Shown one piece after another: positions 1 to 64,000 of a stretch of DNA of 64,000 bases. Position 1 is the stretch's first letter. Every line of letters starts with the position of its first letter. Source of the DNA: Streptococcus anginosus (GTDB taxonomy: Bacteria; Bacillota; Bacilli; Lactobacillales; Streptococcaceae); the NCBI RefSeq assembly GCF_001697145.1, contig NZ_CP012719.1, positions 1,336,501-1,400,500 of the forward strand, given 5' to 3'. Made by a program: the position numbers and the translations under genes. The notes under the pieces were generated by a model. It worked only from the letters and a program-made list of their open reading frames with translations, ran no database searches and was not told the DNA's origin.

Positions 1-21
1 TTTACAGTGATACAATGTAGT

Positions 22-1323
22 TTATCCTTCCGCTTTCAGTTCATTACTGTAAGCAAGATTGTCTTGGAATTTAAAGAATGGGAAATAGATGAGAGTGGAC
101 ATAGCTAAAATGACAACTTGGATGAGAGCACCTTGCCATCCTGCCACTAAGAAACCAGAAATAATAGCTGGTGTACTCCATGGCAAGGTCACCCCTGAAA
201 ATGGCTGCATAAAGCCAATTGCTATAGAGCCATAAACAATTACAGCCGCTAAAACAGGTACAAGAATAAAAGGCAAGAACATAACGGGATTCATAACAAT
301 TGGAAACCCAAACACAACTGGTTCATTGACATTAAAGATTGCTGGAAAAGCAGCAACTTTTCCTAGTGCTTTGTATTGTTTAGACTTAGCTGCAAAGAGC
401 ATGGCTACCACCAAACCAAAAGTAATACCAGAACCAGACAAAATAAGGAAACTATCCAAGAATTGCTGAGTGACAATGTGAGCACCTTTTCCAACAGATA
501 ACTTTCCAGCAGCAAGCAAGGCTTTATTAGCATCCAGATTTGAAAGCAATAGAGCAGTCACTACACCATTGACAACAGATTGCCCATGCACACCGAACCA
601 CCATAAGAAGGAGATGAAAAAGGCAATACCAATTGCACCGTAAAGGGAACCAGTCAATCCTTGTAATGGCACTTGAATCACACCATAAATCATTTCAATA
701 AAAGTGCCACCTTTTGTTAGCATTTTAGCAAGAATATAGACTACCATGGAAAGGAAGAATATCACAAAAGCTGGAATCATAGCCTCAAATTGCTTAGCAA
801 TCGCTTGCGGAACTTGCTCTGGCATCTTAATAACAATATGCTTTTGAATAAACATGGTATAGATACTACCGACAACCAAACCAATAATAATAGCTCCAAT
901 AATCCCCTGACCACCAAACCAAACTTTAGTAATAGCATCTGCAATAGGTTCACCTTTTGTCGGTACATAAGAAGATTTTAAAAGAATGAAGAACGAGGAC
1001 ACGGACAACACCCCTGCTGGCAGAGGCTCTACACCACTATTTTTAGCATAAGAATATCCTATGGAGAAACAGGAAATCAAACCCATAATCGCAAAAGTTC
1101 CTGAGTAAACCTGCATAAATGGCTCAGTCCAATTTTTCCCAAAAATACCTGCAATTGCCTGATTGAGTCCTTCAAATGGTAACTGTCCTACAATCAGAAA
1201 GATACTTCCAACAACTGTCAAGGGCAGAATTGCCAACATACCATCCTTTAAGGCAATAATACCGCGCATATTGACAAATTTCATAATCGGCGCAATAATT
1301 TTTTGAGTATCTATTTTAGCCAT
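22..1323 (-). CDS. PTS sugar transporter subunit IIC, lactose/cellobiose family
   Basis: This 433-residue polytopic membrane protein is the sugar-translocating IIC component of a lactose/cellobiose-family PTS. The family-typical signatures are visible: GVHGQSVVNG near residue 243, AKSKQYKALGKVA near 311 and FNVNEPVVFGFPIVMNP near 327, between long hydrophobic segments. The start MAKIDTQKIIAP follows the IIB gene by 2 bp, so the two are translationally coupled. Together with the upstream IIB, IIA, SorC and DeoR genes this matches a well-known streptococcal cluster that continues into a pyruvate formate-lyase-like enzyme, a transaldolase and a glycerol dehydrogenase. Those genes would lie beyond the left edge. 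The transported sugar cannot be read from sequence; cellobiose is only the family label. Confidence 0.93.
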   Translation of the reverse strand: MAKIDTQKIIAPIMKFVNMRGIIALKDGMLAILPLTVVGSIFLIVGQLPFEGLNQAIAGIFGKNWTEPFMQVYSGTFAIMGLISCFSIGYSYAKNSGVEPLPAGVLSVSSFFILLKSSYVPTKGEPIADAITKVWFGGQGIIGAIIIGLVVGSIYTMFIQKHIVIKMPEQVPQAIAKQFEAMIPAFVIFFLSMVVYILAKMLTKGGTFIEMIYGVIQVPLQGLTGSLYGAIGIAFFISFLWWFGVHGQSVVNGVVTALLLSNLDANKALLAAGKLSVGKGAHIVTQQFLDSFLILSGSGITFGLVVAMLFAAKSKQYKALGKVAAFPAIFNVNEPVVFGFPIVMNPVMFLPFILVPVLAAVIVYGSIAIGFMQPFSGVTLPWSTPAIISGFLVAGWQGALIQVVILAMSTLIYFPFFKFQDNLAYSNELKAEG

Positions 1324-1325
1324 AA

Positions 1326-1646
1326 CTAAGCTCCTTGTTTTTGTTCCAAAAGCCCCAAAGCGAGATTCAATACTTTTTTACCATCTAGCATGCCATAATC
1401 CGCCATTGGAATGACCGCAATTGGAATATGGTTCTCTTCGCAAATGGCAGCTGACTTATCCAAAGTATAAGCTACTTGTGGTCCTAACAAAGCAACATCC
1501 AAGTTTGGTGCATAATCTGCTAACTTGGCCTGAGAATAAGCATCAATCTCAACCTCTAAACCAGTTTCTTTCGCAGCTATTTTCATATTATTGACCAACA
1601 TTCCTGTTGAAAAACCTGCTGCACAAAACAACCCAATTTTAATCAT
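1326..1646 (-). CDS. PTS sugar transporter subunit IIB, cellobiose type
   Basis: A 106-residue cytoplasmic IIB protein that passes phosphate from IIA to the sugar. The N-terminus IGLFCAAGFSTGMLV carries the phosphorylated cysteine (Cys8) in the usual P-loop-like CxxGxST setting, and the length is normal for the cellobiose IIB family. It lies 20 bp downstream of the IIA gene and 2 bp upstream of IIC, in the order IIA-IIB-IIC. The sugar is unassigned. Regulation is probably shared with the operon promoter upstream of the IIA gene. Confidence 0.93.
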   Translation of the reverse strand: MIKIGLFCAAGFSTGMLVNNMKIAAKETGLEVEIDAYSQAKLADYAPNLDVALLGPQVAYTLDKSAAICEENHIPIAVIPMADYGMLDGKKVLNLALGLLEQKQGA

Positions 1647-1666
1647 ATCTTCATCCTCCTGATGAT

Positions 1667-1990
1667 TTATTTTTTCACTTGTAATTCTTTTCTCAAGTCA
1701 ATGATTTCCTTGATAAGATTAATTTCTGTAATGCTGGTCATCAAATGATCCTGAGAGTGGACAAACAAAGCTGTAATTTCTGTCTTTGTTCCCCCCGCTT
1801 CCTGTGCCAAAAACTCCGTTTGAAGATTATGAGCTTCTAATAATGCCTGATCTGCCAATTCTAGATACTCATTACACTTTTCAAACTCACCATTTTTTGC
1901 TAATGATAAAGCTTGGTAAATATGCTGTTTGGCATCCCCAGCATGCAAGATTAACCCCATAATGATTTGATCAGCTACAATCACTTCCAT
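1667..1990 (-). CDS. PTS sugar transporter subunit IIA, lactose/cellobiose type
   Basis: A 107-residue all-helical IIA protein of the lactose/cellobiose family, which normally works as a trimer. The phosphorylatable histidine is His78 in FVHSQDHLMTS, followed by Asp81, which binds the metal in LacF. It takes phosphate from HPr, whose gene is also in this window, and hands it to the IIB cysteine. It is the first PTS gene of the operon, and the promoter sits about 75-110 bp upstream. A second IIA of the same family (lacF) is encoded near 56.5 kb, so this is one of two related systems here. Confidence 0.93.
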   Translation of the reverse strand: MEVIVADQIIMGLILHAGDAKQHIYQALSLAKNGEFEKCNEYLELADQALLEAHNLQTEFLAQEAGGTKTEITALFVHSQDHLMTSITEINLIKEIIDLRKELQVKK

Positions 1991-2038
1991 ATTTAACGTT
2001 ACTCCTATTTTTATTTACAAAATATATCTTTCTTTTAT

Positions 2039-2098
2039 TTGAAAGCGTTTTATTTTTGTTTGTAACTCAAATTTATCATCTTTCTCTTATTCCGTCAA
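2039..2098 (-). promoter_or_regulatory. Promoter of the cellobiose-type PTS genes with cre-like half site
   Basis: On the minus strand a -35 TTGACG (2093-2098) and a -10 TAAATT (2070-2075) are 17 bp apart, placing the start of transcription near 2063. Just downstream, at 2039-2054, TGAAAGCGTTTTAT matches 12 of 14 positions of a CcpA cre site, failing at the terminal CA. A cre downstream of the start would act as a roadblock. The promoter is visible; CcpA control is inferred. Confidence 0.55.
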
Positions 2099-2161
2099 TA
2101 TATCACTGAACAAATTCTCTTTTTTTATATTTATCGCACATTTGTGCTTATCAAGTGAAAT

Positions 2162-2194
2162 AAAAAAGGTCAGAATCATTATTCTTGACCTTTT
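2162..2194 (-). terminator. Rho-independent terminator after the SorC gene
   Basis: An inverted repeat with arms around AAAGGTCAGAAT, one bulge and a short loop is followed on the minus strand by a run of T. It separates the SorC gene from the PTS promoter. A-rich flanks on the other side mean it could work in both directions. Confidence 0.7.
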
Positions 2195-2235
2195 GAAGAT
2201 GAAATAACGAGGAAAAGGAGAACTTTTATAAACTA

Positions 2236-3198
2236 CTAATTAACTGCACTATTATCCAATTCCAACACTTTTAAAATAGTTGCTTCATCTGTAACTAAAT
2301 GGTTGACATACCCAGCACGTAAAACCGCCAAAATAGCGGCAGCTTTTTGACGACCATAGGCAAAAGCCAGACTGTGAGGAACTGTTTTTAAATAATCTAA
2401 AGAAATAGCAATTGTTCGATTTTGCAACTGTTCATCAACCAACTCACCATTTTCATCAAAAAAGCGGCAACAAATTTCTCCGACAGCTCCTTCATTTTCC
2501 ACTGTACGAAAATCTTCAGCCGTCAGCATATCCAACCACTGCCGATTCTTTTCATCCACTTGTCCGCCAATACCAACAACAACCACATCTAGTTCTTGCC
2601 AACTTCTTTTTAAGTCCTCAAAATATTTAGAAGACAAAATTCCTTTTGCTAAGATCTCGTCTTCCTGTATAATCGTCGCATTCATAAAGCGACAATCCCC
2701 ATGGTATTTATTAGCCATACTGTAAATGAGGGTATTAACATGATAACGAGCATGAATATGGCTAGGTCCGCCAGCCAATGGAAAAAAATGCACATTATTC
2801 AAGTGCCGACTGCCCGAGTGTTCTACCAAGAGACTAAGACTCTTTCCCCATGAAAATCCAACTTTAGCATTGTCATCAATCATCCCCCGAAGCATTCCTG
2901 CCGCTGATTGAGCTAACCGCTGCTCCAAATCAGAAGGTGAATCATCCACTTGATTTGCTACGATTTCAAGTCCTTTTAACCCATACTTCTCTTTCACTAC
3001 ATTTTCTAAATGAAACAAACGAGTATCAAAGGCTTCAATCTCGATTTTGACAATGCCTTCCTTTTTAGCTTCAGCCAGCATACGACTCACAGTTGTCCGA
3101 TAAATCCCTGTCTCTGCTGCAATTTCTGCCTGACTTTTCTCCTCTACATAATAAAGATAAGCAATCTTAGCTAATAGCCTTTTTCTTTCACTTTTCAT
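2236..3198 (-). CDS. SorC/DeoR-type sugar-binding transcriptional regulator
   Basis: This 320-residue protein has an N-terminal helix-turn-helix (about residues 14-50, including EEKSQAEIAAETGIYRTTVS). It is followed by a SorC-type sugar-phosphate-binding domain with GFSWGKSLSLLVEH near 112 and VVVVGIGGQ near 205. SorC regulators sense phosphorylated sugars and often switch between repression and activation. It lies 18 bp downstream of the DeoR-family gene, probably in one transcript, and directly upstream of the PTS genes it likely controls. Having two sugar-type regulators in tandem matches the related streptococcal cluster. The effector is unknown. Confidence 0.88.
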   Translation of the reverse strand: MKSERKRLLAKIAYLYYVEEKSQAEIAAETGIYRTTVSRMLAEAKKEGIVKIEIEAFDTRLFHLENVVKEKYGLKGLEIVANQVDDSPSDLEQRLAQSAAGMLRGMIDDNAKVGFSWGKSLSLLVEHSGSRHLNNVHFFPLAGGPSHIHARYHVNTLIYSMANKYHGDCRFMNATIIQEDEILAKGILSSKYFEDLKRSWQELDVVVVGIGGQVDEKNRQWLDMLTAEDFRTVENEGAVGEICCRFFDENGELVDEQLQNRTIAISLDYLKTVPHSLAFAYGRQKAAAILAVLRAGYVNHLVTDEATILKVLELDNSAVN

Positions 3199-3216
3199 CT
3201 TATCTCCCTCTACTTA

Positions 3217-3960
3217 TCAGACTAGAGTCAATTTTATATTGGCTGCTTTTAGGCGTTGAACCGCGGCTGTCGGAATAGCTTGATCCGTTACCACCTGCGA
3301 AACCTGTTTCAAACCAAAACGCTTGACAGTCCCTCTTTTGTCAAATTTACTCGAATCTGTTAACACAATCATTTTGTCAGATGCTTCTGACATATATTGC
3401 ACCACTTCGCTACGCATTAAATCCTTACCTGTAAAACCAAGCTCTTCATCATAGCCATCAGTCCCTACAAAAGCATGTTCTACATGGAAAAATTGAATCA
3501 TTTCCTTAAGCAAAGGACCGACCGTAACTTGCGAATCGTTCTGAAATTCACCGCCTAGCAAGATAATCTTGCAAGAATCTACTTTTCTCACATAGTCTGC
3601 GATAAAATAAGAATTTGTAATAATTTTCACATTCTTCTTAGTACGACAGATTTCTTCAGCTAACAGAGCACAAGTTGAACCAGATTCAATGATAATCGTT
3701 TCATTGTCTGCAACAATTTTTGCCGCTTCTTGTGCTATCTTTCGCTTGGTATCATAATGAAAAGAAAGCCGGACATTCAAGTCATCACCACTATTTAAGA
3801 CCGCATAACCGTGCTCCCGATGAAGCAAGCCTTTCATTTCCAGCTTATCCAAATCTTTCCGAATCGTTACTTTAGAGACTTTTAATTTATCAGATAAAGT
3901 ATTAACATCAATTTTTTCAAACTCCGAAACGAGCTTAACGATTTCATCTAAACGTTCCAT
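3217..3960 (-). CDS. DeoR/GlpR family transcriptional regulator
   Basis: A 247-residue DeoR-family repressor. An N-terminal HTH is visible in MERLDEIVKLVSEF..VNTLSDKLKVSKVTIRKDL, followed by a DeoR sugar-phosphate-sensing domain with IIIESGSTCALLAEE and FVGTDGYDEELGFTG. The open frame extends 61 codons further upstream, but I place the start at 3960. There a GAGGTG ribosome site precedes ATG, and the family N-terminus MERL begins. The upstream extension runs into the divergent activase promoter. It probably controls the divergent activase gene and the PTS operon together with the SorC protein. Confidence 0.88.
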   Translation of the reverse strand: MERLDEIVKLVSEFEKIDVNTLSDKLKVSKVTIRKDLDKLEMKGLLHREHGYAVLNSGDDLNVRLSFHYDTKRKIAQEAAKIVADNETIIIESGSTCALLAEEICRTKKNVKIITNSYFIADYVRKVDSCKIILLGGEFQNDSQVTVGPLLKEMIQFFHVEHAFVGTDGYDEELGFTGKDLMRSEVVQYMSEASDKMIVLTDSSKFDKRGTVKRFGLKQVSQVVTDQAIPTAAVQRLKAANIKLTLV

Positions 3961-4031
3961 TTTATTCACCTCATTCTTTATTTTAACAGAATTTAAGGAA
4001 TAAATAAAATAAAAAATAGTTTCATTCGTAA

Positions 4032-4060
4032 TTGTTTTTCTTTCGTTTGTTTGATATAAT
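4032..4060 (+). promoter_or_regulatory. Promoter of the glycyl radical enzyme activase gene
   Basis: On the plus strand TTGTTT (4032-4037) and an extended -10 TGATATAAT (TATAAT 4055-4060) are spaced by 17 bp, about 33 bp before the ATG at 4093. The DeoR gene is read in the opposite direction from the same 130-bp gap, so shared control is likely. Confidence 0.7.
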
Positions 4061-4092
4061 AAAAGAAAATAAGCAAGAAAAGAGTGTACATC

Positions 4093-4869
4093 ATGAGTGC
4101 AGAAAAAGGAATCATCTTTAATATTCAACATTTTAGTATTCACGACGGACCAGGAATTCGGACAACTGTTTTTCTAAAAGGCTGTCCCTTACGCTGTCCT
4201 TGGTGTGCCAATCCAGAATCTCAGAAATTTAAACCTGAGCCCATGTTAGACGCTTCTAGCAAAAAGACTATCACCATGGGAGAGGAAAAAAGCGTTGAAG
4301 AGATTATCAAAGAAGTTCTCAAAGATAGAGAATTTTATGAAGAATCAGGTGGAGGCCTGACCTTGTCTGGCGGAGAAATTTTTGCTCAGTTTGAATTTGC
4401 CAAAGCAATCCTTAAAGCTGCCAAAGAAAAAGGTATCCATACAGCGATTGAAACGACAGCCTTTGTAGATCATAACAAATTCGTTGATTTGCTCCAGTAT
4501 GTAGATTTTATCTATACTGACTTAAAACATTACAACACCATCAATCACCGCAAAGTCACAGGGGTCAAAAATGAACTAATTATCAAAAATATTCATTATG
4601 CTTTTTCGCAACAAAAAACCATTGTCCTGCGTATTCCTGTTATCCCTAGCTTTAATGACTCTCTAGAAGATGCCGAACGATTTGCTATTTTATTTAAAAA
4701 ATTATCTATTGACCAAGTACAACTCTTACCTTTTCATCAATTCGGTGAAAATAAGTATAAATTACTAAAACGTTCTTATGAAATGGAAAATGTGCAAGCT
4801 CTACATCCGGAAGACCTCTATGATTATCAGCAAGTTTTTCTTGATTATGAAATCAACTGTTATTTTTAG
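4093..4869 (+). CDS. Glycyl-radical enzyme activating protein (radical SAM)
   Basis: A 258-residue radical-SAM activase of the pyruvate formate-lyase activase family. The 4Fe-4S/SAM motif CPLRCPWC (CxxxCxxC) is at about residues 31-38 after IHDGPGIRTTVFLKG. LTLSGGEI near 93 is the SAM-binding glycine motif. It lacks the extra ferredoxin-like insertion of larger activases, so it is the small PflA-like form. The frame could also begin at GTG 4084, but ATG 4093 fits the AAAAGAG ribosome site better. Its partner should be the PFL-like enzyme encoded past the left edge, in the same regulon as the DeoR, SorC and PTS genes. Whether that substrate is a PFL or another glycyl radical enzyme cannot be decided here. 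Confidence 0.9.
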   Translation: MSAEKGIIFNIQHFSIHDGPGIRTTVFLKGCPLRCPWCANPESQKFKPEPMLDASSKKTITMGEEKSVEEIIKEVLKDREFYEESGGGLTLSGGEIFAQFEFAKAILKAAKEKGIHTAIETTAFVDHNKFVDLLQYVDFIYTDLKHYNTINHRKVTGVKNELIIKNIHYAFSQQKTIVLRIPVIPSFNDSLEDAERFAILFKKLSIDQVQLLPFHQFGENKYKLLKRSYEMENVQALHPEDLYDYQQVFLDYEINCYF

Positions 4870-4909
4870 CTCCTCTTTTTCTCCCAAAACTGCAAAGATT
4901 AGGAACATC

Positions 4910-4942
4910 AAAAAAGACAAACCACAAAAGCAAGTTTGTCTT
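4910..4942. terminator. Bidirectional terminator between activase and Rrf2 genes
   Basis: A hairpin with arms AAGACAAAC / GTTTGTCTT and an 11-nt loop lies between the two convergent genes, flanked by A and T runs. A second inverted repeat (AACAATCC / GGATTGTT, 4950-4979) overlaps the Rrf2 stop codon. Confidence 0.65.
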
Positions 4943-4962
4943 CAGTCTGAACAATCCATTTC

Positions 4963-5412
4963 TCACGAAACGGATTGTTTTTGTATCTCTTCTTGGGCGG
5001 ATGCAACGACATCTGCAAGACTGGTTTTACTCAATTCTTTTTCCATTGCTGCTTGAATTTCTGCTAATTTATCATCTAAAACTAAATGAATATTTCTGCC
5101 AATGGGACAAGATGGATTAGGATGCTCATGAAAGCTAAAGAGTTGTCCAGATTTGCCTAGGCATTCTACTGCTTGATAGACATCCAAGAGGGTAATGTCT
5201 TTTAAATCTTTCATAATGACAGCTCCGCCCGTTCCACGCGCAACGGAAATCAATCCTGCGCTTTTCAACTGTGATAATGTCTTGCGAATAATGACAGGAT
5301 TTACTCCAACGCTATCAGCTAAAAAATCACTAGTTACCTTATGTTCTTGACATTCTAGTGCTATAACAGTCAACATGTGCGTAGCAATGGTAAAACGACT
5401 CGAAATTTGCAT
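4963..5412 (-). CDS. Rrf2 family transcriptional regulator
   Basis: A 149-residue winged-helix regulator of the Rrf2 family, closest in look to the YwnA branch. The HTH spans about residues 20-65 (VTSDFLADSVGVNPVIIRK), and the wing follows with LISVARGTGGAVIMK. Rrf2 proteins such as IscR bind a 2Fe-2S cluster through three closely spaced cysteines. Here only a single cysteine stands in the matching loop (NPSCPIGRNI, near residue 101), so a cluster of that kind is unlikely. The signal is unknown; YwnA-like proteins tend to respond to redox or electrophile stress. The gene stands alone between two terminator-like hairpins. Confidence 0.87.
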   Translation of the reverse strand: MQISSRFTIATHMLTVIALECQEHKVTSDFLADSVGVNPVIIRKTLSQLKSAGLISVARGTGGAVIMKDLKDITLLDVYQAVECLGKSGQLFSFHEHPNPSCPIGRNIHLVLDDKLAEIQAAMEKELSKTSLADVVASAQEEIQKQSVS

Positions 5413-5477
5413 GTAAAACTCCTTTCATTTTCTGATTCTATTACTAGTATACTTTATTTATGTTGTAACCTCAAGTG

Positions 5478-6314
5478 TTACTTCTCGAAAAACTCCTTGA
5501 GATGTGCAACATAATCTTCTCGCTCACTAATTGCCCGAAGTAAATCATGGTTATGCGTATGATGAATTCCATTGACCAGACTTTCGTAATACACTTCATA
5601 ATAAGGCAACTTCATTGTTCTCGCCAGTTCCAATTCTTTGTTTACGTCATAAGCGACTCGCCTAAAGTCAACATCTGCTAAGCCTTGTTCATCAATTTTT
5701 AAAATAGCATACTGAGCTCGCAGATCCTTTCGCAAACAAGCATCTAGAAAGAAAGGCTGACCGATAGAGCCTGGATTGATAATCATCTGTCCACCCGTCG
5801 CATAACGAAGAAATTGTTGATGAATATGACCATAAATGGCAATTGCACAATGATTTCCTTCAAACAGGCGATCAAAGTTCTCCTGTTGACCAATGTGAAT
5901 CAACTCTCGGCCCCAATTTTTATCTGGCAAATGATGAGTCACAGCGATTTCTAAATCGCCAACTTTTGTCAAAAGCTGCAAAGGCAATTCATGCAGTCGG
6001 TTCAGTTCTTCAGGCGTGACTTCTTCCAAAAGATACTGGCACAAACAAATCATATAGAGATGACTAGGGCGACTAATGTCTAATTTCCCATGAAGGGCAT
6101 TCCAAATGCTATCTTCCCAATTTCCCCGCACTTGGAGACTGATTGGCAAAGCAGCCATTAAGTCAAGGATCTTCCTTCGTCCTGTTCCCGGTGCCAACAA
6201 ATCTCCCAAAAACCAGTAATCGGTCACCTGTTCCTTTTTGGCATCTGCTAATACAGCTTCTAAAGCTGTCGTATTCCCGTGAATATCTGATAATAAAGCA
6301 ATTTTTCGTTTCAT
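5478..6314 (-). CDS. Metallophosphoesterase (calcineurin-like)
   Basis: A 278-residue cytoplasmic metallophosphoesterase. The metal-binding blocks are in order: LLSDIHGN (D-x-H, near residue 7), FLGDLLAPG (GD, near 37), VRGNWED (GN-[HW]-[ED], near 65), THHL (near 128) and YGHIHQQ (GH-x-H, near 165). The open frame runs 15 codons further upstream. I use ATG 6314, giving MKRKIALLSD, because the first metal motif normally begins a few residues from the start. The substrate is unknown; relatives hydrolyse phosphodiesters or diadenosine phosphates. Histidine-rich sequence near the C-terminus (HHTHNH) is unusual but unexplained. Confidence 0.85.
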   Translation of the reverse strand: MKRKIALLSDIHGNTTALEAVLADAKKEQVTDYWFLGDLLAPGTGRRKILDLMAALPISLQVRGNWEDSIWNALHGKLDISRPSHLYMICLCQYLLEEVTPEELNRLHELPLQLLTKVGDLEIAVTHHLPDKNWGRELIHIGQQENFDRLFEGNHCAIAIYGHIHQQFLRYATGGQMIINPGSIGQPFFLDACLRKDLRAQYAILKIDEQGLADVDFRRVAYDVNKELELARTMKLPYYEVYYESLVNGIHHTHNHDLLRAISEREDYVAHLKEFFEK

Positions 6315-6361
6315 TGTATCGTTTCGTCTGTCCTTTATAAAAATATTATAACAAACCAAGA

Positions 6362-6398
6362 AAAAACTTCCACTCCCAAGTTTGAGTGAAAGTTTTAC
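6362..6398 (-). terminator. Terminator of the ABC exporter operon
   Basis: Inverted repeat with arms AAAACTT-CACTC / GAGTG-AAGTTTT just past the permease stop codon, with T-rich sequence after it on the minus strand. It separates the exporter genes from the phosphoesterase gene. Confidence 0.65.
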
Positions 6399-6405
6399 TG
6401 CCTCA

Positions 6406-9400
6406 TCAATCTACTGATTTCAATGCTTCTAACATGTCAATGCGTCTCAATATTGCATTGACCATAAAGCCTAAGACAATCAAAATCATGATGATAGAAA
6501 AGACTGGCACAAGATATACAAACACCGATACGGTCGGATTGAGAAGAAAGGCATCTGGAGCAATCGTCTCTAAAAGGGAGCGATGTAAGATATTCCCCAA
6601 AAACAAGCCTACAATAATACCAATAACAGACAAAAGAATGGTCTCTCGATAAATATAAAGCGTGACTTCTTTATTATGAAACCCCAATACTTTAATCGTT
6701 GATAATTCTCGAATCCGCTCTGCAACATTGATATTCATCAAGTTATAAAGAATCACAATGGCTAGTAAAATAGAGGCAAAGGTTAAAATCTGCATTACAA
6801 AGCCAAGAGATTTGACAATGACATCAATTTGTTCCAAAATGCCTGTATTTTGTACGACTGCTCGCACACCTGTTAATTTCATGAAGGCTGCTGCGGTATC
6901 TTGTACATTTTTACTAGAAGAATCTTTCAATTTTATCAGATAAGCATTTTCTTGGAACTTACGAGCAAATACCGTTTGATAATAGTCCTGATTCATAAAG
7001 ATAAAATGCCCTGCGTACATTTCAGCAATACCAGAAACTTTGATTTTATAGCGTTTCCCCTCGTCAGATGTCACCTCAAAAGTATCTCCAACAGAGACAT
7101 GCATAATGGTTGCTAATTTCTGAGAAATGACTGCTCCATGCGAAGACAAGTTCAAGCTCGCTTTGCTTTGACTATCATATAACTCTATGAAATGATAAAA
7201 ATCCTTTCCTGTTGTCACAAATAACGCGAGAGATTGTTCATCTTTTGCTCCTTTAATTTTTTTGGTAAATGTTTCTTGATAAATACCGTGCTTTTTAGCT
7301 ATTTTTTTATCTGCTAATAAATGATTGATTGCTGCTTGCTCATCTGATTTGAGATGATGTTTTTGCGAAATAACAGCATCATATTTGATAATTTCTCCAT
7401 ACTGCCGATTTCCTATACCTTCCATGGAAGAAGACATCCCCAGACCGGCAAATAAGAGAGCGACGGAGCCTGCCACACCAAAAATGGTCATCAACATTCT
7501 TTGCTTGTAACGAAAGATATTTCGAGCTGTCACTTTTTGCGTAAAGCTGAGTCGATGCCAAATGAAGTCAATCCGCTCTAGCAAGATTTTTGAGCCTTTG
7601 GTAGGTGCCTTAGGCAACAATAATTGAGATGGTTTTTCTTTCAACTCTTTGTGAGCAATATAAAGGGCTGGTACAACACCACACAAGACCGAGCACACGA
7701 AAGCAATGAGACTAATTCCCCAATAAAAGTCTAACCGCAATGCTGGATAAGTGGAGGTTTTAAAAATCGTTTTCCCTAAGATGTAGGGTAAGAAATAAGT
7801 ACCTAACAAACTTCCTATTACTGTACCTAGCAAGCTTGAAACCAAGCCATAGATGACAAATTTCTTAACGACATCTTGGTTCCGATAACCCAAAGCTTTT
7901 AAAACACCTGCATTTGTGCGTTCTTCGCTGACAAAACGTGTCATTGTCGTTACCGTTACAAGGGCAGCTACCAGATATAGTACAATCGGGAAAGCATTCC
8001 CTACAGCTGAGATTCCATAAGCACGATTCCCCGTTGTTGTGTACTCGTCAGCTCCTGGAAATGTCCGACGTGTATACACGCGGTAGGTTGGTACAGACAA
8101 GCCAGCTACTTCATCTTTTGCCTTTTGAATGTCTGCTTGCCCATTTTTTATTTTTGTTTCAGCATCTTTCTTTTGCTTTTCGTATTCAGTTTTTTTATCG
8201 TTCAATGTTGCCTGAACTTGGTTCAATTGCGTCTGACCATCTGCGATTTGTTGTTTTGCTTGCGCCAATTGGGCTTGACCTGCTTGGTATTCGACTTGTT
8301 TATTTCTTAAGGTTGCCTGACCACTTTGATATTGAGCCAAGCCTGCGTCATATTCAGCTTGTTTCGCATTCAATGCCTCAGCCGCAGATTGGTATTGGGC
8401 AAGTCCTGCTTGATAAAGCGCTTCTTGGTTTTGATACTGCGTCAGTCCAGTTTGAAATTCAGCCTGCTTTTTCTCCAGTTCTGCACGCGCAAAATTTAAT
8501 TTCGTTTCTTCTTGTGCTAGTTTAGTTTGTGCTGCCACAATTTCTGGCACTGTTGCTGGATCAATTCCTTGCGCTTGCAACGCAGCTATCTTTACCTGCA
8601 AATCAGCTTTTGCAGCTGCAAGTTGCGTTTGACCTTTTTCCAATTCTGCCTGCGTTGCAGCCAATGTAGCTTGACTGTTTGCTAGATTTTCTTTTGTAGC
8701 AGACAATTGACTAGCTGCCTGATCTAATTGGGTTTTCGTTTGGTTCAATTGTGCCCAACCTGAAGACAGTTGAGCGGCGGCTGTATCTAATTTTTCTTTC
8801 GAGTTTGCTAAAGTTTGTTCAGCCTGTGCTATTTGAGTGGCTACTTGCGCAAGCAAGCTTTCTTTTTCAACTATTTGACCTTGAGCAAGCTCTAAATCTG
8901 CTCTTTTTTGATCAATTTGATCCTGCGCAACCGTTAGTTTCTGTCTGGCATCTGTCAATGCTTGTTGAGAAGTTCGAATGTTTGCTTCTCCGTCCGCAAT
9001 TTTTGTCTGCGCTTGATTTTTTATCTCTGATAAACGATTTTTTCCATTATCAGCCAGTAGCTTTTCTAACTCATTTTCATGTTGCTTTATCTTTTTCCGA
9101 TAGGAATCTCCAAAAGAATTGAGTGTTTTTAAATCATCATACCTCAAACGAGCAACTGTATAGACTGAACTTTGAAACGTTTTTGGCGTCACTACTGCAT
9201 AAGCAGACAAGGTACCACTCCCTGAGTTAGAATTGCCAAGAGAAATGGTTGATGCCAATTCACTTGAATTGACGAACCCTGTCACCGTAAAGGTATGTTG
9301 CCTCAAAGCATAATTATTGGTTCCTTCCTCGTTTAAAGTAATGCTATCACGAATCTTGTATTTTCCTTGATAAAAACTAGCCAAAGCCACTTGATTTTCC

Positions 9401-9771
9401 TTGCTTGGAAAATGACCTGAGACAAGCTTGAACTTAGAAATTTTATTTGTCTGAGAAAAAACTCGAACAGAAGTTGAGCTATCCCCAATCACTGTATCTG
9501 TGAAATAACCATATTCTACCTGTGCGTTTGAAATTGTATTCAGTTCTTTTTGATCAGCTTTGCTAATGCCATAGTCTGATATCACTGCCAAATCCATCAT
9601 TTTCATCTGTGAAAGATAACGATTGGCTGAATTTTCAATGTCTGGACTGGCTGCTTTCAGTCCTACTAGCGCAAAAGAACCTAACATCATCAAAAACATA
9701 ATGGACAGAAAGCGTCCTTTGGACTGACGAAAAGAGAGCCAGATGTCTTTATTTAGAATGGATTTTTTCAT
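6406..9771 (-). CDS. Large FtsX/MacB-type ABC transporter permease with extracellular coiled coil
   Basis: This 1121-residue membrane protein has an N-terminal transmembrane helix (about 20-45) and a large extracytoplasmic part, then two FtsX-type permease blocks: three helices near 610-730 and three near 1000-1110. Between about residues 240 and 570 lies a very long coiled coil made of degenerate Q/A-rich repeats such as GLAQYQSG, EYQAGQAQLAQ and KTQLDQAASQL. ATG 9771 follows AGGAG at good spacing; the alternative GTG at 9786 overlaps that ribosome site. It pairs with the ATPase gene immediately upstream. The substrate is unknown; such two-gene systems in streptococci often export lipids, peptides or antimicrobials. 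The divergent TetR gene is the likely regulator. Confidence 0.9.
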   Translation of the reverse strand: MKKSILNKDIWLSFRQSKGRFLSIMFLMMLGSFALVGLKAASPDIENSANRYLSQMKMMDLAVISDYGISKADQKELNTISNAQVEYGYFTDTVIGDSSTSVRVFSQTNKISKFKLVSGHFPSKENQVALASFYQGKYKIRDSITLNEEGTNNYALRQHTFTVTGFVNSSELASTISLGNSNSGSGTLSAYAVVTPKTFQSSVYTVARLRYDDLKTLNSFGDSYRKKIKQHENELEKLLADNGKNRLSEIKNQAQTKIADGEANIRTSQQALTDARQKLTVAQDQIDQKRADLELAQGQIVEKESLLAQVATQIAQAEQTLANSKEKLDTAAAQLSSGWAQLNQTKTQLDQAASQLSATKENLANSQATLAATQAELEKGQTQLAAAKADLQVKIAALQAQGIDPATVPEIVAAQTKLAQEETKLNFARAELEKKQAEFQTGLTQYQNQEALYQAGLAQYQSAAEALNAKQAEYDAGLAQYQSGQATLRNKQVEYQAGQAQLAQAKQQIADGQTQLNQVQATLNDKKTEYEKQKKDAETKIKNGQADIQKAKDEVAGLSVPTYRVYTRRTFPGADEYTTTGNRAYGISAVGNAFPIVLYLVAALVTVTTMTRFVSEERTNAGVLKALGYRNQDVVKKFVIYGLVSSLLGTVIGSLLGTYFLPYILGKTIFKTSTYPALRLDFYWGISLIAFVCSVLCGVVPALYIAHKELKEKPSQLLLPKAPTKGSKILLERIDFIWHRLSFTQKVTARNIFRYKQRMLMTIFGVAGSVALLFAGLGMSSSMEGIGNRQYGEIIKYDAVISQKHHLKSDEQAAINHLLADKKIAKKHGIYQETFTKKIKGAKDEQSLALFVTTGKDFYHFIELYDSQSKASLNLSSHGAVISQKLATIMHVSVGDTFEVTSDEGKRYKIKVSGIAEMYAGHFIFMNQDYYQTVFARKFQENAYLIKLKDSSSKNVQDTAAAFMKLTGVRAVVQNTGILEQIDVIVKSLGFVMQILTFASILLAIVILYNLMNINVAERIRELSTIKVLGFHNKEVTLYIYRETILLSVIGIIVGLFLGNILHRSLLETIAPDAFLLNPTVSVFVYLVPVFSIIMILIVLGFMVNAILRRIDMLEALKSVD

Positions 9772-9785
9772 ATCACCACTCCTCA

Positions 9786-10487
9786 CTAATACTCTAGACT
9801 TGCAATATCTTGAGGATGTTCATTCAAAGTGACGGACTGAATCCGTGCATCATGCATACGAATCACGCGGTCTGCAATCGGAGCTAACGCACCATTGTGA
9901 GTCACGATAATCACTGTTGCTCCCTGTTTGCGTGACATATCTTGAAGAATTTGCAGCACTTGCTTACCTGTTTTATAATCTAGCGCACCTGTTGGTTCAT
10001 CACAAAGCAAAATTTTAGGATTTTTTGCCACGGCACGCGCAATGGAAACCCGTTGCTGCTCGCCGCCAGATAATTGAGCAGGAAAATTATGCAGTCGATT
10101 TCCTAGCCCAACTGCTGCTAACGCCTCTGCTGCATCCTGTGCATCTTGAACAATTTCCGAAGCCAGCTCAACATTTTCTAACGCCGTCAGATTGGGAACT
10201 AAATTATAAAATTGAAAGACGAAGCCAACGTCATTTCTCCGATAGTCCGTCAGTTGGTGAGCGTTGTAATGCGCTATATTTTGCCCGTCAATCAACACAT
10301 CTCCCTCATCATTGCTGTCCATTCCGCCAAGAATATTCAGAATCGTCGATTTTCCAGCGCCAGAAGCTCCAAGAATGATGACTAATTCTCCTTTTTCGAT
10401 GTCAAAAGAAGTGTCATTGTTAGCAATGATTTCTGTGTCTCCCATTTGATACCGTTTGTAACTATGCTTCATTTCAATATAAGCCAT
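9786..10487 (-). CDS. ABC transporter ATP-binding protein (MacB/LolD type)
   Basis: A 233-residue ATPase with Walker [11 protein letters not shown]-loop FQFYNLVP, signature [14 protein letters not shown], Walker [13 protein letters not shown] and the H-loop THN. The TGALD-type Walker B is typical of MacB/LolD-like ATPases, which partner FtsX-fold permeases. The open frame extends upstream, but ATG 10487 is preceded by GAGGAAAAGG and gives the normal N-terminus [13 protein letters not shown]. It ends 14 bp before the permease start, so the two form a translation-coupled pair. It powers the large permease encoded downstream. Confidence 0.92.
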
Positions 10488-10623
10488 CGCCTTTTCCTCT
10501 TTCAGTTTCCATGTCCAATTAAATAAACAAGCTGTTGATTTGTTCCTATCTTTATTATAAAATAGACTCAACATAAAGGCAATCATCAATCATCAACAGA
10601 GTGTTCATTTAAGGAGTATTATG

Positions 10624-11172
10624 ATGCAAAATCGGCAAACAGCAACCAAACAACACATCAGAGAAGCTCTCATTCAACTCTTGTTAGAAGAAAAATTTGA
10701 AACAATTTCCGTTAGTAAACTCTGCCAACGGGTAGGTATCAATCGTGGAACTTTTTATCTTCACTATCTTGATAAATACGATTTGATTGAAACGCTAAAA
10801 GAAGAAATCATCGCTCAATTGCGCAAAAATTTTGAAGAAACGACAAACACGCGTGACCTACTCATTACCAATCTAAGCTATCTCCAACAAAATTATGACC
10901 TGATTTATGCTGTTTCTCAAAGCCATTACCTCAATTTCCGTGAAACAATCCGTGAATTCATGCTTAGCATTTTAACTAACGAGCAACACAGACTTCAAAC
11001 CGAATACTTTTTAAAAGAAAATTTCACCATTTCTAAAAAATATGCGCTGGAAGTCTTTTTATCTAGCGTAGAGGGCATTATCTCACTCTGGATTTCAAGT
11101 GGAGTTAAAGAAACACCTGAAGAAATGACGAATACGATTTTACAAACCTTTGATTACGATGCTTGGCAATGA
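10624..11172 (+). CDS. TetR/AcrR family transcriptional regulator
   Basis: A 182-residue TetR-type repressor. The N-terminal HTH is clear: TKQHIREALIQLLLEEKF, then SVSKLCQRVGINRGTFYLHY with the family-typical GTFYxHY. The C-terminal ligand-binding half is divergent, as usual. Two ATG codons stand in tandem at 10621 and 10624; the second has better spacing from AAGGAG. It is transcribed away from the ABC exporter genes, with 136 bp between the two starts. This is the standard layout for a repressor of the neighbouring exporter. Confidence 0.87.
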   Translation: MQNRQTATKQHIREALIQLLLEEKFETISVSKLCQRVGINRGTFYLHYLDKYDLIETLKEEIIAQLRKNFEETTNTRDLLITNLSYLQQNYDLIYAVSQSHYLNFRETIREFMLSILTNEQHRLQTEYFLKENFTISKKYALEVFLSSVEGIISLWISSGVKETPEEMTNTILQTFDYDAWQ

Positions 11173-11179
11173 TAAACTA

Positions 11180-11228
11180 AAAAACTCTATTTCTAATCGG
11201 GAAAATCCCTTTTAGAAATAGAGTTTTT
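11180..11228 (+). terminator. Rho-independent terminator after the TetR gene
   Basis: A strong hairpin with arms AAAAACTCTATTTCTAA and its complement around a 13-nt loop, ending in a T run, lies directly after the stop codon. The remaining gap to 11336 holds an extended -10-like TGTTATAAT and a small palindrome, with no gene that I can support. Confidence 0.85.
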
Positions 11229-11336
11229 GATTTATATCTTTTTTAGCTTAAGCTCAGAAATTGAAAGATTGTAAAGTGAAATGACAGAATACATGTTATA
11301 ATTCTCTGGTGCATATTTTTATATGCAATCATGTCA

Positions 11337-13289
11337 TCATTGTTCTCTATCATCTAGGCGTGATTTTCTAACAATATCTGCCAAAATATGATTTACAAAT
11401 TCTGCAACTGTTTCTGTATGTGTTTGTTTACTTCCGTAACGACGAACATTCACCGTACCGTCTGCTTGTTCCTTGTCCCCTACAATCAATTGGTAAGGAA
11501 CTTTATGGGTTTGACTTTGACGAATCTTGTATTGCATTTTTTCATTGCGTTCATCAACATCCACGCGGACACCACGATTGCGCAGTTCTTTCGCCACTTT
11601 CCAAGCATAGTCAGCATGTGCTTCATTAGAAATCGGAATGACTGTCACTTGATGAGGAGCAAGCCAAGTTGGGAAAGCACCTTTGTAAGTTTCAATCAAG
11701 TAAGCAATAAAGCGCTCCATAGTAGACACGATACCACGGTGAATCATGACTGGACGATGCTCTTCACCGTCTGCTCCGATATAATGAAGATCAAAACGTT
11801 CTGGTAGCAAGAAGTCCAATTGAATAGTGGAAAGAGTTTCTTCATTTCCAAGAGCTGTTTTTACTTGGACATCCAACTTAGGACCGTAGAAAGCAGCTTC
11901 GCCTTCTGCCTCAAAATAGTCCAAACCTAAATCATCCATTGCTCCTTTTAGCATGCGTTGAGCATTTTCCCACATTTCATCATTATCAAAATATTTATGC
12001 TTGTCATTCGGGTCACGATAAGACAGACGGAAACGATAATCTGTAATGTTGAAGTCTTTGTAAACGTCAATCATCAAATCCAGCACATGTTTAAATTCTT
12101 CTTGAATTTGTTCTGGCATGACAAATAAGTGAGAATCATTCAGCGTCATTTCACGAACACGTTGGAGTCCTGAGAGCGCACCTGATTTTTCAAAACGGTG
12201 CATCATACCAAGTTCTGCAATGCGAATTGGCAGCTCACGATAAGAATGCACATGGTTTTTATAGACCTCAATATGATGCGGGCAATTCATCGGACGAAGA
12301 ACAAATTGTTCACCGTCTCCCATATCCATTGGCGGGAACATATCTTCTTGGTAATGTTCCCAGTGACCAGAAGTTTTGTATAAATCCACACTAGCAAGCG
12401 GTGGCGTATACACGTGTTGGTAGCCGTCATTGACTTCGCGGTCTGTAATATAGCGCTCTACGATACGACGAATAGTCGCACCATCTGGAAGCCAGAATGG
12501 AAGTCCTTGTCCAACTTCAGGAGAAATCATGAAAAGATCCAACTCTTTACCGAGCTTACGGTGGTCACGTTCTTTCGCTTCTTCACGCATTTGGAGATAG
12601 TTTTTTAGGTCTTTCTTATCAAACCAAGCTGTTCCATAGATCCGTTGCATCATAGCATTGTCGCTATTTCCACGCCAGTATGCACCCGCTACATTTAACA
12701 AATGGAAAATTTGAATACGCCCAGTTGACGGTACATGAGGTCCACGACAGAGATCCACATATTCTCCTTGACGGTAGATTGTAAGCCCTCCTTCGTCTTC
12801 TGAGTGCTCCTCAATCAATTCCAACTTGTAAGGATCATTCTTGAAAATTTCTCGTGCCTGATCTTTTGTCACTTCTTCGCGAATTGACGGGAAATTCTCC
12901 TTGACAATCTTCTTCATTTCTTCTTCGATACGAGGCAAATCTTCGTTGGAAATCTGACCAGCAGCATTGTCCGTATCATAGTAAAATCCGTCCTGAATAG
13001 CTGGACCAACTCCCAAGTGAATGTCTGGGAAAAGACGACGAGCAGCTTGGGCAAAGAGGTGAGCAGCAGAGTGACGCAAGATAGGCAGGGCGTCTTCATG
13101 GTCAGGTGTGACAATTTCGATGCTACCATCTTCTGTGATAGGGCGAGTGGTATCTATGAGTTTGCCGTTGAATTTACCAGCCAAGGCTTTCTTTGCCAAG
13201 GAATTGCTGATAGATTGGGCAATGTCAAAAGTCGTGCTGCCTGATTCATATTCACGAACAGCGCCATCTGGGAAAGTAATCTTAATCAT
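11337..13289 (-). CDS. thrS: Threonyl-tRNA synthetase
   Basis: This 650-residue enzyme charges tRNA-Thr. The domains are complete: N-terminal TGS (about 1-62), the second additional (editing) domain with [16 protein letters not shown] near 72, the class II catalytic core, and the C-terminal anticodon-binding domain ([12 protein letters not shown] onward, near 540). The catalytic zinc region shows [12 protein letters not shown]. Motif 2 ([11 protein letters not shown]) and motif 3 ([11 protein letters not shown]) are present. The length is normal for Gram-positive ThrRS. The start overlaps the end of the upstream kinase gene by 8 bp, and both sit behind a T-box leader, so uncharged tRNA-Thr should induce both. 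Confidence 0.98.
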
Positions 13290-13923
13290 AGTTTTCTCCT
13301 TTAATATCTATTTTATTTGTATTGGGCAATTTTAAGAGCCGAGCAATCTCTTCAGCGGTCTCCTTTTCCGATCGACTGCCGTCTGTCATGAGGCTAGGAT
13401 AGCCTAATTTTTTTGCTTCCTTCCGCACCATTTGGGCAAAAAGAATGTCCCGCTGCATCCAGTTTTCAAAAGCTTGCTCAGGATTGGATGTGTCCTCTAA
13501 AACATAGGGAACCCATTCTCTCTGCCGATAATGCTTTGTCTGAAAATCAGCTGTCGGAGTCAAGCATAGATAGGAAACCGCTGGTTCTTCAAGACTTTTT
13601 ACCAGGTGAGGCAGAAGCCCTGCTCCCTCCAGTAAGAGTGGTTTATCTTGATTATTTAGCAAGTAAGATGTCACATAAGGAAAAATCTCCTCATAAAAAC
13701 ACCATTCTTCACCTGCCATCTCCTCTGGATGTCTCAGCCAGATTTGATCCGGACTTCTGTCCTGTCTCAGAAGGGAAATCGGCTTTGCGTTCGCTCTTGC
13801 TTGATCCATCATCTGGTCTGTCAAATCATCTAACTTGATATGAAGCAGCCCATACTGCTGAGTAAGAAGGGAGGCAATTGTTGACTTCCCACTGCAAGGC
13901 GATCCACCAATCATATAGAGCAT
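13282..13923 (-). CDS. P-loop nucleoside/small-molecule kinase-like protein
   Basis: A 213-residue protein with a Walker A motif at its N-terminus, [15 protein letters not shown], and the overall look of a small P-loop kinase. I see no family-specific motif that would give the substrate. The open frame continues upstream into the T-box antiterminator, but ATG 13923 is preceded by GGAAGGAGGA and is the plausible start. It lies between the T-box and thrS and overlaps thrS by 8 bp, so it should share threonine-responsive control. Cysteine in the P-loop (SPCSGKST) also occurs in uridine- or AMP-kinase-like relatives. A metabolic or RNA-related role is possible but unproven. Confidence 0.78.
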
Positions 13924-13929
13924 AACTCT

Positions 13930-14157
13930 TCCTCCTTCCGACAAAATAAAAAGCGGCAATCCTAAAAGGACGTCGCAACGTGGTTCCACCTTCATTCATG
14001 TACAACAAAAAAGTTTGTTGACACCTCTGATTGGCTCTAACGTAGCCACCGTTTTATGTTTGCATAAAAATAAATCGAGTAGTCCCAGCTACATCCTCTG
14101 CGTGATTCCCAGCTCCACACGCTCTCTGAAAGATTTCCTGTAGGTGATATGTCTCTA
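13930..14157 (-). ncRNA. T-box riboswitch leader (threonine) for the kinase-thrS operon
   Basis: On the minus strand the leader shows the usual T-box blocks. They are a Stem I with AGAGAG and GAGCTGGGAA-type motifs, a Thr-type ACTACT in the presumed specifier region (14078-14083), and the T-box AAGGTGGAACCACG (about 13975-13988). A terminator hairpin follows (GCGACGTCCT / AGGATTGCCGC, then TTTTTAT, about 13944-13974). In this class uncharged tRNA pairs with the specifier and with UGGA, stabilising the antiterminator. The exact specifier codon is my inference; the T-box and terminator are directly visible. Confidence 0.9.
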
Positions 14158-14163
14158 AAAAGT

Positions 14164-14191
14164 ATTATAACACGATTGGAAAAATTTGCAA
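14164..14191 (-). promoter_or_regulatory. Promoter of the T-box leader transcript
   Basis: On the minus strand -35 TTGCAA (14186-14191) and extended -10 TGTTATAAT (TATAAT 14164-14169) are separated by 16 bp, giving a start near 14157. It sits 24 bp from the end of the CRISPR array and points away from it. Confidence 0.8.
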
Positions 14192-14214
14192 GCCCTATGA
14201 TTAAAATGTATTGT

Positions 14215-15966
14215 GTTTTGGATCCATTCGAAACAGCACAGCTCTAAAACCATTAACTGTATTTGTAAAGTTGGCCGGCTGTTCTGGAACCATTCGAAAC
14301 AGCACAGCTCTAAAACTAAATTAAGAGAATCGATTCAATCGCTTGTGTTTTGGAACCATTCGAAACAGCACAGCTCTAAAACTATGTATTCCCCACGCGC
14401 AAACCGAGTATTGTTTTGGAACCATTCGAAACAGCACAGCTCTAAAACACAGCTAGAACAAGCATCTCAATCGCAGTCGTTTTGGAACCATTCGAAACAG
14501 CACAGCTCTAAAACATGCTCAATAAAATTCATAATACATTTCATGTTTTGGAACCATTCGAAACAGCACAGCTCTAAAACACCAATGCCTACGTTTTAAG
14601 CTACCTTGTGGTTTTGGAACCATTCGAAACAGCACAGCTCTAAAACAGGTAGTAAATGGAATCTAGCAAATAAGATGTTTTGGAACCATTCGAAACAGCA
14701 CAGCTCTAAAACATAGACGGCATTTGCTTTCGGTGTCACAATGTTTTGGAACCATTTGAAACAGCACAGCTCTAAAACAATCGTGAGCAATTTGCTCTTT
14801 GGAAATCAGTTTTGGAACCATTCGAAACAGCACAGCTCTAAAACTTTAGTTATAAATTTCACAACACTATTATAGTTTTGGAACCATTCGAAACAGCACA
14901 GCTCTAAAACTAAAGGTGAGGAAAAGCTCAATCAGGCTAAGTTTTGGAACCATTCGAAACAGCACAGCTCTAAAACAAACAAATTCGATTCTTAGAACAG
15001 CGCGGAGTTTTGGAACCATTCGAAACAGCACAGCTCTAAAACTAAGAACTCCTCTTTAAAAATAAAAGGGCAGTTTTGGAACCATTCGAAACAGCACAGC
15101 TCTAAAACGCTAAATTCTACAGTCGTACCATCTGGATAGTTTTGGAACCATTCGAAACAGCACAGCTCTAAAACAATTCATAGCTTTTTTTAGTTCTTTA
15201 TCTTGTTTTGGAACCATTCGAAACAGCACAGCTCTAAAACAATCTTTAAATCGACTACGTTTTTTATCATGTTTTGGAACCATTCGAAACAGCACAGCTC
15301 TAAAACTTAGATACAGTAAACTTATCTCCACTACCTGTTTTGGAACCATTCGAAACAGCACAGCTCTAAAACAATTCATAGCTTTTTTTAGTTCTTTATC
15401 TTGTTTTGGAACCATTCGAAACAGCACAGCTCTAAAACTCGCTAATCTATGATTTCGAATGCTTGCCAGTTTTGGAACCATTCGAAACAGCACAGCTCTA
15501 AAACTGCCCTTTTTACTTTCTTCTTCACGCGCCAGTTTTGGAACCATTCGAAACAGCACAGCTCTAAAACACAATCCTGTCCAGGAATACATGGAAACTG
15601 GTTTTGGAACCATTCGAAACAGCACAGCTCTAAAACGTTTTCTTGATGATACTATAATAGCACGTTGTTTTGGAACCATTCGAAACAGCACAGCTCTAAA
15701 ACCACTACCCAGATAGGTTCTTGGGATAACAAGTTTTGGAACCATTCGAAACAGCACAGCTCTAAAACCAACAATTGCACATGGTGATTATGCTGCGTGT
15801 TTTGGAACCATTCGAAACAGCACAGCTCTAAAACTTACTTTTTTGCGTTTTTGCCGTAAAATATGTTTTGGAACCATTCGAAACAGCACAGCTCTAAAAC
15901 ATAACTTTATCATTCTTTCTGTCATGAAAAGTTTTGGAACCATTCGAAACAGCACAGCTCTAAAAC
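14215..15966 (-). CRISPR. Type II-A CRISPR array, 27 repeats and 26 spacers
   Basis: Repeats of 36 bp recur with an exact 66-bp period from 14215 to 15931, so every one of the 26 spacers is 30 bp. On the minus strand the repeat reads GTTTTAGAGCTGTGCTG... and ends in TTCCAAAAC, the form seen in streptococcal type II-A systems. Transcription is on the minus strand, since the leader and cas genes lie at the high-coordinate end. The leader-distal repeats carry changes: 14215 has GGATCC for GGAACC, and 14281 has GTTCTGG. One internal repeat (14743) has CATTTG. Spacers 15175-15204 and 15373-15402 are identical, so 25 spacers are unique. Long open frames across the array are artefacts of the repeats. 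Confidence 0.99.
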
Positions 15967-16062
15967 CTCGTGGACCAATTTTTGTCTCGAAATTTCGTAA
16001 TCGCGCCATTCGTCCCAGCTAGACTTCAGCTCGAACGATTCCTTATATTTGTTAATATTATA
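15967..16062 (-). promoter_or_regulatory. CRISPR leader and array promoter
   Basis: Read on the minus strand, the leader ends in CACGAG directly against the first repeat. This resembles the ACGAG leader-anchoring end that Cas1-Cas2 uses for spacer insertion in S. pyogenes-type II-A loci. An extended -10 TGGTATAAT (TATAAT at 16057-16062) lies over the csn2 stop codon and predicts a start near 16050, so the array can be transcribed independently of the cas operon. No good -35 is seen, as is common for extended -10 promoters. Confidence 0.8.
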
Positions 16063-16720
16063 CCATATTCTCACAAGATAAGAAATAGTCCTCATCCACT
16101 ACATATTGAGGGAAGTCGTATACTTTTCTTGGTTCAACAAACAGTACATTTATATTATGAAGTTGAATATATTCTACCAATTTAGCTAGTTCATGTTCAG
16201 ACAGATAACATGACATATTCACAAAGACAAGCAGTTTCTTTTTAGAAAGATATTTAAACACCTGAACAATCTCTAAACTTTTCTCAAAAACAGTGTCACT
16301 TAGTGTTTCAATTTTTACACCTAAAGCATCAATCAATTCCAAAATTGTTATTTCATCATACTCTAAATCCAGCTCGTTTTCTAAACATTCAAAAGCAATT
16401 AGTTCTGTAATAGTTGCAACTAATTTTTCTAACATAGATTTCACTTCGGGCTTTTCATTCAACTGTTTTTCCAAATCCGCACGAATCAGTTTTAACATTG
16501 CCGGTGAGTTAATATTGTAGCCTAAAATATCTGTAATAAGCAATAACTCGGATTCTTTCAAGGATTTCATCTTGTTATCAAATAATTTTAGCTCATCTTC
16601 TTCCGAATAGTGATATAGGTGTTTGACAACATCGGAAAATATCAGCTGTTCCTCTAAAATAAGGAAAGTAGCCTGTTTAATTTCAATCGGTTCGTCCAGA
16701 ATCGGAAAATTAATTTTCAT
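16058..16720 (-). CDS. csn2: Type II-A CRISPR-associated protein Csn2
   Basis: A 220-residue Csn2 of the short, S. pyogenes-like kind. It forms a ring-shaped tetramer that slides on DNA ends and takes part in spacer acquisition with Cas1, Cas2 and Cas9. The N-terminus [20 protein letters not shown] is typical, and the C-terminal half carries [16 protein letters not shown]. It is the last gene of the cas operon, overlapping cas2 by 11 bp. Its stop codon lies inside the -10 box of the array promoter. Its presence assigns the locus to subtype II-A. Confidence 0.95.
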
Positions 16721-17054
16721 CTGTAAAATCCTCTCCTAGAAATACCAACCTTGCATCTGAATTGGCAATACTGGTATCCCTTTCTCCATTCAAGTAGATC
16801 ATGCGAGAAAATTGCTTTTCTGTTACCGTTAAAAGGGTGATACTTCCCTTCTTAGGATTATTAACTTTTAACCGCTCAAGCATGGCATTATTGGCAGAAT
16901 TATTCAAAAGCAATTTACTGTATACCGAAAACTGATGCATGATGAACCCTTCATTCATCAAGAATTTCCTAAATTTTCGATAAGCTTTACGCTCCTCTGC
17001 AGTCTCAACCGGCATATCAAACATTAAAATCATTCGCATATATCGATAACTCAT
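16710..17054 (-). CDS. cas2: CRISPR-associated endoribonuclease-like Cas2
   Basis: A 114-residue Cas2 with the ferredoxin-like fold of the family. It begins [28 protein letters not shown], with the conserved Asp of FDMP (residue 13) that binds metal in Cas2 proteins. It forms the core of the Cas1-Cas2 integrase that inserts spacers at the leader end. It overlaps cas1 by 4 bp (ATGA type) and csn2 by 11 bp, so translation is coupled. Confidence 0.96.
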
Positions 17055-17920
17055 ATCCTAAATTCAGGAACTCCTTTCCCCATTTGATTCAATGTCTTTA
17101 TCACTTTTTTGGTGTAATCACTGATGATGTTAGATAAATACATTTCTTTTCCATTATAGAGAAAAGTATCAGAAAAAATAGTAAACAACTCTCTCTTAAT
17201 TTTCACAAAGTCATCGTTCCTGTTTTCATAAACAATTCTGTCAATAATTGGACGAAACGGCTCCATTATATCACTTGCCAGATTAAATTGGTTAAACTGA
17301 TTGGCATGCTTCAGCCCAAACTGAGTCATACATCCACAAACTACTACTTCCCGAGCAAATATACTTAGTATCAAGGTGTAGCCGTAATCAAGAGCAGCAT
17401 TAATATCATTATCTTGTTCCCTTGAAAAATCATTTCCAAATAATGTATTAAAGTAAATCCGAGCTGCATGTCCTTCGCGGTTACTAGGATCAAACAGCTC
17501 CAACCTATTATACAAATCAATGACAGACTGTGATTTTTCAAAGAAACCACAATCTCCAAGATACATCGCTTGATTTAGAATCTTCTGTGCAATGATTGTC
17601 GTCCAGACTTCTGCCTTAACATCTTCTGACCAAGTGATCTGATTACTTAGCTGCAAACTGGAATCGTGACGCGCATAGTAGGGCATCAGCATGGCTGTCG
17701 GCAAACGCTTATCATCACAAAAAATAACTAAAATATTCTCATCAACCAGCCGCTTAATCAGCATGGTTGACAGCACAATATCAGTTGTCTCCAACAACAA
17801 GATATCCACCTCGGACAGATGAATCAACTCTGTCCGAGAGGCATCCTTGAAGATCAAGTGATTATTCTTGTAGGAAAGTTTTGAATGTGTATTTACAACA
17901 ACTGTTCTCCATCCCATCAA
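17051..17920 (-). CDS. cas1: CRISPR-associated integrase Cas1
   Basis: A 289-residue type II Cas1. Family features are the start [21 protein letters not shown], the conserved glutamate region in [16 protein letters not shown], the [16 protein letters not shown] block, and the histidine in [30 protein letters not shown]. These supply the catalytic metal ligands. It catalyses spacer integration with Cas2. It overlaps cas9 by 4 bp and cas2 by 4 bp. The length is normal and nothing appears broken. Confidence 0.96.
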
Positions 17921-20900
17921 TCTTCTCCTAACTTGCTCAAGTCAATCCGTGTTTCATAAAGACCCGTAATTGATTGGTGGATGAGGGTAGCATTTAAACA
18001 TTCTGTAACGGAAGTATACCTTTTACGATCAATGTTCTCACCAAAAAAGTTAAAAGCTGCTGGCGCCCCAAATGCTGTAAATGTCAATAAACTGATAAAA
18101 GATTTAGCCAAACTTGATACTTCTGCATCTTTATTTTTAGAAAAAAGCATCTCGATTTTTGTTAAGTTGTTATCCGCCAACACATACTTTCTTGAGAATA
18201 CTGATATATATTCAAGAAGCTCCTTGAATTCATCTTTATGTTTCTCAACATATTCTCTGTGTTCAGGTTCATAATTTTTTTCAATTTGATAAGAATGGTA
18301 AAGTAAAGTTGTAAAGCGCTGAGGAATCACTAACTCATTTCCTTTTTGAAGCTCTCTTGCGCTAGCTAGCAACCTTCTGCGTTTATTTTCTAATTCAAAA
18401 AGACTGTATTTCGGTAATTTTATAATTTTTTCCAACCGAACATTTCGATAACCTCTTTGTTCAAGAAAATCAACTGGATGCTTCTCAAATCGCTTCTTTT
18501 CCATTATGGTAATCCCTACCATATCTTGGACTTTCCTCAGCTTCTTTGATTTCCCTTTTTCCACATCAGCAAATACCAGAATAGAATAAGCCACAACCGG
18601 ACTGTCAAAGCCACCATATTTTTTCGGATTCCAATAACTATTCTTTGTCTTTCTCGGAATCAATTTATCAGATTCACCCTTAGGAAGAATGGATTCTTTA
18701 GAAAAACCTCCTGTCTGCTCTTCTGTCTTCTTCACAATATTTACTTGCGGGTATGATAAGACTTTTCTTAGGATTTTAATATGTTTTTCTTTATTCCATG
18801 CAATCTCCCCATCCTCATTAGTTTGGATGTCTTCTTTTTTAAAGAAACGAAGAATATTTGAATAAAAAAGAAATTTTTCAGTAGCAGATTTTCTTGAACG
18901 GTAACTATTGTATTTAGGGTATTCACCATAAACAAATTCTGGTTCAAGCTGAGGGTATTTGAGCAATAAAGCATTTCCAACAACGGCATTCAGATATGCA
19001 TCATGAGCGTGGTGATAATCATTTATTTCACGAACTTTATAGAGTTCAAATTCTTTACGGAAATTTGATACAAGATTAGACTTCAAGGTAATAATTTTTA
19101 CATTGCGAATACGTCTTTTATTCCCGTCAAATTCTGTATTAAACCGCTCATCTAAAATTTGTGCAACATGTTTTGTGATTTGTCTTGTTTCAACTAATTG
19201 TCGCTTGATAAATCCTGCTTTATCCTCTTCAGTCAAACCACCTCGTTCTGCCTTGGTTAAATTATCAAATTTGCGTTGTGTAATCAGTTTTACTGAAAGA
19301 AGTTTGCTCCAAAATGACTTCATTTCATGAACAACTTCTATACTTGGTACATCATCAGATTTACCTCTGTTTTTGTCAGAACGAGTCAGCACACGGTTAT
19401 CAAGTGAATTATCCTTAATAAAGGCTTGCGGAATAATGTGATCTATATCATATTGACTTAGATTGTTAATATCTAAAGTTTCTCCTGTATACATATCTTT
19501 GCCATTTTGGATATAGTACAAGAATAATCGATCATTTTGAAGTTGCTGATTTTCCACATTCTTAATATTTACAGGATTGTCCAAATTCTTCAATGAATCT
19601 TGTAATAATTTAAGACGTTGCTGTGAATTTCTACGCCCCTTATCTGTCATCTGATTTTCACGCGCCATCTCTATGATAATATTAGCAGGGTTATGCCCCA
19701 TTACTTTGACTAATTCATCAACGATTTTGACACTTTGTAAAATCCCTTTCTTGATAGCAGGACTTCCAGGTAAGTCATGCACTACATTTGCAATATCATC
19801 AACATCACCAATGATTTGTGCCCTAGCAATTTCTTCTTTAAAAGAAAGAGCATCATCATTAATCAACTGCATAAAATTACGATTAGCGTAACCATCATCG
19901 ATTAGATAGTCTAATATTGTTTTCTTATTCTCTTTATTTCGGATACCATTGATCAACTTGTATGACAAGCGTCCCCAACCAGTGTAATGACGGCGTTCCA
20001 ATTTTTTCAATTGAGCCTTAGTAAAGATATCACTATACTTTTGAAGACGCTGACGAATCATTTCTCTATCTTCAAATAAAGTTAGCGTTTGAATAATATC
20101 CTCAATTGTCTTTTCATTTGCTTTATCATCTAAGAATGATTTATCTAAAATCTTACGCAAATCATGATAGGTTCCAAGACTGGAATTAAAGGCTTTATTT
20201 TCCTTATCCAGTCCAGTTAAGTTAACAATTCTAAATTCTTCAAACTCTTTATTCAAATAATTTAAAAGTTTATCTTTCGTAACTTTCCGATTTTCTTTAA
20301 AAACATGATCAAAAATCTCTTGCTTCATATTTGCATCAAAGAATTTAGCTTCACCCTGTTCATTAACATACTTAACTTTGGTCAACTCGTTGTAAACGGT
20401 AAAGGTTTCGTATAGAAGACTGTGTTTGGGTAAGACTTTTTCTTCAGGTAAATACAAATCATTTAAAGTCATGCGTGTGATGAATTTTTCTGCTGATTTT
20501 TCTTTATCAAGAATATCATCAAAATTCCATGGCGTAATTTTTTCATCCGCCTTATATTCTGCCCAAGCAAAGCGACTGCCTTTTCGTGCCAAAGGACCAA
20601 CGTAGTAAGGAATTCTAAACGTTAAGATTTTTTCAATCTTATCCTGATTTTCTTTCAAGAATGGATAGTGTTCCTCCTGACGTCGTAAAATAGCATGCAT
20701 TTCTTGAAGGTGAATCTGATGCGGAATGGAGCCATTATCAAAGGTCCGTTGCTTTCTCAAAAAATCTTCACGATCAATTTTATCAAGAAAATCACCACTT
20801 CCATTAATTTGTAAAAGAATTCCCTTTAAGTATTTGTAAAACTCATCTTGTTTGACACCGTTTTCAATATAACCCGCATAACCTTTCTTGTTTTTATCTT

Positions 20901-21954
20901 TGAAAATGGCATTATACTGATCAGGAGCATTCACTTTAATAAAATCTTTCAATTTTTTAAGATCTTTTTGATGTTCCTCATAGCGTTTAACCATTGAAGC
21001 AGACAAAGGTGCTTTTGTTGAGTTATCATCTACTGTCAAAATCCCTGACAGCAATATAGCATCATAAAGATTTTTAGCAGATGCAAACAAGTCCGCATAC
21101 TCATCTCCGATTTCCCCAAGCAACCCTTCCAAATCTTCTTCATATGTATCTTTAGAAAATTGTAATTTAGCATCTTCAGATAATTGGAAATTGGTTTTAA
21201 AGTTGGGTTGTAAACCCAAAGATAAAGCAATAAGATTCCCGAATAAAGTATTTTTCTTCTCAGCTGGATAATGAGCAATAAGATTTTCTAAACGACGAGA
21301 TTTGCTAACTTTTTCTGTTAAGATACTCAATGCATCGACTGTCATTTCTGATAAGTGACTTTCTTCAACTGTCTTATCATATACTTCTACAAAATCCTTA
21401 AATAATGCTTGGACATTTGTGTTTTCAGCTTTTAGCTGACCTTCAATAAGAAAATGCCCACGGAATTTAATCATATGCGCCAAAGCTAAATAAACCAAGC
21501 GCAAATCAGCTTTTTGGGATATATCGGCTAGGTGCTTTCTCAAGTGATATATTGTTGGAAAATCATCATGATATTTCACTTCTGCTGCAATATTTCCAAA
21601 AATTGGATGACGTTCCCCTCTTTTATCCTCATCTACAAGAAAAGAATCATCCAAGCGTTGAAAGAAGTTTTCATCTACCTTGTTCATTTCCTCAGCAAAA
21701 ATTTCTTGCAAATAGCGTAGACGATTTCTACGGCGTGTGTATCGACGTCTTGCTGTCCGTTTCAAGCGTGTCGCCTCTGCGGTTTCGCCACTATCAAATA
21801 AAAGAGCACCTAATAAATTTTTCTTGATAGATTGTTTATCAGTATTTCCTAAGACTTTCATCTTTTTAGCAGGAACCTTGTAGTCATCCGTAACAACAGC
21901 CCATCCAACACTATTTGTGCCGATATCGAGGCCAATAGAATATTTTTGATCCAT
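17917..21954 (-). CDS. cas9: CRISPR-associated RNA-guided endonuclease Cas9 (type II-A)
   Basis: This 1345-residue nuclease is intact. The RuvC-I motif [11 protein letters not shown] holds Asp10. The arginine-rich bridge helix follows ([17 protein letters not shown], about 66-82). RuvC-II is [10 protein letters not shown] (near 750). The HNH motif is [11 protein letters not shown] (near 820), with the later [15 protein letters not shown]. RuvC-III is [14 protein letters not shown] (near 965). In the C-terminal PAM-interacting domain, DRKRYTS keeps both arginines that read NGG in S. pyogenes Cas9, so an NGG PAM is predicted. AGGAGG precedes the start. The mRNA leader is about 300 nt long, and its promoter is a predicted target of this Cas9 itself. 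Confidence 0.98.
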
Positions 21955-22224
21955 CTTTTTCCTCCTGATGTAAAGATTGATTTTTTATATAAAAGCAATT
22001 ATTGAGAGCGTGAGCCTCTAAAACTAAGTTACTAAAATTAAAATGTTTATTTATCACAGTTGCTGAAAAGGTTATTTATCAAAAAATAAAAATCTTTAGA
22101 AGCTACTTATAAAATTATGAAACGAAAACCTTAACTATATCAACAAGAACCTTCATAAGTTTTAACAATTCCGTTATAATAACAAGTTCGTCCTTTTTTA
22201 ATCTAATTTTCTTTAAAATCAACT

Positions 22225-22241
22225 CCTTAAGATACAACTTT
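22225..22241 (-). promoter_or_regulatory. Predicted Cas9 self-regulatory target site (14-bp protospacer plus AGG PAM)
   Basis: The minus strand reads AAAGTTGTATCTTA (22241 down to 22228) followed directly by AGG (22227-22225). The 14 bases are identical to plus-strand positions 22331-22344, the predicted 5' end of the long tracrRNA. The match ends after 14 nt; the next bases differ. The site covers about +10 to +24 of the cas promoter transcript, so bound Cas9 would block initiation or promoter escape. A 14-nt guide is generally long enough for stable Cas9 binding but too short for efficient cleavage. Confidence 0.82.
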
Positions 22242-22257
22242 TATAATTTATAATTTG

Positions 22258-22285
22258 ATTATATCACATATTTTTAAATTTTCAA
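22258..22285 (-). promoter_or_regulatory. cas operon promoter (Pcas)
   Basis: On the minus strand TTGAAA (22280-22285) and a perfect TATAAT (22258-22263) are spaced by 16 bp, predicting a start near 22251. The resulting 5' leader to cas9 is about 297 nt and contains no convincing open frame. The tracrRNA promoters lie just upstream, reading the other way. Confidence 0.78.
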
Positions 22286-22315
22286 CAAAAATAATGATGA
22301 ATTTCTATAAAAATG

Positions 22316-22324
22316 TGATAGAAT
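22316..22324 (+). promoter_or_regulatory. Promoter of the long tracrRNA
   Basis: An extended -10 TGATAGAAT (TAGAAT at 22319-22324) on the plus strand has no clear -35. The expected start, 7 nt downstream, is A22331. This is exactly the first base of the 14-nt match to the cas promoter, which supports both the promoter call and the guide. Confidence 0.7.
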
Positions 22325-22344
22325 TAATAGAAAGTTGTATCTTA

Positions 22345-22380
22345 GTTTTAGAGTTGTGTTGTTTCGAATGCTTCCAAAAC
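22345..22380 (+). repeat. Degenerate CRISPR repeat outside the array
   Basis: A single 36-bp repeat copy in the orientation opposite to the array. Against the array repeat it has T for C at positions 10 and 15 and C for G at position 27. It keeps the full GTTTTAGAG start and TTCCAAAAC end. Its position directly after the 14-nt guide, between the divergent cas and tracrRNA promoters, argues for retained function. Confidence 0.93.
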
Positions 22381-22497
22381 TACACCAAATTTCTTAGATT
22401 TCCACAGAACTATATATTTTAAACAGATCGTTCACACTAAGTTTTCTCATATAACAATATAATTTCCTCAGTATATTAATATTTTATCAGAAAAACG

Positions 22498-22526
22498 TTT
22501 ACATTTAAAGAAAAATATTGTATACT
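22498..22526 (+). promoter_or_regulatory. Promoter of the short tracrRNA
   Basis: TTTACA (22498-22503) and TATACT (22521-22526) are spaced by 17 bp, predicting a start near 22533, at the beginning of the anti-repeat. It lies inside the predicted long tracrRNA. Confidence 0.8.
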
Positions 22527-22532
22527 ATCATT

Positions 22533-22622
22533 GTTGGAACCATTCGAAACAACACAGCAAGTTAAAATAAGGCTTTGTCCGTATCCAACTTGAAAAAGTG
22601 GCACCGATTCGGTGCTTTTTTC
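22533..22622 (+). ncRNA. tracrRNA (short form)
   Basis: About 90 nt. The anti-repeat begins GTTGGAACCATTCGAAACAA and pairs with the array repeat over 25 bp with a single A-C mismatch, then an AAG bulge and the TTAAAAT stretch. Nexus-like sequence AAGGCTTTGTCCGTATCCAA and the stem AACTTGAAAAAGTGG follow, then the terminator hairpin GGCACCGATTCGGTGC and a T run. The 3' half is nearly the same as the S. pyogenes tracrRNA. It directs RNase III processing of pre-crRNA and loads crRNA on Cas9. It is transcribed divergently from cas9. Confidence 0.96.
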
Positions 22623-22638
22623 TTTCTCTTGTTTCAAC

Positions 22639-22662
22639 AAAAAACAGCCTCACGACTGTTTT
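22639..22662 (-). terminator. Terminator after sufB
   Basis: Hairpin AAAACAG / CTGTTTT with A and T runs on either side, just past the sufB stop. It also backs up the tracrRNA terminator on the other strand. Confidence 0.65.
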
Positions 22663-22667
22663 TACTT

Positions 22668-24053
22668 TTATCCTACTGAGCCTTCCATACTCATGTTAAT
22701 GAGTTGGTTGAGCTCCACTGCGTATTCCATTGGAAGTTCTTTGGTGATCGGTTCCATAAAGCCATTGATAATCATGGCAGTTGCTTCTTCTTCGCTAATA
22801 CCACGGCTCATGAGGTAATAAAGCTGATCCTCCGAAACCTTAGAAACCTTAGCTTCGTGTTCCAGTGCAACATTCGAATTGTGAATTTCATTAAATGGAA
22901 TGGTATCCGAGCTGGATTCACCATCCATGAGAATCGTATCGCACTCAATGTGAGACTTTGAACCAGCACTGTTCTTGCCAAAACGGACTTGACCGCGGTA
23001 ATCCGTCTTACCACCGTCTTTAGCAACAGACTTGGAAATCAATGTGCTAGAAGTCTTCGGCGCATTGTGATAGACTTTACAGCCTGCATCTAAATGCTGA
23101 CCATAATTAGCAAAGGACATAGAAAGAACAGAAGTTCTTGCATTGCGTCCATTCAAAATGCTGCAAGGGTATTTCATATTGACCTTGCTGCCCAGATTTC
23201 CGTCAATCCATTCCAAAGTACCGCCTTCTTCAACCGTTCCACGCTCTGTTACCAGATTATAAACATTGTCTGACCAGTTTTGAATGGTTGTATAGCGGAA
23301 AAAAGCATCTTTTTTGACAATAATTTCCACATTTGCAGCATGAAGACTATTGGTCGTATAAGTCGGCGCTGTGCAGCCCTCAATGTATTGAATAGAGCCA
23401 CCCTCTTCTACGATAATGAGCGAGCGTTCAAACTGACCGGCATTCTCTCCATTGATACGGAAATAGGTCTGAACTGGCACCTGACATTGAACATTTTTAG
23501 GAACATAGATAAATGTGCCACCTGACCAAACAGCACTGTTCAAAGCAGAAAACTTGTGCTCTGCATTAGAAATGACTGTGCCAAAGTATTTTTTCACCAA
23601 ATCCGGATATTCTTGTACTGCCGTGTCGGTATCGGTAAAGATAATGCCTTGCTTGGCAAATTCTTCTTTCATGTTGTGATAGACTACTTCAGATTCATAC
23701 TGAGCAACTGCTCCTGACAAAAATTGACGTTCCGCTTCAGGAATACCCAGACGCTCAAAGGTTTTCTTTATTTCATCTGGCACTTCATCCCAGTTTCTAG
23801 CCCGATCCCCACTTAATTTTTGATAATAGACAATATCATCAAATCGTATGCCGGATAAATCTGGTCCAAAATCAGGCATGGGCAATTTATGGAACAATTC
23901 TAAAGAACGCAAGCGATAATCCAACATCCATTGCGGCTCATTTTTAATTTCAGAAATTTCACGAACAACCTCTTCTGTCAGACCCTTACCAGTCGAGAAC
24001 AAAGGCTTCACATCGTCATGAAAACCAAAAGCATAATCTCGTTCTTTCGTCAT
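22668..24053 (-). CDS. sufB: Fe-S cluster assembly scaffold protein SufB
   Basis: A complete 461-residue SufB, the scaffold subunit of the SufBCD complex. Family blocks are plain: [15 protein letters not shown] (near 115), [14 protein letters not shown] (near 176), [16 protein letters not shown] (near 228, with the key cysteine), [42 protein letters not shown] and the C-terminal [13 protein letters not shown]. In streptococci sufB usually ends a sufCDSUB operon. Here its upstream neighbour is flavodoxin, and sufC, D, S and U are absent from the window, so it is a detached or second copy. It has its own promoter. From memory it also looks more divergent than the usual streptococcal SufB, which may point to transfer. 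Confidence 0.95.
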
Positions 24054-24089
24054 CTCATTCCTCCCATTGATACAATTTCTCTTCTCTTA

Positions 24090-24118
24090 TTATACTATTC
24101 TATATTAGAAATGTCAGA
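24090..24118 (-). promoter_or_regulatory. Promoter of sufB
   Basis: On the minus strand CTGACA (24113-24118) and TATAAT (24090-24095) are spaced by 17 bp, within the gap to the flavodoxin gene. It supports independent transcription of the solitary sufB. Confidence 0.72.
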
Positions 24119-24148
24119 ATATATGCCTAAAATCGAATAAATTAAGCT

Positions 24149-24179
24149 AAAAAGGCTAGGAAAAGTTCCCAGCCTTCTT
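24149..24179 (-). terminator. Terminator after the flavodoxin gene
   Basis: Hairpin with arms AAGGCTGGGAA / TTCC-AGCCTT followed by T residues on the minus strand, directly beyond the flavodoxin stop codon. Confidence 0.75.
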
Positions 24180-24185
24180 ACATGA

Positions 24186-24629
24186 TTACCGTACTTTTTC
24201 GGCTAATGCTTCAGCGAATTTCTCCAGATTTTCAATATCTTCATCTTCTGCTGATAGATCGACTTTGACATTTTCAGCACCTTTTTCAGCACCTGTCGCT
24301 GCAAAAGCGCGATCAAAGTCATCTACTGCCTTACAAAACTCATCATAGAATGTATCACCTGACCCGACAACACCATAAATCTTTCCAGTCAAGTCAAGAC
24401 TAGCTAAATCTTCATAAAAATCAACAATTTCATCAGGCAACTCGCCGTCACCGTATGTGTAAGAAGCAACGATTGCGATATCTGCTTCTAGAAATTCCTC
24501 TGCATCAACCGTTGTGCATTCATCAATATCTACTTCTAAACCAAGTTCTTTTAATTTATCAGCTACAATATCTGCGATTTCTTCTGTATTTCCTGTCATA
24601 CTCGCAAATACAATTTTTGCTAAAGCCAT
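24186..24629 (-). CDS. Flavodoxin (short chain)
   Basis: A 147-residue acidic flavodoxin. The FMN-phosphate loop SMTGNTE is at residues 10-16, the W/Y loop region is ASYTYGDGELPDE (near 55-67), and VVGSGDTFYDEFCKAVDDF (near 87-105) is the second FMN loop. It is a low-potential one-electron carrier. The order flavodoxin, divergent DHH phosphodiesterase, L31 matches other streptococci. GGGAGG precedes the ATG. An extended -10 TGTTATAAT at 24658-24666 (minus) is the likely promoter. Confidence 0.94.
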   Translation of the reverse strand: MALAKIVFASMTGNTEEIADIVADKLKELGLEVDIDECTTVDAEEFLEADIAIVASYTYGDGELPDEIVDFYEDLASLDLTGKIYGVVGSGDTFYDEFCKAVDDFDRAFAATGAEKGAENVKVDLSAEDEDIENLEKFAEALAEKVR

Positions 24630-24780
24630 AATTTCCTCCCAAAAATTCTATCAGTTTATTATAACACATTGAACAAATTGTTGCACTTCAAATCTCTTAA
24701 AGTTCCCTACTTTTCCCTTTTACTTTTTAAAATAATCATCTTATGATACAATGAATAAAAGGTAGAGCGGAGGTTATAAC

Positions 24781-25719
24781 ATGGACATTTTTAAGCAAAT
24801 TTTACATAAAATTAAAGAATACGATACGATTATCATTCATCGTCACATGCGACCTGATCCTGATGCCTTAGGAAGTCAAGTCGGTTTGAAAAAATTACTT
24901 CAAGTCAATTTCCCTGAGAAAAAGATTAAAGTAGCAGGAAAGACTGAACCTACTCTTGCTTGGCTGGCTAAAATGGATGATGTTTCAGACGATGATTACA
25001 AACATGCTTTAGTTATTGTTTGTGATACGGCAAATACTGCTCGGATTGATGATGAACGGTACAACAAAGGGGATTTTCTCATCAAAATTGATCATCATCC
25101 AAATGATGACATTTACGGGGACATTTCTTTGGTGGATACTAGCTCTAGTAGTGCTAGTGAGTTAATTGCTCTCTTTGCATTGGAAAATAAACTGAAACTA
25201 GATGATTATTCTGCTAAATTGCTTTATGCTGGAATTGTCGGTGATACAGGACGTTTCCTATATCCTGCCACAACTGCCCGCACAATGGCTGTCGCCAGTA
25301 AACTTCGCGAGTATCCCTTTGATTTTGCTGCTTTGGCTCGAAAAATGGACTCTTTCAGCTATCAAATCGCTAAACTTCTAGGCTATGTTTATGACCATTT
25401 AGAAGTCGATGAAAATGGTGCAGCTCGTGTCATTTTAACTCAGGAACTTCTCAAAGCCAATCATTTAACAGATGCTGATACTTCTGCTATCGTTTCAGCT
25501 CCAGGGCGTATTGACAGCGTTGAATTATGGGGAATTTTTGTTGAGCAAGAAAATGGAAATTACCGCGTTCGGCTAAGGAGTAAATTTATCCCGATTAATG
25601 AAGTAGCTAAAAAACACGACGGAGGCGGTCATCCTCTTGCCAGTGGTGCCAATGCTTACTCCAAAGAAGAAATCGAAGAAGTTTATCAAGAATTGAAAGA
25701 ATTGGCAAAAAGGAAATAA
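24781..25719 (+). CDS. DHH/DHHA1 phosphoesterase, Pde2/NrnA-like
   Basis: A 312-residue cytoplasmic DHH-family phosphoesterase. DHH metal-binding motifs are HRHMRPDPDALGSQ (residues 20-33), VCDTANTARI (near 80) and DHHPND (near 103), then the DHHA1 domain with DGGGHPLASGA (near 280). Relatives in streptococci (Pde2/DhhP type) cleave pApA or c-di-AMP; NrnA relatives degrade short RNA and pAp. The gene context next to flavodoxin and rpmE2 is that of the pneumococcal pde2 gene, so a role in ending c-di-AMP signals is the favoured inference. The start has a GGAGG ribosome site. Confidence 0.92.
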   Translation: MDIFKQILHKIKEYDTIIIHRHMRPDPDALGSQVGLKKLLQVNFPEKKIKVAGKTEPTLAWLAKMDDVSDDDYKHALVIVCDTANTARIDDERYNKGDFLIKIDHHPNDDIYGDISLVDTSSSSASELIALFALENKLKLDDYSAKLLYAGIVGDTGRFLYPATTARTMAVASKLREYPFDFAALARKMDSFSYQIAKLLGYVYDHLEVDENGAARVILTQELLKANHLTDADTSAIVSAPGRIDSVELWGIFVEQENGNYRVRLRSKFIPINEVAKKHDGGGHPLASGANAYSKEEIEEVYQELKELAKRK

Positions 25720-25734
25720 TTTGGTAGAAAAGAC

Positions 25735-25763
25735 TTGTCAAATCCGCTAGAATTTGGTAAACT
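25735..25763 (+). promoter_or_regulatory. Promoter of rpmE2
   Basis: TTGTCA (25735-25740) and extended -10 TGGTAAACT (TAAACT 25758-25763) are spaced by 17 bp. The roughly 50-nt leader that follows can form a small hairpin from ATGGCTC and GAGACCAT, possibly regulatory. Confidence 0.7.
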
Positions 25764-25822
25764 ATCAAAGTAACGAATCTATGGCTCGCAGAGAGACCAT
25801 GGCAGAAAGGAAATTTTTAAAA

Positions 25823-26068
25823 ATGAGAAAAGATATTCATCCTGAATACCGTCCTGTTGTCTTTATGGATACTTCAACTGGCTACAAATTCCTTAGTGGT
25901 TCTACTAAGTATTCTAGCGAAACTATTGAATGGGAAGATGGAAACACTTATCCTTTGATCCGTGTGGAAATTTCATCAGACTCACATCCATTCTACACTG
26001 GACGTCAAAAATTCACTCAAGCAGATGGACGTGTGGATCGTTTCAACAAAAAATACGGTCTCAAATAA
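25823..26068 (+). CDS. rpmE2: 50S ribosomal protein L31 type B
   Basis: An 81-residue L31 of type B, the form without the zinc-binding CxxC cysteines. It starts [16 protein letters not shown] and ends [13 protein letters not shown], both typical. The open frame extends 23 codons upstream in frame, but that part lies in the leader and ATG 25823 follows AAAGGA. A strong terminator follows. Type B L31 normally replaces the zinc form under zinc limitation; streptococci often have only this one. Confidence 0.96.
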
Positions 26069-26104
26069 AGATCATATTTACATTACAAAGAATGTTGATA
26101 ATAA

Positions 26105-26138
26105 GCCTTTTCCAATTTTGGGAAAGGGTTTTTTTTAT
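26105..26138 (+). terminator. Terminator after rpmE2
   Basis: Hairpin CCTTTTCC / GGGAAAGG with a short AT loop and eight following T residues. Confidence 0.88.
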
Positions 26139-26200
26139 ATAATCAAAAAAACTTGGAATCTACGACAGTATGACTTCCAAGTTTTTACCTTTTTTCACAT

Positions 26201-26491
26201 TCAGTATTTTAATTGTTGAATAACCAATACATGGCTATCTTTTACACCATATAAACTATGAAGTTCATTTGGTTCCATGGTTAAAAAACTTCCGGGAACA
26301 AGTTGAACTGTTTGACCAGATGATGTAAAATCAACCTTTCCTTCTAGACAGACAACAGTCACCAAAGCATCAGCCTTATGTTCAGGAATTATTTTTCCTT
26401 CTCCTAAGTGAAGGTGACGGATGATGCGGCTAGTTTCTTCAACAGGTGTTTCCACGACATCAATAGTAGGGTTCATTGTGTAAATTTTCAT
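26201..26491 (-). CDS. Small cupin-domain protein
   Basis: A 96-residue single-domain cupin: GEGKIIPEHKADALVTVVCLEGKVDF in the first motif region and PGSFLTMEPNELHSLYGVKDS in the second. The histidine pattern for metal binding is partial (H38, H78). Cupins of this size are often small-molecule sensors or enzymes of unknown substrate. It is followed on the same strand by no close partner, and the upstream carboxypeptidase gene ends 25 bp away, so they may share a transcript. No function can be assigned. Confidence 0.8.
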   Translation of the reverse strand: MKIYTMNPTIDVVETPVEETSRIIRHLHLGEGKIIPEHKADALVTVVCLEGKVDFTSSGQTVQLVPGSFLTMEPNELHSLYGVKDSHVLVIQQLKY

Positions 26492-26516
26492 GTGTATTGT
26501 CTCCTTGTGTTCAACT

Positions 26517-27215
26517 TTAATCCTTATAATCTCCCCCGGAAAAGCCGAAATACTCTTCTAAAGATAGTCCTGAATCCGCAATCTCTTTTGCTTCTTTCCC
26601 AACATAACGAAGATGCCATTGCTCTGGCATATATCCAGTTTTGTCTTCTTTACCATTTAGATAGCGCACGACAAATCCATACTCAGCTGCATGTTTCAAA
26701 AGCCACTGGCTCGCCTTTGCTTCTGTTACTAGATTTCCGTCTGTACCAATCAAGTCAAATGCCAAGCCCGTTTGGTGTTCGCTATAACCAGGTCGGGCAG
26801 AATAACGATCTGCTGCTTCTTTCCCGTCTTGATTGACATAATTTTGATAAAGAGTAACCTGCGTTTGATAACTACGGAAACCGCTATATTGATGACTGAT
26901 AGGATAGCCTTCGCGCTGCATAGTAGCAATCAACTCCAGCAATTTTGCTTTAGCAGTAGGATTTTCACCGGGATTGTAATCTGAAGATAATGGATAATGT
27001 TTATTTGCGATGACAATTTCATCGTATTTTCCTTTTACACTATAGTAAGAACCATTATAATGAACTTTTGCTTTTTTCTTTACTTGCTCAGAGGACGCAA
27101 CTTTTGCAGACGTTGCTTTTCCTTCTTGTTTCGTTTCCACATTCGTTTTCTTTTCCCCACAAGCTGTCAAAAGAAACAAACTCGCTACTAATAAAATCCC
27201 AATCCTTTTTTTCAT
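26517..27215 (-). CDS. LdcB/DacB-type L,D-carboxypeptidase lipoprotein (M15B)
   Basis: A 232-residue surface lipoprotein. The N-terminus MKKRIGILLVASLFLLTAC is a lipoprotein signal with lipobox LTAC, cut before Cys19. The M15B/VanY-type zinc peptidase domain shows SGFRSYQTQVTLY (near 120), SARPGYSEHQTGLAFDL (near 145, with His and Asp zinc ligands) and EQWHLRYVG (near 200, third ligand His). Such enzymes trim the terminal D-alanine of peptidoglycan tetrapeptides and affect cell shape. A low-complexity K/E/S linker follows the lipid anchor. Specificity (L,D rather than D,D) is inferred from the family. Confidence 0.92.
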   Translation of the reverse strand: MKKRIGILLVASLFLLTACGEKKTNVETKQEGKATSAKVASSEQVKKKAKVHYNGSYYSVKGKYDEIVIANKHYPLSSDYNPGENPTAKAKLLELIATMQREGYPISHQYSGFRSYQTQVTLYQNYVNQDGKEAADRYSARPGYSEHQTGLAFDLIGTDGNLVTEAKASQWLLKHAAEYGFVVRYLNGKEDKTGYMPEQWHLRYVGKEAKEIADSGLSLEEYFGFSGGDYKD

Positions 27216-27320
27216 CTGTATCGCCTCATTTATAGAATTTTCTAATTTTCATTATAGGCGTAGATATACTGTATGTCAATTCAAAAAAGCATGCATTTGC
27301 ACACTTTTCATTTTTTCTAG

Positions 27321-28287
27321 TTAATCATTTAAGACGACCACTTTCCCAAATCCCGCTTGACTTTCGATATAAGAATGGGCTGCTGGGATTTGCTCTAACG
27401 AAAAGATTCGTTGAGAAGATACATTTTTCTGGTAAGCATCAATATAGCTAAAAAGTTCATCAATAAGCTGCTGGCTCACATTGCCTGAATGAAAACTCGT
27501 CAAAAAACTATTATTTTTTATTTCTACGATTGGGTCAAACTCCTCTACATACCATTTGCCACCTAATTGACCAGTGTTACAGATAATTCCTGCACTTTGA
27601 ATATGGTCAAATGAATTTTTTAGAGTAGCCGGACCGACTAATTCAAGGATTTTATCAAACTTTTCCTCAGTTTGCAAAACTCCTTTTTCATCTAAAATAA
27701 TTTCATCAAAACCTCGATATTGAAGCAAATCTTTTTTAGCGAGAGAACGAACTGCGCCAACTACACGATTCTGTGGGAATTGCGCCTTTACCAATTTTAA
27801 GAAAGCTAATCCAACACCACTTGTCGCAGCTCGGACTAAGATTGAATCTCCTTCTTTTATCTGCAGATTTTTGAAGGAGCCAAAAGCGGTATAATAGGTC
27901 TCTGGTACTGCTGCTAACTCAGACCAAGGTAATTGGCTATCTACGGGATAAATCTGCTCATTTGGAAGTAGAGCATATTCAGCATAAGAACCGTCAAGGG
28001 CACGTCCCATTTCACCCCATGATAGAGACAATTTTTTATCCAATTTGTAAATCTCTCCTTGTCGTTTCAACCACTTGTCCTACACACTCAATCCCCAAAA
28101 TTCGAGGAAATTGAACATCTGGAGATAGACCTTTCCGAGTGAAAATTTCTGAATGATTGATCCCAAAACCTTTAATCTTGACTAGAGTCCAGCCTTCTTT
28201 TACATTCGGGAATTCTCATTCTTCTAGAACAAATTTTTCTGGACCACCAGGCTCATAAATCACCATGGATTTCATTTTTTGATTCAT
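27321..28287 (-). pseudogene. Decayed zinc-type alcohol dehydrogenase/quinone oxidoreductase gene
   Basis: Beginning at ATG 28287 the reading MNQKMKSMVIYEPGGPEKF is clearly an MDR-family oxidoreductase, but codon 24 is TGA (28216-28218) and codon 84 is TAA (28036-28038). A one-base frameshift then lies in a G run near 28015-28025. The remaining 249-codon frame (27321-28070) includes the NAD(P)-binding part VRAATSGVGLAFLKLV and an intact C-terminus. With two stops and a frameshift, no full-length enzyme can be made. It lies just downstream of the choline/betaine transporter genes on the same strand. Confidence 0.88.
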
Positions 28288-28298
28288 AGAACTTCTCT

Positions 28299-29018
28299 TT
28301 AGCTTGCTAATTCTAGTAGTTTTCGTACAAAGTCATTTGCAGGCTGCATTTTTATTTCCTGTGGCGTGCCATATTGCTGGATTTCTCCCTTATCTAAAAC
28401 GAGGATTTTCGTGCCTAGTTTCAAGGCTTCTGTTATATCGTGTGTGATAAACACAACTGTAATGCCGGTTTCTTCATGCAGTGATTTTAATTCACGCTGT
28501 AACTGATAGCGCGTAATAGCATCCACTGCTCCAAAAGGCTCATCCATTAGCAAAATATCAGGCGTCGCAGCGAGTGCACGGGCAATCCCCACTCGTTGCG
28601 CCTGTCCGCCCGAAAGAGCTGCTGGATAGCGATTTTTTAGCTGAGTATCCAAACCAAGCATGGCTAACTTTTCATCTACAACTTTCTCTATTTCCACTTG
28701 ATTTTTCTTTTGCAAATTCAAGACATAAGCGATATTCTCAGCAACTGTCAAATGCGGAAAAAGCCCATTTCCTTGAATCGAATAACCGATGTTTCGTCGC
28801 AATTCAATCAAATCCGTGTCCTGCACATCTTGACCATTGATAAGGATTTGCCCTTGATTCGGCTTGACCAAACCATTTATCATCTTTAACAATGTCGTTT
28901 TGCCTGAGCCAGAAGTCCCCACAACTGTCAGAAAAGTGCCGTCTTCAATCTTTAGATTTAGATTTTTGATAATGTCTTGATTTCCATAAGATTTGCTAAT
29001 TTCTTTGTATTCAATCAT
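28299..29018 (-). CDS. proV: Choline/glycine betaine ABC transporter ATP-binding protein
   Basis: A 239-residue ATPase of the OpuA/ProV group. Motifs are Walker A GTSGSGKTT, YSIQGNGLFPHLTVAEN (the Q-loop and LFPHLTV typical of this group), LSGGQAQRVGIARALA and LLMDEPFGAVD, then THD. It lacks the C-terminal CBS domains of true ProV/OpuAA, as is normal for OpuCA-like short forms. Its start overlaps the end of the permease-binding protein gene by 4 bp. It energises uptake of a quaternary amine, either as osmoprotectant or as choline for the cell surface. Confidence 0.9.
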   Translation of the reverse strand: MIEYKEISKSYGNQDIIKNLNLKIEDGTFLTVVGTSGSGKTTLLKMINGLVKPNQGQILINGQDVQDTDLIELRRNIGYSIQGNGLFPHLTVAENIAYVLNLQKKNQVEIEKVVDEKLAMLGLDTQLKNRYPAALSGGQAQRVGIARALAATPDILLMDEPFGAVDAITRYQLQRELKSLHEETGITVVFITHDITEALKLGTKILVLDKGEIQQYGTPQEIKMQPANDFVRKLLELAS

Positions 29019-30547
29019 TTTTTCAAAATTCCTTTCTCTACAAGATAGTCATGAGCGACTTTAGCCGGCTCTTCTTTGTCATTTTCTACTTTGTGGTTTA
29101 GTTCTGCCATTTTACTATCTGTTAAAATACCATCTAATTTTGCCAATGCTTTTTTCAATTGTTGGTATTTTTTTAGAGTAGCTTCTCGAACAACTGTCCC
29201 TGCCTGATAAGAAGGATAGATTTTTTTATCATCTTTCAAAACCACTAGATTGGCACCATAAAGCTGTCCATCTGTGGTAAAAATATCAATCGCATCAACT
29301 TTTCCAGATTTAATAGCCTGATATTTCAGTCCGCTATCCATATCCACTTGAGATTTGAACTTCATACCATAGGTAGATTGTAAACGTGCAAAACCGTCTT
29401 CACGACCAAAGAAATCATACTCTGCACCAAAAGTTAAATTAGGACTAACTTTAGCAAGATCGCTAAAGGTTTTAATATTGTATTTTTCTGCTACATCCTT
29501 GCGAACGGCTAAGCCATATGTGTTATTAAAGCCAAATGTATTTACCCATGCAAGTTGATATTTCTTGCGGTATTGACTTTCAAGCGTCTTAAATTGACTT
29601 TCATCATAAGAACCTGACTTTTTGAGAATAACTTCCCAGATCGTACCGGTGTATTCGGCATAAATATCAAATTCACCTTTAACCATCGCTGGATGGATAT
29701 TGGCAGTCCCACCACCGACACCTTTAGTCATTTTGACCTTCAGATTGGTGTATTCTTCAATGACTTGTTTTTGCATTTCTCCTAAGATATAGTTTTCTGT
29801 CTGTGGCTTGGTCGCAATCTTGACCGTTCCACCCATTGGATTCATTTGCAAAAATGCGATGATTCCTGCCATCAAAAGAACTATAGAGCTGAAAACAGCT
29901 AACCATTTTTTAGATACTTTTTTATGACGTAAGATTGATTTTTCAACCAAAGAAAGGAGAAAATCAAAGACCAATGCCAACAAAGCTACTAAAATACTTC
30001 CGACCAAGGTCAAGGTTTGATTATTAGTGGTAATCCCACGGTAGATTGCAACCCCCAGACCGCCAGCACCGACGAAAGAGGCAATCCCAGCTAGCGCAAT
30101 GGTCATCGTCACCATATTGCGAAAACCAGACATCATGACCGGAAAGGCAAGTGGCAACTGAACCTTGGTTAAAATCTGCTTGCGAGTAGAACCCATTCCT
30201 TCTGCTGCTTCAACGAGAAGCGGATCAACACCTGTAATACCTGTATAAGTGCTCCGTACCATAGGTAAAAGTGCATACAAGGTTAAAGCTACAATTGCTG
30301 TTTTGTTACCAATTCCTGTAATTGAAATCAAAATCCCTAAAAGGGCAATAGAGGGAATTGTATAAAGAATATTCACTATTCCGATAACGACACCAGCCCA
30401 GCTTTTTTTGAAACTGATGAAAATTCCAAGTCCAACTCCCAAAATTAAAGCAAGTAAGATAGACAAGCCCGATATCCAGACATGATCCCACACCATACTA
30501 AATAGAAACTGCCATTGATTGGTCACTAATTTAATGAACTCGTTCAT
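29015..30547 (-). CDS. proWX: Choline/glycine betaine ABC transporter permease-binding protein fusion
   Basis: A 510-residue fusion. Residues 1-210 are a five- to six-helix ABC permease with the EAA-loop-like sequence EAAEGMGSTRKQILTKVQLPLA. Residues 230-510 are an extracellular OpuAC-type substrate-binding domain (KIATKPQTENYILGEMQKQV, TKGVGGGTANIHPAMVKGEFDIY, EYTGTIW). The order MarR - fusion - ATPase resembles the pneumococcal choline transporter. Aromatic residues of the binding cage cannot be placed with confidence here, so choline, betaine or carnitine all remain possible. Confidence 0.92.
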   Translation of the reverse strand: MNEFIKLVTNQWQFLFSMVWDHVWISGLSILLALILGVGLGIFISFKKSWAGVVIGIVNILYTIPSIALLGILISITGIGNKTAIVALTLYALLPMVRSTYTGITGVDPLLVEAAEGMGSTRKQILTKVQLPLAFPVMMSGFRNMVTMTIALAGIASFVGAGGLGVAIYRGITTNNQTLTLVGSILVALLALVFDFLLSLVEKSILRHKKVSKKWLAVFSSIVLLMAGIIAFLQMNPMGGTVKIATKPQTENYILGEMQKQVIEEYTNLKVKMTKGVGGGTANIHPAMVKGEFDIYAEYTGTIWEVILKKSGSYDESQFKTLESQYRKKYQLAWVNTFGFNNTYGLAVRKDVAEKYNIKTFSDLAKVSPNLTFGAEYDFFGREDGFARLQSTYGMKFKSQVDMDSGLKYQAIKSGKVDAIDIFTTDGQLYGANLVVLKDDKKIYPSYQAGTVVREATLKKYQQLKKALAKLDGILTDSKMAELNHKVENDKEEPAKVAHDYLVEKGILKK

Positions 30548-30996
30548 GCTTTATCCTTTCTTGGCTTGGTTAAATTTGCCACGATACGCTCCAAATAAGT
30601 CTCAAATTCATCAATTTCTAGGTCAGAAAATCCGCTGTAAAAGATTTCAATTATTTCCTTAGAAATCGCATTATACTCATCTTGCAGACCTTTGGCATAG
30701 CCCGTCAAACAAATCATCTTTTTTCGCTTATCTTTTTCATGATAGCACCGCTCCACAAGGTTCATGCTAATCATTCGGTCAATCATTTTCGTAAGAGTAT
30801 TCAACGTCAAGCCAGTCTTCTCCGATAATTCGGTTTGACTCTGATAATCTTTTTGCCAAAGCGCATGTAAAATGCGTCCTTGCTCTCCATTAAAGGCTTG
30901 AATTCCTCGTTCTAACAAAATGTGGTTCATCAGTCGATTGGACAAACGATGAATTTTCCCGATGTAAAACCCACCATTGATTACTTTTTTACTCAT
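30544..30996 (-). CDS. MarR family transcriptional regulator
   Basis: A 150-residue winged-helix regulator: QSQTELSEKTGLTLNTLTKMIDRMISMNLVERCYHEKDKRKKMICLT covers HTH and wing with the DxR motif typical of MarR. It is the first gene of the operon, overlapping the transporter gene by 4 bp, and its promoter carries two inverted repeats likely to be its operators. It probably represses the choline/betaine transporter operon and itself. Confidence 0.9.
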   Translation of the reverse strand: MSKKVINGGFYIGKIHRLSNRLMNHILLERGIQAFNGEQGRILHALWQKDYQSQTELSEKTGLTLNTLTKMIDRMISMNLVERCYHEKDKRKKMICLTGYAKGLQDEYNAISKEIIEIFYSGFSDLEIDEFETYLERIVANLTKPRKDKA

Positions 30997-31005
30997 TTTC
31001 CTTCT

Positions 31006-31066
31006 TTCTAAAATATACGATATAGAAGTTTACGTTTATTCTACTGTATAGAACATTTTTTGTCAA
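31006..31066 (-). promoter_or_regulatory. Promoter and putative MarR operators
   Basis: On the minus strand TTGACA (31061-31066) and TAGAAT (31038-31043) are spaced by 17 bp. Two palindromic sequences overlap it: TTCTACTGTATAGAA (31039-31053), spanning -10 and spacer, and TTCTA-N12-TAGAA (31006-31027), just downstream of the start. Both have the same TTCTA/TAGAA arms. Confidence 0.7.
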
Positions 31067-31082
31067 AGATTTTGTTTAAAAA

Positions 31083-31235
31083 AAGAAGCTGGGGCAAAAG
31101 TGCCTAGCTTCTATTATTTATGCGTTATGCTTGCAAAGCGCAGCGGTTTGGAGAAATTCATTAGGCGCTTCCGTACTAATGAACCACTGTGGAGCAACAA
31201 AATCAAAAACTTTTAAATGATTAACTTTTGTTCCA
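31083..31235. repeat. Intergenic repeat element (family shared with 43785-44010)
   Basis: A non-coding element starting with GAAGCTGGGGCAAAAGTGCC..AGCTTC and ending with arms GTGGAGCAACAAAA and TTTTGTTCCAC. The same two-hairpin plan with related sequence is present at 43785-44010. No open frame is supported. It fills most of the gap between the MarR promoter and the glycosylase gene. Confidence 0.65.
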
Positions 31236-31237
31236 CA

Positions 31238-31819
31238 CTATGAAATAATCTTTTGTACCCGTTCCCTTAAATCAGGAATTACGGTTTCTGCAAACCAAGG
31301 ATTCTTAGCCATCCAAATTTGATTTCGTGGTGAGGGGTGGACAAGCGGGAAAAATTCTGGCAAGTAGTCTTGATAATGTTTTACCGTATCAGTTAGTTTT
31401 ACAGTTCCTTTTTGATGAAGATAATATTTCTGAGCATATTGACCAATAAGAATCGTCAATTCAAGATCTGGCAGCAATTCTAAAATCGGCTGATGCCATT
31501 TTTCAGCAAAGCCCTTGCGAGGCGGTAAATCGCCTGATTTTCCATGACCTGGGAAATAAAAGTCCATTGGAATCGCAGCAAAATAACCTGAATGATAAAA
31601 AGTATCATAATCGACACCCATCCATTCACGTAAGCGATCTCCACTCTTATCATTCCAGTACAAGCGTGTTTCCTGCGCTTTGATGCCCGGCGCTTGACCG
31701 ACAATGTTAATACGTGCCGTTTTAGGCGCTGCAAAAAGTGGCTCAATTCCTCGCTCGGTATATGCTTGATTTTGTGAATCAGCCATAATAGCTTTCTTAA
31801 TATCTTCTAGCGTTTCCAT
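31238..31819 (-). CDS. Uracil-DNA glycosylase superfamily protein
   Basis: A 193-residue protein of the UDG fold. Motif A is NIVGQAPGIKAQE (near 37) and motif B is PLVHPSPRNQIW (near 158). GVDYDTFYHSGYFAAIPMDFYFPG (near 70) completes the uracil pocket region. No four-cysteine iron-sulfur set is present, unlike family 4/5 UDGs. It likely excises damaged bases, but some members of this group have no proven activity. It is close to the NmrA-like gene, 9 bp downstream of it. Confidence 0.85.
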   Translation of the reverse strand: METLEDIKKAIMADSQNQAYTERGIEPLFAAPKTARINIVGQAPGIKAQETRLYWNDKSGDRLREWMGVDYDTFYHSGYFAAIPMDFYFPGHGKSGDLPPRKGFAEKWHQPILELLPDLELTILIGQYAQKYYLHQKGTVKLTDTVKHYQDYLPEFFPLVHPSPRNQIWMAKNPWFAETVIPDLRERVQKIIS

Positions 31820-31828
31820 TTCTTGCCT

Positions 31829-32686
31829 CTATTTTTGATAATTTTTCATCATGTAGCTTTTCAAATCAGTTGCTTGCCGTCCTGTGATTGTCCGAAAATC
31901 ATCTGTCACAATGTCCAAACAGCCTCGGCTTCCAGCTTGGTAAAGAGAAGCCAGCACAACACCGAAACCTTTTGGTTGGTCATAAAGGACAGCAAATTCC
32001 TCAACTGTCACCGGCTGGTAGCTAATCTCGTGACCAGAAACCTCGGACAAAAGATTAGCCAGCTCCAACATTGTGTAATTGCGTTCTTGAGTCAAAACAT
32101 ACGTCTTTCCCTGTAGGACAGGCGACATAGCCAGTTTGACGATAGCTTCTGCACTATCTTCTCGCGAAATAAAGCTCATTTTGGCATTTTCCATTGGATA
32201 GATGACCGCCTTGCGCTCTATTAACTCAGGTAAATAGGGTACCAATGGATCAGCATACATAGCATTTTTGATAATGCTGTAAGAAAATCCAGCTGATGCT
32301 AGACGAGTATTGGCATAAGCAAAGAAAGCCGCCATGTGAAAAGGGCTATTAACTTGATCGGCGAAAAATCCAACAAAGATAAAGTGCTTAACTCCAGTTC
32401 TTTCTGCCGCAATAACTGAATTTTCAAACTCGGGTACACGCACAATGCTTGGATGAGAAATACTTGGAATGTAAATCAAAACATCCGTTCCACGCCAAGC
32501 CTCGACCATAGAATCTACATCTAAATAATCAGCTGCTCTGACATCAATCCCTGCTGCTACATATTGACTCGCTTTTTGGGGACTCCGAACAGATAACCGA
32601 ATTTCATTAGTGTCTAACTGTTTCTGTGCTTCAGCAACGACCTTTTGCCCCAATTGACCTGTCGCACTTGTAATTGTATAAATCAT
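31829..32686 (-). CDS. NmrA-like NAD(P)-binding oxidoreductase (QorB-like)
   Basis: A 285-residue atypical short-chain dehydrogenase. The dinucleotide-binding loop MIYTITSATGQLGQKV opens the protein; LIYIPSISHP and HFIFVGFFADQ follow. The open frame starts ten codons earlier, but ATG 32686 has a GAGGACC ribosome site and gives a proper Rossmann N-terminus. It resembles quinone oxidoreductase QorB-type proteins, which use NAD(P)H. The substrate is unknown. Confidence 0.86.
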   Translation of the reverse strand: MIYTITSATGQLGQKVVAEAQKQLDTNEIRLSVRSPQKASQYVAAGIDVRAADYLDVDSMVEAWRGTDVLIYIPSISHPSIVRVPEFENSVIAAERTGVKHFIFVGFFADQVNSPFHMAAFFAYANTRLASAGFSYSIIKNAMYADPLVPYLPELIERKAVIYPMENAKMSFISREDSAEAIVKLAMSPVLQGKTYVLTQERNYTMLELANLLSEVSGHEISYQPVTVEEFAVLYDQPKGFGVVLASLYQAGSRGCLDIVTDDFRTITGRQATDLKSYMMKNYQK

Positions 32687-32741
32687 AATGGTCCTCTTTC
32701 TTTGAAAGAAACTCAACTATTTCTAGCTGAGTTTACGTCCT

Positions 32742-34142
32742 TTATTTAATCAATTCATAGATTGCCTCAGCATAAATAGCTGCTGCACGAAAAAGATCTT
32801 CTACATCTATAAATTCATTTGCTTGGTGCATGGTATCTGTATAGCCTGGGAACATAGCACCATAAGCAACACCGCGTTTCAAGAGACGACCAAACGTTCC
32901 TCCACCAATGATTTGCTCATAACCTTTCAGACCTGTTTGTTTTTCATACACGTCCAAAAGCGTTGTCACAAGTGGATCTTCCATTGGAACATAGTGAGGA
33001 ACATGCTCGTGCTCGGACAATGTCACTTTCTCTACAGGCAAGTTTTCCAATTTAGATTTGATTACTTCTGGATTGGTTCCTAGTGGATAGCGGAAATTAA
33101 GGGCAATGGTGTTGTCATCACTTGCCTCATCAAAGCGGAAGACTCCTGCATTCATAGAAAGAGCACCCATTTTTTCATCTACATAATCTACTTTCAGAGC
33201 TTTTCCTGCATGGTCTTCTAAAAGAATGTTCCCAGCCACTTCAAGATAATCCTTAGCAGAACCTGCAAAGTCAAACTGGGTCAAGAATTTCGCCAAATAA
33301 GTCGCGCCATTGACACCAGATTGTGGAGAAGCTCCGTGGGCGGATTTCCCAACAATCGTAACTGTTATTTGTCCACTCGGTAATTCTTGGTATTCAAATC
33401 GAAGTTCGTGTTCCTTTGCAAATTCATCCAATTTATCTACAAGATTTGGCACATTTCCTGATACCACTGCTGTTGCAGATTCAGGAACCATATTTTCACG
33501 AAGTCCGCCAGTAAAGCTATGCAAGCGCGCAGCTCCGCTATTTTCCCCTGCAAAATGAAGATATTCGGTGATATTTCCTTTTTCACCATTGATAATTGGA
33601 AATTCTGCGTCTGGTGAAAAGCCAAAATCGGGCTCTGGCAGACCAACATGCTTGAAATAATAGTCCATATCAGCCCAGCCGGATTCTTCATCTGTACCAA
33701 CTACAAAACGAACCTTCTTAGATGTCGGCAAACCTAATTCTTTGATAATCTTCAGTCCATAATAGCAAGCCATCGTCGGTCCTTTGTCATCGCTCGCACC
33801 ACGCGCAAATAATTTACCGTCCTTGATAGTTGGCGTATAGGGATCCGTATCCCAGCCGCTTCCAGCCGGCACAACATCCATGTGCGCAAAAATTCCAAGC
33901 ACTTCTTTTCCTTCGCCATATTCAAACTGCCCTGCATAATTGTCCACATTCTTCGTTGGATAGCCATCACGCGCAGCTAGTTCTAAGAATTTTTCCAAAG
34001 CCTTAACAGGTCCAGGCCCAAAAGGATGTTCTTTATCTGCTTTCATGTCATCTCGCTCGGAGTTAATTTCCAAAAGGCTAAACAAGTCAGCCAGCAGAGC
34101 ATCGCGACGTTTCTCAACTTCTGCTTTAAAATCAATCGTCAT
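32742..34142 (-). CDS. pepV: Dipeptidase PepV (M20 family)
   Basis: A 466-residue cytosolic zinc dipeptidase. The metal-binding blocks are GIFAHMDVVPAGSGW (His and Asp, near 87), GASDDKGPTMACYYG (near 115), GTDEESGWADMDYYF (catalytic Glu pair, near 150), SPDAEFPIINGEKG and the C-terminal GGGTFGRLLKRGVAYG with its conserved region. The lid domain between is present. The frame extends 30 codons upstream, but ATG 34142 is the family start, MTIDFKAEVEK. It releases amino acids from imported dipeptides. Confidence 0.95.
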   Translation of the reverse strand: MTIDFKAEVEKRRDALLADLFSLLEINSERDDMKADKEHPFGPGPVKALEKFLELAARDGYPTKNVDNYAGQFEYGEGKEVLGIFAHMDVVPAGSGWDTDPYTPTIKDGKLFARGASDDKGPTMACYYGLKIIKELGLPTSKKVRFVVGTDEESGWADMDYYFKHVGLPEPDFGFSPDAEFPIINGEKGNITEYLHFAGENSGAARLHSFTGGLRENMVPESATAVVSGNVPNLVDKLDEFAKEHELRFEYQELPSGQITVTIVGKSAHGASPQSGVNGATYLAKFLTQFDFAGSAKDYLEVAGNILLEDHAGKALKVDYVDEKMGALSMNAGVFRFDEASDDNTIALNFRYPLGTNPEVIKSKLENLPVEKVTLSEHEHVPHYVPMEDPLVTTLLDVYEKQTGLKGYEQIIGGGTFGRLLKRGVAYGAMFPGYTDTMHQANEFIDVEDLFRAAAIYAEAIYELIK

Positions 34143-34161
34143 AAAATCAGATTCCTTTCTA

Positions 34162-34767
34162 TCAACGTTTTTCAATAATCTCGTCCACTGGCAAACGATA
34201 GCTTGGCTCCAGTTTGTCATCTGTATAACCAACGGTAATTAAAAGTTCTGGACGGAAGCGTTCGTCAATATCTAGCACTTGATTAGCTTTTGACTTATCA
34301 AATCCAAGGATAATATTGGAACCAATTCCTTGGTCGGTCAAAGCCAAAACAAGATTCATTGCCACCAAACCAGCATTTAAAGCCAAATAATCGCTTTTTT
34401 GCTGCTCAGAATAATGACTATACTCAACCGGTAAATTTTGCATATAATATTGCAACAATTCGTCGGACATATTATTGACCCCAGCTACACGAGCAATTTT
34501 CCGAGCTCGTTTAACTAAGTCTGTATCTGTAAAAAGAGCAATCGTCACAGGTGCTTCTGTGATTTGGTCTTTGTTTGCACCGAAAGCAATCTCAGCCAAT
34601 TCTGCATTTTTCTCACGCACAACTACAAATTTCCAAGGCTGGCTATTGTGAGCACTTGGCGCTAAAGTTGCAATTTCAATCGCCGTCCGCACATCTTTCG
34701 GATCAACTGCTTTATCATTGAAATGCTTCGTTGCATGAAGCTTTTTATTTAATTCAAGAAATTTCAT
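34162..34767 (-). CDS. Nitroreductase family flavoprotein
   Basis: A 201-residue FMN-dependent nitroreductase. The FMN-phosphate contact HATKHFNDKAV (near 12) and LAPSAHNSQPWKFVVV (near 36) are classic, and GIGSNIILGFDKSKANQVL occupies the usual later FMN site. These enzymes use NAD(P)H to reduce nitro compounds or quinones; the natural substrate is unknown. It is 19 bp upstream of pepV on the same strand and may be co-transcribed. Confidence 0.9.
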   Translation of the reverse strand: MKFLELNKKLHATKHFNDKAVDPKDVRTAIEIATLAPSAHNSQPWKFVVVREKNAELAEIAFGANKDQITEAPVTIALFTDTDLVKRARKIARVAGVNNMSDELLQYYMQNLPVEYSHYSEQQKSDYLALNAGLVAMNLVLALTDQGIGSNIILGFDKSKANQVLDIDERFRPELLITVGYTDDKLEPSYRLPVDEIIEKR

Positions 34768-34873
34768 AGGGACTTTCCTTTTCTTATTATACTAATTTCA
34801 TTTTACCATAAATTGGAAGAGCTTGCAGAGGTTTTTCACGAGAAATAGTCTGATGAACTTGCTTCCCTAAAAT

Positions 34874-36673
34874 CTAGGAGTTGGTTATCTTTTTATCTGT
34901 AGATTTGCTCAATTTCTCCTGCACGGCCTCTGCCACTTTTCGCGGCACACCCACTTCGACAATTTCATCCACGCTGGCTTTCTTGATGTTGGTCAAGGAT
35001 TTAAAATGTCGCATCAAATTTTGCTTGCGCTTGGGTCCTAGCCCCTCAATACCATCCAATTGCGAAGAAAAGGAGTTTTTTGAGCGAAGCTGGCGGTGGA
35101 AGGTAATGGCAAAGCGGTGCACCTCATCTTGAATGCGTTGCAGGAGGAAAAATTCCTGCGAATTGCGAGACAATTCGACCACTTTCAAAGGATCGCCAAA
35201 GAGCAATTCATGAGTCTGGTGCTTGTCGTTCTTTTGCAAACCAGCGATAGGAATATCTAACCCTAATTGATGTTGAATGACGTCTTTAGCAATGTTGACT
35301 TGACCCCGACCACCGTCAATGACAATAAGATCAGGCGGTATTAAACCATCGCGCATGACTCGGCTATAGCGACGCTTAATCACTTCTCGCATACTAGCAT
35401 AGTCATCAGGACCGACAACTGTCTTAATCTTATACTTGCGATAATCCTTTTTGCTGGGTTTCCCATTGATAAAGACCACCATAGCTGAAACAGGACTGGT
35501 TCCCATAATATTGGAATTATCAAAGGACTCAATCCGAACTGGGGTGGGAATATTGAGCAACTGACCTAGATTTTCAATAGCTCCTTGCGTTTTTTCAACA
35601 GATTTCTCCAACAAATCAAACTTCTGCTGCAAACTAACTTGCGCATTTTTAATAGCCAAATTAACCAGCTGTTTCTTCTCTCCTCGCTGAGGTTTGAGAA
35701 TCTTCGTATCTACCACAGCCTGAACAGCTACGTCATCAATATCAGATGGAATCAAAATTTCATTGGGAATCAGATGAGATTTTTCCTGATAAAATTGACC
35801 AATATAGGTCAGAAAATCCTCATCGGGATCATTGTAGTAAGGAAACATATTCACGTCTCGCTCAATGAGTTTTCCTTGACGGACAAAGAACACCTGCACA
35901 CACATCCAGCCTTTGTCTACATAATAACCAAAGACATCCCGATTCTGCAAATCCTTCGCCATGACTCGTTGTTTAGTGCGAAGCGTCGCAATGCTTTGAA
36001 GCAAGTCGCGGTACTCAGCCGCTTTTTCAAACTCCATTTTATCAGCAGCACTGGTCATTTTCCTTTTCAGCTCATCAATAATCTTATCATCATGCCCTTT
36101 GAGAAAGTCTGATACTTCTTGAGCCATATCTTGAAAAAAATGTGGTTCATTATGGCAGATAGTGTGAGCTCGGCACTGCCCGATGTGGTAGTAGAAACAA
36201 ACCTTCTCAGGCGGATTAGTGCATTTGCGAAAAGGGAAAATTCGATCCAGCAGGCGCTTAATTTCATTGGCAGCACCTACATCAGGATAAGGACCAAAGT
36301 AGAGACCCCCATCCTTTTTGACCTGACGCGTAATAATTAGACGCGGATATGTCTCATTGGTAATTTTGATAAAAGGGTAGGACTTATCATCCTTGAGCAT
36401 GATGTTGTACTTAGGCTGATTTTCCTTGATGAGATTGATTTCAAGTAGCAAAGCTTCAATGTTAGACTCCGTGACAATAAACTCAAAATCCTCAATCTCA
36501 GATACCAGCGCTTCGGTCTTAGTATCATGGCTCCCACGAAAATAAGAGCGCACCCGATTGCGCAAATTCTTAGCCTTACCTACGTAAATAATGGTACCAT
36601 TTTTATCTTTGTGAATATAGCAACCTGGACTGGTTGGCAGCAATTCTAATTTTGATTTAATCAAGTTATTCAT
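34874..36673 (-). CDS. uvrC: UvrABC excinuclease subunit C
   Basis: A 599-residue UvrC that makes both incisions in nucleotide excision repair. The GIY-YIG domain is N-terminal ([35 protein letters not shown], residues 8-45). The UVR motif [16 protein letters not shown] is near 205, the RNase H-like nuclease domain spans about 370-540 ([30 protein letters not shown]), and the helix-hairpin-helix is C-terminal ([16 protein letters not shown]). ATG 36673 matches the usual N-terminus [13 protein letters not shown]. No ribosome site precedes it; the -10 box lies only 7 nt before the ATG, so the mRNA is probably leaderless. Confidence 0.97.
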
Positions 36674-36680
36674 AATTATC

Positions 36681-36689
36681 ATTATAGCA
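36681..36689 (-). promoter_or_regulatory. Extended -10 promoter of uvrC (leaderless mRNA predicted)
   Basis: On the minus strand TGCTATAAT (TATAAT at 36681-36686) ends 7 nt before the uvrC ATG, so the expected transcription start is the A of the start codon. Confidence 0.65.
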
Positions 36690-36748
36690 AAAATGAGCAA
36701 AAGGAAGTAAAAAGGAACACAGAAAGCCTAAATGATTTGCAATATAAA

Positions 36749-36774
36749 GAAAGAGGACAACAACGCCCTCTTTC
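36749..36774 (-). terminator. Terminator of the ptsHI operon
   Basis: Hairpin GAAAGAGG / CCCTCTTTC with a 9-nt loop past the ptsI stop, followed by T-rich sequence on the minus strand. A second hairpin (CCATTGTC / GACAATTGG, 36787-36809) lies between it and the stop codon. Confidence 0.7.
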
Positions 36775-36824
36775 AATAACTGAGATTCCAATTGTCTTAA
36801 TTGACAATGGTCTTCGTTTCGATA

Positions 36825-38558
36825 TTATTCAAAATCAAGATATTCTTTTTCAAGTTCAAGAACTTCTTCCATCGTTGCACATTCTGTAAGAGCACGTTGA
36901 GCGAGTTCTTGCATCTTCTTCGTATCCAATTTCTTCATCAAGCTACGTGTACGAAGAACAGATGTTGCACTCATTGAGAACTCATCCAGACCGATACCAA
37001 CTAGAAGCGGAACAGCAGTTTGATCGCCTGCCATTTCACCACACATACCAGCCCACTTACCTTCAGCGTGAGCAGCTTTGACCACTCGATCCACTAAGCG
37101 AAGGATAGAAGGGTTGTATGGTTGGTACAAGTAAGAAACTTGTTCATTCATACGGTCAGCAGCCATTGTGTATTGAATCAAGTCATTGGTACCAATTGAG
37201 AAGAAGTCAACTTCTTTTGCAAATTGGTCAGCAAGCATTGCTGCCGCTGGAATTTCAATCATGATACCAACTTGAATATTGTCCGCAACTGCCACACCCT
37301 CTGCAAGCAATTTAGCTTTTTCTTCTTCCAAAATGCCTTTTGCAGCACGGAATTCAGTCAACAAAGCAACCATTGGGAACATGATACGCAATTGTCCATG
37401 CACAGATGCACGCAAAAGTGCACGTAATTGTGTGCGGAACATTGCATTTCCTGTTTCAGAAATAGAAATACGAAGAGCACGGAATCCAAGGAACGGATTC
37501 ATTTCTTTTGGCAAATCAAAGTAAGGAAGTTCTTTGTCTCCACCAATGTCCATTGTACGGACAACAACTGGTTTGCCATTCATCCCTTCAAGTACAGCTT
37601 TATAAGCTTCATACTGCTCATCTTCTGTTGGGAAATCTTGCGAATCCATATAAAGAAACTCAGTACGGTAAAGCCCGACAGCTTCTGCACCATTTGCATT
37701 CACACCTTCGACATCTTTAGGTGTACCGATATTTGCAGCCAGTTCAAAATGTTTTCCGTCAGCTGTTACTGTTTCAGCATCTTTCAGCAAATCCCATTCA
37801 GCTTTTTGCTTTGCATAGGCTTCACCCGCTGCTTTAAAGGTTGCAACTTGTTCTTCTGTTGGATTGATAATAACCTCACCAGTAATTCCATTCACGGCAA
37901 CTATATCACCGTCTTTTACTAATTCGGTAATGTTATTTGTTCCAAGAACCGCAGCAATTTCAAGAGTACGAGCCATAATAGCTGAGTGACTTGTACGTCC
38001 ACCAATATTGGTTACAAAAGCTTTAACAAAGTTTTTATCTAATTGAGCGGTATCAGAAGGAGTCAAGTCATGGGCAATCACAACTACTTCTTCATTAATC
38101 ATAGCAGGGTTTGGCAAGCGTACACCAAGCAAGTGAGCCAACACACGTTTGGTCACGTCGCGAATATCTGCTGCACGTTCTTGCATGTATGGATTATCTT
38201 CCATATTTTCAAAGAGAGTGATGAACATGTCTGTTACTTCTTTCAGACCTGCTTCAGCATTCACTTTTTTTGCACGAATTGTTTCTTTAATCTGACCAAT
38301 CATTTCTGGGTCAGAAAGTACCATTAAATGAGCATCAAATACTTGAGCTGCTTCTTCTCCAAGGCTTTCTACTGCTTTCTCACGGATAACAGAAAGCTCG
38401 TTCTGTGAAGCTTCAAGAGCTACATCCAAACGAGCCTCTTCTGCATTTGTATCTTCGACTGAAGCAGTCTCAAATGATAAATCCGGTTGAACGAGTAGAT
38501 ATGCCTTAGCAACAGCAACACCGTCAGATGCTGCAATTCCTTTTAGCATTTCTGTCAT
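36825..38558 (-). CDS. ptsI: PTS Enzyme I (phosphoenolpyruvate-protein phosphotransferase)
   Basis: A 577-residue Enzyme I. The phosphorylated histidine is in the loop [14 protein letters not shown] (near residue 189). The PEP-binding C-terminal barrel shows [47 protein letters not shown] and the catalytic cysteine in [13 protein letters not shown] (near 500). It transfers phosphate from PEP to HPr and so powers all PTS genes seen in this window. It starts 1 bp after the ptsH stop. Confidence 0.98.
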
Positions 38559-38559
38559 G

Positions 38560-38823
38560 TTAAGCCAATCCTTCTTTTGTCATTGTTTCTGCGATTGCTA
38601 CAATTGCATCATCAGCGTCTGCACCTTCTGCAGTAATTGTTACATCAGCCCCTTGACCAACACCAAGGCTCATAACACCCATGATTGATTTAAGGTTTAC
38701 TGATTTACCTTTGTATTCAAGAGTAATATCTGAAGCAAATTTGCTAGCAGTTTGAACTAACAAAGTTGCTGGACGTGCGTGAATACCTGTTTCTGCCACA
38801 ATGTGGAAATCTTTAGAAGCCAT
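38560..38823 (-). CDS. ptsH: Phosphocarrier protein HPr
   Basis: An 87-residue HPr. His15 in [11 protein letters not shown] is the residue phosphorylated by Enzyme I. Ser46 in [10 protein letters not shown] is the HPr-kinase site used in CcpA-mediated catabolite control. That second site links it directly to the cre-like sequences upstream of the sugar genes in this window. AAAGGAGAG precedes ATG. Confidence 0.98.
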
Positions 38824-38885
38824 AGTTTGACTCTCCTTTAATGTAATCTTTTTGGGGTCTCATGTGATAACCCTTACAATTCTAG

Positions 38886-38914
38886 ATTATAACATCTTTG
38901 TAAAATTTTTTCAA
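38886..38914 (-). promoter_or_regulatory. Promoter of ptsHI
   Basis: On the minus strand TTGAAA (38909-38914) and extended -10 TGTTATAAT (TATAAT 38886-38891) are spaced by 17 bp; start near 38879. The gap from here to the nrdH region (about 38920-39085) holds a small stem (CCTAAG / CTTAGG near 39021-39038) and nothing else that I can identify. Confidence 0.82.
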
Positions 38915-39089
38915 GAATTTTATGTGTATTCAGCAAGTCTTTTTTATGAGAATTACTGAAATTTCATTAAAACGAGATTTTCACTATCCAATTGATTGAC
39001 ACATTTTTAATCCATTGTTCCCTAAGGAAAGCTTAGGCTAACGAAGCCCAAAACAGGAGTTCATTCTATCTTTTTCTTTTTCCAAGAAA

Positions 39090-39147
39090 ACACTATATCT
39101 AGTATCATGGTATTTTAAACCCCAAAACAAAACACAATATTTAGAAC
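39090..39147 (+). promoter_or_regulatory. Two NrdR boxes upstream of nrdHEF
   Basis: ACACTATATCTAGTAT (39090-39105) and ACACAATATTTAGAAC (39132-39147) both resemble the NrdR consensus ACACWATATWTTGTGT. Their starts are 42 bp apart, four helical turns. The second ends 7 bp before the -35 box. NrdR represses ribonucleotide reductase genes when dATP is high. Confidence 0.72.
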
Positions 39148-39154
39148 ATAATAG

Positions 39155-39183
39155 TTGACAAAATTCCCTGCTTTGGATATACT
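39155..39183 (+). promoter_or_regulatory. Promoter of nrdHEF
   Basis: A near-perfect promoter: TTGACA (39155-39160), 17-bp spacer, TATACT (39178-39183), about 35 bp before the nrdH start. Confidence 0.88.
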
Positions 39184-39220
39184 AATTCCATACTGAATTT
39201 AAAGAAATTAGGAGTTCATT

Positions 39221-39439
39221 ATGGTAACTATTTATTCAAAAAATAATTGCGTTCAATGCAAAATGACAAAACGCTTCTTAGACACTAACCATGTAGAATA
39301 TCGTGAAATCAATTTGGACGAACAGCCTGAATACATCGATCATGTGAAAAGCTTAGGCTTTAATGCTGCTCCAGTCGTTCAGACTCCAACGGAAGCATTT
39401 TCCGGTTTTCAACCAGGTAAATTGAAAAAATTATCATAA
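39221..39439 (+). CDS. nrdH: Glutaredoxin-like protein NrdH
   Basis: A 72-residue NrdH redoxin, the specific electron donor of class Ib ribonucleotide reductase. The redox motif CVQC is at residues 10-13 (VTIYSKNNCVQCKMTKRFL), and the substrate-groove end GFQPGKLKKL is typical. AGGAG precedes the ATG. It is the first gene of the nrdHEF operon, separated from nrdE by a 255-bp spacer that contains large hairpins. Confidence 0.96.
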   Translation: MVTIYSKNNCVQCKMTKRFLDTNHVEYREINLDEQPEYIDHVKSLGFNAAPVVQTPTEAFSGFQPGKLKKLS

Positions 39440-39565
39440 TTTATGACATGTACATAATGGGAGAAATGGTTAAAACTGCGATAACTAGACAAGACCTTCT
39501 CCGTTCACTTTTTATACTCGGAAGAGTACCTTTGATGAAAACTTTGTTTTCTTCGTTCACCACCT

Positions 39566-39655
39566 CAACACTTTTCAAAACTGTTGAGTAACTTTGTGGG
39601 GTGAGACTACGAACTAAAATTTGCAATTTTTAGTTCTTGCCCACCCCTCTTTCTT
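39566..39655 (+). repeat. Hairpin-rich intergenic element between nrdH and nrdE
   Basis: Two stems: CTCAACA / TGTTGAG (39566-39590) and a long nested one, GGGGTG...CACCCC outside GAACTAAAA / TTTTTAGTTC (about 39598-39650). Part of it, read in reverse complement, matches 43808-43832 (AGTTCGTAGTC-CAC core), so it belongs to the interspersed family. It could lower read-through into nrdEF or stabilise the mRNA. The rest of the 39440-39694 gap shows no supported gene. Confidence 0.6.
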
Positions 39656-39694
39656 TTGCCAAATATCAAACCTAACATTTAGAAAAGGAACACT

Positions 39695-41854
39695 ATGGGA
39701 CTCAAACAATTAGAAGATGTGACGTATTTCCGTCTCAATAATGAAATCAACCGTCCAATCAACGGACAGATTCTGCTTCACAAAGATAAGGAAGCCTTGG
39801 AAGCATTCTTTAAAGAAAATGTTGAACCAAATACAAAAAAATTCTCTTCTATCACAAAAAAAATTCACTATTTAATTCAAGAAAACTATTTAGAAAAAGA
39901 ATTCATCCAGCTTTATTCACCTGAATACATCGAAGAGCTAGCCAGCTTCATTCATGAACAAGATTTTCATTTTAAATCTTTCATGGCAGCTTATAAATTC
40001 TATAATCAATATGCTCTCAAAACAAATGACGGTGAATATTACCTTGAAAGCATGGAAGACCGCGTTCTTTTCAATGCGCTCTATTTTGCCGACGGTGATG
40101 AAGCAATTGCCAAAGATATTGCCAATGAAATCATTCATCAACGGTATCAACCAGCAACTCCAAGTTTCTTGAATGCCGGACGTGCTAGGCGTGGTGAATT
40201 AGTTTCTTGTTTCTTGATTCAAGTCACTGATGATATGAATTCAATCGGTCGTTCTATCAATTCAGCTCTGCAATTATCTCGGATTGGCGGTGGCGTTGGA
40301 ATTTCCCTCAGTAACCTGCGGGAAGCGGGTGCCCCTATCAAAGGTTATGAAGGGGCTGCTTCTGGTGTAGTACCAGTTATGAAGCTCTTTGAAGACAGTT
40401 TTTCGTACTCTAATCAATTAGGTCAACGTCAGGGAGCCGGTGTTGTTTATCTTAATGTCTTTCACCCAGATATTATTGCTTTTCTTTCAACTAAGAAAGA
40501 GAATGCCGATGAAAAAGTACGGGTAAAAACCCTTTCTTTAGGAGTTGTCATTCCAGATAAATTTTACGAATTAGCTCGTAAGAATGAAGAAATGTACCTT
40601 TTTAGCCCTTATTCTATTGAACGGGAATATGGCGTTCCATTTGCCTACATTGACATTACCGAAAAATATAACGAATTGGTTGCCAATCCTAAGATTAGTA
40701 AAACGAAGATTAAAGCTCGTGATTTAGAAACTGAAATTTCCAAGTTGCAGCAGGAATCTGGCTATCCTTATGTAGTTAATATCGATACTGCTAATCGTGC
40801 GAATCCAGTAGACGGCAAGATTATCATGAGCAATCTCTGCTCCGAAATCCTGCAAGTCCAAGAACCAAGTCTCTTGAATGACGCTCAAGAATTCGTTCGT
40901 TTAGGAACAGATGTTTCTTGCAATCTCGGCTCTACCAATGTGGTTAATATGATGACTTCGCCAGATTTTGGTAAGTCTATCCGTACCATGACACGTGCGC
41001 TGACATTTGTTACAGACAGTTCTCACATCAAAGCTGTTCCGACTATTGACCACGGCAACAGCTTAGCTCACACTTTTGGGCTAGGTGCTATGGGCTTGCA
41101 CAGTTATCTGGCTCAACAGTTGATTGAATATGGTTCAGCTGAATCAGTTGAGTTTACCAGCATTTACTTTATGCTCATGAATTATTGGACACTTGTTGAA
41201 TCCAACAATATTGCTCGTGAGCGTGGCATGACTTTCCACAACTTTGAAAAATCTGATTATGCCAACGGTACTTACTTTGACAAATACCTGACGGGTGAAT
41301 TTGTACCTCAGTCTGACCGTGTCAAAGAACTCTTCACAGGCATCTTTATCCCGTCTGCAGAAGACTGGGCAGAGTTACGCGATAAGGTTAAGGCTGACGG
41401 TCTTTATCACCAAAATCGCTTAGCTGTTGCGCCGAATGGCTCTATCAGCTATATCAATGATGTCTCTGCTTCTATCCACCCAATTACACAACGCATTGAA
41501 GAACGCCAAGAAAAGAAAATCGGAAAAATCTACTACCCAGCAGCAGGACTGTCAACTGAGACGATTCCTTACTATACTAGCGCTTACGACATGGATATGC
41601 GTAAAGTCATTGACGTTTATGCAGCAGCTACTGAGCACGTAGATCAAGGGTTATCTCTGACCCTCTTTATGCGCAGCGACATTCCACAAGGACTCTACGA
41701 ATGGAAAACCGAATGCAAACAAACGACACGCGACCTGTCTATCCTGCGCAACTATGCCTTTAACAAGGGCATCAAATCAATCTATTATGTCCGTACCTTT
41801 ACAGATGACGGCGGCGAAGTTGGAGCCAACCAGTGTGAAAGCTGCGTGATTTAA
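39695..41854 (+). CDS. nrdE: Class Ib ribonucleoside-diphosphate reductase alpha subunit NrdE
   Basis: This 719-residue catalytic subunit reduces nucleoside diphosphates. Blocks visible are YQPATPSFLNAGRARRGELVSCFLIQ (with an active-site cysteine near 172), the loop SNLCSEILQ (near 385, with the thiyl cysteine), NLGSTNVVNM, and LAVAPNGSISYINDVSASIHPI. The C-terminus is CESCVI, the swinging redox pair reduced by NrdH. It lacks a full ATP-cone, as in NrdE. It works with NrdF encoded 116 bp downstream. Confidence 0.97.
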   Translation: MGLKQLEDVTYFRLNNEINRPINGQILLHKDKEALEAFFKENVEPNTKKFSSITKKIHYLIQENYLEKEFIQLYSPEYIEELASFIHEQDFHFKSFMAAYKFYNQYALKTNDGEYYLESMEDRVLFNALYFADGDEAIAKDIANEIIHQRYQPATPSFLNAGRARRGELVSCFLIQVTDDMNSIGRSINSALQLSRIGGGVGISLSNLREAGAPIKGYEGAASGVVPVMKLFEDSFSYSNQLGQRQGAGVVYLNVFHPDIIAFLSTKKENADEKVRVKTLSLGVVIPDKFYELARKNEEMYLFSPYSIEREYGVPFAYIDITEKYNELVANPKISKTKIKARDLETEISKLQQESGYPYVVNIDTANRANPVDGKIIMSNLCSEILQVQEPSLLNDAQEFVRLGTDVSCNLGSTNVVNMMTSPDFGKSIRTMTRALTFVTDSSHIKAVPTIDHGNSLAHTFGLGAMGLHSYLAQQLIEYGSAESVEFTSIYFMLMNYWTLVESNNIARERGMTFHNFEKSDYANGTYFDKYLTGEFVPQSDRVKELFTGIFIPSAEDWAELRDKVKADGLYHQNRLAVAPNGSISYINDVSASIHPITQRIEERQEKKIGKIYYPAAGLSTETIPYYTSAYDMDMRKVIDVYAAATEHVDQGLSLTLFMRSDIPQGLYEWKTECKQTTRDLSILRNYAFNKGIKSIYYVRTFTDDGGEVGANQCESCVI

Positions 41855-41970
41855 GGAGGACTAAAATTTCTCTTGTTTATGCTAGTACAACAACCGCTAT
41901 ATAAGCCTTTCAGGATATTAAACTATCTGCAAACAATAAGAATCAATTGGAATAAAAGAAAGTAATCAAC

Positions 41971-42930
41971 ATGAAAATCTATTACAAAGCCATAAACTGG
42001 AATGCCATTGAAGATGTCATTGACAAGTCCACTTGGGAAAAGCTGACCGAGCAATTCTGGCTCGATACGCGAATCCCCCTCTCCAACGATTTGGATGACT
42101 GGAGAAAATTATCACCTGAAGAAAAAGACCTTGTTGGTAAGGTCTTCGGCGGATTAACATTATTGGATACGATGCAATCCCAATCAGGCGTTGAAGCTAT
42201 CCGAGGGGATATTCGTACGCCTCATGAAGAGGCTGTGTTGAATAACATCCAATTCATGGAGTCTGTTCATGCCAAATCGTATTCATCTATTTTCTCAACC
42301 CTTAACACGAAATCAGAAATTGACGAAATTTTTGAATGGACGAATACAAACCCTTATTTGCAAAAGAAAGCTGAAATTATCAATGAGATTTACCTCAATG
42401 GAAATGCTCTTGAAAAGAAGGTTGCCAGTGTCTTTCTGGAAACCTTCCTCTTCTACTCTGGTTTCTTTACTCCGCTCTACTATCTTGGGAATAACAAATT
42501 AGCCAATGTCGCTGAAATCATCAAATTGATTATCCGTGATGAATCTGTCCACGGAACGTATATCGGTTATAAATTCCAATTAGGCTTTAACGAATTGCCA
42601 GAAGAAGAACAAGAAACTTTCCGAGAGTGGATGTACGACCTGCTCTACACCCTCTATGAAAACGAAGAAGGCTACACAGAAACCTTATATGACGGTGTCG
42701 GCTGGACAGAAGAAGTCAAAACTTTCCTTCGTTATAATGCTAATAAAGCTCTCATGAATCTTGGTCAAGACTCACTTTTCCCTGACACAGCTGATGACGT
42801 CAATCCGATTGTCATGAATGGTATTTCAACCGGAACTTCTAACCACGACTTCTTTTCTCAAGTCGGAAACGGTTATCTTCTTGGTGAAGTTGAAGCCATG
42901 CAAGATGATGATTACAATTACGGGTTATAA
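41971..42930 (+). CDS. nrdF: Class Ib ribonucleoside-diphosphate reductase beta subunit NrdF
   Basis: A 319-residue radical-generating subunit. Metal ligands sit in LTLLDTMQS (Asp, near 68), NIQFMESVHAKSYSSIF (Glu and His, near 98-102, with the radical tyrosine at the KSYSSIF position), and LIIRDESVHGTYIGYKF (near 190). The C-terminal tail EVEAMQDDDYNYGL docks to NrdE. Class Ib enzymes usually assemble a manganese-tyrosyl cofactor with the flavoprotein NrdI, which is not encoded in this window. A long-looped terminator follows. Confidence 0.97.
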   Translation: MKIYYKAINWNAIEDVIDKSTWEKLTEQFWLDTRIPLSNDLDDWRKLSPEEKDLVGKVFGGLTLLDTMQSQSGVEAIRGDIRTPHEEAVLNNIQFMESVHAKSYSSIFSTLNTKSEIDEIFEWTNTNPYLQKKAEIINEIYLNGNALEKKVASVFLETFLFYSGFFTPLYYLGNNKLANVAEIIKLIIRDESVHGTYIGYKFQLGFNELPEEEQETFREWMYDLLYTLYENEEGYTETLYDGVGWTEEVKTFLRYNANKALMNLGQDSLFPDTADDVNPIVMNGISTGTSNHDFFSQVGNGYLLGEVEAMQDDDYNYGL

Positions 42931-42948
42931 AATAACATCTGATAACAC

Positions 42949-43008
42949 AAAAACACGAATGAAGCAAGACTAGCAAGTAGCTGAAACTAAAATCGTTCGT
43001 GTTTTTAT
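42949..43008 (+). terminator. Terminator after nrdF
   Basis: Inverted repeat AAAACACGAA / TTCGTGTTTT with a long 40-nt loop and a trailing T-rich tract. The shape is unusual, but the position directly after nrdF supports it. Confidence 0.55.
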
Positions 43009-43044
43009 TATATTATTGTAAATGATTGTACTATTTTTACATCG

Positions 43045-43746
43045 CTATCGAAACATCGCAAACAGCATAACGAGAGCTGCTGGTGTGTTGTTTAAAATAT
43101 GCACAGCTATTGAATCTTTCAGATTTCCTCGACGTGCAAAGGCAGCATAAAGCACTAATCCCATGGCAAAATAAAGTGGAAACTCTGTCCATTTTGAAAT
43201 ATGAGGAAGTGCAAAAATGACAGATGTTATGATGGCTGCTGATATTTTTTGATCTTTCTCAAAGAAAAAGATTGTCGCAAAACCACGGAATACTAATTCT
43301 TCAATCACCGGAGCTATTATTGCAACAGTTACTACATATAACAGAGCAAAAAAGATATGATTAACAGACATAATTTTTCCTAGATTTTGTAAAGCACTAT
43401 CGTTACTGGTCGTACTTTGCCCTGTTAAAAAGATGTTTAGATAAGTTCCTAAAACCGCTACTACTCTTGCCGCTAAAAAGAACAACAATGCTTTCCCAAA
43501 ATCTCCCCAAGAAAATGACAGGACTTTGATATCCTCTGAGACATGTGTCTGGTATCTCCTCCATAAAGTGCGGATAGCAAAAAACATGAGCACAAGGTAG
43601 GCTAACACCAGTAAAATTTCTATATACACGGGCAAATCTTGCCCTCTAGCTAGAAACAACATAGGAATGCCATTGATAGCCATGACTAACACAATTAGTC
43701 CCAATAATTTTACAATTCCAAGTCCAATATGGGCTATTTTTTTCAT
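43045..43746 (-). CDS. CPBP family intramembrane glutamic endopeptidase
   Basis: A 233-residue membrane protein with six to eight predicted helices. The CPBP/CAAX-type catalytic motifs are APVIEELVFRGFATIFF (EExxxR, near 145), FALPHIS (near 176) and VHILNN (near 216). Such proteases in streptococci cut membrane or prenylated-like substrates or protect against bacteriocins; some sit beside bacteriocin genes. No bacteriocin gene is evident here, so the role is unknown. It stands alone. Confidence 0.88.
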   Translation of the reverse strand: MKKIAHIGLGIVKLLGLIVLVMAINGIPMLFLARGQDLPVYIEILLVLAYLVLMFFAIRTLWRRYQTHVSEDIKVLSFSWGDFGKALLFFLAARVVAVLGTYLNIFLTGQSTTSNDSALQNLGKIMSVNHIFFALLYVVTVAIIAPVIEELVFRGFATIFFFEKDQKISAAIITSVIFALPHISKWTEFPLYFAMGLVLYAAFARRGNLKDSIAVHILNNTPAALVMLFAMFR

Positions 43747-43784
43747 TAAAATTCTCCTCGTATAACTAGTTATATTTCATAAGA

Positions 43785-44010
43785 TTGGGACAGAACTTAT
43801 CTTGAAAAATTTAAGTTCGTAGTCCCACTCCCGCAAGGTTGAAGCTGAGACAAAAGTGCTCGGCTTCCTTTGTTTATTAAAACGCAGTGGTTGAGTGGAC
43901 TCTAATACGTTGATAAATCAACTCTTACAGTCCTACTCAACCGTGCGGAGGTGGGACGATGAAATCAAGTTTCTACGAAACTACTGATTTCTGTCCCACT
44001 CTCAATCACC
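43785..44010. repeat. Composite intergenic repeat element
   Basis: Two related hairpin modules in tandem. The first (43787-43832) runs from TGGGACAGAACTTATC to GTTCGTAGTCCCACTCC. The second opens GAAGCTGAGACAAAAGTGCTCGGCTTC, contains CGCAGTGGTTGAGTGG, and ends with GTGGGACGATGAAATC and its partner GATTTCTGTCCCAC. Relatives lie at 31083-31235 and 39598-39650. The remaining bases of the 43747-44069 gap hold no gene that I can support. Confidence 0.7.
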
Positions 44011-44069
44011 TACCATGTCATTCACTTATCACTAAATGAGATAGAGGCAGAGATACTTTTTGACCAGCC

Positions 44070-44771
44070 TTATTTAAAGTATTTCTTTATCATAGAAATA
44101 TTTACTACATTGATGTAGAGGTGGATAAAAACCACGATTGCAATAGGAAGGTATTGAACTTCACGTAATAGAAGCGAAATAGTGAACAGGAGGATGTAAA
44201 GCGCTGGCAAAATGAATTGATTCAATTGAAAAAGAATCTTAAAGCTCTGCTCATAATGCGCTTCTCTTTCTGCTTCATCATAGGTCTTCATCAAGGCTAA
44301 AACATCTTCGGAACATGTAACGATTGGCAATTTAAAATGGCAAACCTGCTCAATTGTCTTTTGGAGACAATATTGTCCATATAGAATAAAAGCAAGTGCT
44401 ACATAAGGAAATAAACTGCCTGTAATCAAAACACTATTTTTAGTAATGAATACATTAAATGATGTTAGTATATCAAAAATCGTCAAGATTGTCACAACGT
44501 CTAATAAAATAGTACCATATTCCAGATTTTTGAACATCTTCTGATCAAGTTGTTCATTTAATTCATCTCCATTTGTTGACTGCTTTTGAATCGTTCGACT
44601 AGACTGTAGTAAATAAATCGTCATGCAGAATAAAAGCAGATTGAGCACACGAATAATCCAACCCCAAAGTATGCTATTTAAAAAGATTGGAAAATGGAAA
44701 TTTCCGAGCCAACTACTTGCTACAAAAATTCCTAGCAAAACACTCACTACTAGTAAACCATTAATTTTCAT
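44070..44771 (-). CDS. Membrane protein, DUF3169-like
   Basis: A 233-residue protein with about six hydrophobic helices (near 5-20, 35-55, 88-105, 118-138, 178-200, 205-225) and a charged central segment. I recognise no catalytic motif. Its overlap (11 bp) with a small XRE regulator gene suits the DUF3169 family, which is commonly paired with such regulators. Function unknown; the regulator probably controls both genes from the operator upstream. Confidence 0.72.
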   Translation of the reverse strand: MKINGLLVVSVLLGIFVASSWLGNFHFPIFLNSILWGWIIRVLNLLLFCMTIYLLQSSRTIQKQSTNGDELNEQLDQKMFKNLEYGTILLDVVTILTIFDILTSFNVFITKNSVLITGSLFPYVALAFILYGQYCLQKTIEQVCHFKLPIVTCSEDVLALMKTYDEAEREAHYEQSFKILFQLNQFILPALYILLFTISLLLREVQYLPIAIVVFIHLYINVVNISMIKKYFK

Positions 44772-44988
44772 CTATTTTGTCATCGCTATTCTCCTTTAGA
44801 TAAAATACATTTTCTACGTTTTCACCAAAAATATGTGCAATCTTCAAGGCAATGATGATAGACGGAGCATACTCTCCCCGCTCAATCAAACTGACGGTTT
44901 GTCGAGAAACTCCTGCTTTTTTAGCCAACTCTGTTTGATTTAACCTATCTCGCGCTCTAAGTTCTTTTAATCGATTTTCCAGCTTCAT
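44761..44988 (-). CDS. XRE family transcriptional regulator
   Basis: A 75-residue DNA-binding protein that is almost entirely a Cro/C1-type HTH: LNQTELAKKAGVSRQTVSLIERGEYAPSIIIALKIAHIFG. The frame could extend 6 codons upstream, but ATG 44988 follows GGAGAGGAGC. It overlaps the membrane-protein gene by 11 bp. An inverted repeat at its promoter is the likely operator. Confidence 0.9.
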   Translation of the reverse strand: MKLENRLKELRARDRLNQTELAKKAGVSRQTVSLIERGEYAPSIIIALKIAHIFGENVENVFYLKENSDDKIDEN

Positions 44989-45010
44989 ATGCTCCTCTCC
45001 TTTCATCTCT

Positions 45011-45052
45011 ATTGTAACTCATCCACGTCATTTTGACAACTATTATTGTCAA
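45011..45052 (-). promoter_or_regulatory. Promoter and operator of the XRE-DUF3169 operon
   Basis: On the minus strand TTGTCA (45034-45039) and TACAAT (45011-45016) are spaced by 17 bp. A perfect inverted repeat TTGACAA-N6-TTGTCAA (45033-45052) covers the -35 box, an ideal place for repressor binding. Confidence 0.8.
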
Positions 45053-45102
45053 AAACAACATTATCATTGCCAATTTGATGTAGGAATTTATCCAATTCAT
45101 AT

Positions 45103-45141
45103 AAAAATCCCCCAAAGTTAGTTTGTATCCAACTTTGAGGG
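45103..45141 (-). terminator. Terminator after the C69 dipeptidase gene
   Basis: Arms CCCTCAAAGTT / AACTTTGGGGG with a 12-nt loop, then ATTTTT on the minus strand, 36 bp past the stop. Confidence 0.85.
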
Positions 45142-45176
45142 AATTCTTCAACATGATGTTGATTTTCTTGCTTCAA

Positions 45177-47264
45177 CTAGTCATTATTCTTTTTTGAACG
45201 TTTTGCTAAGATGAAGATGACAACTCCTAAAATGACAATTCCTACTAAACCAAGGAAGGTTACTTTTTCACCAGTTGACGGAAGGAAGCCACGTTTATTT
45301 TGTTTTGGTGCTTCTTTGACAACTTTGTAATTTACTTTGTAAGTAGAGAAGTGTGTTGTTTTAAAGCTAATCGTTTGGTCTTTGTTAAGAACAAAATCAA
45401 ATTTTTCTGCTTGTTTTCCGTCTTTCATAGCATAAACAGATTCCACCGTAGCACCTTGCTTCACTGGCACTGTCACTAATGTTGAGCTAACTTGTGATAC
45501 TGTTTCGCCTTTTGGATTGGTCAAGGTAATGTCATAGCTGTCTGTGTTTTCTTCAATCGTCTTTTTAACTGCTAATTTGAGATTAGCTTTCACTAAATCT
45601 ACATTTTGCAAGCGAACACCCGTGGCTGTATCCACTAAGGTATCAGAAGTTTCGCTTGGTTTAGGTTTTTCAGTATCCGATGAACTAGATGTAGACGTTT
45701 CATTTGTACTTGACGAAGATTGAGATTGAGATGTAGACGAAGTGGAAGATGACTCACTTGTACTTGAAGATGGTTCTGAGCTAGAGCTTGGTGGCGTTTG
45801 CTCATTTTTAATCTTTTCTTCCATTTCAGCTTCTAGAGCTTTCATTTCTTTAAAGACTTCCTCTGCACACGCCATACTAGACGCAGTCACTTCTTCTGAC
45901 GAAGCTCCACCTGCAGCTGCGTATTGTTCATCTAATTTGGCTTGTTCTTCAATCAATCGTGCTTCCAAAGCTTTCCATTTTTCTTGAATGCTATTGCCAA
46001 ATAATTTTTGATGTTTGGCTGCCATATCGTAAATGTGTGACGCAACCCAGTACCAAGAATCTTTGTCATATTTCGTTGTATCAACTTGATAAGCAGCATA
46101 AGTATTGTTGATATTTCCATAGTATGGCAAGTATGGTGCAAATCGAGGACTACCGACAGAAAGCCACATTGTGCCACCACCCATGCTAGCAGGGATATTA
46201 TCTTTCAATTGGAAAATATGAGCTTCCATTACATTTGGATTGCCAAGAGGATATTTGTAGACTGGATCTACTTTTCCACGTTGAGGAATGCCTTTCCCGT
46301 CCAATTCCATTTGATCAAGGGGCTTAAATGGCGTTCCTTCAAAACGGTTCCGCTGCATCCGCATCACATCTGCAACGCTGATTTTTTTATTGCTAGATTG
46401 CAACAAATCAAAATATTTATCATCATAATTGACTGGTGCGTCTGGGTTCAAAGCCTTAATACCAGCCCAAGCCCGTGAACGATCAGCTTCTGCCATTGGC
46501 GGATTGTAAGATTGGGAAATATGGAATTTACCATCGATTTCCTTATAAGAATTAGCATCACGCGCTACTTTTTCCACATTTTCTGAAGCAATGACATTTT
46601 CCTTGTCATTAAAATCAACACTTCCTAAGAAGAAGGTATTAGGGAAAATACTGTATTTATCATCTGGATATTTAATGGCAACATATTGATGACCAGACAA
46701 GATTTCCATGTACCAGACACCTGTCTTATCTGCAATTGTCACAATGTTCCCTTCGGCAGCTCCTTGCTTTCTGACAATTTCTGCGATGAGCTCCACACCT
46801 TCACGAGCTGTTTTGACATGTGGCAAGACAACCGTTGTCATAATGGATTCTGCTAAACCTTTTTCCACATAAGGATCAACTTTCTGGATAGCTTTATTCG
46901 CCTTAGCTGATACTGTAGCAGAAATGGAAACTCCATGCTCATTGAAGCCTACTTCATCAAAAATACCTTCTTTTGGTGTAACATCCGAAACAGAAGTATA
47001 TTTATAGCTATGTGCGGGTAATTGCCATTCAAAGCCATTGGCTTCATCAATCAGCTTTTCTCCCGCTTGATTGTCCTTGGCTGGATGAACTTTAAAGACT
47101 TTGTTATGATTAGGCTCCAAATCCTCTGTACGGCCATACAAAGTAGAGCCGTCTGCCGTCAAGTTCTTCCCGACAATGAAACCTGTACAGGCTTCTACTG
47201 CTTGAAAAGGAAAGAGCATAAGAGCAGATAACAGAATTGTTAAGCGAAAAATCAATTTTTTCAT
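45177..47264 (-). CDS. Cell-wall-anchored C69 family dipeptidase
   Basis: A 695-residue surface enzyme. A signal peptide (1-25) precedes Cys26 in AVEACTGF, which would be the N-terminal nucleophile of this Ntn-hydrolase family after cleavage. The dipeptidase domain runs to about 450 (GKNLTADGSTLYGRTEDLEPN, RSRAWAGIKALNPD, GGGTMWLSVGSPRFAPYLPYYG). A Ser/Thr-rich linker of about 50 residues follows (near 495-550), then a beta-rich domain and the sortase signal LPSTGEK with a hydrophobic helix and KRSKKNND tail. The linker and wall anchor make it a displayed peptidase that would supply amino acids from outside. The promoter carries a cre-like site. Confidence 0.93.
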   Translation of the reverse strand: MKKLIFRLTILLSALMLFPFQAVEACTGFIVGKNLTADGSTLYGRTEDLEPNHNKVFKVHPAKDNQAGEKLIDEANGFEWQLPAHSYKYTSVSDVTPKEGIFDEVGFNEHGVSISATVSAKANKAIQKVDPYVEKGLAESIMTTVVLPHVKTAREGVELIAEIVRKQGAAEGNIVTIADKTGVWYMEILSGHQYVAIKYPDDKYSIFPNTFFLGSVDFNDKENVIASENVEKVARDANSYKEIDGKFHISQSYNPPMAEADRSRAWAGIKALNPDAPVNYDDKYFDLLQSSNKKISVADVMRMQRNRFEGTPFKPLDQMELDGKGIPQRGKVDPVYKYPLGNPNVMEAHIFQLKDNIPASMGGGTMWLSVGSPRFAPYLPYYGNINNTYAAYQVDTTKYDKDSWYWVASHIYDMAAKHQKLFGNSIQEKWKALEARLIEEQAKLDEQYAAAGGASSEEVTASSMACAEEVFKEMKALEAEMEEKIKNEQTPPSSSSEPSSSTSESSSTSSTSQSQSSSSTNETSTSSSSDTEKPKPSETSDTLVDTATGVRLQNVDLVKANLKLAVKKTIEENTDSYDITLTNPKGETVSQVSSTLVTVPVKQGATVESVYAMKDGKQAEKFDFVLNKDQTISFKTTHFSTYKVNYKVVKEAPKQNKRGFLPSTGEKVTFLGLVGIVILGVVIFILAKRSKKNND

Positions 47265-47307
47265 ATATTTCTCCTTTTATGATTGCATGTTGAATACATC
47301 AACTTTT

Positions 47308-47326
47308 AAGAGTGAGCATCACTCTT
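47308..47326. repeat. Palindrome in the leader of the C69 dipeptidase gene
   Basis: AAGAGTGA-GCA-TCACTCTT, 8-bp perfect arms, downstream of the promoter and about 45 bp upstream of the start codon. It could be an operator or a 5' mRNA hairpin; there is no T run, so a terminator is unlikely. Confidence 0.6.
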
Positions 47327-47357
47327 ATCACCTTTTTAAACCGTATACCTTAAATTT

Positions 47358-47395
47358 AGTATACTATTTTAAATCTATTTTAGCAAGCGCTTTCA
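47358..47395 (-). promoter_or_regulatory. Promoter of the C69 dipeptidase gene with overlapping cre-like site
   Basis: On the minus strand TTGCTA (47381-47386) and TATACT (47358-47363) are spaced by 17 bp. TGAAAGCGCTTGCT (47382-47395) matches 12 of 14 cre positions and covers the -35 box. Confidence 0.68.
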
Positions 47396-47442
47396 TGTAT
47401 GTTTTGTGTGTTTAGGTTCTTTTTATCTCAAAATTCATAGTA

Positions 47443-47467
47443 AAAAAACCAGAAAATCATTTCTGGA
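47443..47467 (-). terminator. Terminator overlapping the DJ-1-like gene end
   Basis: Stem CCAGAAA / TTTCTGG with a 4-nt loop and seven T residues on the minus strand; the stem includes the stop codon. Confidence 0.85.
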
Positions 47468-48098
47468 ATTTTTGTTCATATCGTAAAATTTCTTGCAGTA
47501 TTTCTCGATAATCAGCTGTCTCTAAATAATACGTTAACTCTTCGGGAGTGTAGGAATTTTTTCTCAAAAAGAAATCGCTCGGCACTTCTAATCCTAAAGC
47601 ATCCAAAACGGTCTGAGAAAATTCTACATAAGCAAACCCAATGGCTATAATAACATTCTTATCTTTTACAACAGGCTGATGGAGAAAATTTTCTTTTTCC
47701 AAAAAAGAAAAATACTCTACCAACTCCATATACAGACCACCTGTGTAATACCGGCTTCTCAACAAACCAGCTTTTCCTAAAAACATAGGCGATGAGGAAA
47801 TAGCCGCTACTATCGTCCGCTTTGTGTCTACCCTCTCCAAAAAAGAGATTAGTCTGGAATCATAAAGGCTAACAAATGGCTCTAGTGTGCCTGGCAATAT
47901 GATACAATCATACTTTATATTTTGTACTTCTGCAAAAGTAAAATCTGGAATAACTTGCAAACCTTCTTCACTCGTATAGACTTTCTTTTCTGAAGCAAGA
48001 TAATCCAAAGATTGTCCAAAAGAAAGACAAAGTGTTGATGTCAAAGTTGTGATTTCCTGCAATGAACATGCTGGATACAACAAAACTGCTATTTTCAT
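47457..48098 (-). CDS. DJ-1/PfpI family protein lacking the nucleophile cysteine
   Basis: A 213-residue member of the DJ-1/PfpI superfamily: MKIAVLLYPACSLQE at the start and YDCIILPGTLEP near 65. The nucleophile-elbow sequence is VAAISSSPMFLGKAGLL (near 97). The elbow normally reads AICAG or similar with a catalytic cysteine; here serine takes its place. Activity as a glyoxalase or chaperone of the usual type is therefore doubtful, and a binding or regulatory role is possible. It follows the acyltransferase gene by 47 bp on the same strand. Confidence 0.8.
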   Translation of the reverse strand: MKIAVLLYPACSLQEITTLTSTLCLSFGQSLDYLASEKKVYTSEEGLQVIPDFTFAEVQNIKYDCIILPGTLEPFVSLYDSRLISFLERVDTKRTIVAAISSSPMFLGKAGLLRSRYYTGGLYMELVEYFSFLEKENFLHQPVVKDKNVIIAIGFAYVEFSQTVLDALGLEVPSDFFLRKNSYTPEELTYYLETADYREILQEILRYEQKFQK

Positions 48099-48145
48099 AG
48101 ATGCTCCTTCTAGAAAAGGTGCGACATGCTTCTTTTACAAGATTT

Positions 48146-48886
48146 TTATTTCCTATGTTTATCAGGATCCCAAACGAAACTTGCGATGAAACTGAAAGCA
48201 AATGTTAGTAAGCCAACAACAATTGACAGTAACAGAGCGATCAAACGGAGGAGTAGCAATAATATATTTGGATTTTTTTTCACTTGAAGTGCAGCTACTT
48301 CGGCATCTAAGCGATTAAATTCTGTCTGAATACGACGGGCGACTTCTTCCACACCCTCGTCATTCATCTTTTTGATATCTGAAATATCAATAGGTTGTCC
48401 AAAATCCATGTCTACACGTTCGCCTTTTGCTAAACCTTTCAGACTCATCGGTCCTACATAAACAACTGGAAGAATGCGCACCTTTGCCATTTTAGCAATC
48501 AGTGCAACGCCACCTTTCACATCTGTCGAATGTCGGCTTCCACTTGGAAACATAATCAAAGACCGATTGCTTGATTTCAACATCTTGACGGGGTATTTAA
48601 TAGCAGATGCTCCTGGATTTTCACGGTCAATTGGAAATGCGCCACACATGCGAATCCACCAGCCGAAAACGCGATTTGTGAACAGTTCTTTCTTTGCCAT
48701 AAAGATAAATTGCTTGGGTCTTGTCGCAAAAGCCATGTAAACAGGATCCCACCAAGTACGGTGTGGAGCCACTAAAATATAATTTTCCTCTTGATCTGGA
48801 ATGTTCTCCAAATGGTGGTAGTGAGCATTACCATTTAAAGCCCATAAAATCAACATCACCAATCTTCTTAAATATCTATAAAACAT
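48146..48886 (-). CDS. plsC: 1-acyl-sn-glycerol-3-phosphate acyltransferase (PlsC family)
   Basis: A 246-residue membrane-associated acyltransferase that makes phosphatidic acid from lysophosphatidic acid. The HX4D motif is APHRTWWDPVYMAF (His42, Asp47), and the second motif is RENPGASAIKYPVK with IMFPSGSRHST (the EGTRS-type block, here with Ser for Glu). Hydrophobic helices stand at both ends (near 5-17 and 208-235). The change to PSGSR is found in a subset of the family and may alter the acceptor. Confidence 0.86.
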   Translation of the reverse strand: MFYRYLRRLVMLILWALNGNAHYHHLENIPDQEENYILVAPHRTWWDPVYMAFATRPKQFIFMAKKELFTNRVFGWWIRMCGAFPIDRENPGASAIKYPVKMLKSSNRSLIMFPSGSRHSTDVKGGVALIAKMAKVRILPVVYVGPMSLKGLAKGERVDMDFGQPIDISDIKKMNDEGVEEVARRIQTEFNRLDAEVAALQVKKNPNILLLLLRLIALLLSIVVGLLTFAFSFIASFVWDPDKHRK

Positions 48887-49004
48887 AGGCTCTCCCTTCT
48901 TATCCTTTTCATTATACCTTATCCAATGCCTACTCGCAAACTTTTTTTGCTTTAAAACTGTTACAGCTGAATGGATTCTATTAGAAATTTTACTAAAAAA
49001 ATGG

Positions 49005-49010
49005 TATGAT
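49005..49010 (+). promoter_or_regulatory. Extended -10 promoter of the P-type ATPase gene
   Basis: TGGTATGAT (TATGAT at 49005-49010) on the plus strand ends 7 nt before ATG 49018, so transcription should begin at the start codon. No ribosome site is seen. Confidence 0.58.
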
Positions 49011-49017
49011 TAACCTC

Positions 49018-51360
49018 ATGAACATGAAAGAATTTACGGGATTAACCCACCAGCAAGTCCAAGAAAAAATTTCACAAGGACTCACCAATGATTTTACAGT
49101 CAATACAAGTATCAGCACTTGGCAAATCATCAAGCGTAATGTTTTTACGCTATTTAATGCGTTAAACTTTGCCATTGCCGTAGCACTCGTTATTGTACAA
49201 GCCTGGAGCAATCTGGTCTTCTTTGTCGTTATCTGCTTCAATGCTTTCTCTGGTATTGTCACAGAGTTGCGCGCCAAGCACATGGTTGATAAGCTCAATC
49301 TCTTAAATAAAGAAAAGATTAGTGTTATCCGTAATGGGCAAACCACATCTATTAATCCAGAAGAATTGGTTCTAGGTGATATGATTCGTTTGAACGCAGG
49401 TGAGCAAATTCCAAGCGATGCAACTGTTTTAGACGGTTTTGCAGAAGTAAACGAAGCTATGCTGACAGGAGAAAGCGACCTCGTCCAAAAGGAGATTGGG
49501 GATCAACTGCTCTCAGGAAGTTTTCTTGTCAGTGGTCATGTAATAGCTGAAATTACTCATGTTGGAGCTGACAATTACGCCTCTAAGCTCATGCTAGAGG
49601 CTAAAACCGTTAAACCAATCAATTCTCGCATCATGAAATCCATGGACAAGATTGCAGGTTTCACAGGGAAAATCATTATTCCTTTTGGAATTGCACTCTT
49701 TCTAGAAGCACTTTTGGTAAAACACTTGCCTGTCAAAGATTCGGTTGTCAATACTTCGACAGCTCTTCTGGGAATGTTGCCAAAAGGAATTGCACTTTTA
49801 ACAATTACCTCGCTTTTAACAGCAGTCATCAAGCTGGGCTTGCGAAAAGTCCTCGTACAGGAAATGTACTCCGTTGAAACGTTGGCTCGTGTTGATATGC
49901 TCTGTCTTGATAAGACAGGCACCATTACACAAGGAAAAATGCACGTCGAAACAGTCAGCCCGCTCACAGAAGATTTATCAGAACAAGCAATCTCTGAAAT
50001 TCTTAGCGCTTATATCGCTGCAAGTGACGACAACAATCCGACTGCTCAAGCAATCCGTAAACAATTTACAAGTCCTTCTAATTACCAAACGAGTAACACT
50101 ATTCCATTTTCTAGTGACCGTAAATGGGGAGCTATGGAAATGTCGGACTTAGGTACTGTCTTTCTCGGTGCGCCTGAAATGCTCTTTAACAAAGAGATTG
50201 AGATTGCCCAAGCAGCCCAACAGCGTGGTTCGCGCGTACTCGCTTTAGCCATTAGTCCTGAACGCATTGACCATAAACACATTCACTTACCTAATAATGT
50301 TCAACCTATTGCTATTTTAGAAATTACAGATCCGATTCGTGACGGGGCAGCTGATACCTTGGAATACTTACGCTCACAAGAAGTTGGCTTAAAAATCATA
50401 TCAGGTGACAATCCAATTACTGTATCAAACATTGCTGCAAAGGCAGGTTTTTCAAACTACCAAAGTTATGTTGATTGCTCAAAAGTAACGGATCAAGAGT
50501 TGATTGATCTGATAGAAACGACTGCTATTTTTGGCCGCGTTTCTCCTCATCAAAAGAAACTTATCATTCAAACCCTGAAAAAAGCAGGGCATACCACAGC
50601 AATGACTGGTGACGGAGTCAATGATATTCTAGCCTTACGGGAAGCAGACTGTTCCATTGCCATGGCTGAAGGGGATCCTGCAACACGACAAGTTGCCAAT
50701 CTCGTTTTGCTCAATTCTGACTTTAACGATGTTCCTGAAATTCTCTTTGAAGGACGCCGCGTCGTTAATAACATCGCCCGCATTGCACCGATTTTCCTCA
50801 TTAAAACAACCTATTCGTTCATTTTGACAATCATTTGTATTTCTAGTATTCTGTTGGGACGAGCAGAATGGCTCTTAGTCTTTCCATTTATCCCCATTCA
50901 AATCACCTTGATTGACCAATTTGTTGAAGGTTTGCCGCCCTTTGTCCTCACCTTTGAGCGAAATATCAAACCTGTTGAACAAGATTTCCTTAAAAAAGCA
51001 ATTTTCAAGGCACTACCTAGCGGGCTAATGGTCGTCTTTAGCGTTTTATTTGTCAATATTTTTGGTGGACTGCATGGCTGGTCACAAGTGGAAATCTCAA
51101 CTTTACTTTATTATTTATTAGGCTCTATCGGCTTTCTATCTGTTGTTCGTGCCTGCCTGCCACTTAATCTCTGGCGGATTCTGCTGATCCTCTGGTCCCT
51201 CGTAGGCTTCTTTGGAACAGCCATTCTTCTACAAAAATACATTGAAATCGCTACTCTAACCAGCAATAGCTTCCCTATCTACATTATTCTGATGATTCTC
51301 TTTACAATTACTTTTATTGTCGTGACACACATACAGAACAAACGGGAGCAAAGTTTATAA
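49018..51360 (+). CDS. P-type cation-transporting ATPase
   Basis: A 780-residue P-type ATPase. The phosphorylation site is LCLDKTGTITQG (near 300), the actuator motif is EAMLTGESD (near 153), the nucleotide-binding site is near PFSSDRKWGAMEM, and the hinge is MTGDGVNDILALREADCSIAMAEGDPA (near 540). Helices include MLPKGIALLT in the ion-binding region. No N-terminal heavy-metal-binding domain is present. It looks most like the CtpE/cation-exporting group proposed to move calcium or other divalent cations, but the ion is not certain. ATG 49006 is possible; 49018 is preferred because of the promoter position. Confidence 0.9.
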   Translation: MNMKEFTGLTHQQVQEKISQGLTNDFTVNTSISTWQIIKRNVFTLFNALNFAIAVALVIVQAWSNLVFFVVICFNAFSGIVTELRAKHMVDKLNLLNKEKISVIRNGQTTSINPEELVLGDMIRLNAGEQIPSDATVLDGFAEVNEAMLTGESDLVQKEIGDQLLSGSFLVSGHVIAEITHVGADNYASKLMLEAKTVKPINSRIMKSMDKIAGFTGKIIIPFGIALFLEALLVKHLPVKDSVVNTSTALLGMLPKGIALLTITSLLTAVIKLGLRKVLVQEMYSVETLARVDMLCLDKTGTITQGKMHVETVSPLTEDLSEQAISEILSAYIAASDDNNPTAQAIRKQFTSPSNYQTSNTIPFSSDRKWGAMEMSDLGTVFLGAPEMLFNKEIEIAQAAQQRGSRVLALAISPERIDHKHIHLPNNVQPIAILEITDPIRDGAADTLEYLRSQEVGLKIISGDNPITVSNIAAKAGFSNYQSYVDCSKVTDQELIDLIETTAIFGRVSPHQKKLIIQTLKKAGHTTAMTGDGVNDILALREADCSIAMAEGDPATRQVANLVLLNSDFNDVPEILFEGRRVVNNIARIAPIFLIKTTYSFILTIICISSILLGRAEWLLVFPFIPIQITLIDQFVEGLPPFVLTFERNIKPVEQDFLKKAIFKALPSGLMVVFSVLFVNIFGGLHGWSQVEISTLLYYLLGSIGFLSVVRACLPLNLWRILLILWSLVGFFGTAILLQKYIEIATLTSNSFPIYIILMILFTITFIVVTHIQNKREQSL

Positions 51361-51382
51361 ATCTTAAGAATAATACCTACAG

Positions 51383-51417
51383 GCAGTAAGAAAAACCGTA
51401 CATTTTTGTCTTACTGC
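51383..51417 (+). terminator. Terminator after the P-type ATPase gene
   Basis: Stem GCAGTAAG / CTTACTGC with a 19-nt loop and the trailing TTATTTTTG. Confidence 0.8.
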
Positions 51418-51465
51418 TTATTTTTGTTACTTCTTTTCCTCTACATCATGATATAATAAGGGTAT

Positions 51466-52212
51466 ATGGCAGAAATTCTTTTAAAAGACGGTGAGCGAGT
51501 CAATCAGCTCTTTTCTACTGACGTCAAAATTATTCAAAATCGAGAGGTCTTTAGCTACTCAGTAGATAGTGTACTCCTCTCCCGTTTCCCAAACTTACCT
51601 AAGCGCGGTCTTATCGTGGATCTTTGTGCTGGAAATGGTGCTGTTGGACTTTTTGCAAGCACCCGAACCAAGGCTCAAATCATAGCGGTTGAAATTCAAG
51701 AGAGACTGGCAGATATGGCAGAGCGCTCTATTGAGCTAAATGGTCTAACCCACCAAATGCAGGTCATTCAGGATGATTTGAAATATCTCACCCACTATAT
51801 TGACGGTAGTAAAGTGGACATGATTTTATGCAATCCACCCTATTTTAAAGTGGATGAACATTCTAATCTCAATGCAAGCCGACATTATCTGCTTGCACGT
51901 CATGAAATTGCGACCAATCTGGAAGAAATCTGTCGAATCTCCCAACGAGTTTTAAAGTCCAACGGACGTTTAGCAATGGTGCATCGTCCTGAACGATTCC
52001 TTGATATTATTGACACCATGATAGCGCATAATCTAGCTCCAAAACGTATTCAGTTTGTTTACCCAAAAGCAAATCGCGAAGCCAATATGCTCCTCATTGA
52101 AGCTATCAAAGATGGTTCCCGTGACGGGTTAAAAATCCTGCCACCGCTTTTCATTCATAATGAAGATGGCAGCTACACTCCAGAAATTCATGAGATTTAC
52201 TATGGAAACTAA
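51466..52212 (+). CDS. tRNA1(Val) adenine-37 N6-methyltransferase (TrmN6 family)
   Basis: A 248-residue SAM-dependent methyltransferase. The SAM-binding motif is [16 protein letters not shown] (near 47), and the catalytic NPPY is in [11 protein letters not shown] (near 125). This is the YfiC/TrmN6 layout, which modifies A37 of tRNA-Val in E. coli; the streptococcal target is assumed from the family. It overlaps the next gene by 11 bp. A TATAAT at 51452-51457 lies 8 nt before the ATG and no clear ribosome site is present, so a leaderless start is possible here too. Confidence 0.88.
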
Positions 52213-52459
52213 AGCCTACATGTACGTTCTGGAATGCGCCGATGGCTCTCTCTACACAGGGTACACGACCGATGTCAAAAAACGACTTTATACGCATAAT
52301 ACTGGAAAAGGCGCCAAATACACGCGTACACGATTACCCGTTACTCTTTTATATCAAGAAGAATTTCCCGACAAACCTTCTGCCATGTCAGCCGAAGCCC
52401 TCTTTAAAAGAAAAACACGACAACAAAAATTAGAATATATTGCAGATAAGAAAAAGTAG
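52202..52459 (+). CDS. GIY-YIG nuclease family protein (UPF0213/YazA type)
   Basis: An 85-residue single GIY-YIG domain. [35 protein letters not shown] carries the GIY...YIG-like (YVL...YTG) strands, the catalytic Arg (KKRL) and His. The Glu of the family appears in [14 protein letters not shown]. Start ATG 52202 lies inside the end of the methyltransferase gene; this pairing is conserved in Firmicutes. Function is unknown, possibly nucleic-acid-processing. Confidence 0.9.
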
Positions 52460-52486
52460 AAAGCGGGAGGTCTTTCTACTTTTTTG
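52451..52486 (+). terminator. Terminator after the GIY-YIG gene
   Basis: Stem AAAAAGTAGAAAG / CTTTCTACTTTTTT around an 8-nt loop, ending in T residues; it overlaps the last codons. Confidence 0.88.
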
Positions 52487-52493
52487 CAATGAT

Positions 52494-52775
52494 TTATTGG
52501 TTATTTTTCTTAGAAATGACAGCAATAAAGACACTCAGAAAAACAACACCGATACCAGCTAAATATGACATGCTAGTCCCTGTACTTGGTAATAATTCTT
52601 TGGTTTTAGCTAATTTTTTGTCACTTGTAGTAGGCAAAGTATCCTTGTTCCTATTCGTTTGAGAAGACTTTCCATTTTTATTAGACGAATCAGAATCTGT
52701 CAACCCAGCATGGGAGTTTTCTCCTTTTTGATCTTTGTTATTAGAATTTTCCTTTGTTTTTTTATCATCTTCATG
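52494..52775 (-). pseudogene. Detached C-terminal wall-anchor segment of the galactanase gene
   Basis: In frame with the upstream galactanase but beyond its TAG stop. The reading continues HEDDKKTKENSNNK, then a low-complexity Ser/Asn/Lys/Thr linker, and a complete sortase signal KELLPSTGTSM with membrane helix and KKNNQ tail, ending at 52494. A TTG at 52703 is the only near-start inside, so it is unlikely to be translated alone. It shows that the intact gene once encoded a wall-anchored enzyme. Confidence 0.85.
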
Positions 52776-54722
52776 CTAAACATTAGATGAAGATTGATTT
52801 TCTAGTGGTACAAGGGCTTGAATAGCAGTCTGTAATGCTTCACATTCTGCATCAATCTCTGCTTGTGTCGCATCATCTTTTTGTAAAATAACTTGTGCTT
52901 CTTCTACTTGTTCTTTTAAGTTCGCAAGTGAATCCTTTGTATAATGCATAGTTTCCGCTAATTTTTCTTTTGCCGAAGAAAGAGTGGTTCCCAACTTTAT
53001 CTTATCTACTCCTTCTTTGGTTAAAAGCAAATCGTCAATTGTTCCCCATGAACCTTTATTTGCTTTCACAAATACTCCCAGTGTCACCTCTGTCTCTTTT
53101 GTTAATGTAAAGCTCAATTTAGCTATCTGCCAATTTGACCAACCAGCTAGTTTGATTTTTTCACTTTGAACATTTACTGCCTCAGCACGAGCAAAAGCAT
53201 AAATATCTTCAGAGCCATTCGTATCACCACCTTGAATTTGAGCAGAAAATTGATAAGTTCCTGCTGGAAGTGTTACCTTTCTTTCAACGCCAGTTGTATA
53301 ATCGCTTGTGCCATTGTAGAAATTCATGGCATACTTGCCTGTTTTAGGCGTGTCTTGTCTACGCTTGATAAAATCGTTAAAAGTATAATCTGAAAGATCT
53401 TCTTCCTCAAAGCTAGAATTTGATAACAAACTCTCTTGCAGCTCTGTTTCTTCATTCTTATCATATTCTAGATTTGTATTCAACCCAGTATAAACATATT
53501 TAAATGTCGCAAGTGATGGCAAAGCTTTTCCTGTAAAATCAAACAATGCTTGATTATCCCATTCAGAGCCACCGTAATTTTCCTGATTAACATTTGGATC
53601 ATACCCAATGACGGCACTAGAAGCCCAGCCCGAACCGTATTTTTCCCAAATAGGTGTATTTACTTCTTTTCCTTTGGAACTAACCGGTGTCCAAGCTGGT
53701 TCCCAATAAAAGATGCCTAATGCACTTGCTTTATTGGCTGCATCAATGACATCTCGTAAGGCATGCGATTGCCCTTGAATAGAGGCAGGATAGCCACCTA
53801 CCAGCATTTGATTTTGTGTTCGGATAACATTTTGTTGACCATCTCCATCTTCTAATGTATAGGCATAAGAAGTCTCTGCTACAAGTGTCTTTTTCCCATA
53901 CTTTTCGGTCACTGTCTTTAAAACTGAAGTCAGATTATCTAAATTACCATGCCAAAAACTATAATAACTAGTAGCAAACACATCATAATCAATATGGTGA
54001 TCTGATAAACCTTTTGCGTAATTCAGTATCGTTTCCGTTTTATCTGGGTTAGTAAAATGAAAAGCTATCAATATAGTTGCATCCACTTCTCGCACTGCTT
54101 TGGCGCCTGCTGCAAACAACTGATAGCGTTCCTCTCCTGCTTCACCTGCTATCCCACTACTCGTTGTTTCATTACCAACTTGAACCATTCCTACATTTAC
54201 ACCAGCTGCTTTTATTTTTTCAAGACTAGCTTTGGTGTATTGATATAAAGCCTCTGATTTTTCAGACACATTCATATTTGTCCAATCTTTTGGTGGAACT
54301 TGACGTCCTGGATCAGCCCAAAAATCTGAATAATGAAAGTCCACTAGTAGCCGCATACCATGTGCTGTAGCTCGTTTTCCAATCTCAATCGCCTTTTCTA
54401 TATCGCTATTTCCAGCGCCATAACCATGTCCGTTATGATCATAAGGATTATTCCATACTCTGACGCGAATGTAATTTACACCATTTTCTTTCAAAATATC
54501 AAAGATATCTTTGACATTCCCATTTTCATCTTTGTACTCTACACCACTTTGTTCTTGAGCAATTACTGTTGAAATATCCGTCCCCATGATAAAATCAGAT
54601 GATAAATTTTCTACTTTATCAACACGTATTTTAGTATTTTCATTAGCTTTAATAGGAATGACTCCTCCAAGCAAACAAAGACTAGCAGCAAAAACAAGCG
54701 ACAATCTTAATCCTATTTTCAT
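52776..54722 (-). CDS. ganB: Secreted arabinogalactan endo-beta-1,4-galactanase (GH53), stop before anchor
   Basis: A 648-residue secreted enzyme that cuts beta-1,4-galactan. It has a signal peptide (1-26) and a GH53 barrel (about 42-420). The acid/base Glu185 is in VQVGNETTSS and the nucleophile Glu283 in LVAETSYAYT. A beta-sandwich domain that looks like a galactan-binding CBM61 follows (about 425-570), then a helical FIVAR-like repeat (about 580-640). A TAG codon at 52776-52778 ends it just before a linker and LPSTG anchor that continue in the same frame. The protein is therefore probably released into the medium. It lies downstream of lacE, and a strong hairpin separates the two. Confidence 0.9.
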   Translation of the reverse strand: MKIGLRLSLVFAASLCLLGGVIPIKANENTKIRVDKVENLSSDFIMGTDISTVIAQEQSGVEYKDENGNVKDIFDILKENGVNYIRVRVWNNPYDHNGHGYGAGNSDIEKAIEIGKRATAHGMRLLVDFHYSDFWADPGRQVPPKDWTNMNVSEKSEALYQYTKASLEKIKAAGVNVGMVQVGNETTSSGIAGEAGEERYQLFAAGAKAVREVDATILIAFHFTNPDKTETILNYAKGLSDHHIDYDVFATSYYSFWHGNLDNLTSVLKTVTEKYGKKTLVAETSYAYTLEDGDGQQNVIRTQNQMLVGGYPASIQGQSHALRDVIDAANKASALGIFYWEPAWTPVSSKGKEVNTPIWEKYGSGWASSAVIGYDPNVNQENYGGSEWDNQALFDFTGKALPSLATFKYVYTGLNTNLEYDKNEETELQESLLSNSSFEEEDLSDYTFNDFIKRRQDTPKTGKYAMNFYNGTSDYTTGVERKVTLPAGTYQFSAQIQGGDTNGSEDIYAFARAEAVNVQSEKIKLAGWSNWQIAKLSFTLTKETEVTLGVFVKANKGSWGTIDDLLLTKEGVDKIKLGTTLSSAKEKLAETMHYTKDSLANLKEQVEEAQVILQKDDATQAEIDAECEALQTAIQALVPLENQSSSNV

Positions 54723-54758
54723 ACAGTTTTCCTATTTCTACTTAGTTTAATATTTTAG

Positions 54759-54817
54759 TGTTCGCTTTAAAAAACTGATAAAACAAGAAATAGGTTTTAT
54801 CAGTTTTTAAACGAACA
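54759..54817. terminator. Long palindromic terminator between lacE and the galactanase gene
   Basis: Arms AAAAACTGATAAAAC / GTTTTATCAGTTTTT, extended by TGTTCG / CGAACA outside, around a 9-nt loop. It works in both directions. No good promoter is visible between it and the galactanase start, so galactanase expression may depend on read-through. Confidence 0.85.
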
Positions 54818-54834
54818 TTTTATAAGAAGGCTAG

Positions 54835-56490
54835 TTATTCAAAATGCGAAAGAACGAATTGCACAGCGCCTTTAGGATCACGTGTCAATTTGATATATTC
54901 AGCACCTTTTGTCGCAACAAGTTTGATGCCCAATTTATCCGTATCTTTCTTAATATCTTCATAGTAAGAATTGACTTGTGGAGCTAGCACAACCATGTCA
55001 AAATCTTTCATAATATCGTAGTGCGAACCATAAGCACCAGCTGTTGAACTGAGGTCTATGCCTAACTCTGCTGCGCCTTCTGTTAGTGCATTTGCTAGCA
55101 TGGCGCTTGTCCCTGCACCGGCACATAGAACCAAAATATTATGATGCTTTCCATCTGCAACCGCTTGAATTTGATCGTCTATTTCAGCTTCTGCTGCTTC
55201 TTCAAGCTCAATCACTTCTACCTTTTTCGCTTCTTCTTCTACTAATGAATCATCGTACGCTTTAATAAATGGAAGGTAGATGAGAGAATCAACTACAATC
55301 AACAGCAGCATCAAGACAATAGATAAGATTCCTGCACCCGTACCTAAAATCAAGCCAATCGGTGCTGGCGTTGCCCAAGGAAGGACATACATAAAGCTAT
55401 TCATACCTAACACATCAACAAAGAACTTGAAAGCACAAACATTGATCATTGGAGTGATTAAAAATGGAATAAAGAAATAGGGATTTAAAATAATAGGCGT
55501 TGCAAACAGCAATGGTTCATTGACTGCAAAGCAAACTGGAACAAAGGAAGCTTTCCCGACAGCTTTTAATTGCTTAGATTTTGCAAAGAGCATGAAGAGG
55601 AATGGAACAACCAATGTTGCACCTGTACCACCCATTGTGCCAACGAAGTTTCCAAGTCCAACTGTCAACACGTTTGAAGCATGGTGACCTGCTTTTACCA
55701 ACTGTAAATTCGTTTCCACATTTGCATAAATAATCGCGACAATAGCTGGTTCTACAATTGAAGGACCATGCACACCAACAAACCAGAAGAGTGCCATTGC
55801 TCCCCAAATAATCGAAATTCCTAAATAGCCATCAGCTGCGGTAAATAAAGGTTGGAGAAGTGTGATAACGGCTTCTGCAAACGAATGCCCAAAGAAATAA
55901 CGCACGATTGTATCAATCAAAACAGCAGCAAATACTGCAAATGAAAATGGAAAGACGTCACGGAAAGTTTGAGAAATTGTTCCAGGGACTTCTTTTGGCA
56001 TCTTAATAGTAATGTCTTTCAATACACAGAATTTATAAACATTCACCGTGATAAAAGCTGCTACAAAAGCCGCTAAAATCCCTTTTGTTCCCATGTAGCC
56101 ATTGGCTAAACCGTTTTCAATTTGATCCACACTTAAAAGGAGGAAGCTCACAATGGAAGCCAACATAACAGAAACCGAATTGATAGTCTTGTTGGTCGGC
56201 ATATTGCGGTTCATTGATTCTGACAAACAACGAGCAGTCGTAGCGGACACGAGAATAGCTACTACCCCCATAGAATAGCCATATACTTTCCAAAGCCAGG
56301 TGGAAACATCATTTGGCAACTTAAATCCAAAAATTTCTGGAATTGCTGCTAGCAAGATAAAAATACTTGAAAATAAAATGGCAGGCATGGCGGCTAAAAA
56401 GCCGTCACGAATAGCGCCAAGATAAATATTGCGTGATATTTTTTCAAAGAAAGGTTTTCCTTTCTCAATTTGTTTGATAATTCCGTTCAT
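54835..56490 (-). CDS. lacE: PTS lactose-specific IIBC component
   Basis: A 551-residue membrane permease with the IIC domain first (GVHGPSIVEPAIVAIIYAN, FAVNEPLLFATPIILNPYF) and the IIB domain last. HNILVLCAGAGTSAMLANA near residue 463 carries the phosphorylated cysteine. The frame extends 13 codons upstream into lacF, but ATG 56490 gives the normal start. It imports lactose or other beta-galactosides as 6-phosphates. It belongs to the lacT-lacG-lacF-lacE order, and the end of lacF lies 4 bp away. Confidence 0.95.
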   Translation of the reverse strand: MNGIIKQIEKGKPFFEKISRNIYLGAIRDGFLAAMPAILFSSIFILLAAIPEIFGFKLPNDVSTWLWKVYGYSMGVVAILVSATTARCLSESMNRNMPTNKTINSVSVMLASIVSFLLLSVDQIENGLANGYMGTKGILAAFVAAFITVNVYKFCVLKDITIKMPKEVPGTISQTFRDVFPFSFAVFAAVLIDTIVRYFFGHSFAEAVITLLQPLFTAADGYLGISIIWGAMALFWFVGVHGPSIVEPAIVAIIYANVETNLQLVKAGHHASNVLTVGLGNFVGTMGGTGATLVVPFLFMLFAKSKQLKAVGKASFVPVCFAVNEPLLFATPIILNPYFFIPFLITPMINVCAFKFFVDVLGMNSFMYVLPWATPAPIGLILGTGAGILSIVLMLLLIVVDSLIYLPFIKAYDDSLVEEEAKKVEVIELEEAAEAEIDDQIQAVADGKHHNILVLCAGAGTSAMLANALTEGAAELGIDLSSTAGAYGSHYDIMKDFDMVVLAPQVNSYYEDIKKDTDKLGIKLVATKGAEYIKLTRDPKGAVQFVLSHFE

Positions 56491-56494
56491 GGAA

Positions 56495-56818
56495 TTAGTC
56501 CTCCTTGTATTGATTTTTATATAATTCAATAAAATCTACGATCAATTCTTTTAACAATAATGTCGTCATCAAATGATCTTGACCGTGAATAAAGATAAAT
56601 CCTAAATCTAAATCTTCCCCAGCTGCCTCTTGTGCTAAAATCTGCGTTTGTGAATTGTGGGCTAAATTTAAATTTTCATCTGCTTCTTTTAAAGCAGCAT
56701 CTACATTTGTAAAATTCCCTTGACGAACCTCTTTCAGCAAATTCAGTAAACAACTACGTGCATCTCCCGAATAAGCTACGATTTCAAATCCCAACATTTG
56801 TAATTCGTTTTTATTCAT
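56495..56818 (-). CDS. lacF: PTS lactose-specific IIA component
   Basis: A 107-residue trimeric helical IIA. The phosphorylated histidine is His78 in FIHGQDHLMT, with Asp81 for the metal ion. It passes phosphate from HPr to LacE. It lies between lacG (12 bp upstream) and lacE (4 bp downstream), in a tightly packed operon. Confidence 0.95.
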   Translation of the reverse strand: MNKNELQMLGFEIVAYSGDARSCLLNLLKEVRQGNFTNVDAALKEADENLNLAHNSQTQILAQEAAGEDLDLGFIFIHGQDHLMTTLLLKELIVDFIELYKNQYKED

Positions 56819-56830
56819 TTCATCTCCCCC

Positions 56831-59078
<2,248 letters not shown>

Positions 59079-59113
59079 TCGTGTCCTCCTTCCTAACAAT
59101 CTTTTTGTAAAAC

Positions 59114-59189
59114 ATAAAAAAACCATAAACAAACCAAGATTTTTTACTTGGGTCATTTATGGTCTCGCCTAATTTCTTAGTTACAATCC
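59114..59189 (-). promoter_or_regulatory. RAT antiterminator and terminator controlling the lac operon
   Basis: On the minus strand the RAT begins GGATTGTAACTAAG and ends AGGCGAGACC (59189 down to 59161). The first bases of an overlapping terminator (ACCATAAA / TTTATGGT with an inner CCAAG / CTTGG stem and a T run, 59163-59114) come next. The two structures cannot form together, which is the classical BglG/LicT switch bound by LacT. Confidence 0.9.
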
Positions 59190-59214
59190 ATGTTTTATTT
59201 TACTTTATGAATAG

Positions 59215-59251
59215 AGTTTAACACATTTTCAAACTTTTGTAAACCCTTTCT
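59215..59251 (-). promoter_or_regulatory. lac operon promoter with overlapping cre-like site
   Basis: On the minus strand TTTACA (59238-59243) and extended -10 TGTTAAACT (TAAACT 59215-59220) are spaced by 17 bp. AGAAAGGGTTTACA (59238-59251) matches 12 of 14 cre positions and covers the -35 box, consistent with CcpA repression. Confidence 0.72.
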
Positions 59252-59331
59252 TACTTTGTTTTTAAAAAATTATACAAAATGGATAATTTGTGTAAATTTA
59301 AAATCTTTCATTCTATACTTTAAAAAATAGC

Positions 59332-59865
59332 TTACTTCTGTGCAATACCATTTGGGATAATGACTTCTTTGAGTAATTTCTCTTCTTCCTTGATGCGATT
59401 ATACAAAACTACCGCATATAGAGGAAATAGAATACAAAATGAAATTAGTGCATGACAAAGTAATGCTAAACCAATCAACTCTGGAACGATGTTCAAGAAA
59501 TAATTGGGATGTTTCACATAGCGGAAAAGCCAGTGATCAACAAATTTATGATTCTTAACCAGCATCAATTTTACAGTCCAAATTTCACCTAAGAGCTGTG
59601 TCACAACATAGAGCATAAACATTGAAAATAGCAACAGTCCAAATCCTATAGCACTAAGCGCGTCAAACCGAACCTGACGTATCGTAGCTTCAGCAAAGCA
59701 AGAAAGGTAAAATAAAATGTGAAGAATAGTGATATACTTGGTATTTTGCACGCCATATTCGCGCCCACCATTTGCCAATATCGCTTTCTCATTCTTCATC
59801 GATATTTTTAGAAATACCAACCGAAATACAAATACCGCTAAAATAATAAGTCCTGATAAAGTCAT
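59332..59865 (-). CDS. Isoprenylcysteine carboxyl methyltransferase-family membrane protein
   Basis: A 177-residue protein with about five hydrophobic helices and the ICMT/PEMT-like motif RYVKHPNYFLNIVPELIG (near 118), which contacts SAM in the family. The N-terminal helix and NAKITILHIL-like segments are typical. Relatives appear near lac genes in other streptococci, but the substrate is unknown. A very long palindrome lies between its ribosome site and promoter region. It is 98 bp downstream of the kinase gene. Confidence 0.82.
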   Translation of the reverse strand: MTLSGLIILAVFVFRLVFLKISMKNEKAILANGGREYGVQNTKYITILHILFYLSCFAEATIRQVRFDALSAIGFGLLLFSMFMLYVVTQLLGEIWTVKLMLVKNHKFVDHWLFRYVKHPNYFLNIVPELIGLALLCHALISFCILFPLYAVVLYNRIKEEEKLLKEVIIPNGIAQK

Positions 59866-59875
59866 ACGACCTCCT

Positions 59876-59902
59876 TATAATAAAATAATCTATTTTATTA
59901 TA
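59876..59902. repeat. 12-bp-arm palindrome upstream of the ICMT-like gene
   Basis: TATAATAAAATA-ATC-TATTTTATTATA, a perfect inverted repeat that contains a TATAAT-type hexamer on both strands and sits just upstream of the AAGGAGG ribosome site. An operator over the -10 box is the best guess; the regulator is unknown. Confidence 0.75.
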
Positions 59903-59963
59903 TAAAGAGGGGATTTTCTAAGTCAATACATTCAAAAAATATCATATAAACTGTAGAAAGAAA

Positions 59964-60896
59964 TTACAAAGTTGTTAGTTCGATTTCGTCTACAATTCGT
60001 TTTACATCGGCTAGGTCTACTTTTGGAGTCCATTGCAGGCAGTTAGCTGTTGCATAAGCACAGGCACGAATGACAGTTTCTCTATCAACTCTCCCCCTAC
60101 TTTCTAAAGCATGGCAGAGACTTCCAAGGAAAAAGTCGCCTGATGCAATAGGATTTTTGACATGAATTGCTGGAAACGTCAGTTGGAAAATATCATCCTG
60201 CAGGCGTGCTACGACTCCTTTTCCTCCCATTGTCACAATGAAATAAGGAATTTTAGTATATTCTTTGAGAAGTTTTGCTGCTTCTTCTGCAGTTTCAACT
60301 GGACATCCTGTTAATTCTGCCAATTCTTCATCGTTAATTTTTACAATGTCAGGCTGTGCTGTGAAAGCTGCTTTTAGTGCTGCACCACTTGTATCTACTA
60401 CTAAATTCACATCTTCTGGTAAAAGACGACCAATTTGTGCAATATAATCATCTGGCATCCCTTTCATCAAAGAGCCAGAAAACACAACGCTATCGCCAGG
60501 TTGAATGTGCTTTATAAGATTTGTGGTGAATTGTTCTAATAAATCCTTATTCAGCTCAAATCCAGCTTCATACACAAGATAGGTCTTTCCTAATTCTGTA
60601 TCAATCATAATTGTACAAGTACGCGTATTTTTATCAACCTCTGTCACAACAAGCGGAATACCATCTTCCTCATTTAATTGTTGAATATATTCGCCCATTT
60701 TGCCACCTAACATTGTATGAATGCAAAAATTTCCTTGCTCTTCGCCCTTCTCGTAATTCAGGACATAAGCCACATTAAAACTCTTTCCGCCAGCATTTTC
60801 ATGCACTTGCCTTGGTCGGTTGACCACATCTTCTTTAAACTGACTAAGTAAAACTGTCCGATCCAAAGCTGGATTTGGACAAACTAAATGAATCAT
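59964..60896 (-). CDS. lacC: Tagatose-6-phosphate kinase (PfkB family)
   Basis: A 310-residue sugar kinase. The PfkB signatures are NAGGKSFNVAYVLN (near 33) and the catalytic ASGDFFLGSLCHALESRG (near 248, with Asp as base). SGSLMKGMPDDY and KINDEELAEL are characteristic of LacC and fructose-1-phosphate kinases. The start is ATG 60896, after an AGGAAAG-type site. With lacA on the other side and the galactitol-type PTS in between, tagatose-6-phosphate is the expected substrate; a 1-phosphofructokinase is the main alternative. Confidence 0.88.
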   Translation of the reverse strand: MIHLVCPNPALDRTVLLSQFKEDVVNRPRQVHENAGGKSFNVAYVLNYEKGEEQGNFCIHTMLGGKMGEYIQQLNEEDGIPLVVTEVDKNTRTCTIMIDTELGKTYLVYEAGFELNKDLLEQFTTNLIKHIQPGDSVVFSGSLMKGMPDDYIAQIGRLLPEDVNLVVDTSGAALKAAFTAQPDIVKINDEELAELTGCPVETAEEAAKLLKEYTKIPYFIVTMGGKGVVARLQDDIFQLTFPAIHVKNPIASGDFFLGSLCHALESRGRVDRETVIRACAYATANCLQWTPKVDLADVKRIVDEIELTTL

Positions 60897-60974
60897 ATTT
60901 CTTCCTTTCTTTTTTTCAATCAAAAGCCAGACTATTTCAAAAGGAATAGTCCAGCTTATTGTTATCTTATTATT

Positions 60975-62450
60975 CTATTTTGCATTTGTAGCGTATTCTT
61001 CATTTCGCTTAATCATTTGTTTTCTATACCAAGCAAAGATACCAATATAGAACACTAGAAAGACAATAACACCAAAGATAGCTTTGATAGCGCCTGTTGT
61101 AGCATTTCCGATTGTCCAACCAAGTAATTTTTCAATTGGACCTTCAAGAGTAGAGTGGGTAATCAATTGTGTGCTAGCTACCCCTTTAGGAAATGCATCT
61201 ACGCCTTTCGCTAAGTCCGTAACAAATGGCGCAATAAGTGTTCCAGATAGAAGGAAGAGCGGAAGCAATAGAGTTCCAAATACAATCATCCGAATGAGTT
61301 TACCACGTGTAACAACCAGAAGCGCTGGAGTAACCCCCATTGCAATAATACCAGCAAGTGGCAAAATACCATTTCCGACTTTGGAAAGAAGAACTGCTTC
61401 TACCAGCATAATTGGTGCTAAAACATTGGCACATGCCCAGATTTCTGCACGACCTGCGATAAATGGCCAGTCAAGTCCAATATTGAATTTACGTCCTTGA
61501 AGACGTTTTGTTGCAACATTTGTAATTCCTTGTGAAAGAGGTTCTACTGCCGCGATGAACCAAGAACCAATAAGTGAGAACAATTCCAAGCAGACACCAG
61601 CTGTCAAACCAAGAGACAACCAACCTTTGATAACAAGTGACCATTTTGCTGCTTCGGCAATGCCAGATACTGGATGTGGCGTTCCCATAATCCCTATCAC
61701 AATCCCAAGGATAAATCCAATAAAGAATTTAGAGCCCCAGAAACCAATTTTCTTATTCAATTTTGCAGCGTCAAAGTCATATTTATCCAACCAAGGGAAG
61801 AATTTATCAAAAATCTTATCCAAAACCATGATAACTGGATTCATCATGTAGTTCATGTGAGTAGAGGTCATTGGCGAGGAGCTAGGCGCATTAAGCAAGT
61901 CATCAAATGTTGGTTTCATTAAGTCAGAGTTAATAATTTTCATTACTCCGACAAGTACGACTGCAAGCGTTGCTACAAAGAGCGACACACCTTGGCTAAC
62001 ACCATTATTATCCGCATACCACTTAATCAATAGACCTGTAATTGATAAATGCCAAATATCAAAAATATCAACATCTAAGGTATCCGTTTTTTTCGTAATT
62101 AACATCACGACATTAACGATGAGCATAATGAGTAAGAAGTAAAGCGTCCAAGCAGAACCCCATGTAATCGTCGCCAATGGTGCCCAACCAACGTCTGTAA
62201 TATTAAGTTGAATTCCTGTGTTTTCAACGAATTTCGCAAGTGAAGCCGAGAAAGCGCCATTTAACATACCGATAATAGCACCAATCCCCGTAAGAGCTAT
62301 GGCAAGTTTAATACCGCCTTCTAAAGCTTTGGAAAACTTCACTCCAAAGCATAAAGCAAGCACCGTTAAGACTATCAACATGATAATTGGTGCCCCCATA
62401 TCTAAAATGGGTTTAAAGAAGCGATTGGCTAAGTCAATAATGACATTCAT
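60975..62450 (-). CDS. gatC: PTS galactitol-family IIC permease
   Basis: A 491-residue polytopic permease of the galactitol (GatC) family. Typical parts are GGIKLAIALTGIGAIIGMLNGAFS (near 45), ITKKTDTLDVDIFDIWH (near 115), MGTPHPVSGIAEAAKW (near 253) and GNATTGAIKAIFG near the C-terminus. It lacks fused IIA or IIB. In oral streptococci such permeases transport galactose. GGGAGG precedes the start. It follows IIA and IIB on the same strand, and the kinase gene is 78 bp downstream. Confidence 0.9.
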   Translation of the reverse strand: MNVIIDLANRFFKPILDMGAPIIMLIVLTVLALCFGVKFSKALEGGIKLAIALTGIGAIIGMLNGAFSASLAKFVENTGIQLNITDVGWAPLATITWGSAWTLYFLLIMLIVNVVMLITKKTDTLDVDIFDIWHLSITGLLIKWYADNNGVSQGVSLFVATLAVVLVGVMKIINSDLMKPTFDDLLNAPSSSPMTSTHMNYMMNPVIMVLDKIFDKFFPWLDKYDFDAAKLNKKIGFWGSKFFIGFILGIVIGIMGTPHPVSGIAEAAKWSLVIKGWLSLGLTAGVCLELFSLIGSWFIAAVEPLSQGITNVATKRLQGRKFNIGLDWPFIAGRAEIWACANVLAPIMLVEAVLLSKVGNGILPLAGIIAMGVTPALLVVTRGKLIRMIVFGTLLLPLFLLSGTLIAPFVTDLAKGVDAFPKGVASTQLITHSTLEGPIEKLLGWTIGNATTGAIKAIFGVIVFLVFYIGIFAWYRKQMIKRNEEYATNAK

Positions 62451-62514
62451 AAAAAATCCTCCCGATTTTATTTTTTGAATGATAGTGAACGAAAAGTGAA
62501 ATAACTATTTCAGT

Positions 62515-62535
62515 AGATAAAAATTGTTTTTATCT
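62515..62535. repeat. Hairpin between the IIB and IIC genes
   Basis: AGATAAAAA-TTG-TTTTTATCT, a perfect 9-bp stem in the 129-bp gap between the two PTS genes. It could act as an mRNA stability or processing element, or as a weak attenuator. Confidence 0.6.
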
Positions 62536-62579
62536 AGCGTTTCAATTTTTCATTTTTTTATTTTTTCCAATGAATTACT

Positions 62580-62885
62580 TTAACTAAGTCCATGTTCCTT
62601 AATAGCTGCTTCAATATTGTCATATACTGGTGCACTCATGGCTGGAATACGGAATAAAATTGGTCCTGCTTCAATAACAGGAATCCCCGGTTCAAATCCC
62701 AAATCCGTGGCTGCTATTGGGGTGAAAATATCATAACCTTTTATCAAGTCTTCATTCACATCTTTGACCATTACCGCATCGCATTGAACATCATAGCCGC
62801 GATTTGAAAATTCTTCTTCAAGAGCGTTTTTGATTTGGTGGCTTGAGTTTACCCCTGCTCCACAGGCTGCTAAAATTTTAATCAT
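62580..62885 (-). CDS. gatB: PTS galactitol-family IIB component
   Basis: A 101-residue cytoplasmic IIB. It starts MIKILAACGAGVNSSHQIKNA; Cys8 is the phosphorylated residue, followed by the GxNSS loop. The frame extends five codons upstream, but ATG 62885 has GGAGG in front. It transfers phosphate from the IIA histidine to the sugar bound by the IIC encoded downstream. Confidence 0.9.
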   Translation of the reverse strand: MIKILAACGAGVNSSHQIKNALEEEFSNRGYDVQCDAVMVKDVNEDLIKGYDIFTPIAATDLGFEPGIPVIEAGPILFRIPAMSAPVYDNIEAAIKEHGLS

Positions 62886-62908
62886 TGTAAAATCCTCCAT
62901 TTTTATTT

Positions 62909-63388
62909 TTAATGATTTATTGTTTCCGATATATAATGAAATAGTTTATCTTCCTCATCCAACTTGGATAAGGACTCTAGGTTGCCGTCAGCAGTAAAGA
63001 AGTCCATCAATTGAGCCAAGATATTCGTTTGACTGGCATTAGAATTATTGATAATGAAGAACAAAAGCGATACTTGTACTTCATTTGACGGAACAATCAT
63101 ATTATGAAAAGTCACCGGCTGATCCAAGCGGACTACAACCACTTTTTCTGCTAAATTATGAACAATATCCGTATGCGGAATTGCTACATTCGGCAAATCT
63201 TTCCCTAAAAATTCCATGTCCAGCCCCGTAGGAAAGGACTTCTCTCGTTCAATTAAGGCATTCTTATAAGAAGACGTTACAATGTGTCTATCTTCAAGAA
63301 GGTCAGCAACTTGATTAAAAAGGTCTTCCTGACTGTCGGCTTGCAGACAAAAGACTAAATCTTTATCGAATAACTGATAAAGTTCCAT
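62909..63388 (-). CDS. gatA: PTS galactitol-family IIA component
   Basis: A 159-residue IIA of the fructose/mannitol/galactitol fold (EIIA type 2). The phosphorylated histidine is in LPNVAIPHTDIVHN (near residue 63). Tandem ATG codons stand at 63391 and 63388; the second has better distance from AAAGGGG. It is the first gene of the operon read from the strong cre-overlapped promoter and is divergent from lacA. Confidence 0.9.
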   Translation of the reverse strand: MELYQLFDKDLVFCLQADSQEDLFNQVADLLEDRHIVTSSYKNALIEREKSFPTGLDMEFLGKDLPNVAIPHTDIVHNLAEKVVVVRLDQPVTFHNMIVPSNEVQVSLLFFIINNSNASQTNILAQLMDFFTADGNLESLSKLDEEDKLFHYISETINH

Positions 63389-63402
63389 CATATTCCCCTT
63401 TC

Positions 63403-63472
63403 TATTTTGTTTTATTTTGTTTATGCACAAAGTATATCATTATATGTAAACGGTGTCAATAGTTTATTTTGT
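63403..63472. repeat. TATTTTGT direct repeats in the gat-lacA intergenic region
   Basis: TATTTTGT occurs at 63403-63410, 63413-63420 and 63465-63472, the first two exactly 10 bp apart, on both sides of the gatA promoter. They could be binding sites for a DeoR-type LacR repressor, which would be encoded elsewhere. Confidence 0.5.
63431..63459 (-). promoter_or_regulatory. gat operon promoter with overlapping cre site
   Basis: On the minus strand TTGACA (63454-63459) and TATACT (63431-63436) are spaced by 17 bp. TGACACCGTTTACA (63445-63458) matches all but one constrained cre position and covers the -35 box. This is the best cre candidate in the window. Confidence 0.82.
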
Positions 63473-63492
63473 TTTTTTATGTTATTTTTTGT

Positions 63493-63521
63493 TTGACAAT
63501 ATTTGTGTGAGATGTTATGAT
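63493..63521 (+). promoter_or_regulatory. lacA promoter
   Basis: TTGACA (63493-63498), 17-bp spacer, extended -10 TGTTATGAT (TATGAT 63516-63521), about 32 bp upstream of the lacA start. Confidence 0.85.
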
Positions 63522-63553
63522 GTTGTTGTGAAATAAAAAAAGGAGGTATAACA

Positions 63554-63985
63554 ATGAAAGTTATACTAGGTACAGACCGTGATGGTTTTGAGTTAAAAAA
63601 TAAAGTAAAAACTCATTTACTCCAACTTGGTTATGACATTAAAGATCTCAACGAACAAGAAGGTGCTGCTGATTTTGTCGACTCGACAGACGCTCTTGTT
63701 GAAGAATTACGAAAAGATGATACTGCCCGTGGTATTTTGTTTGACCGTTTTGCAGTTGGTTCTTATATGGTTGCGAATAAACACCGTGGGATCATTTGTG
63801 CTGCTGTTTCAGATGAGCATTCTGCCATGATGACCATTCGCCACAATTCTACACGCATTATCACTCTCGGTGCAGCTATTCTCGGTGAAGAATTGGCAAA
63901 TGCCTGTGCAGAAGCTTATTTAAAAGCTGACTATGATGCTGGGCGTCACCAAGTTCGCATTGATATGCTTAATAAATTATGTTAA
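63554..63985 (+). CDS. lacA: Galactose-6-phosphate isomerase subunit LacA
   Basis: A 143-residue subunit of the heteromeric galactose-6-phosphate isomerase, which makes tagatose-6-phosphate. It belongs to the RpiB/LacAB family: ILGTDRDGFELKNKVKTHL at the start and GIICAAVSDEHSAMMTIRHNSTRIITLGAAILG (near 78-110). AGGAGG precedes ATG. The bases after the stop contain GTAGGAGGAAAA, the ribosome site of a following gene, presumably lacB, beyond the right edge. Confidence 0.95.
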   Translation: MKVILGTDRDGFELKNKVKTHLLQLGYDIKDLNEQEGAADFVDSTDALVEELRKDDTARGILFDRFAVGSYMVANKHRGIICAAVSDEHSAMMTIRHNSTRIITLGAAILGEELANACAEAYLKADYDAGRHQVRIDMLNKLC

Positions 63986-64000
63986 AGGGTAGGAGGAAAA

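Follow-up and report, generated by a model that had tools for sequence, protein, structure and literature searches.

In a 64,000-nt stretch of the Streptococcus anginosus genome (hereafter, the window), Cas9 very probably represses its own cas operon under the guidance of a long form of the tracrRNA (tracr-L), a reading drawn from the DNA of the locus and from its counterparts across the genus. Autorepression by tracr-L is already known from S. pyogenes and has support from a PAM mutation in S. mutans; the window is a further clear case, and no reading beyond this one is needed for it. Transcription from position 22331, binding by Cas9, the lack of cutting and the repression itself are proposed by analogy with these two species. 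The features on which the argument relies are collected in Table 1.

Table 1. Features of the CRISPR-Cas and tracrRNA region, in window coordinates.
Feature	Position	Strand	Evidence and remarks
tracr-L guide segment AAAGTTGTATCTTA	22331-22344	+	Read directly; the 11 nt adjoining the repeat are the conserved part
Protospacer	22228-22241	-	14/14 identity to the guide; about +11 to +24 of the predicted cas transcript
AGG PAM	22225-22227	-	Read directly; +25 to +27 with a cas +1 at about 22251
Pcas, TTGAAA-16-TATAAT, TG before the -10	22258-22285	-	Consensus scan, 11/12; predicted +1 at about 22251
tracr-L promoter, extended -10 TGA-TAGAAT	22316-22324 (-10 at 22319-22324)	+	Sequence; predicted +1 at 22331, 7 nt downstream
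Degenerate CRISPR repeat, solitary	22345-22380	+	CRISPR-DR22 (Rfam), 50.7 bits (gathering score 50); can pair in cis with the anti-repeat
Repeat-to-tracrRNA linker, 151 nt	22381-22531	+	Includes the short-form promoter
Probable short tracrRNA promoter, TTTACA-17-TATACT	22498-22526	+	Consensus scan
tracrRNA: anti-repeat, nexus, terminator hairpin (22600-22616)	22532-22622	+	Rfam RF02348, 102.8 bits; terminator-like site
cas9, 1345 aa	17917-21954	-	NCBIfam TIGR01865, 849.9 bits; DRKR PAM-reading motif
cas1	17051-17920	-	TIGR03639
cas2	16710-17054	-	TIGR01573
csn2, defining subtype II-A	16058-16720	-	TIGR01866
CRISPR array, 36-nt repeats, 30-nt spacers	~14281-15966	- (crRNA sense)	Rfam repeat matches

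A first-pass annotation of this DNA had noticed that the 14 nt at the predicted start of tracr-L recur in inverse orientation next to an AGG PAM, and direct reading of both segments bears this out. The match is exactly 14 nt long whichever start site is used, because base 15 differs. When the 11-nt seed followed by NRG was searched across the whole 2.0-Mb genome with at most one mismatch, a single site was returned, at Pcas. The annotation had also placed the target in the early transcribed region of a good cas promoter, which agrees with the high consensus score of Pcas and with the position of the protospacer just below it.

The genome is a single contig, and its type II-A CRISPR-Cas locus, on the minus strand, has all of cas9, cas1, cas2, csn2 and the tracrRNA. 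The next gene after the locus is sufB. The window Cas9 keeps the RKR residues to which NGG recognition had been ascribed, within a C-terminal ...DRKRYTS... stretch, and NGG flanks four of the six protospacers of the window array that were checked, out of 53 phage records matched. Five of these six phage matches are perfect (30/30), four of the five lying in S. anginosus prophages, and other spacers have their matches in phages of S. pneumoniae (30/30) and of S. suis (27/30). The spacers make an anginosus-group host likely; S. mutans, whose Cas9 has the same length as that of the window, was considered as the host and dropped in view of the S. anginosus prophage matches and of the window tracrRNA, which lacks the S. 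mutans insert. The spacers at 15835-15864 and 15109-15138 have 30/30 phage matches with the non-NGG flanks AGAAT and GGTCA. Within the array, a 102-nt repeat-spacer-repeat stretch occurs twice in identical form, at 15139-15240 and 15337-15438, so that one spacer has been duplicated.

The reading of the locus as 14 nt leading into a degenerate yet complete repeat and then into a tracrRNA stands up in every part. The solitary repeat is identical to the array repeat at 33 of 36 positions and lies on the strand opposite to the array. Folded on its own, the segment 22331-22622 reaches -60.5 kcal/mol, well below the mean of its shuffled versions (-41.9 kcal/mol; z -4.78; equalled by none of 200 shuffles), and in the predicted structure the repeat pairs with the anti-repeat in the manner of a single-guide RNA. 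The minimum-energy fold also pairs some guide bases with the nexus region, an interaction that Cas9 would have to undo. The tracr-L promoter is absent from the output of our sigma-70 consensus scan because it has no good -35, and its assignment rests on the extended -10. We also considered a repeat-like sequence in the cas9 leader, GTTTTAGAG (around 22024, minus strand), as a second tracrRNA-binding site and rejected it: its predicted duplex of -7.5 kcal/mol is ordinary, being equalled or bettered by 126 of 261 leader windows, itself included. This nine-base motif is absent from the scanned stretch of the other 26 cassettes described below, four of which have the shorter GTTTTAG.

To place the window in its genus, we collected tracrRNA matches from Streptococcus genomes, finding them in 118 of 284 genomes at 120 places, of which 110 were examined and ten weak ones left out. 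The 110 loci came from two retrieval rounds (30 and 80), some being shortened by contig ends, and they retain L117, L137 and L140, whose tracrRNA anchor (three errors) is probably wrong. A cassette was defined as a -10 followed after 17-21 nt by a GTTTTA-like repeat start, upstream of the tracrRNA, a filter that may miss cassettes. Forty-two loci were first called; L031, L046, L048, L049 and L054 were omitted to avoid counting one genome twice, which gave 37 of 110, and L022, L024, L026, L078, L079, L098, L109, L114, L136 and L139 were then discarded on visual inspection, being chance hits, gene sequence or array repeats. Twenty-seven cassettes were kept after this hand curation, with L014 and L016 moved by hand to their first repeat, and 83 of the 110 loci are not scored as having one. 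Among the 27, the repeat of the window is the third best conserved, after those of L083 and L076, and in no other cassette is the repeat so far from the tracrRNA core (212 nt, in a range of 85-212).

The same near-intact repeat gives some room to a different use of the RNA, in which RNase III would cut the internal duplex and release a crRNA-like 5' piece that joins any tracrRNA and represses Pcas in trans. The computed duplex of the solitary repeat with the anti-repeat (-37.8 kcal/mol, versus -42.6 for the array repeat) is compatible with such processing, and the Francisella scaRNA, a separate guide working with tracrRNA in the part of PMC8730458 available, offers a precedent. However, compared with either of two forms of the array repeat, the repeat of 22 of the 27 cassettes retains under 29 of 36 bases, and this speaks for an uncut single guide as the usual arrangement. 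The presence of repeat and anti-repeat in cis does not discriminate here, because our cassette search required it. We regard a two-piece guide as unlikely, though less so than any of the alternatives that follow, and its target and outcome would in any case be identical to those of the single guide.

The guides of most other cassettes also have a matching site at their own locus. The search took in both strands, beginning 500 nt upstream and ending 250 nt downstream, and 20 of the 27 cassettes have a contiguous guide match of at least 9 nt (actually at least 10) beside a GG PAM, whereas each of the 15 other dinucleotides in the PAM place gave such a match in 0-2 of the 27. None of the ten loci removed by eye has a match of at least 9 nt; counting them in would lower the rate from 20/27 to 20/37. 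Set against foreign loci, guides matched over at least 9 nt in 23 of 702 ordered pairs; where the last ten bases of the two guides differ, the figure is 5 of 680. With both strands open to the search, all 20 NGG matches of at least 9 nt fall on the cas coding strand. The window protospacer likewise lies on the coding strand, so its guide pairs with the template strand, as had been proposed from the window sequence.

A narrower test asked how closely guide and target change together. Only NGG sites that precede the repeat by 60-150 nt and lie on the other strand were considered, 75 of them at the 27 loci, and a pair was retained if at least 6 contiguous and at least 10 of 14 bases matched, giving 21 pairs with 15 distinct guide 11-mers. 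Over the 11 PAM-proximal positions, 228 of 231 bases are identical, whereas 20,000 permutations of the partners average 139.4 and never exceed 176; choosing the best of a mean of 2.8 sites per locus inflates this identity somewhat and cannot produce it, and the permutation is not a strict probability, related species being non-independent. The co-variation that had been suggested as a check among related strains is thus positive across the genus, in a comparison run between species.

The same pairs inform on guide length. Own-pair identity is 0.90-1.00 at positions 1-11 and then 0.52, 0.62 and 0.29 at positions 12, 13 and 14, where cross-pair identity is 0.39, 0.32 and 0.30. Identity that is high over 11 nt and at background by nt 14 indicates a selected guide of about 11 nt, and the 14 nt of the window are probably an 11-nt guide with an incidental extension; position 13 stays above background, and there is perhaps a weak constraint at positions 12-13. 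The 14 nt originally proposed are therefore right for the length of the match and are probably not the length under selection, since identity falls after 11 nt. A specially selected length of 14 nt is unlikely: by our own arithmetic, chance alone would take about 0.8 of the 21 pairs to 14 nt, and two get there, the longest matches of the set being those of L066 (15) and of the window (14).

The position of the promoter is equally regular. In 20 loci found by guide, repeat start and target alone, with the -10 ignored, a -10 of at least 4/6 stands 18-20 nt before the repeat in all 20 (at least 5/6 in 17), with TG ahead of such a position in 19, while at other single distances only 0-5 of the 20 loci reach 5/6. 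If transcription begins 7 nt downstream of such a -10, the guide measures about 11-14 nt, which supports 22331 as the predicted start; the site first deduced from the extended -10 of the window thus gains support from its conservation across loci.

These regularities bear on whether the repeat and its 14 nt might be nothing but the functionless remains of an ectopic repeat-spacer unit, a self-targeting spacer that has decayed. The repeat is indeed solitary and degenerate, as such a remnant would be, but a relic would not keep covariation, PAM, strand and promoter spacing throughout the genus, and its spacer would be expected to measure 30 nt as in the array, not 11-14 nt; we hold this origin to be highly improbable. 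A chance inverted repeat in AT-rich intergenic DNA can be set aside with near certainty: in 20,000 sequences from a Markov-1 model built on 526 nt of intergenic DNA, matches of 6-7 nt with an adjacent NGG are not uncommon (0.012 and 0.004 per sequence), but at least 10 nt with NGG arises at a rate of 5e-5 and at least 11 nt in none, the site is unique in the genome, and the guide-target covariation refutes the idea.

Autorepression by tracr-L can be compared with what is known of S. pyogenes, where, in the work of Workman et al. (Cell, 2021), tracr-L is reportedly a natural single guide with which Cas9 represses Pcas. The window shares with that RNA the long tracrRNA, the short 5' guide, the internal repeat copy and the NGG-flanked target in Pcas. 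Our survey contains a positive control, L017, whose tracrRNA holds the SpCas9 scaffold core, making it an S. pyogenes-type locus. Two further loci have this core: L029, and a short contig titled Streptomyces sp. (L038) whose copy looks like an engineered guide; no cassette is scored in L029, despite the scaffold core that it shares with L017. The L017 target lies on the same strand as that of the window. The differences concern dimensions: tracr-L would be about 292 nt in the window and is 171 nt in S. pyogenes, the repeat keeps 33/36 bases versus 17/36 in L017, the match is 14 nt versus 11 nt, and the PAM is about 11 nt farther from the predicted cas start than in the S. pyogenes-type locus (+24 versus +13). 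The predicted target position at about +11 to +24, the near-intact repeat and the long linker are thus the window's modest peculiarities. The 11-nt guide of L017, beside a GGG PAM, agrees with the 11 nt given for the S. pyogenes sequence in the accessible text of PMC8616872; the corresponding figure in another review is 9 bp (PMC8730458, in part).

As for S. mutans, six loci with an S. mutans-like tracrRNA fragment have no cassette scored by our filter. The portion of Kim & Marraffini 2024 (PMC11417352) available describes Cas9 as directed to Pcas by tracr-L and, for S. mutans NN2025, a predicted target with an AGG PAM that seems to lie downstream of the -10, both of which the window shares; changing AGG to AGC at the S. 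mutans site raised cas9, cas1 and csn2 transcripts and spacer acquisition. According to partial text of PMC12216829, S. agalactiae shares the loop, and P1cas is lost in its CC-17 strains. Type II-A systems are known from S. anginosus and S. intermedius (PMC8841824, in part), and that review does not name Workman, its only mention of tracr concerning S. pyogenes. We found no report of tracr-L in the anginosus group in a partial literature search, and the Workman 2021 survey may list one.

A third point of comparison is the Francisella system. In the accessible section of PMC8730458, scaRNA has short complementarity and a diverged repeat and turns active Cas9 into a repressor. The F. novicida scaRNA differs from the window in being a separate RNA that uses tracrRNA in trans and in targeting a lipoprotein operon rather than Pcas (PMC8730458, in part). 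In the window, the guide is followed on its own strand by the tracrRNA, and the genome search yielded no site with seed and PAM apart from that in Pcas.

Several loci depart from the general pattern. In L002 the guide agrees with an NGG-flanked site at 12 of 14 bases, 7 of them contiguous. In L120 (G160) the target is displaced by a DDE-transposase gene and matches 9 contiguous bases and then has one mismatch; the transposase ORF (1980-2843, minus strand) sits between the tracr-L cassette and the cas promoter, which carries this near-match with an AGG. The guides of L013 and L141 match over 11 and 10 nt, with strand and distance as in the other loci, but the PAM place is taken by TAG and AAG instead of NGG. 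L076, L083 and L129 have no matching site in the stretch from 500 nt upstream to 250 nt downstream. In L129 and L141 the 3' part of the tracrRNA departs midway, by eye, from the usual nexus and terminator and looks truncated, with the upstream cassette kept. L014 and L016 (G131 and G025) have two repeat copies upstream of the tracrRNA, as if for a possible second guide; a two-guide tracr-L was considered and rejected, two 11-base second-guide patterns with NGG having no exact match in G131 or G025.

L076 and L083, from the related genomes G058 and G059, have complete cassettes with repeats identical to the L114 array repeat at 35/36 and 36/36 positions, and neither genome contains further copies of this repeat with at most one mismatch. 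In each genome, promoter-like DNA (L143, 1501-1514) contains the sole occurrence of eleven nucleotides of their guide followed by GGG, upstream of a gene with a sub-threshold match to Nuc_deoxyrib_tr (nucleoside 2-deoxyribosyltransferase). This second site is common to the two genomes by homology, and by our own estimate chance would supply it at about 0.1-0.3 per genome, so we treat it as a lead only. These sites would suggest that a tracr-L guide can acquire a target other than the cas promoter, which seems improbable; if true, the autoregulator of G058 and G059 would have become the regulator of another gene, as with scaRNA.

Based on the above, we propose for the window the mechanism that had first been put forward by likeness to the long tracrRNA of S. 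pyogenes, which fits a unique match with its PAM, a repeat in cis and covariation throughout the genus. Two forms of tracrRNA would be made from the locus, the short one serving ordinary immunity. The long form (approximately 22331-22622) would carry an 11-14 nt guide and a repeat copy that folds onto the anti-repeat, yielding a single-guide RNA. Cas9 loaded with it would bind the AGG-flanked site early in the cas transcription unit, where the pairing may be too short to license cutting, and Cas9 would stay bound. Since the guide pairs with the template strand, a configuration that in CRISPRi makes an elongation block less likely, the bound Cas9 would rather block initiation or promoter escape, placing cas9-cas1-cas2-csn2 under negative feedback. 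A parallel exists in Drosophila, in which guides truncated to 14-15 nt repress with no detectable target mutations (PMC10495392, in part).

The window thus adds a well-formed natural example of a Cas9 that would act as its own repressor. Taken with its relatives, it supports a rule for tracr-L in the genus Streptococcus: covariation of guide and target extends over the 11 bases nearest the PAM, a -10 keeps a distance of 18-20 nt from the repeat, which allows the start site to set the length of the guide, and all strong matches have their target on one and the same strand. With this rule, tracr-L can be annotated in genomes, and departures from the pattern, for instance cassettes lacking a target in Pcas, can be recognised.
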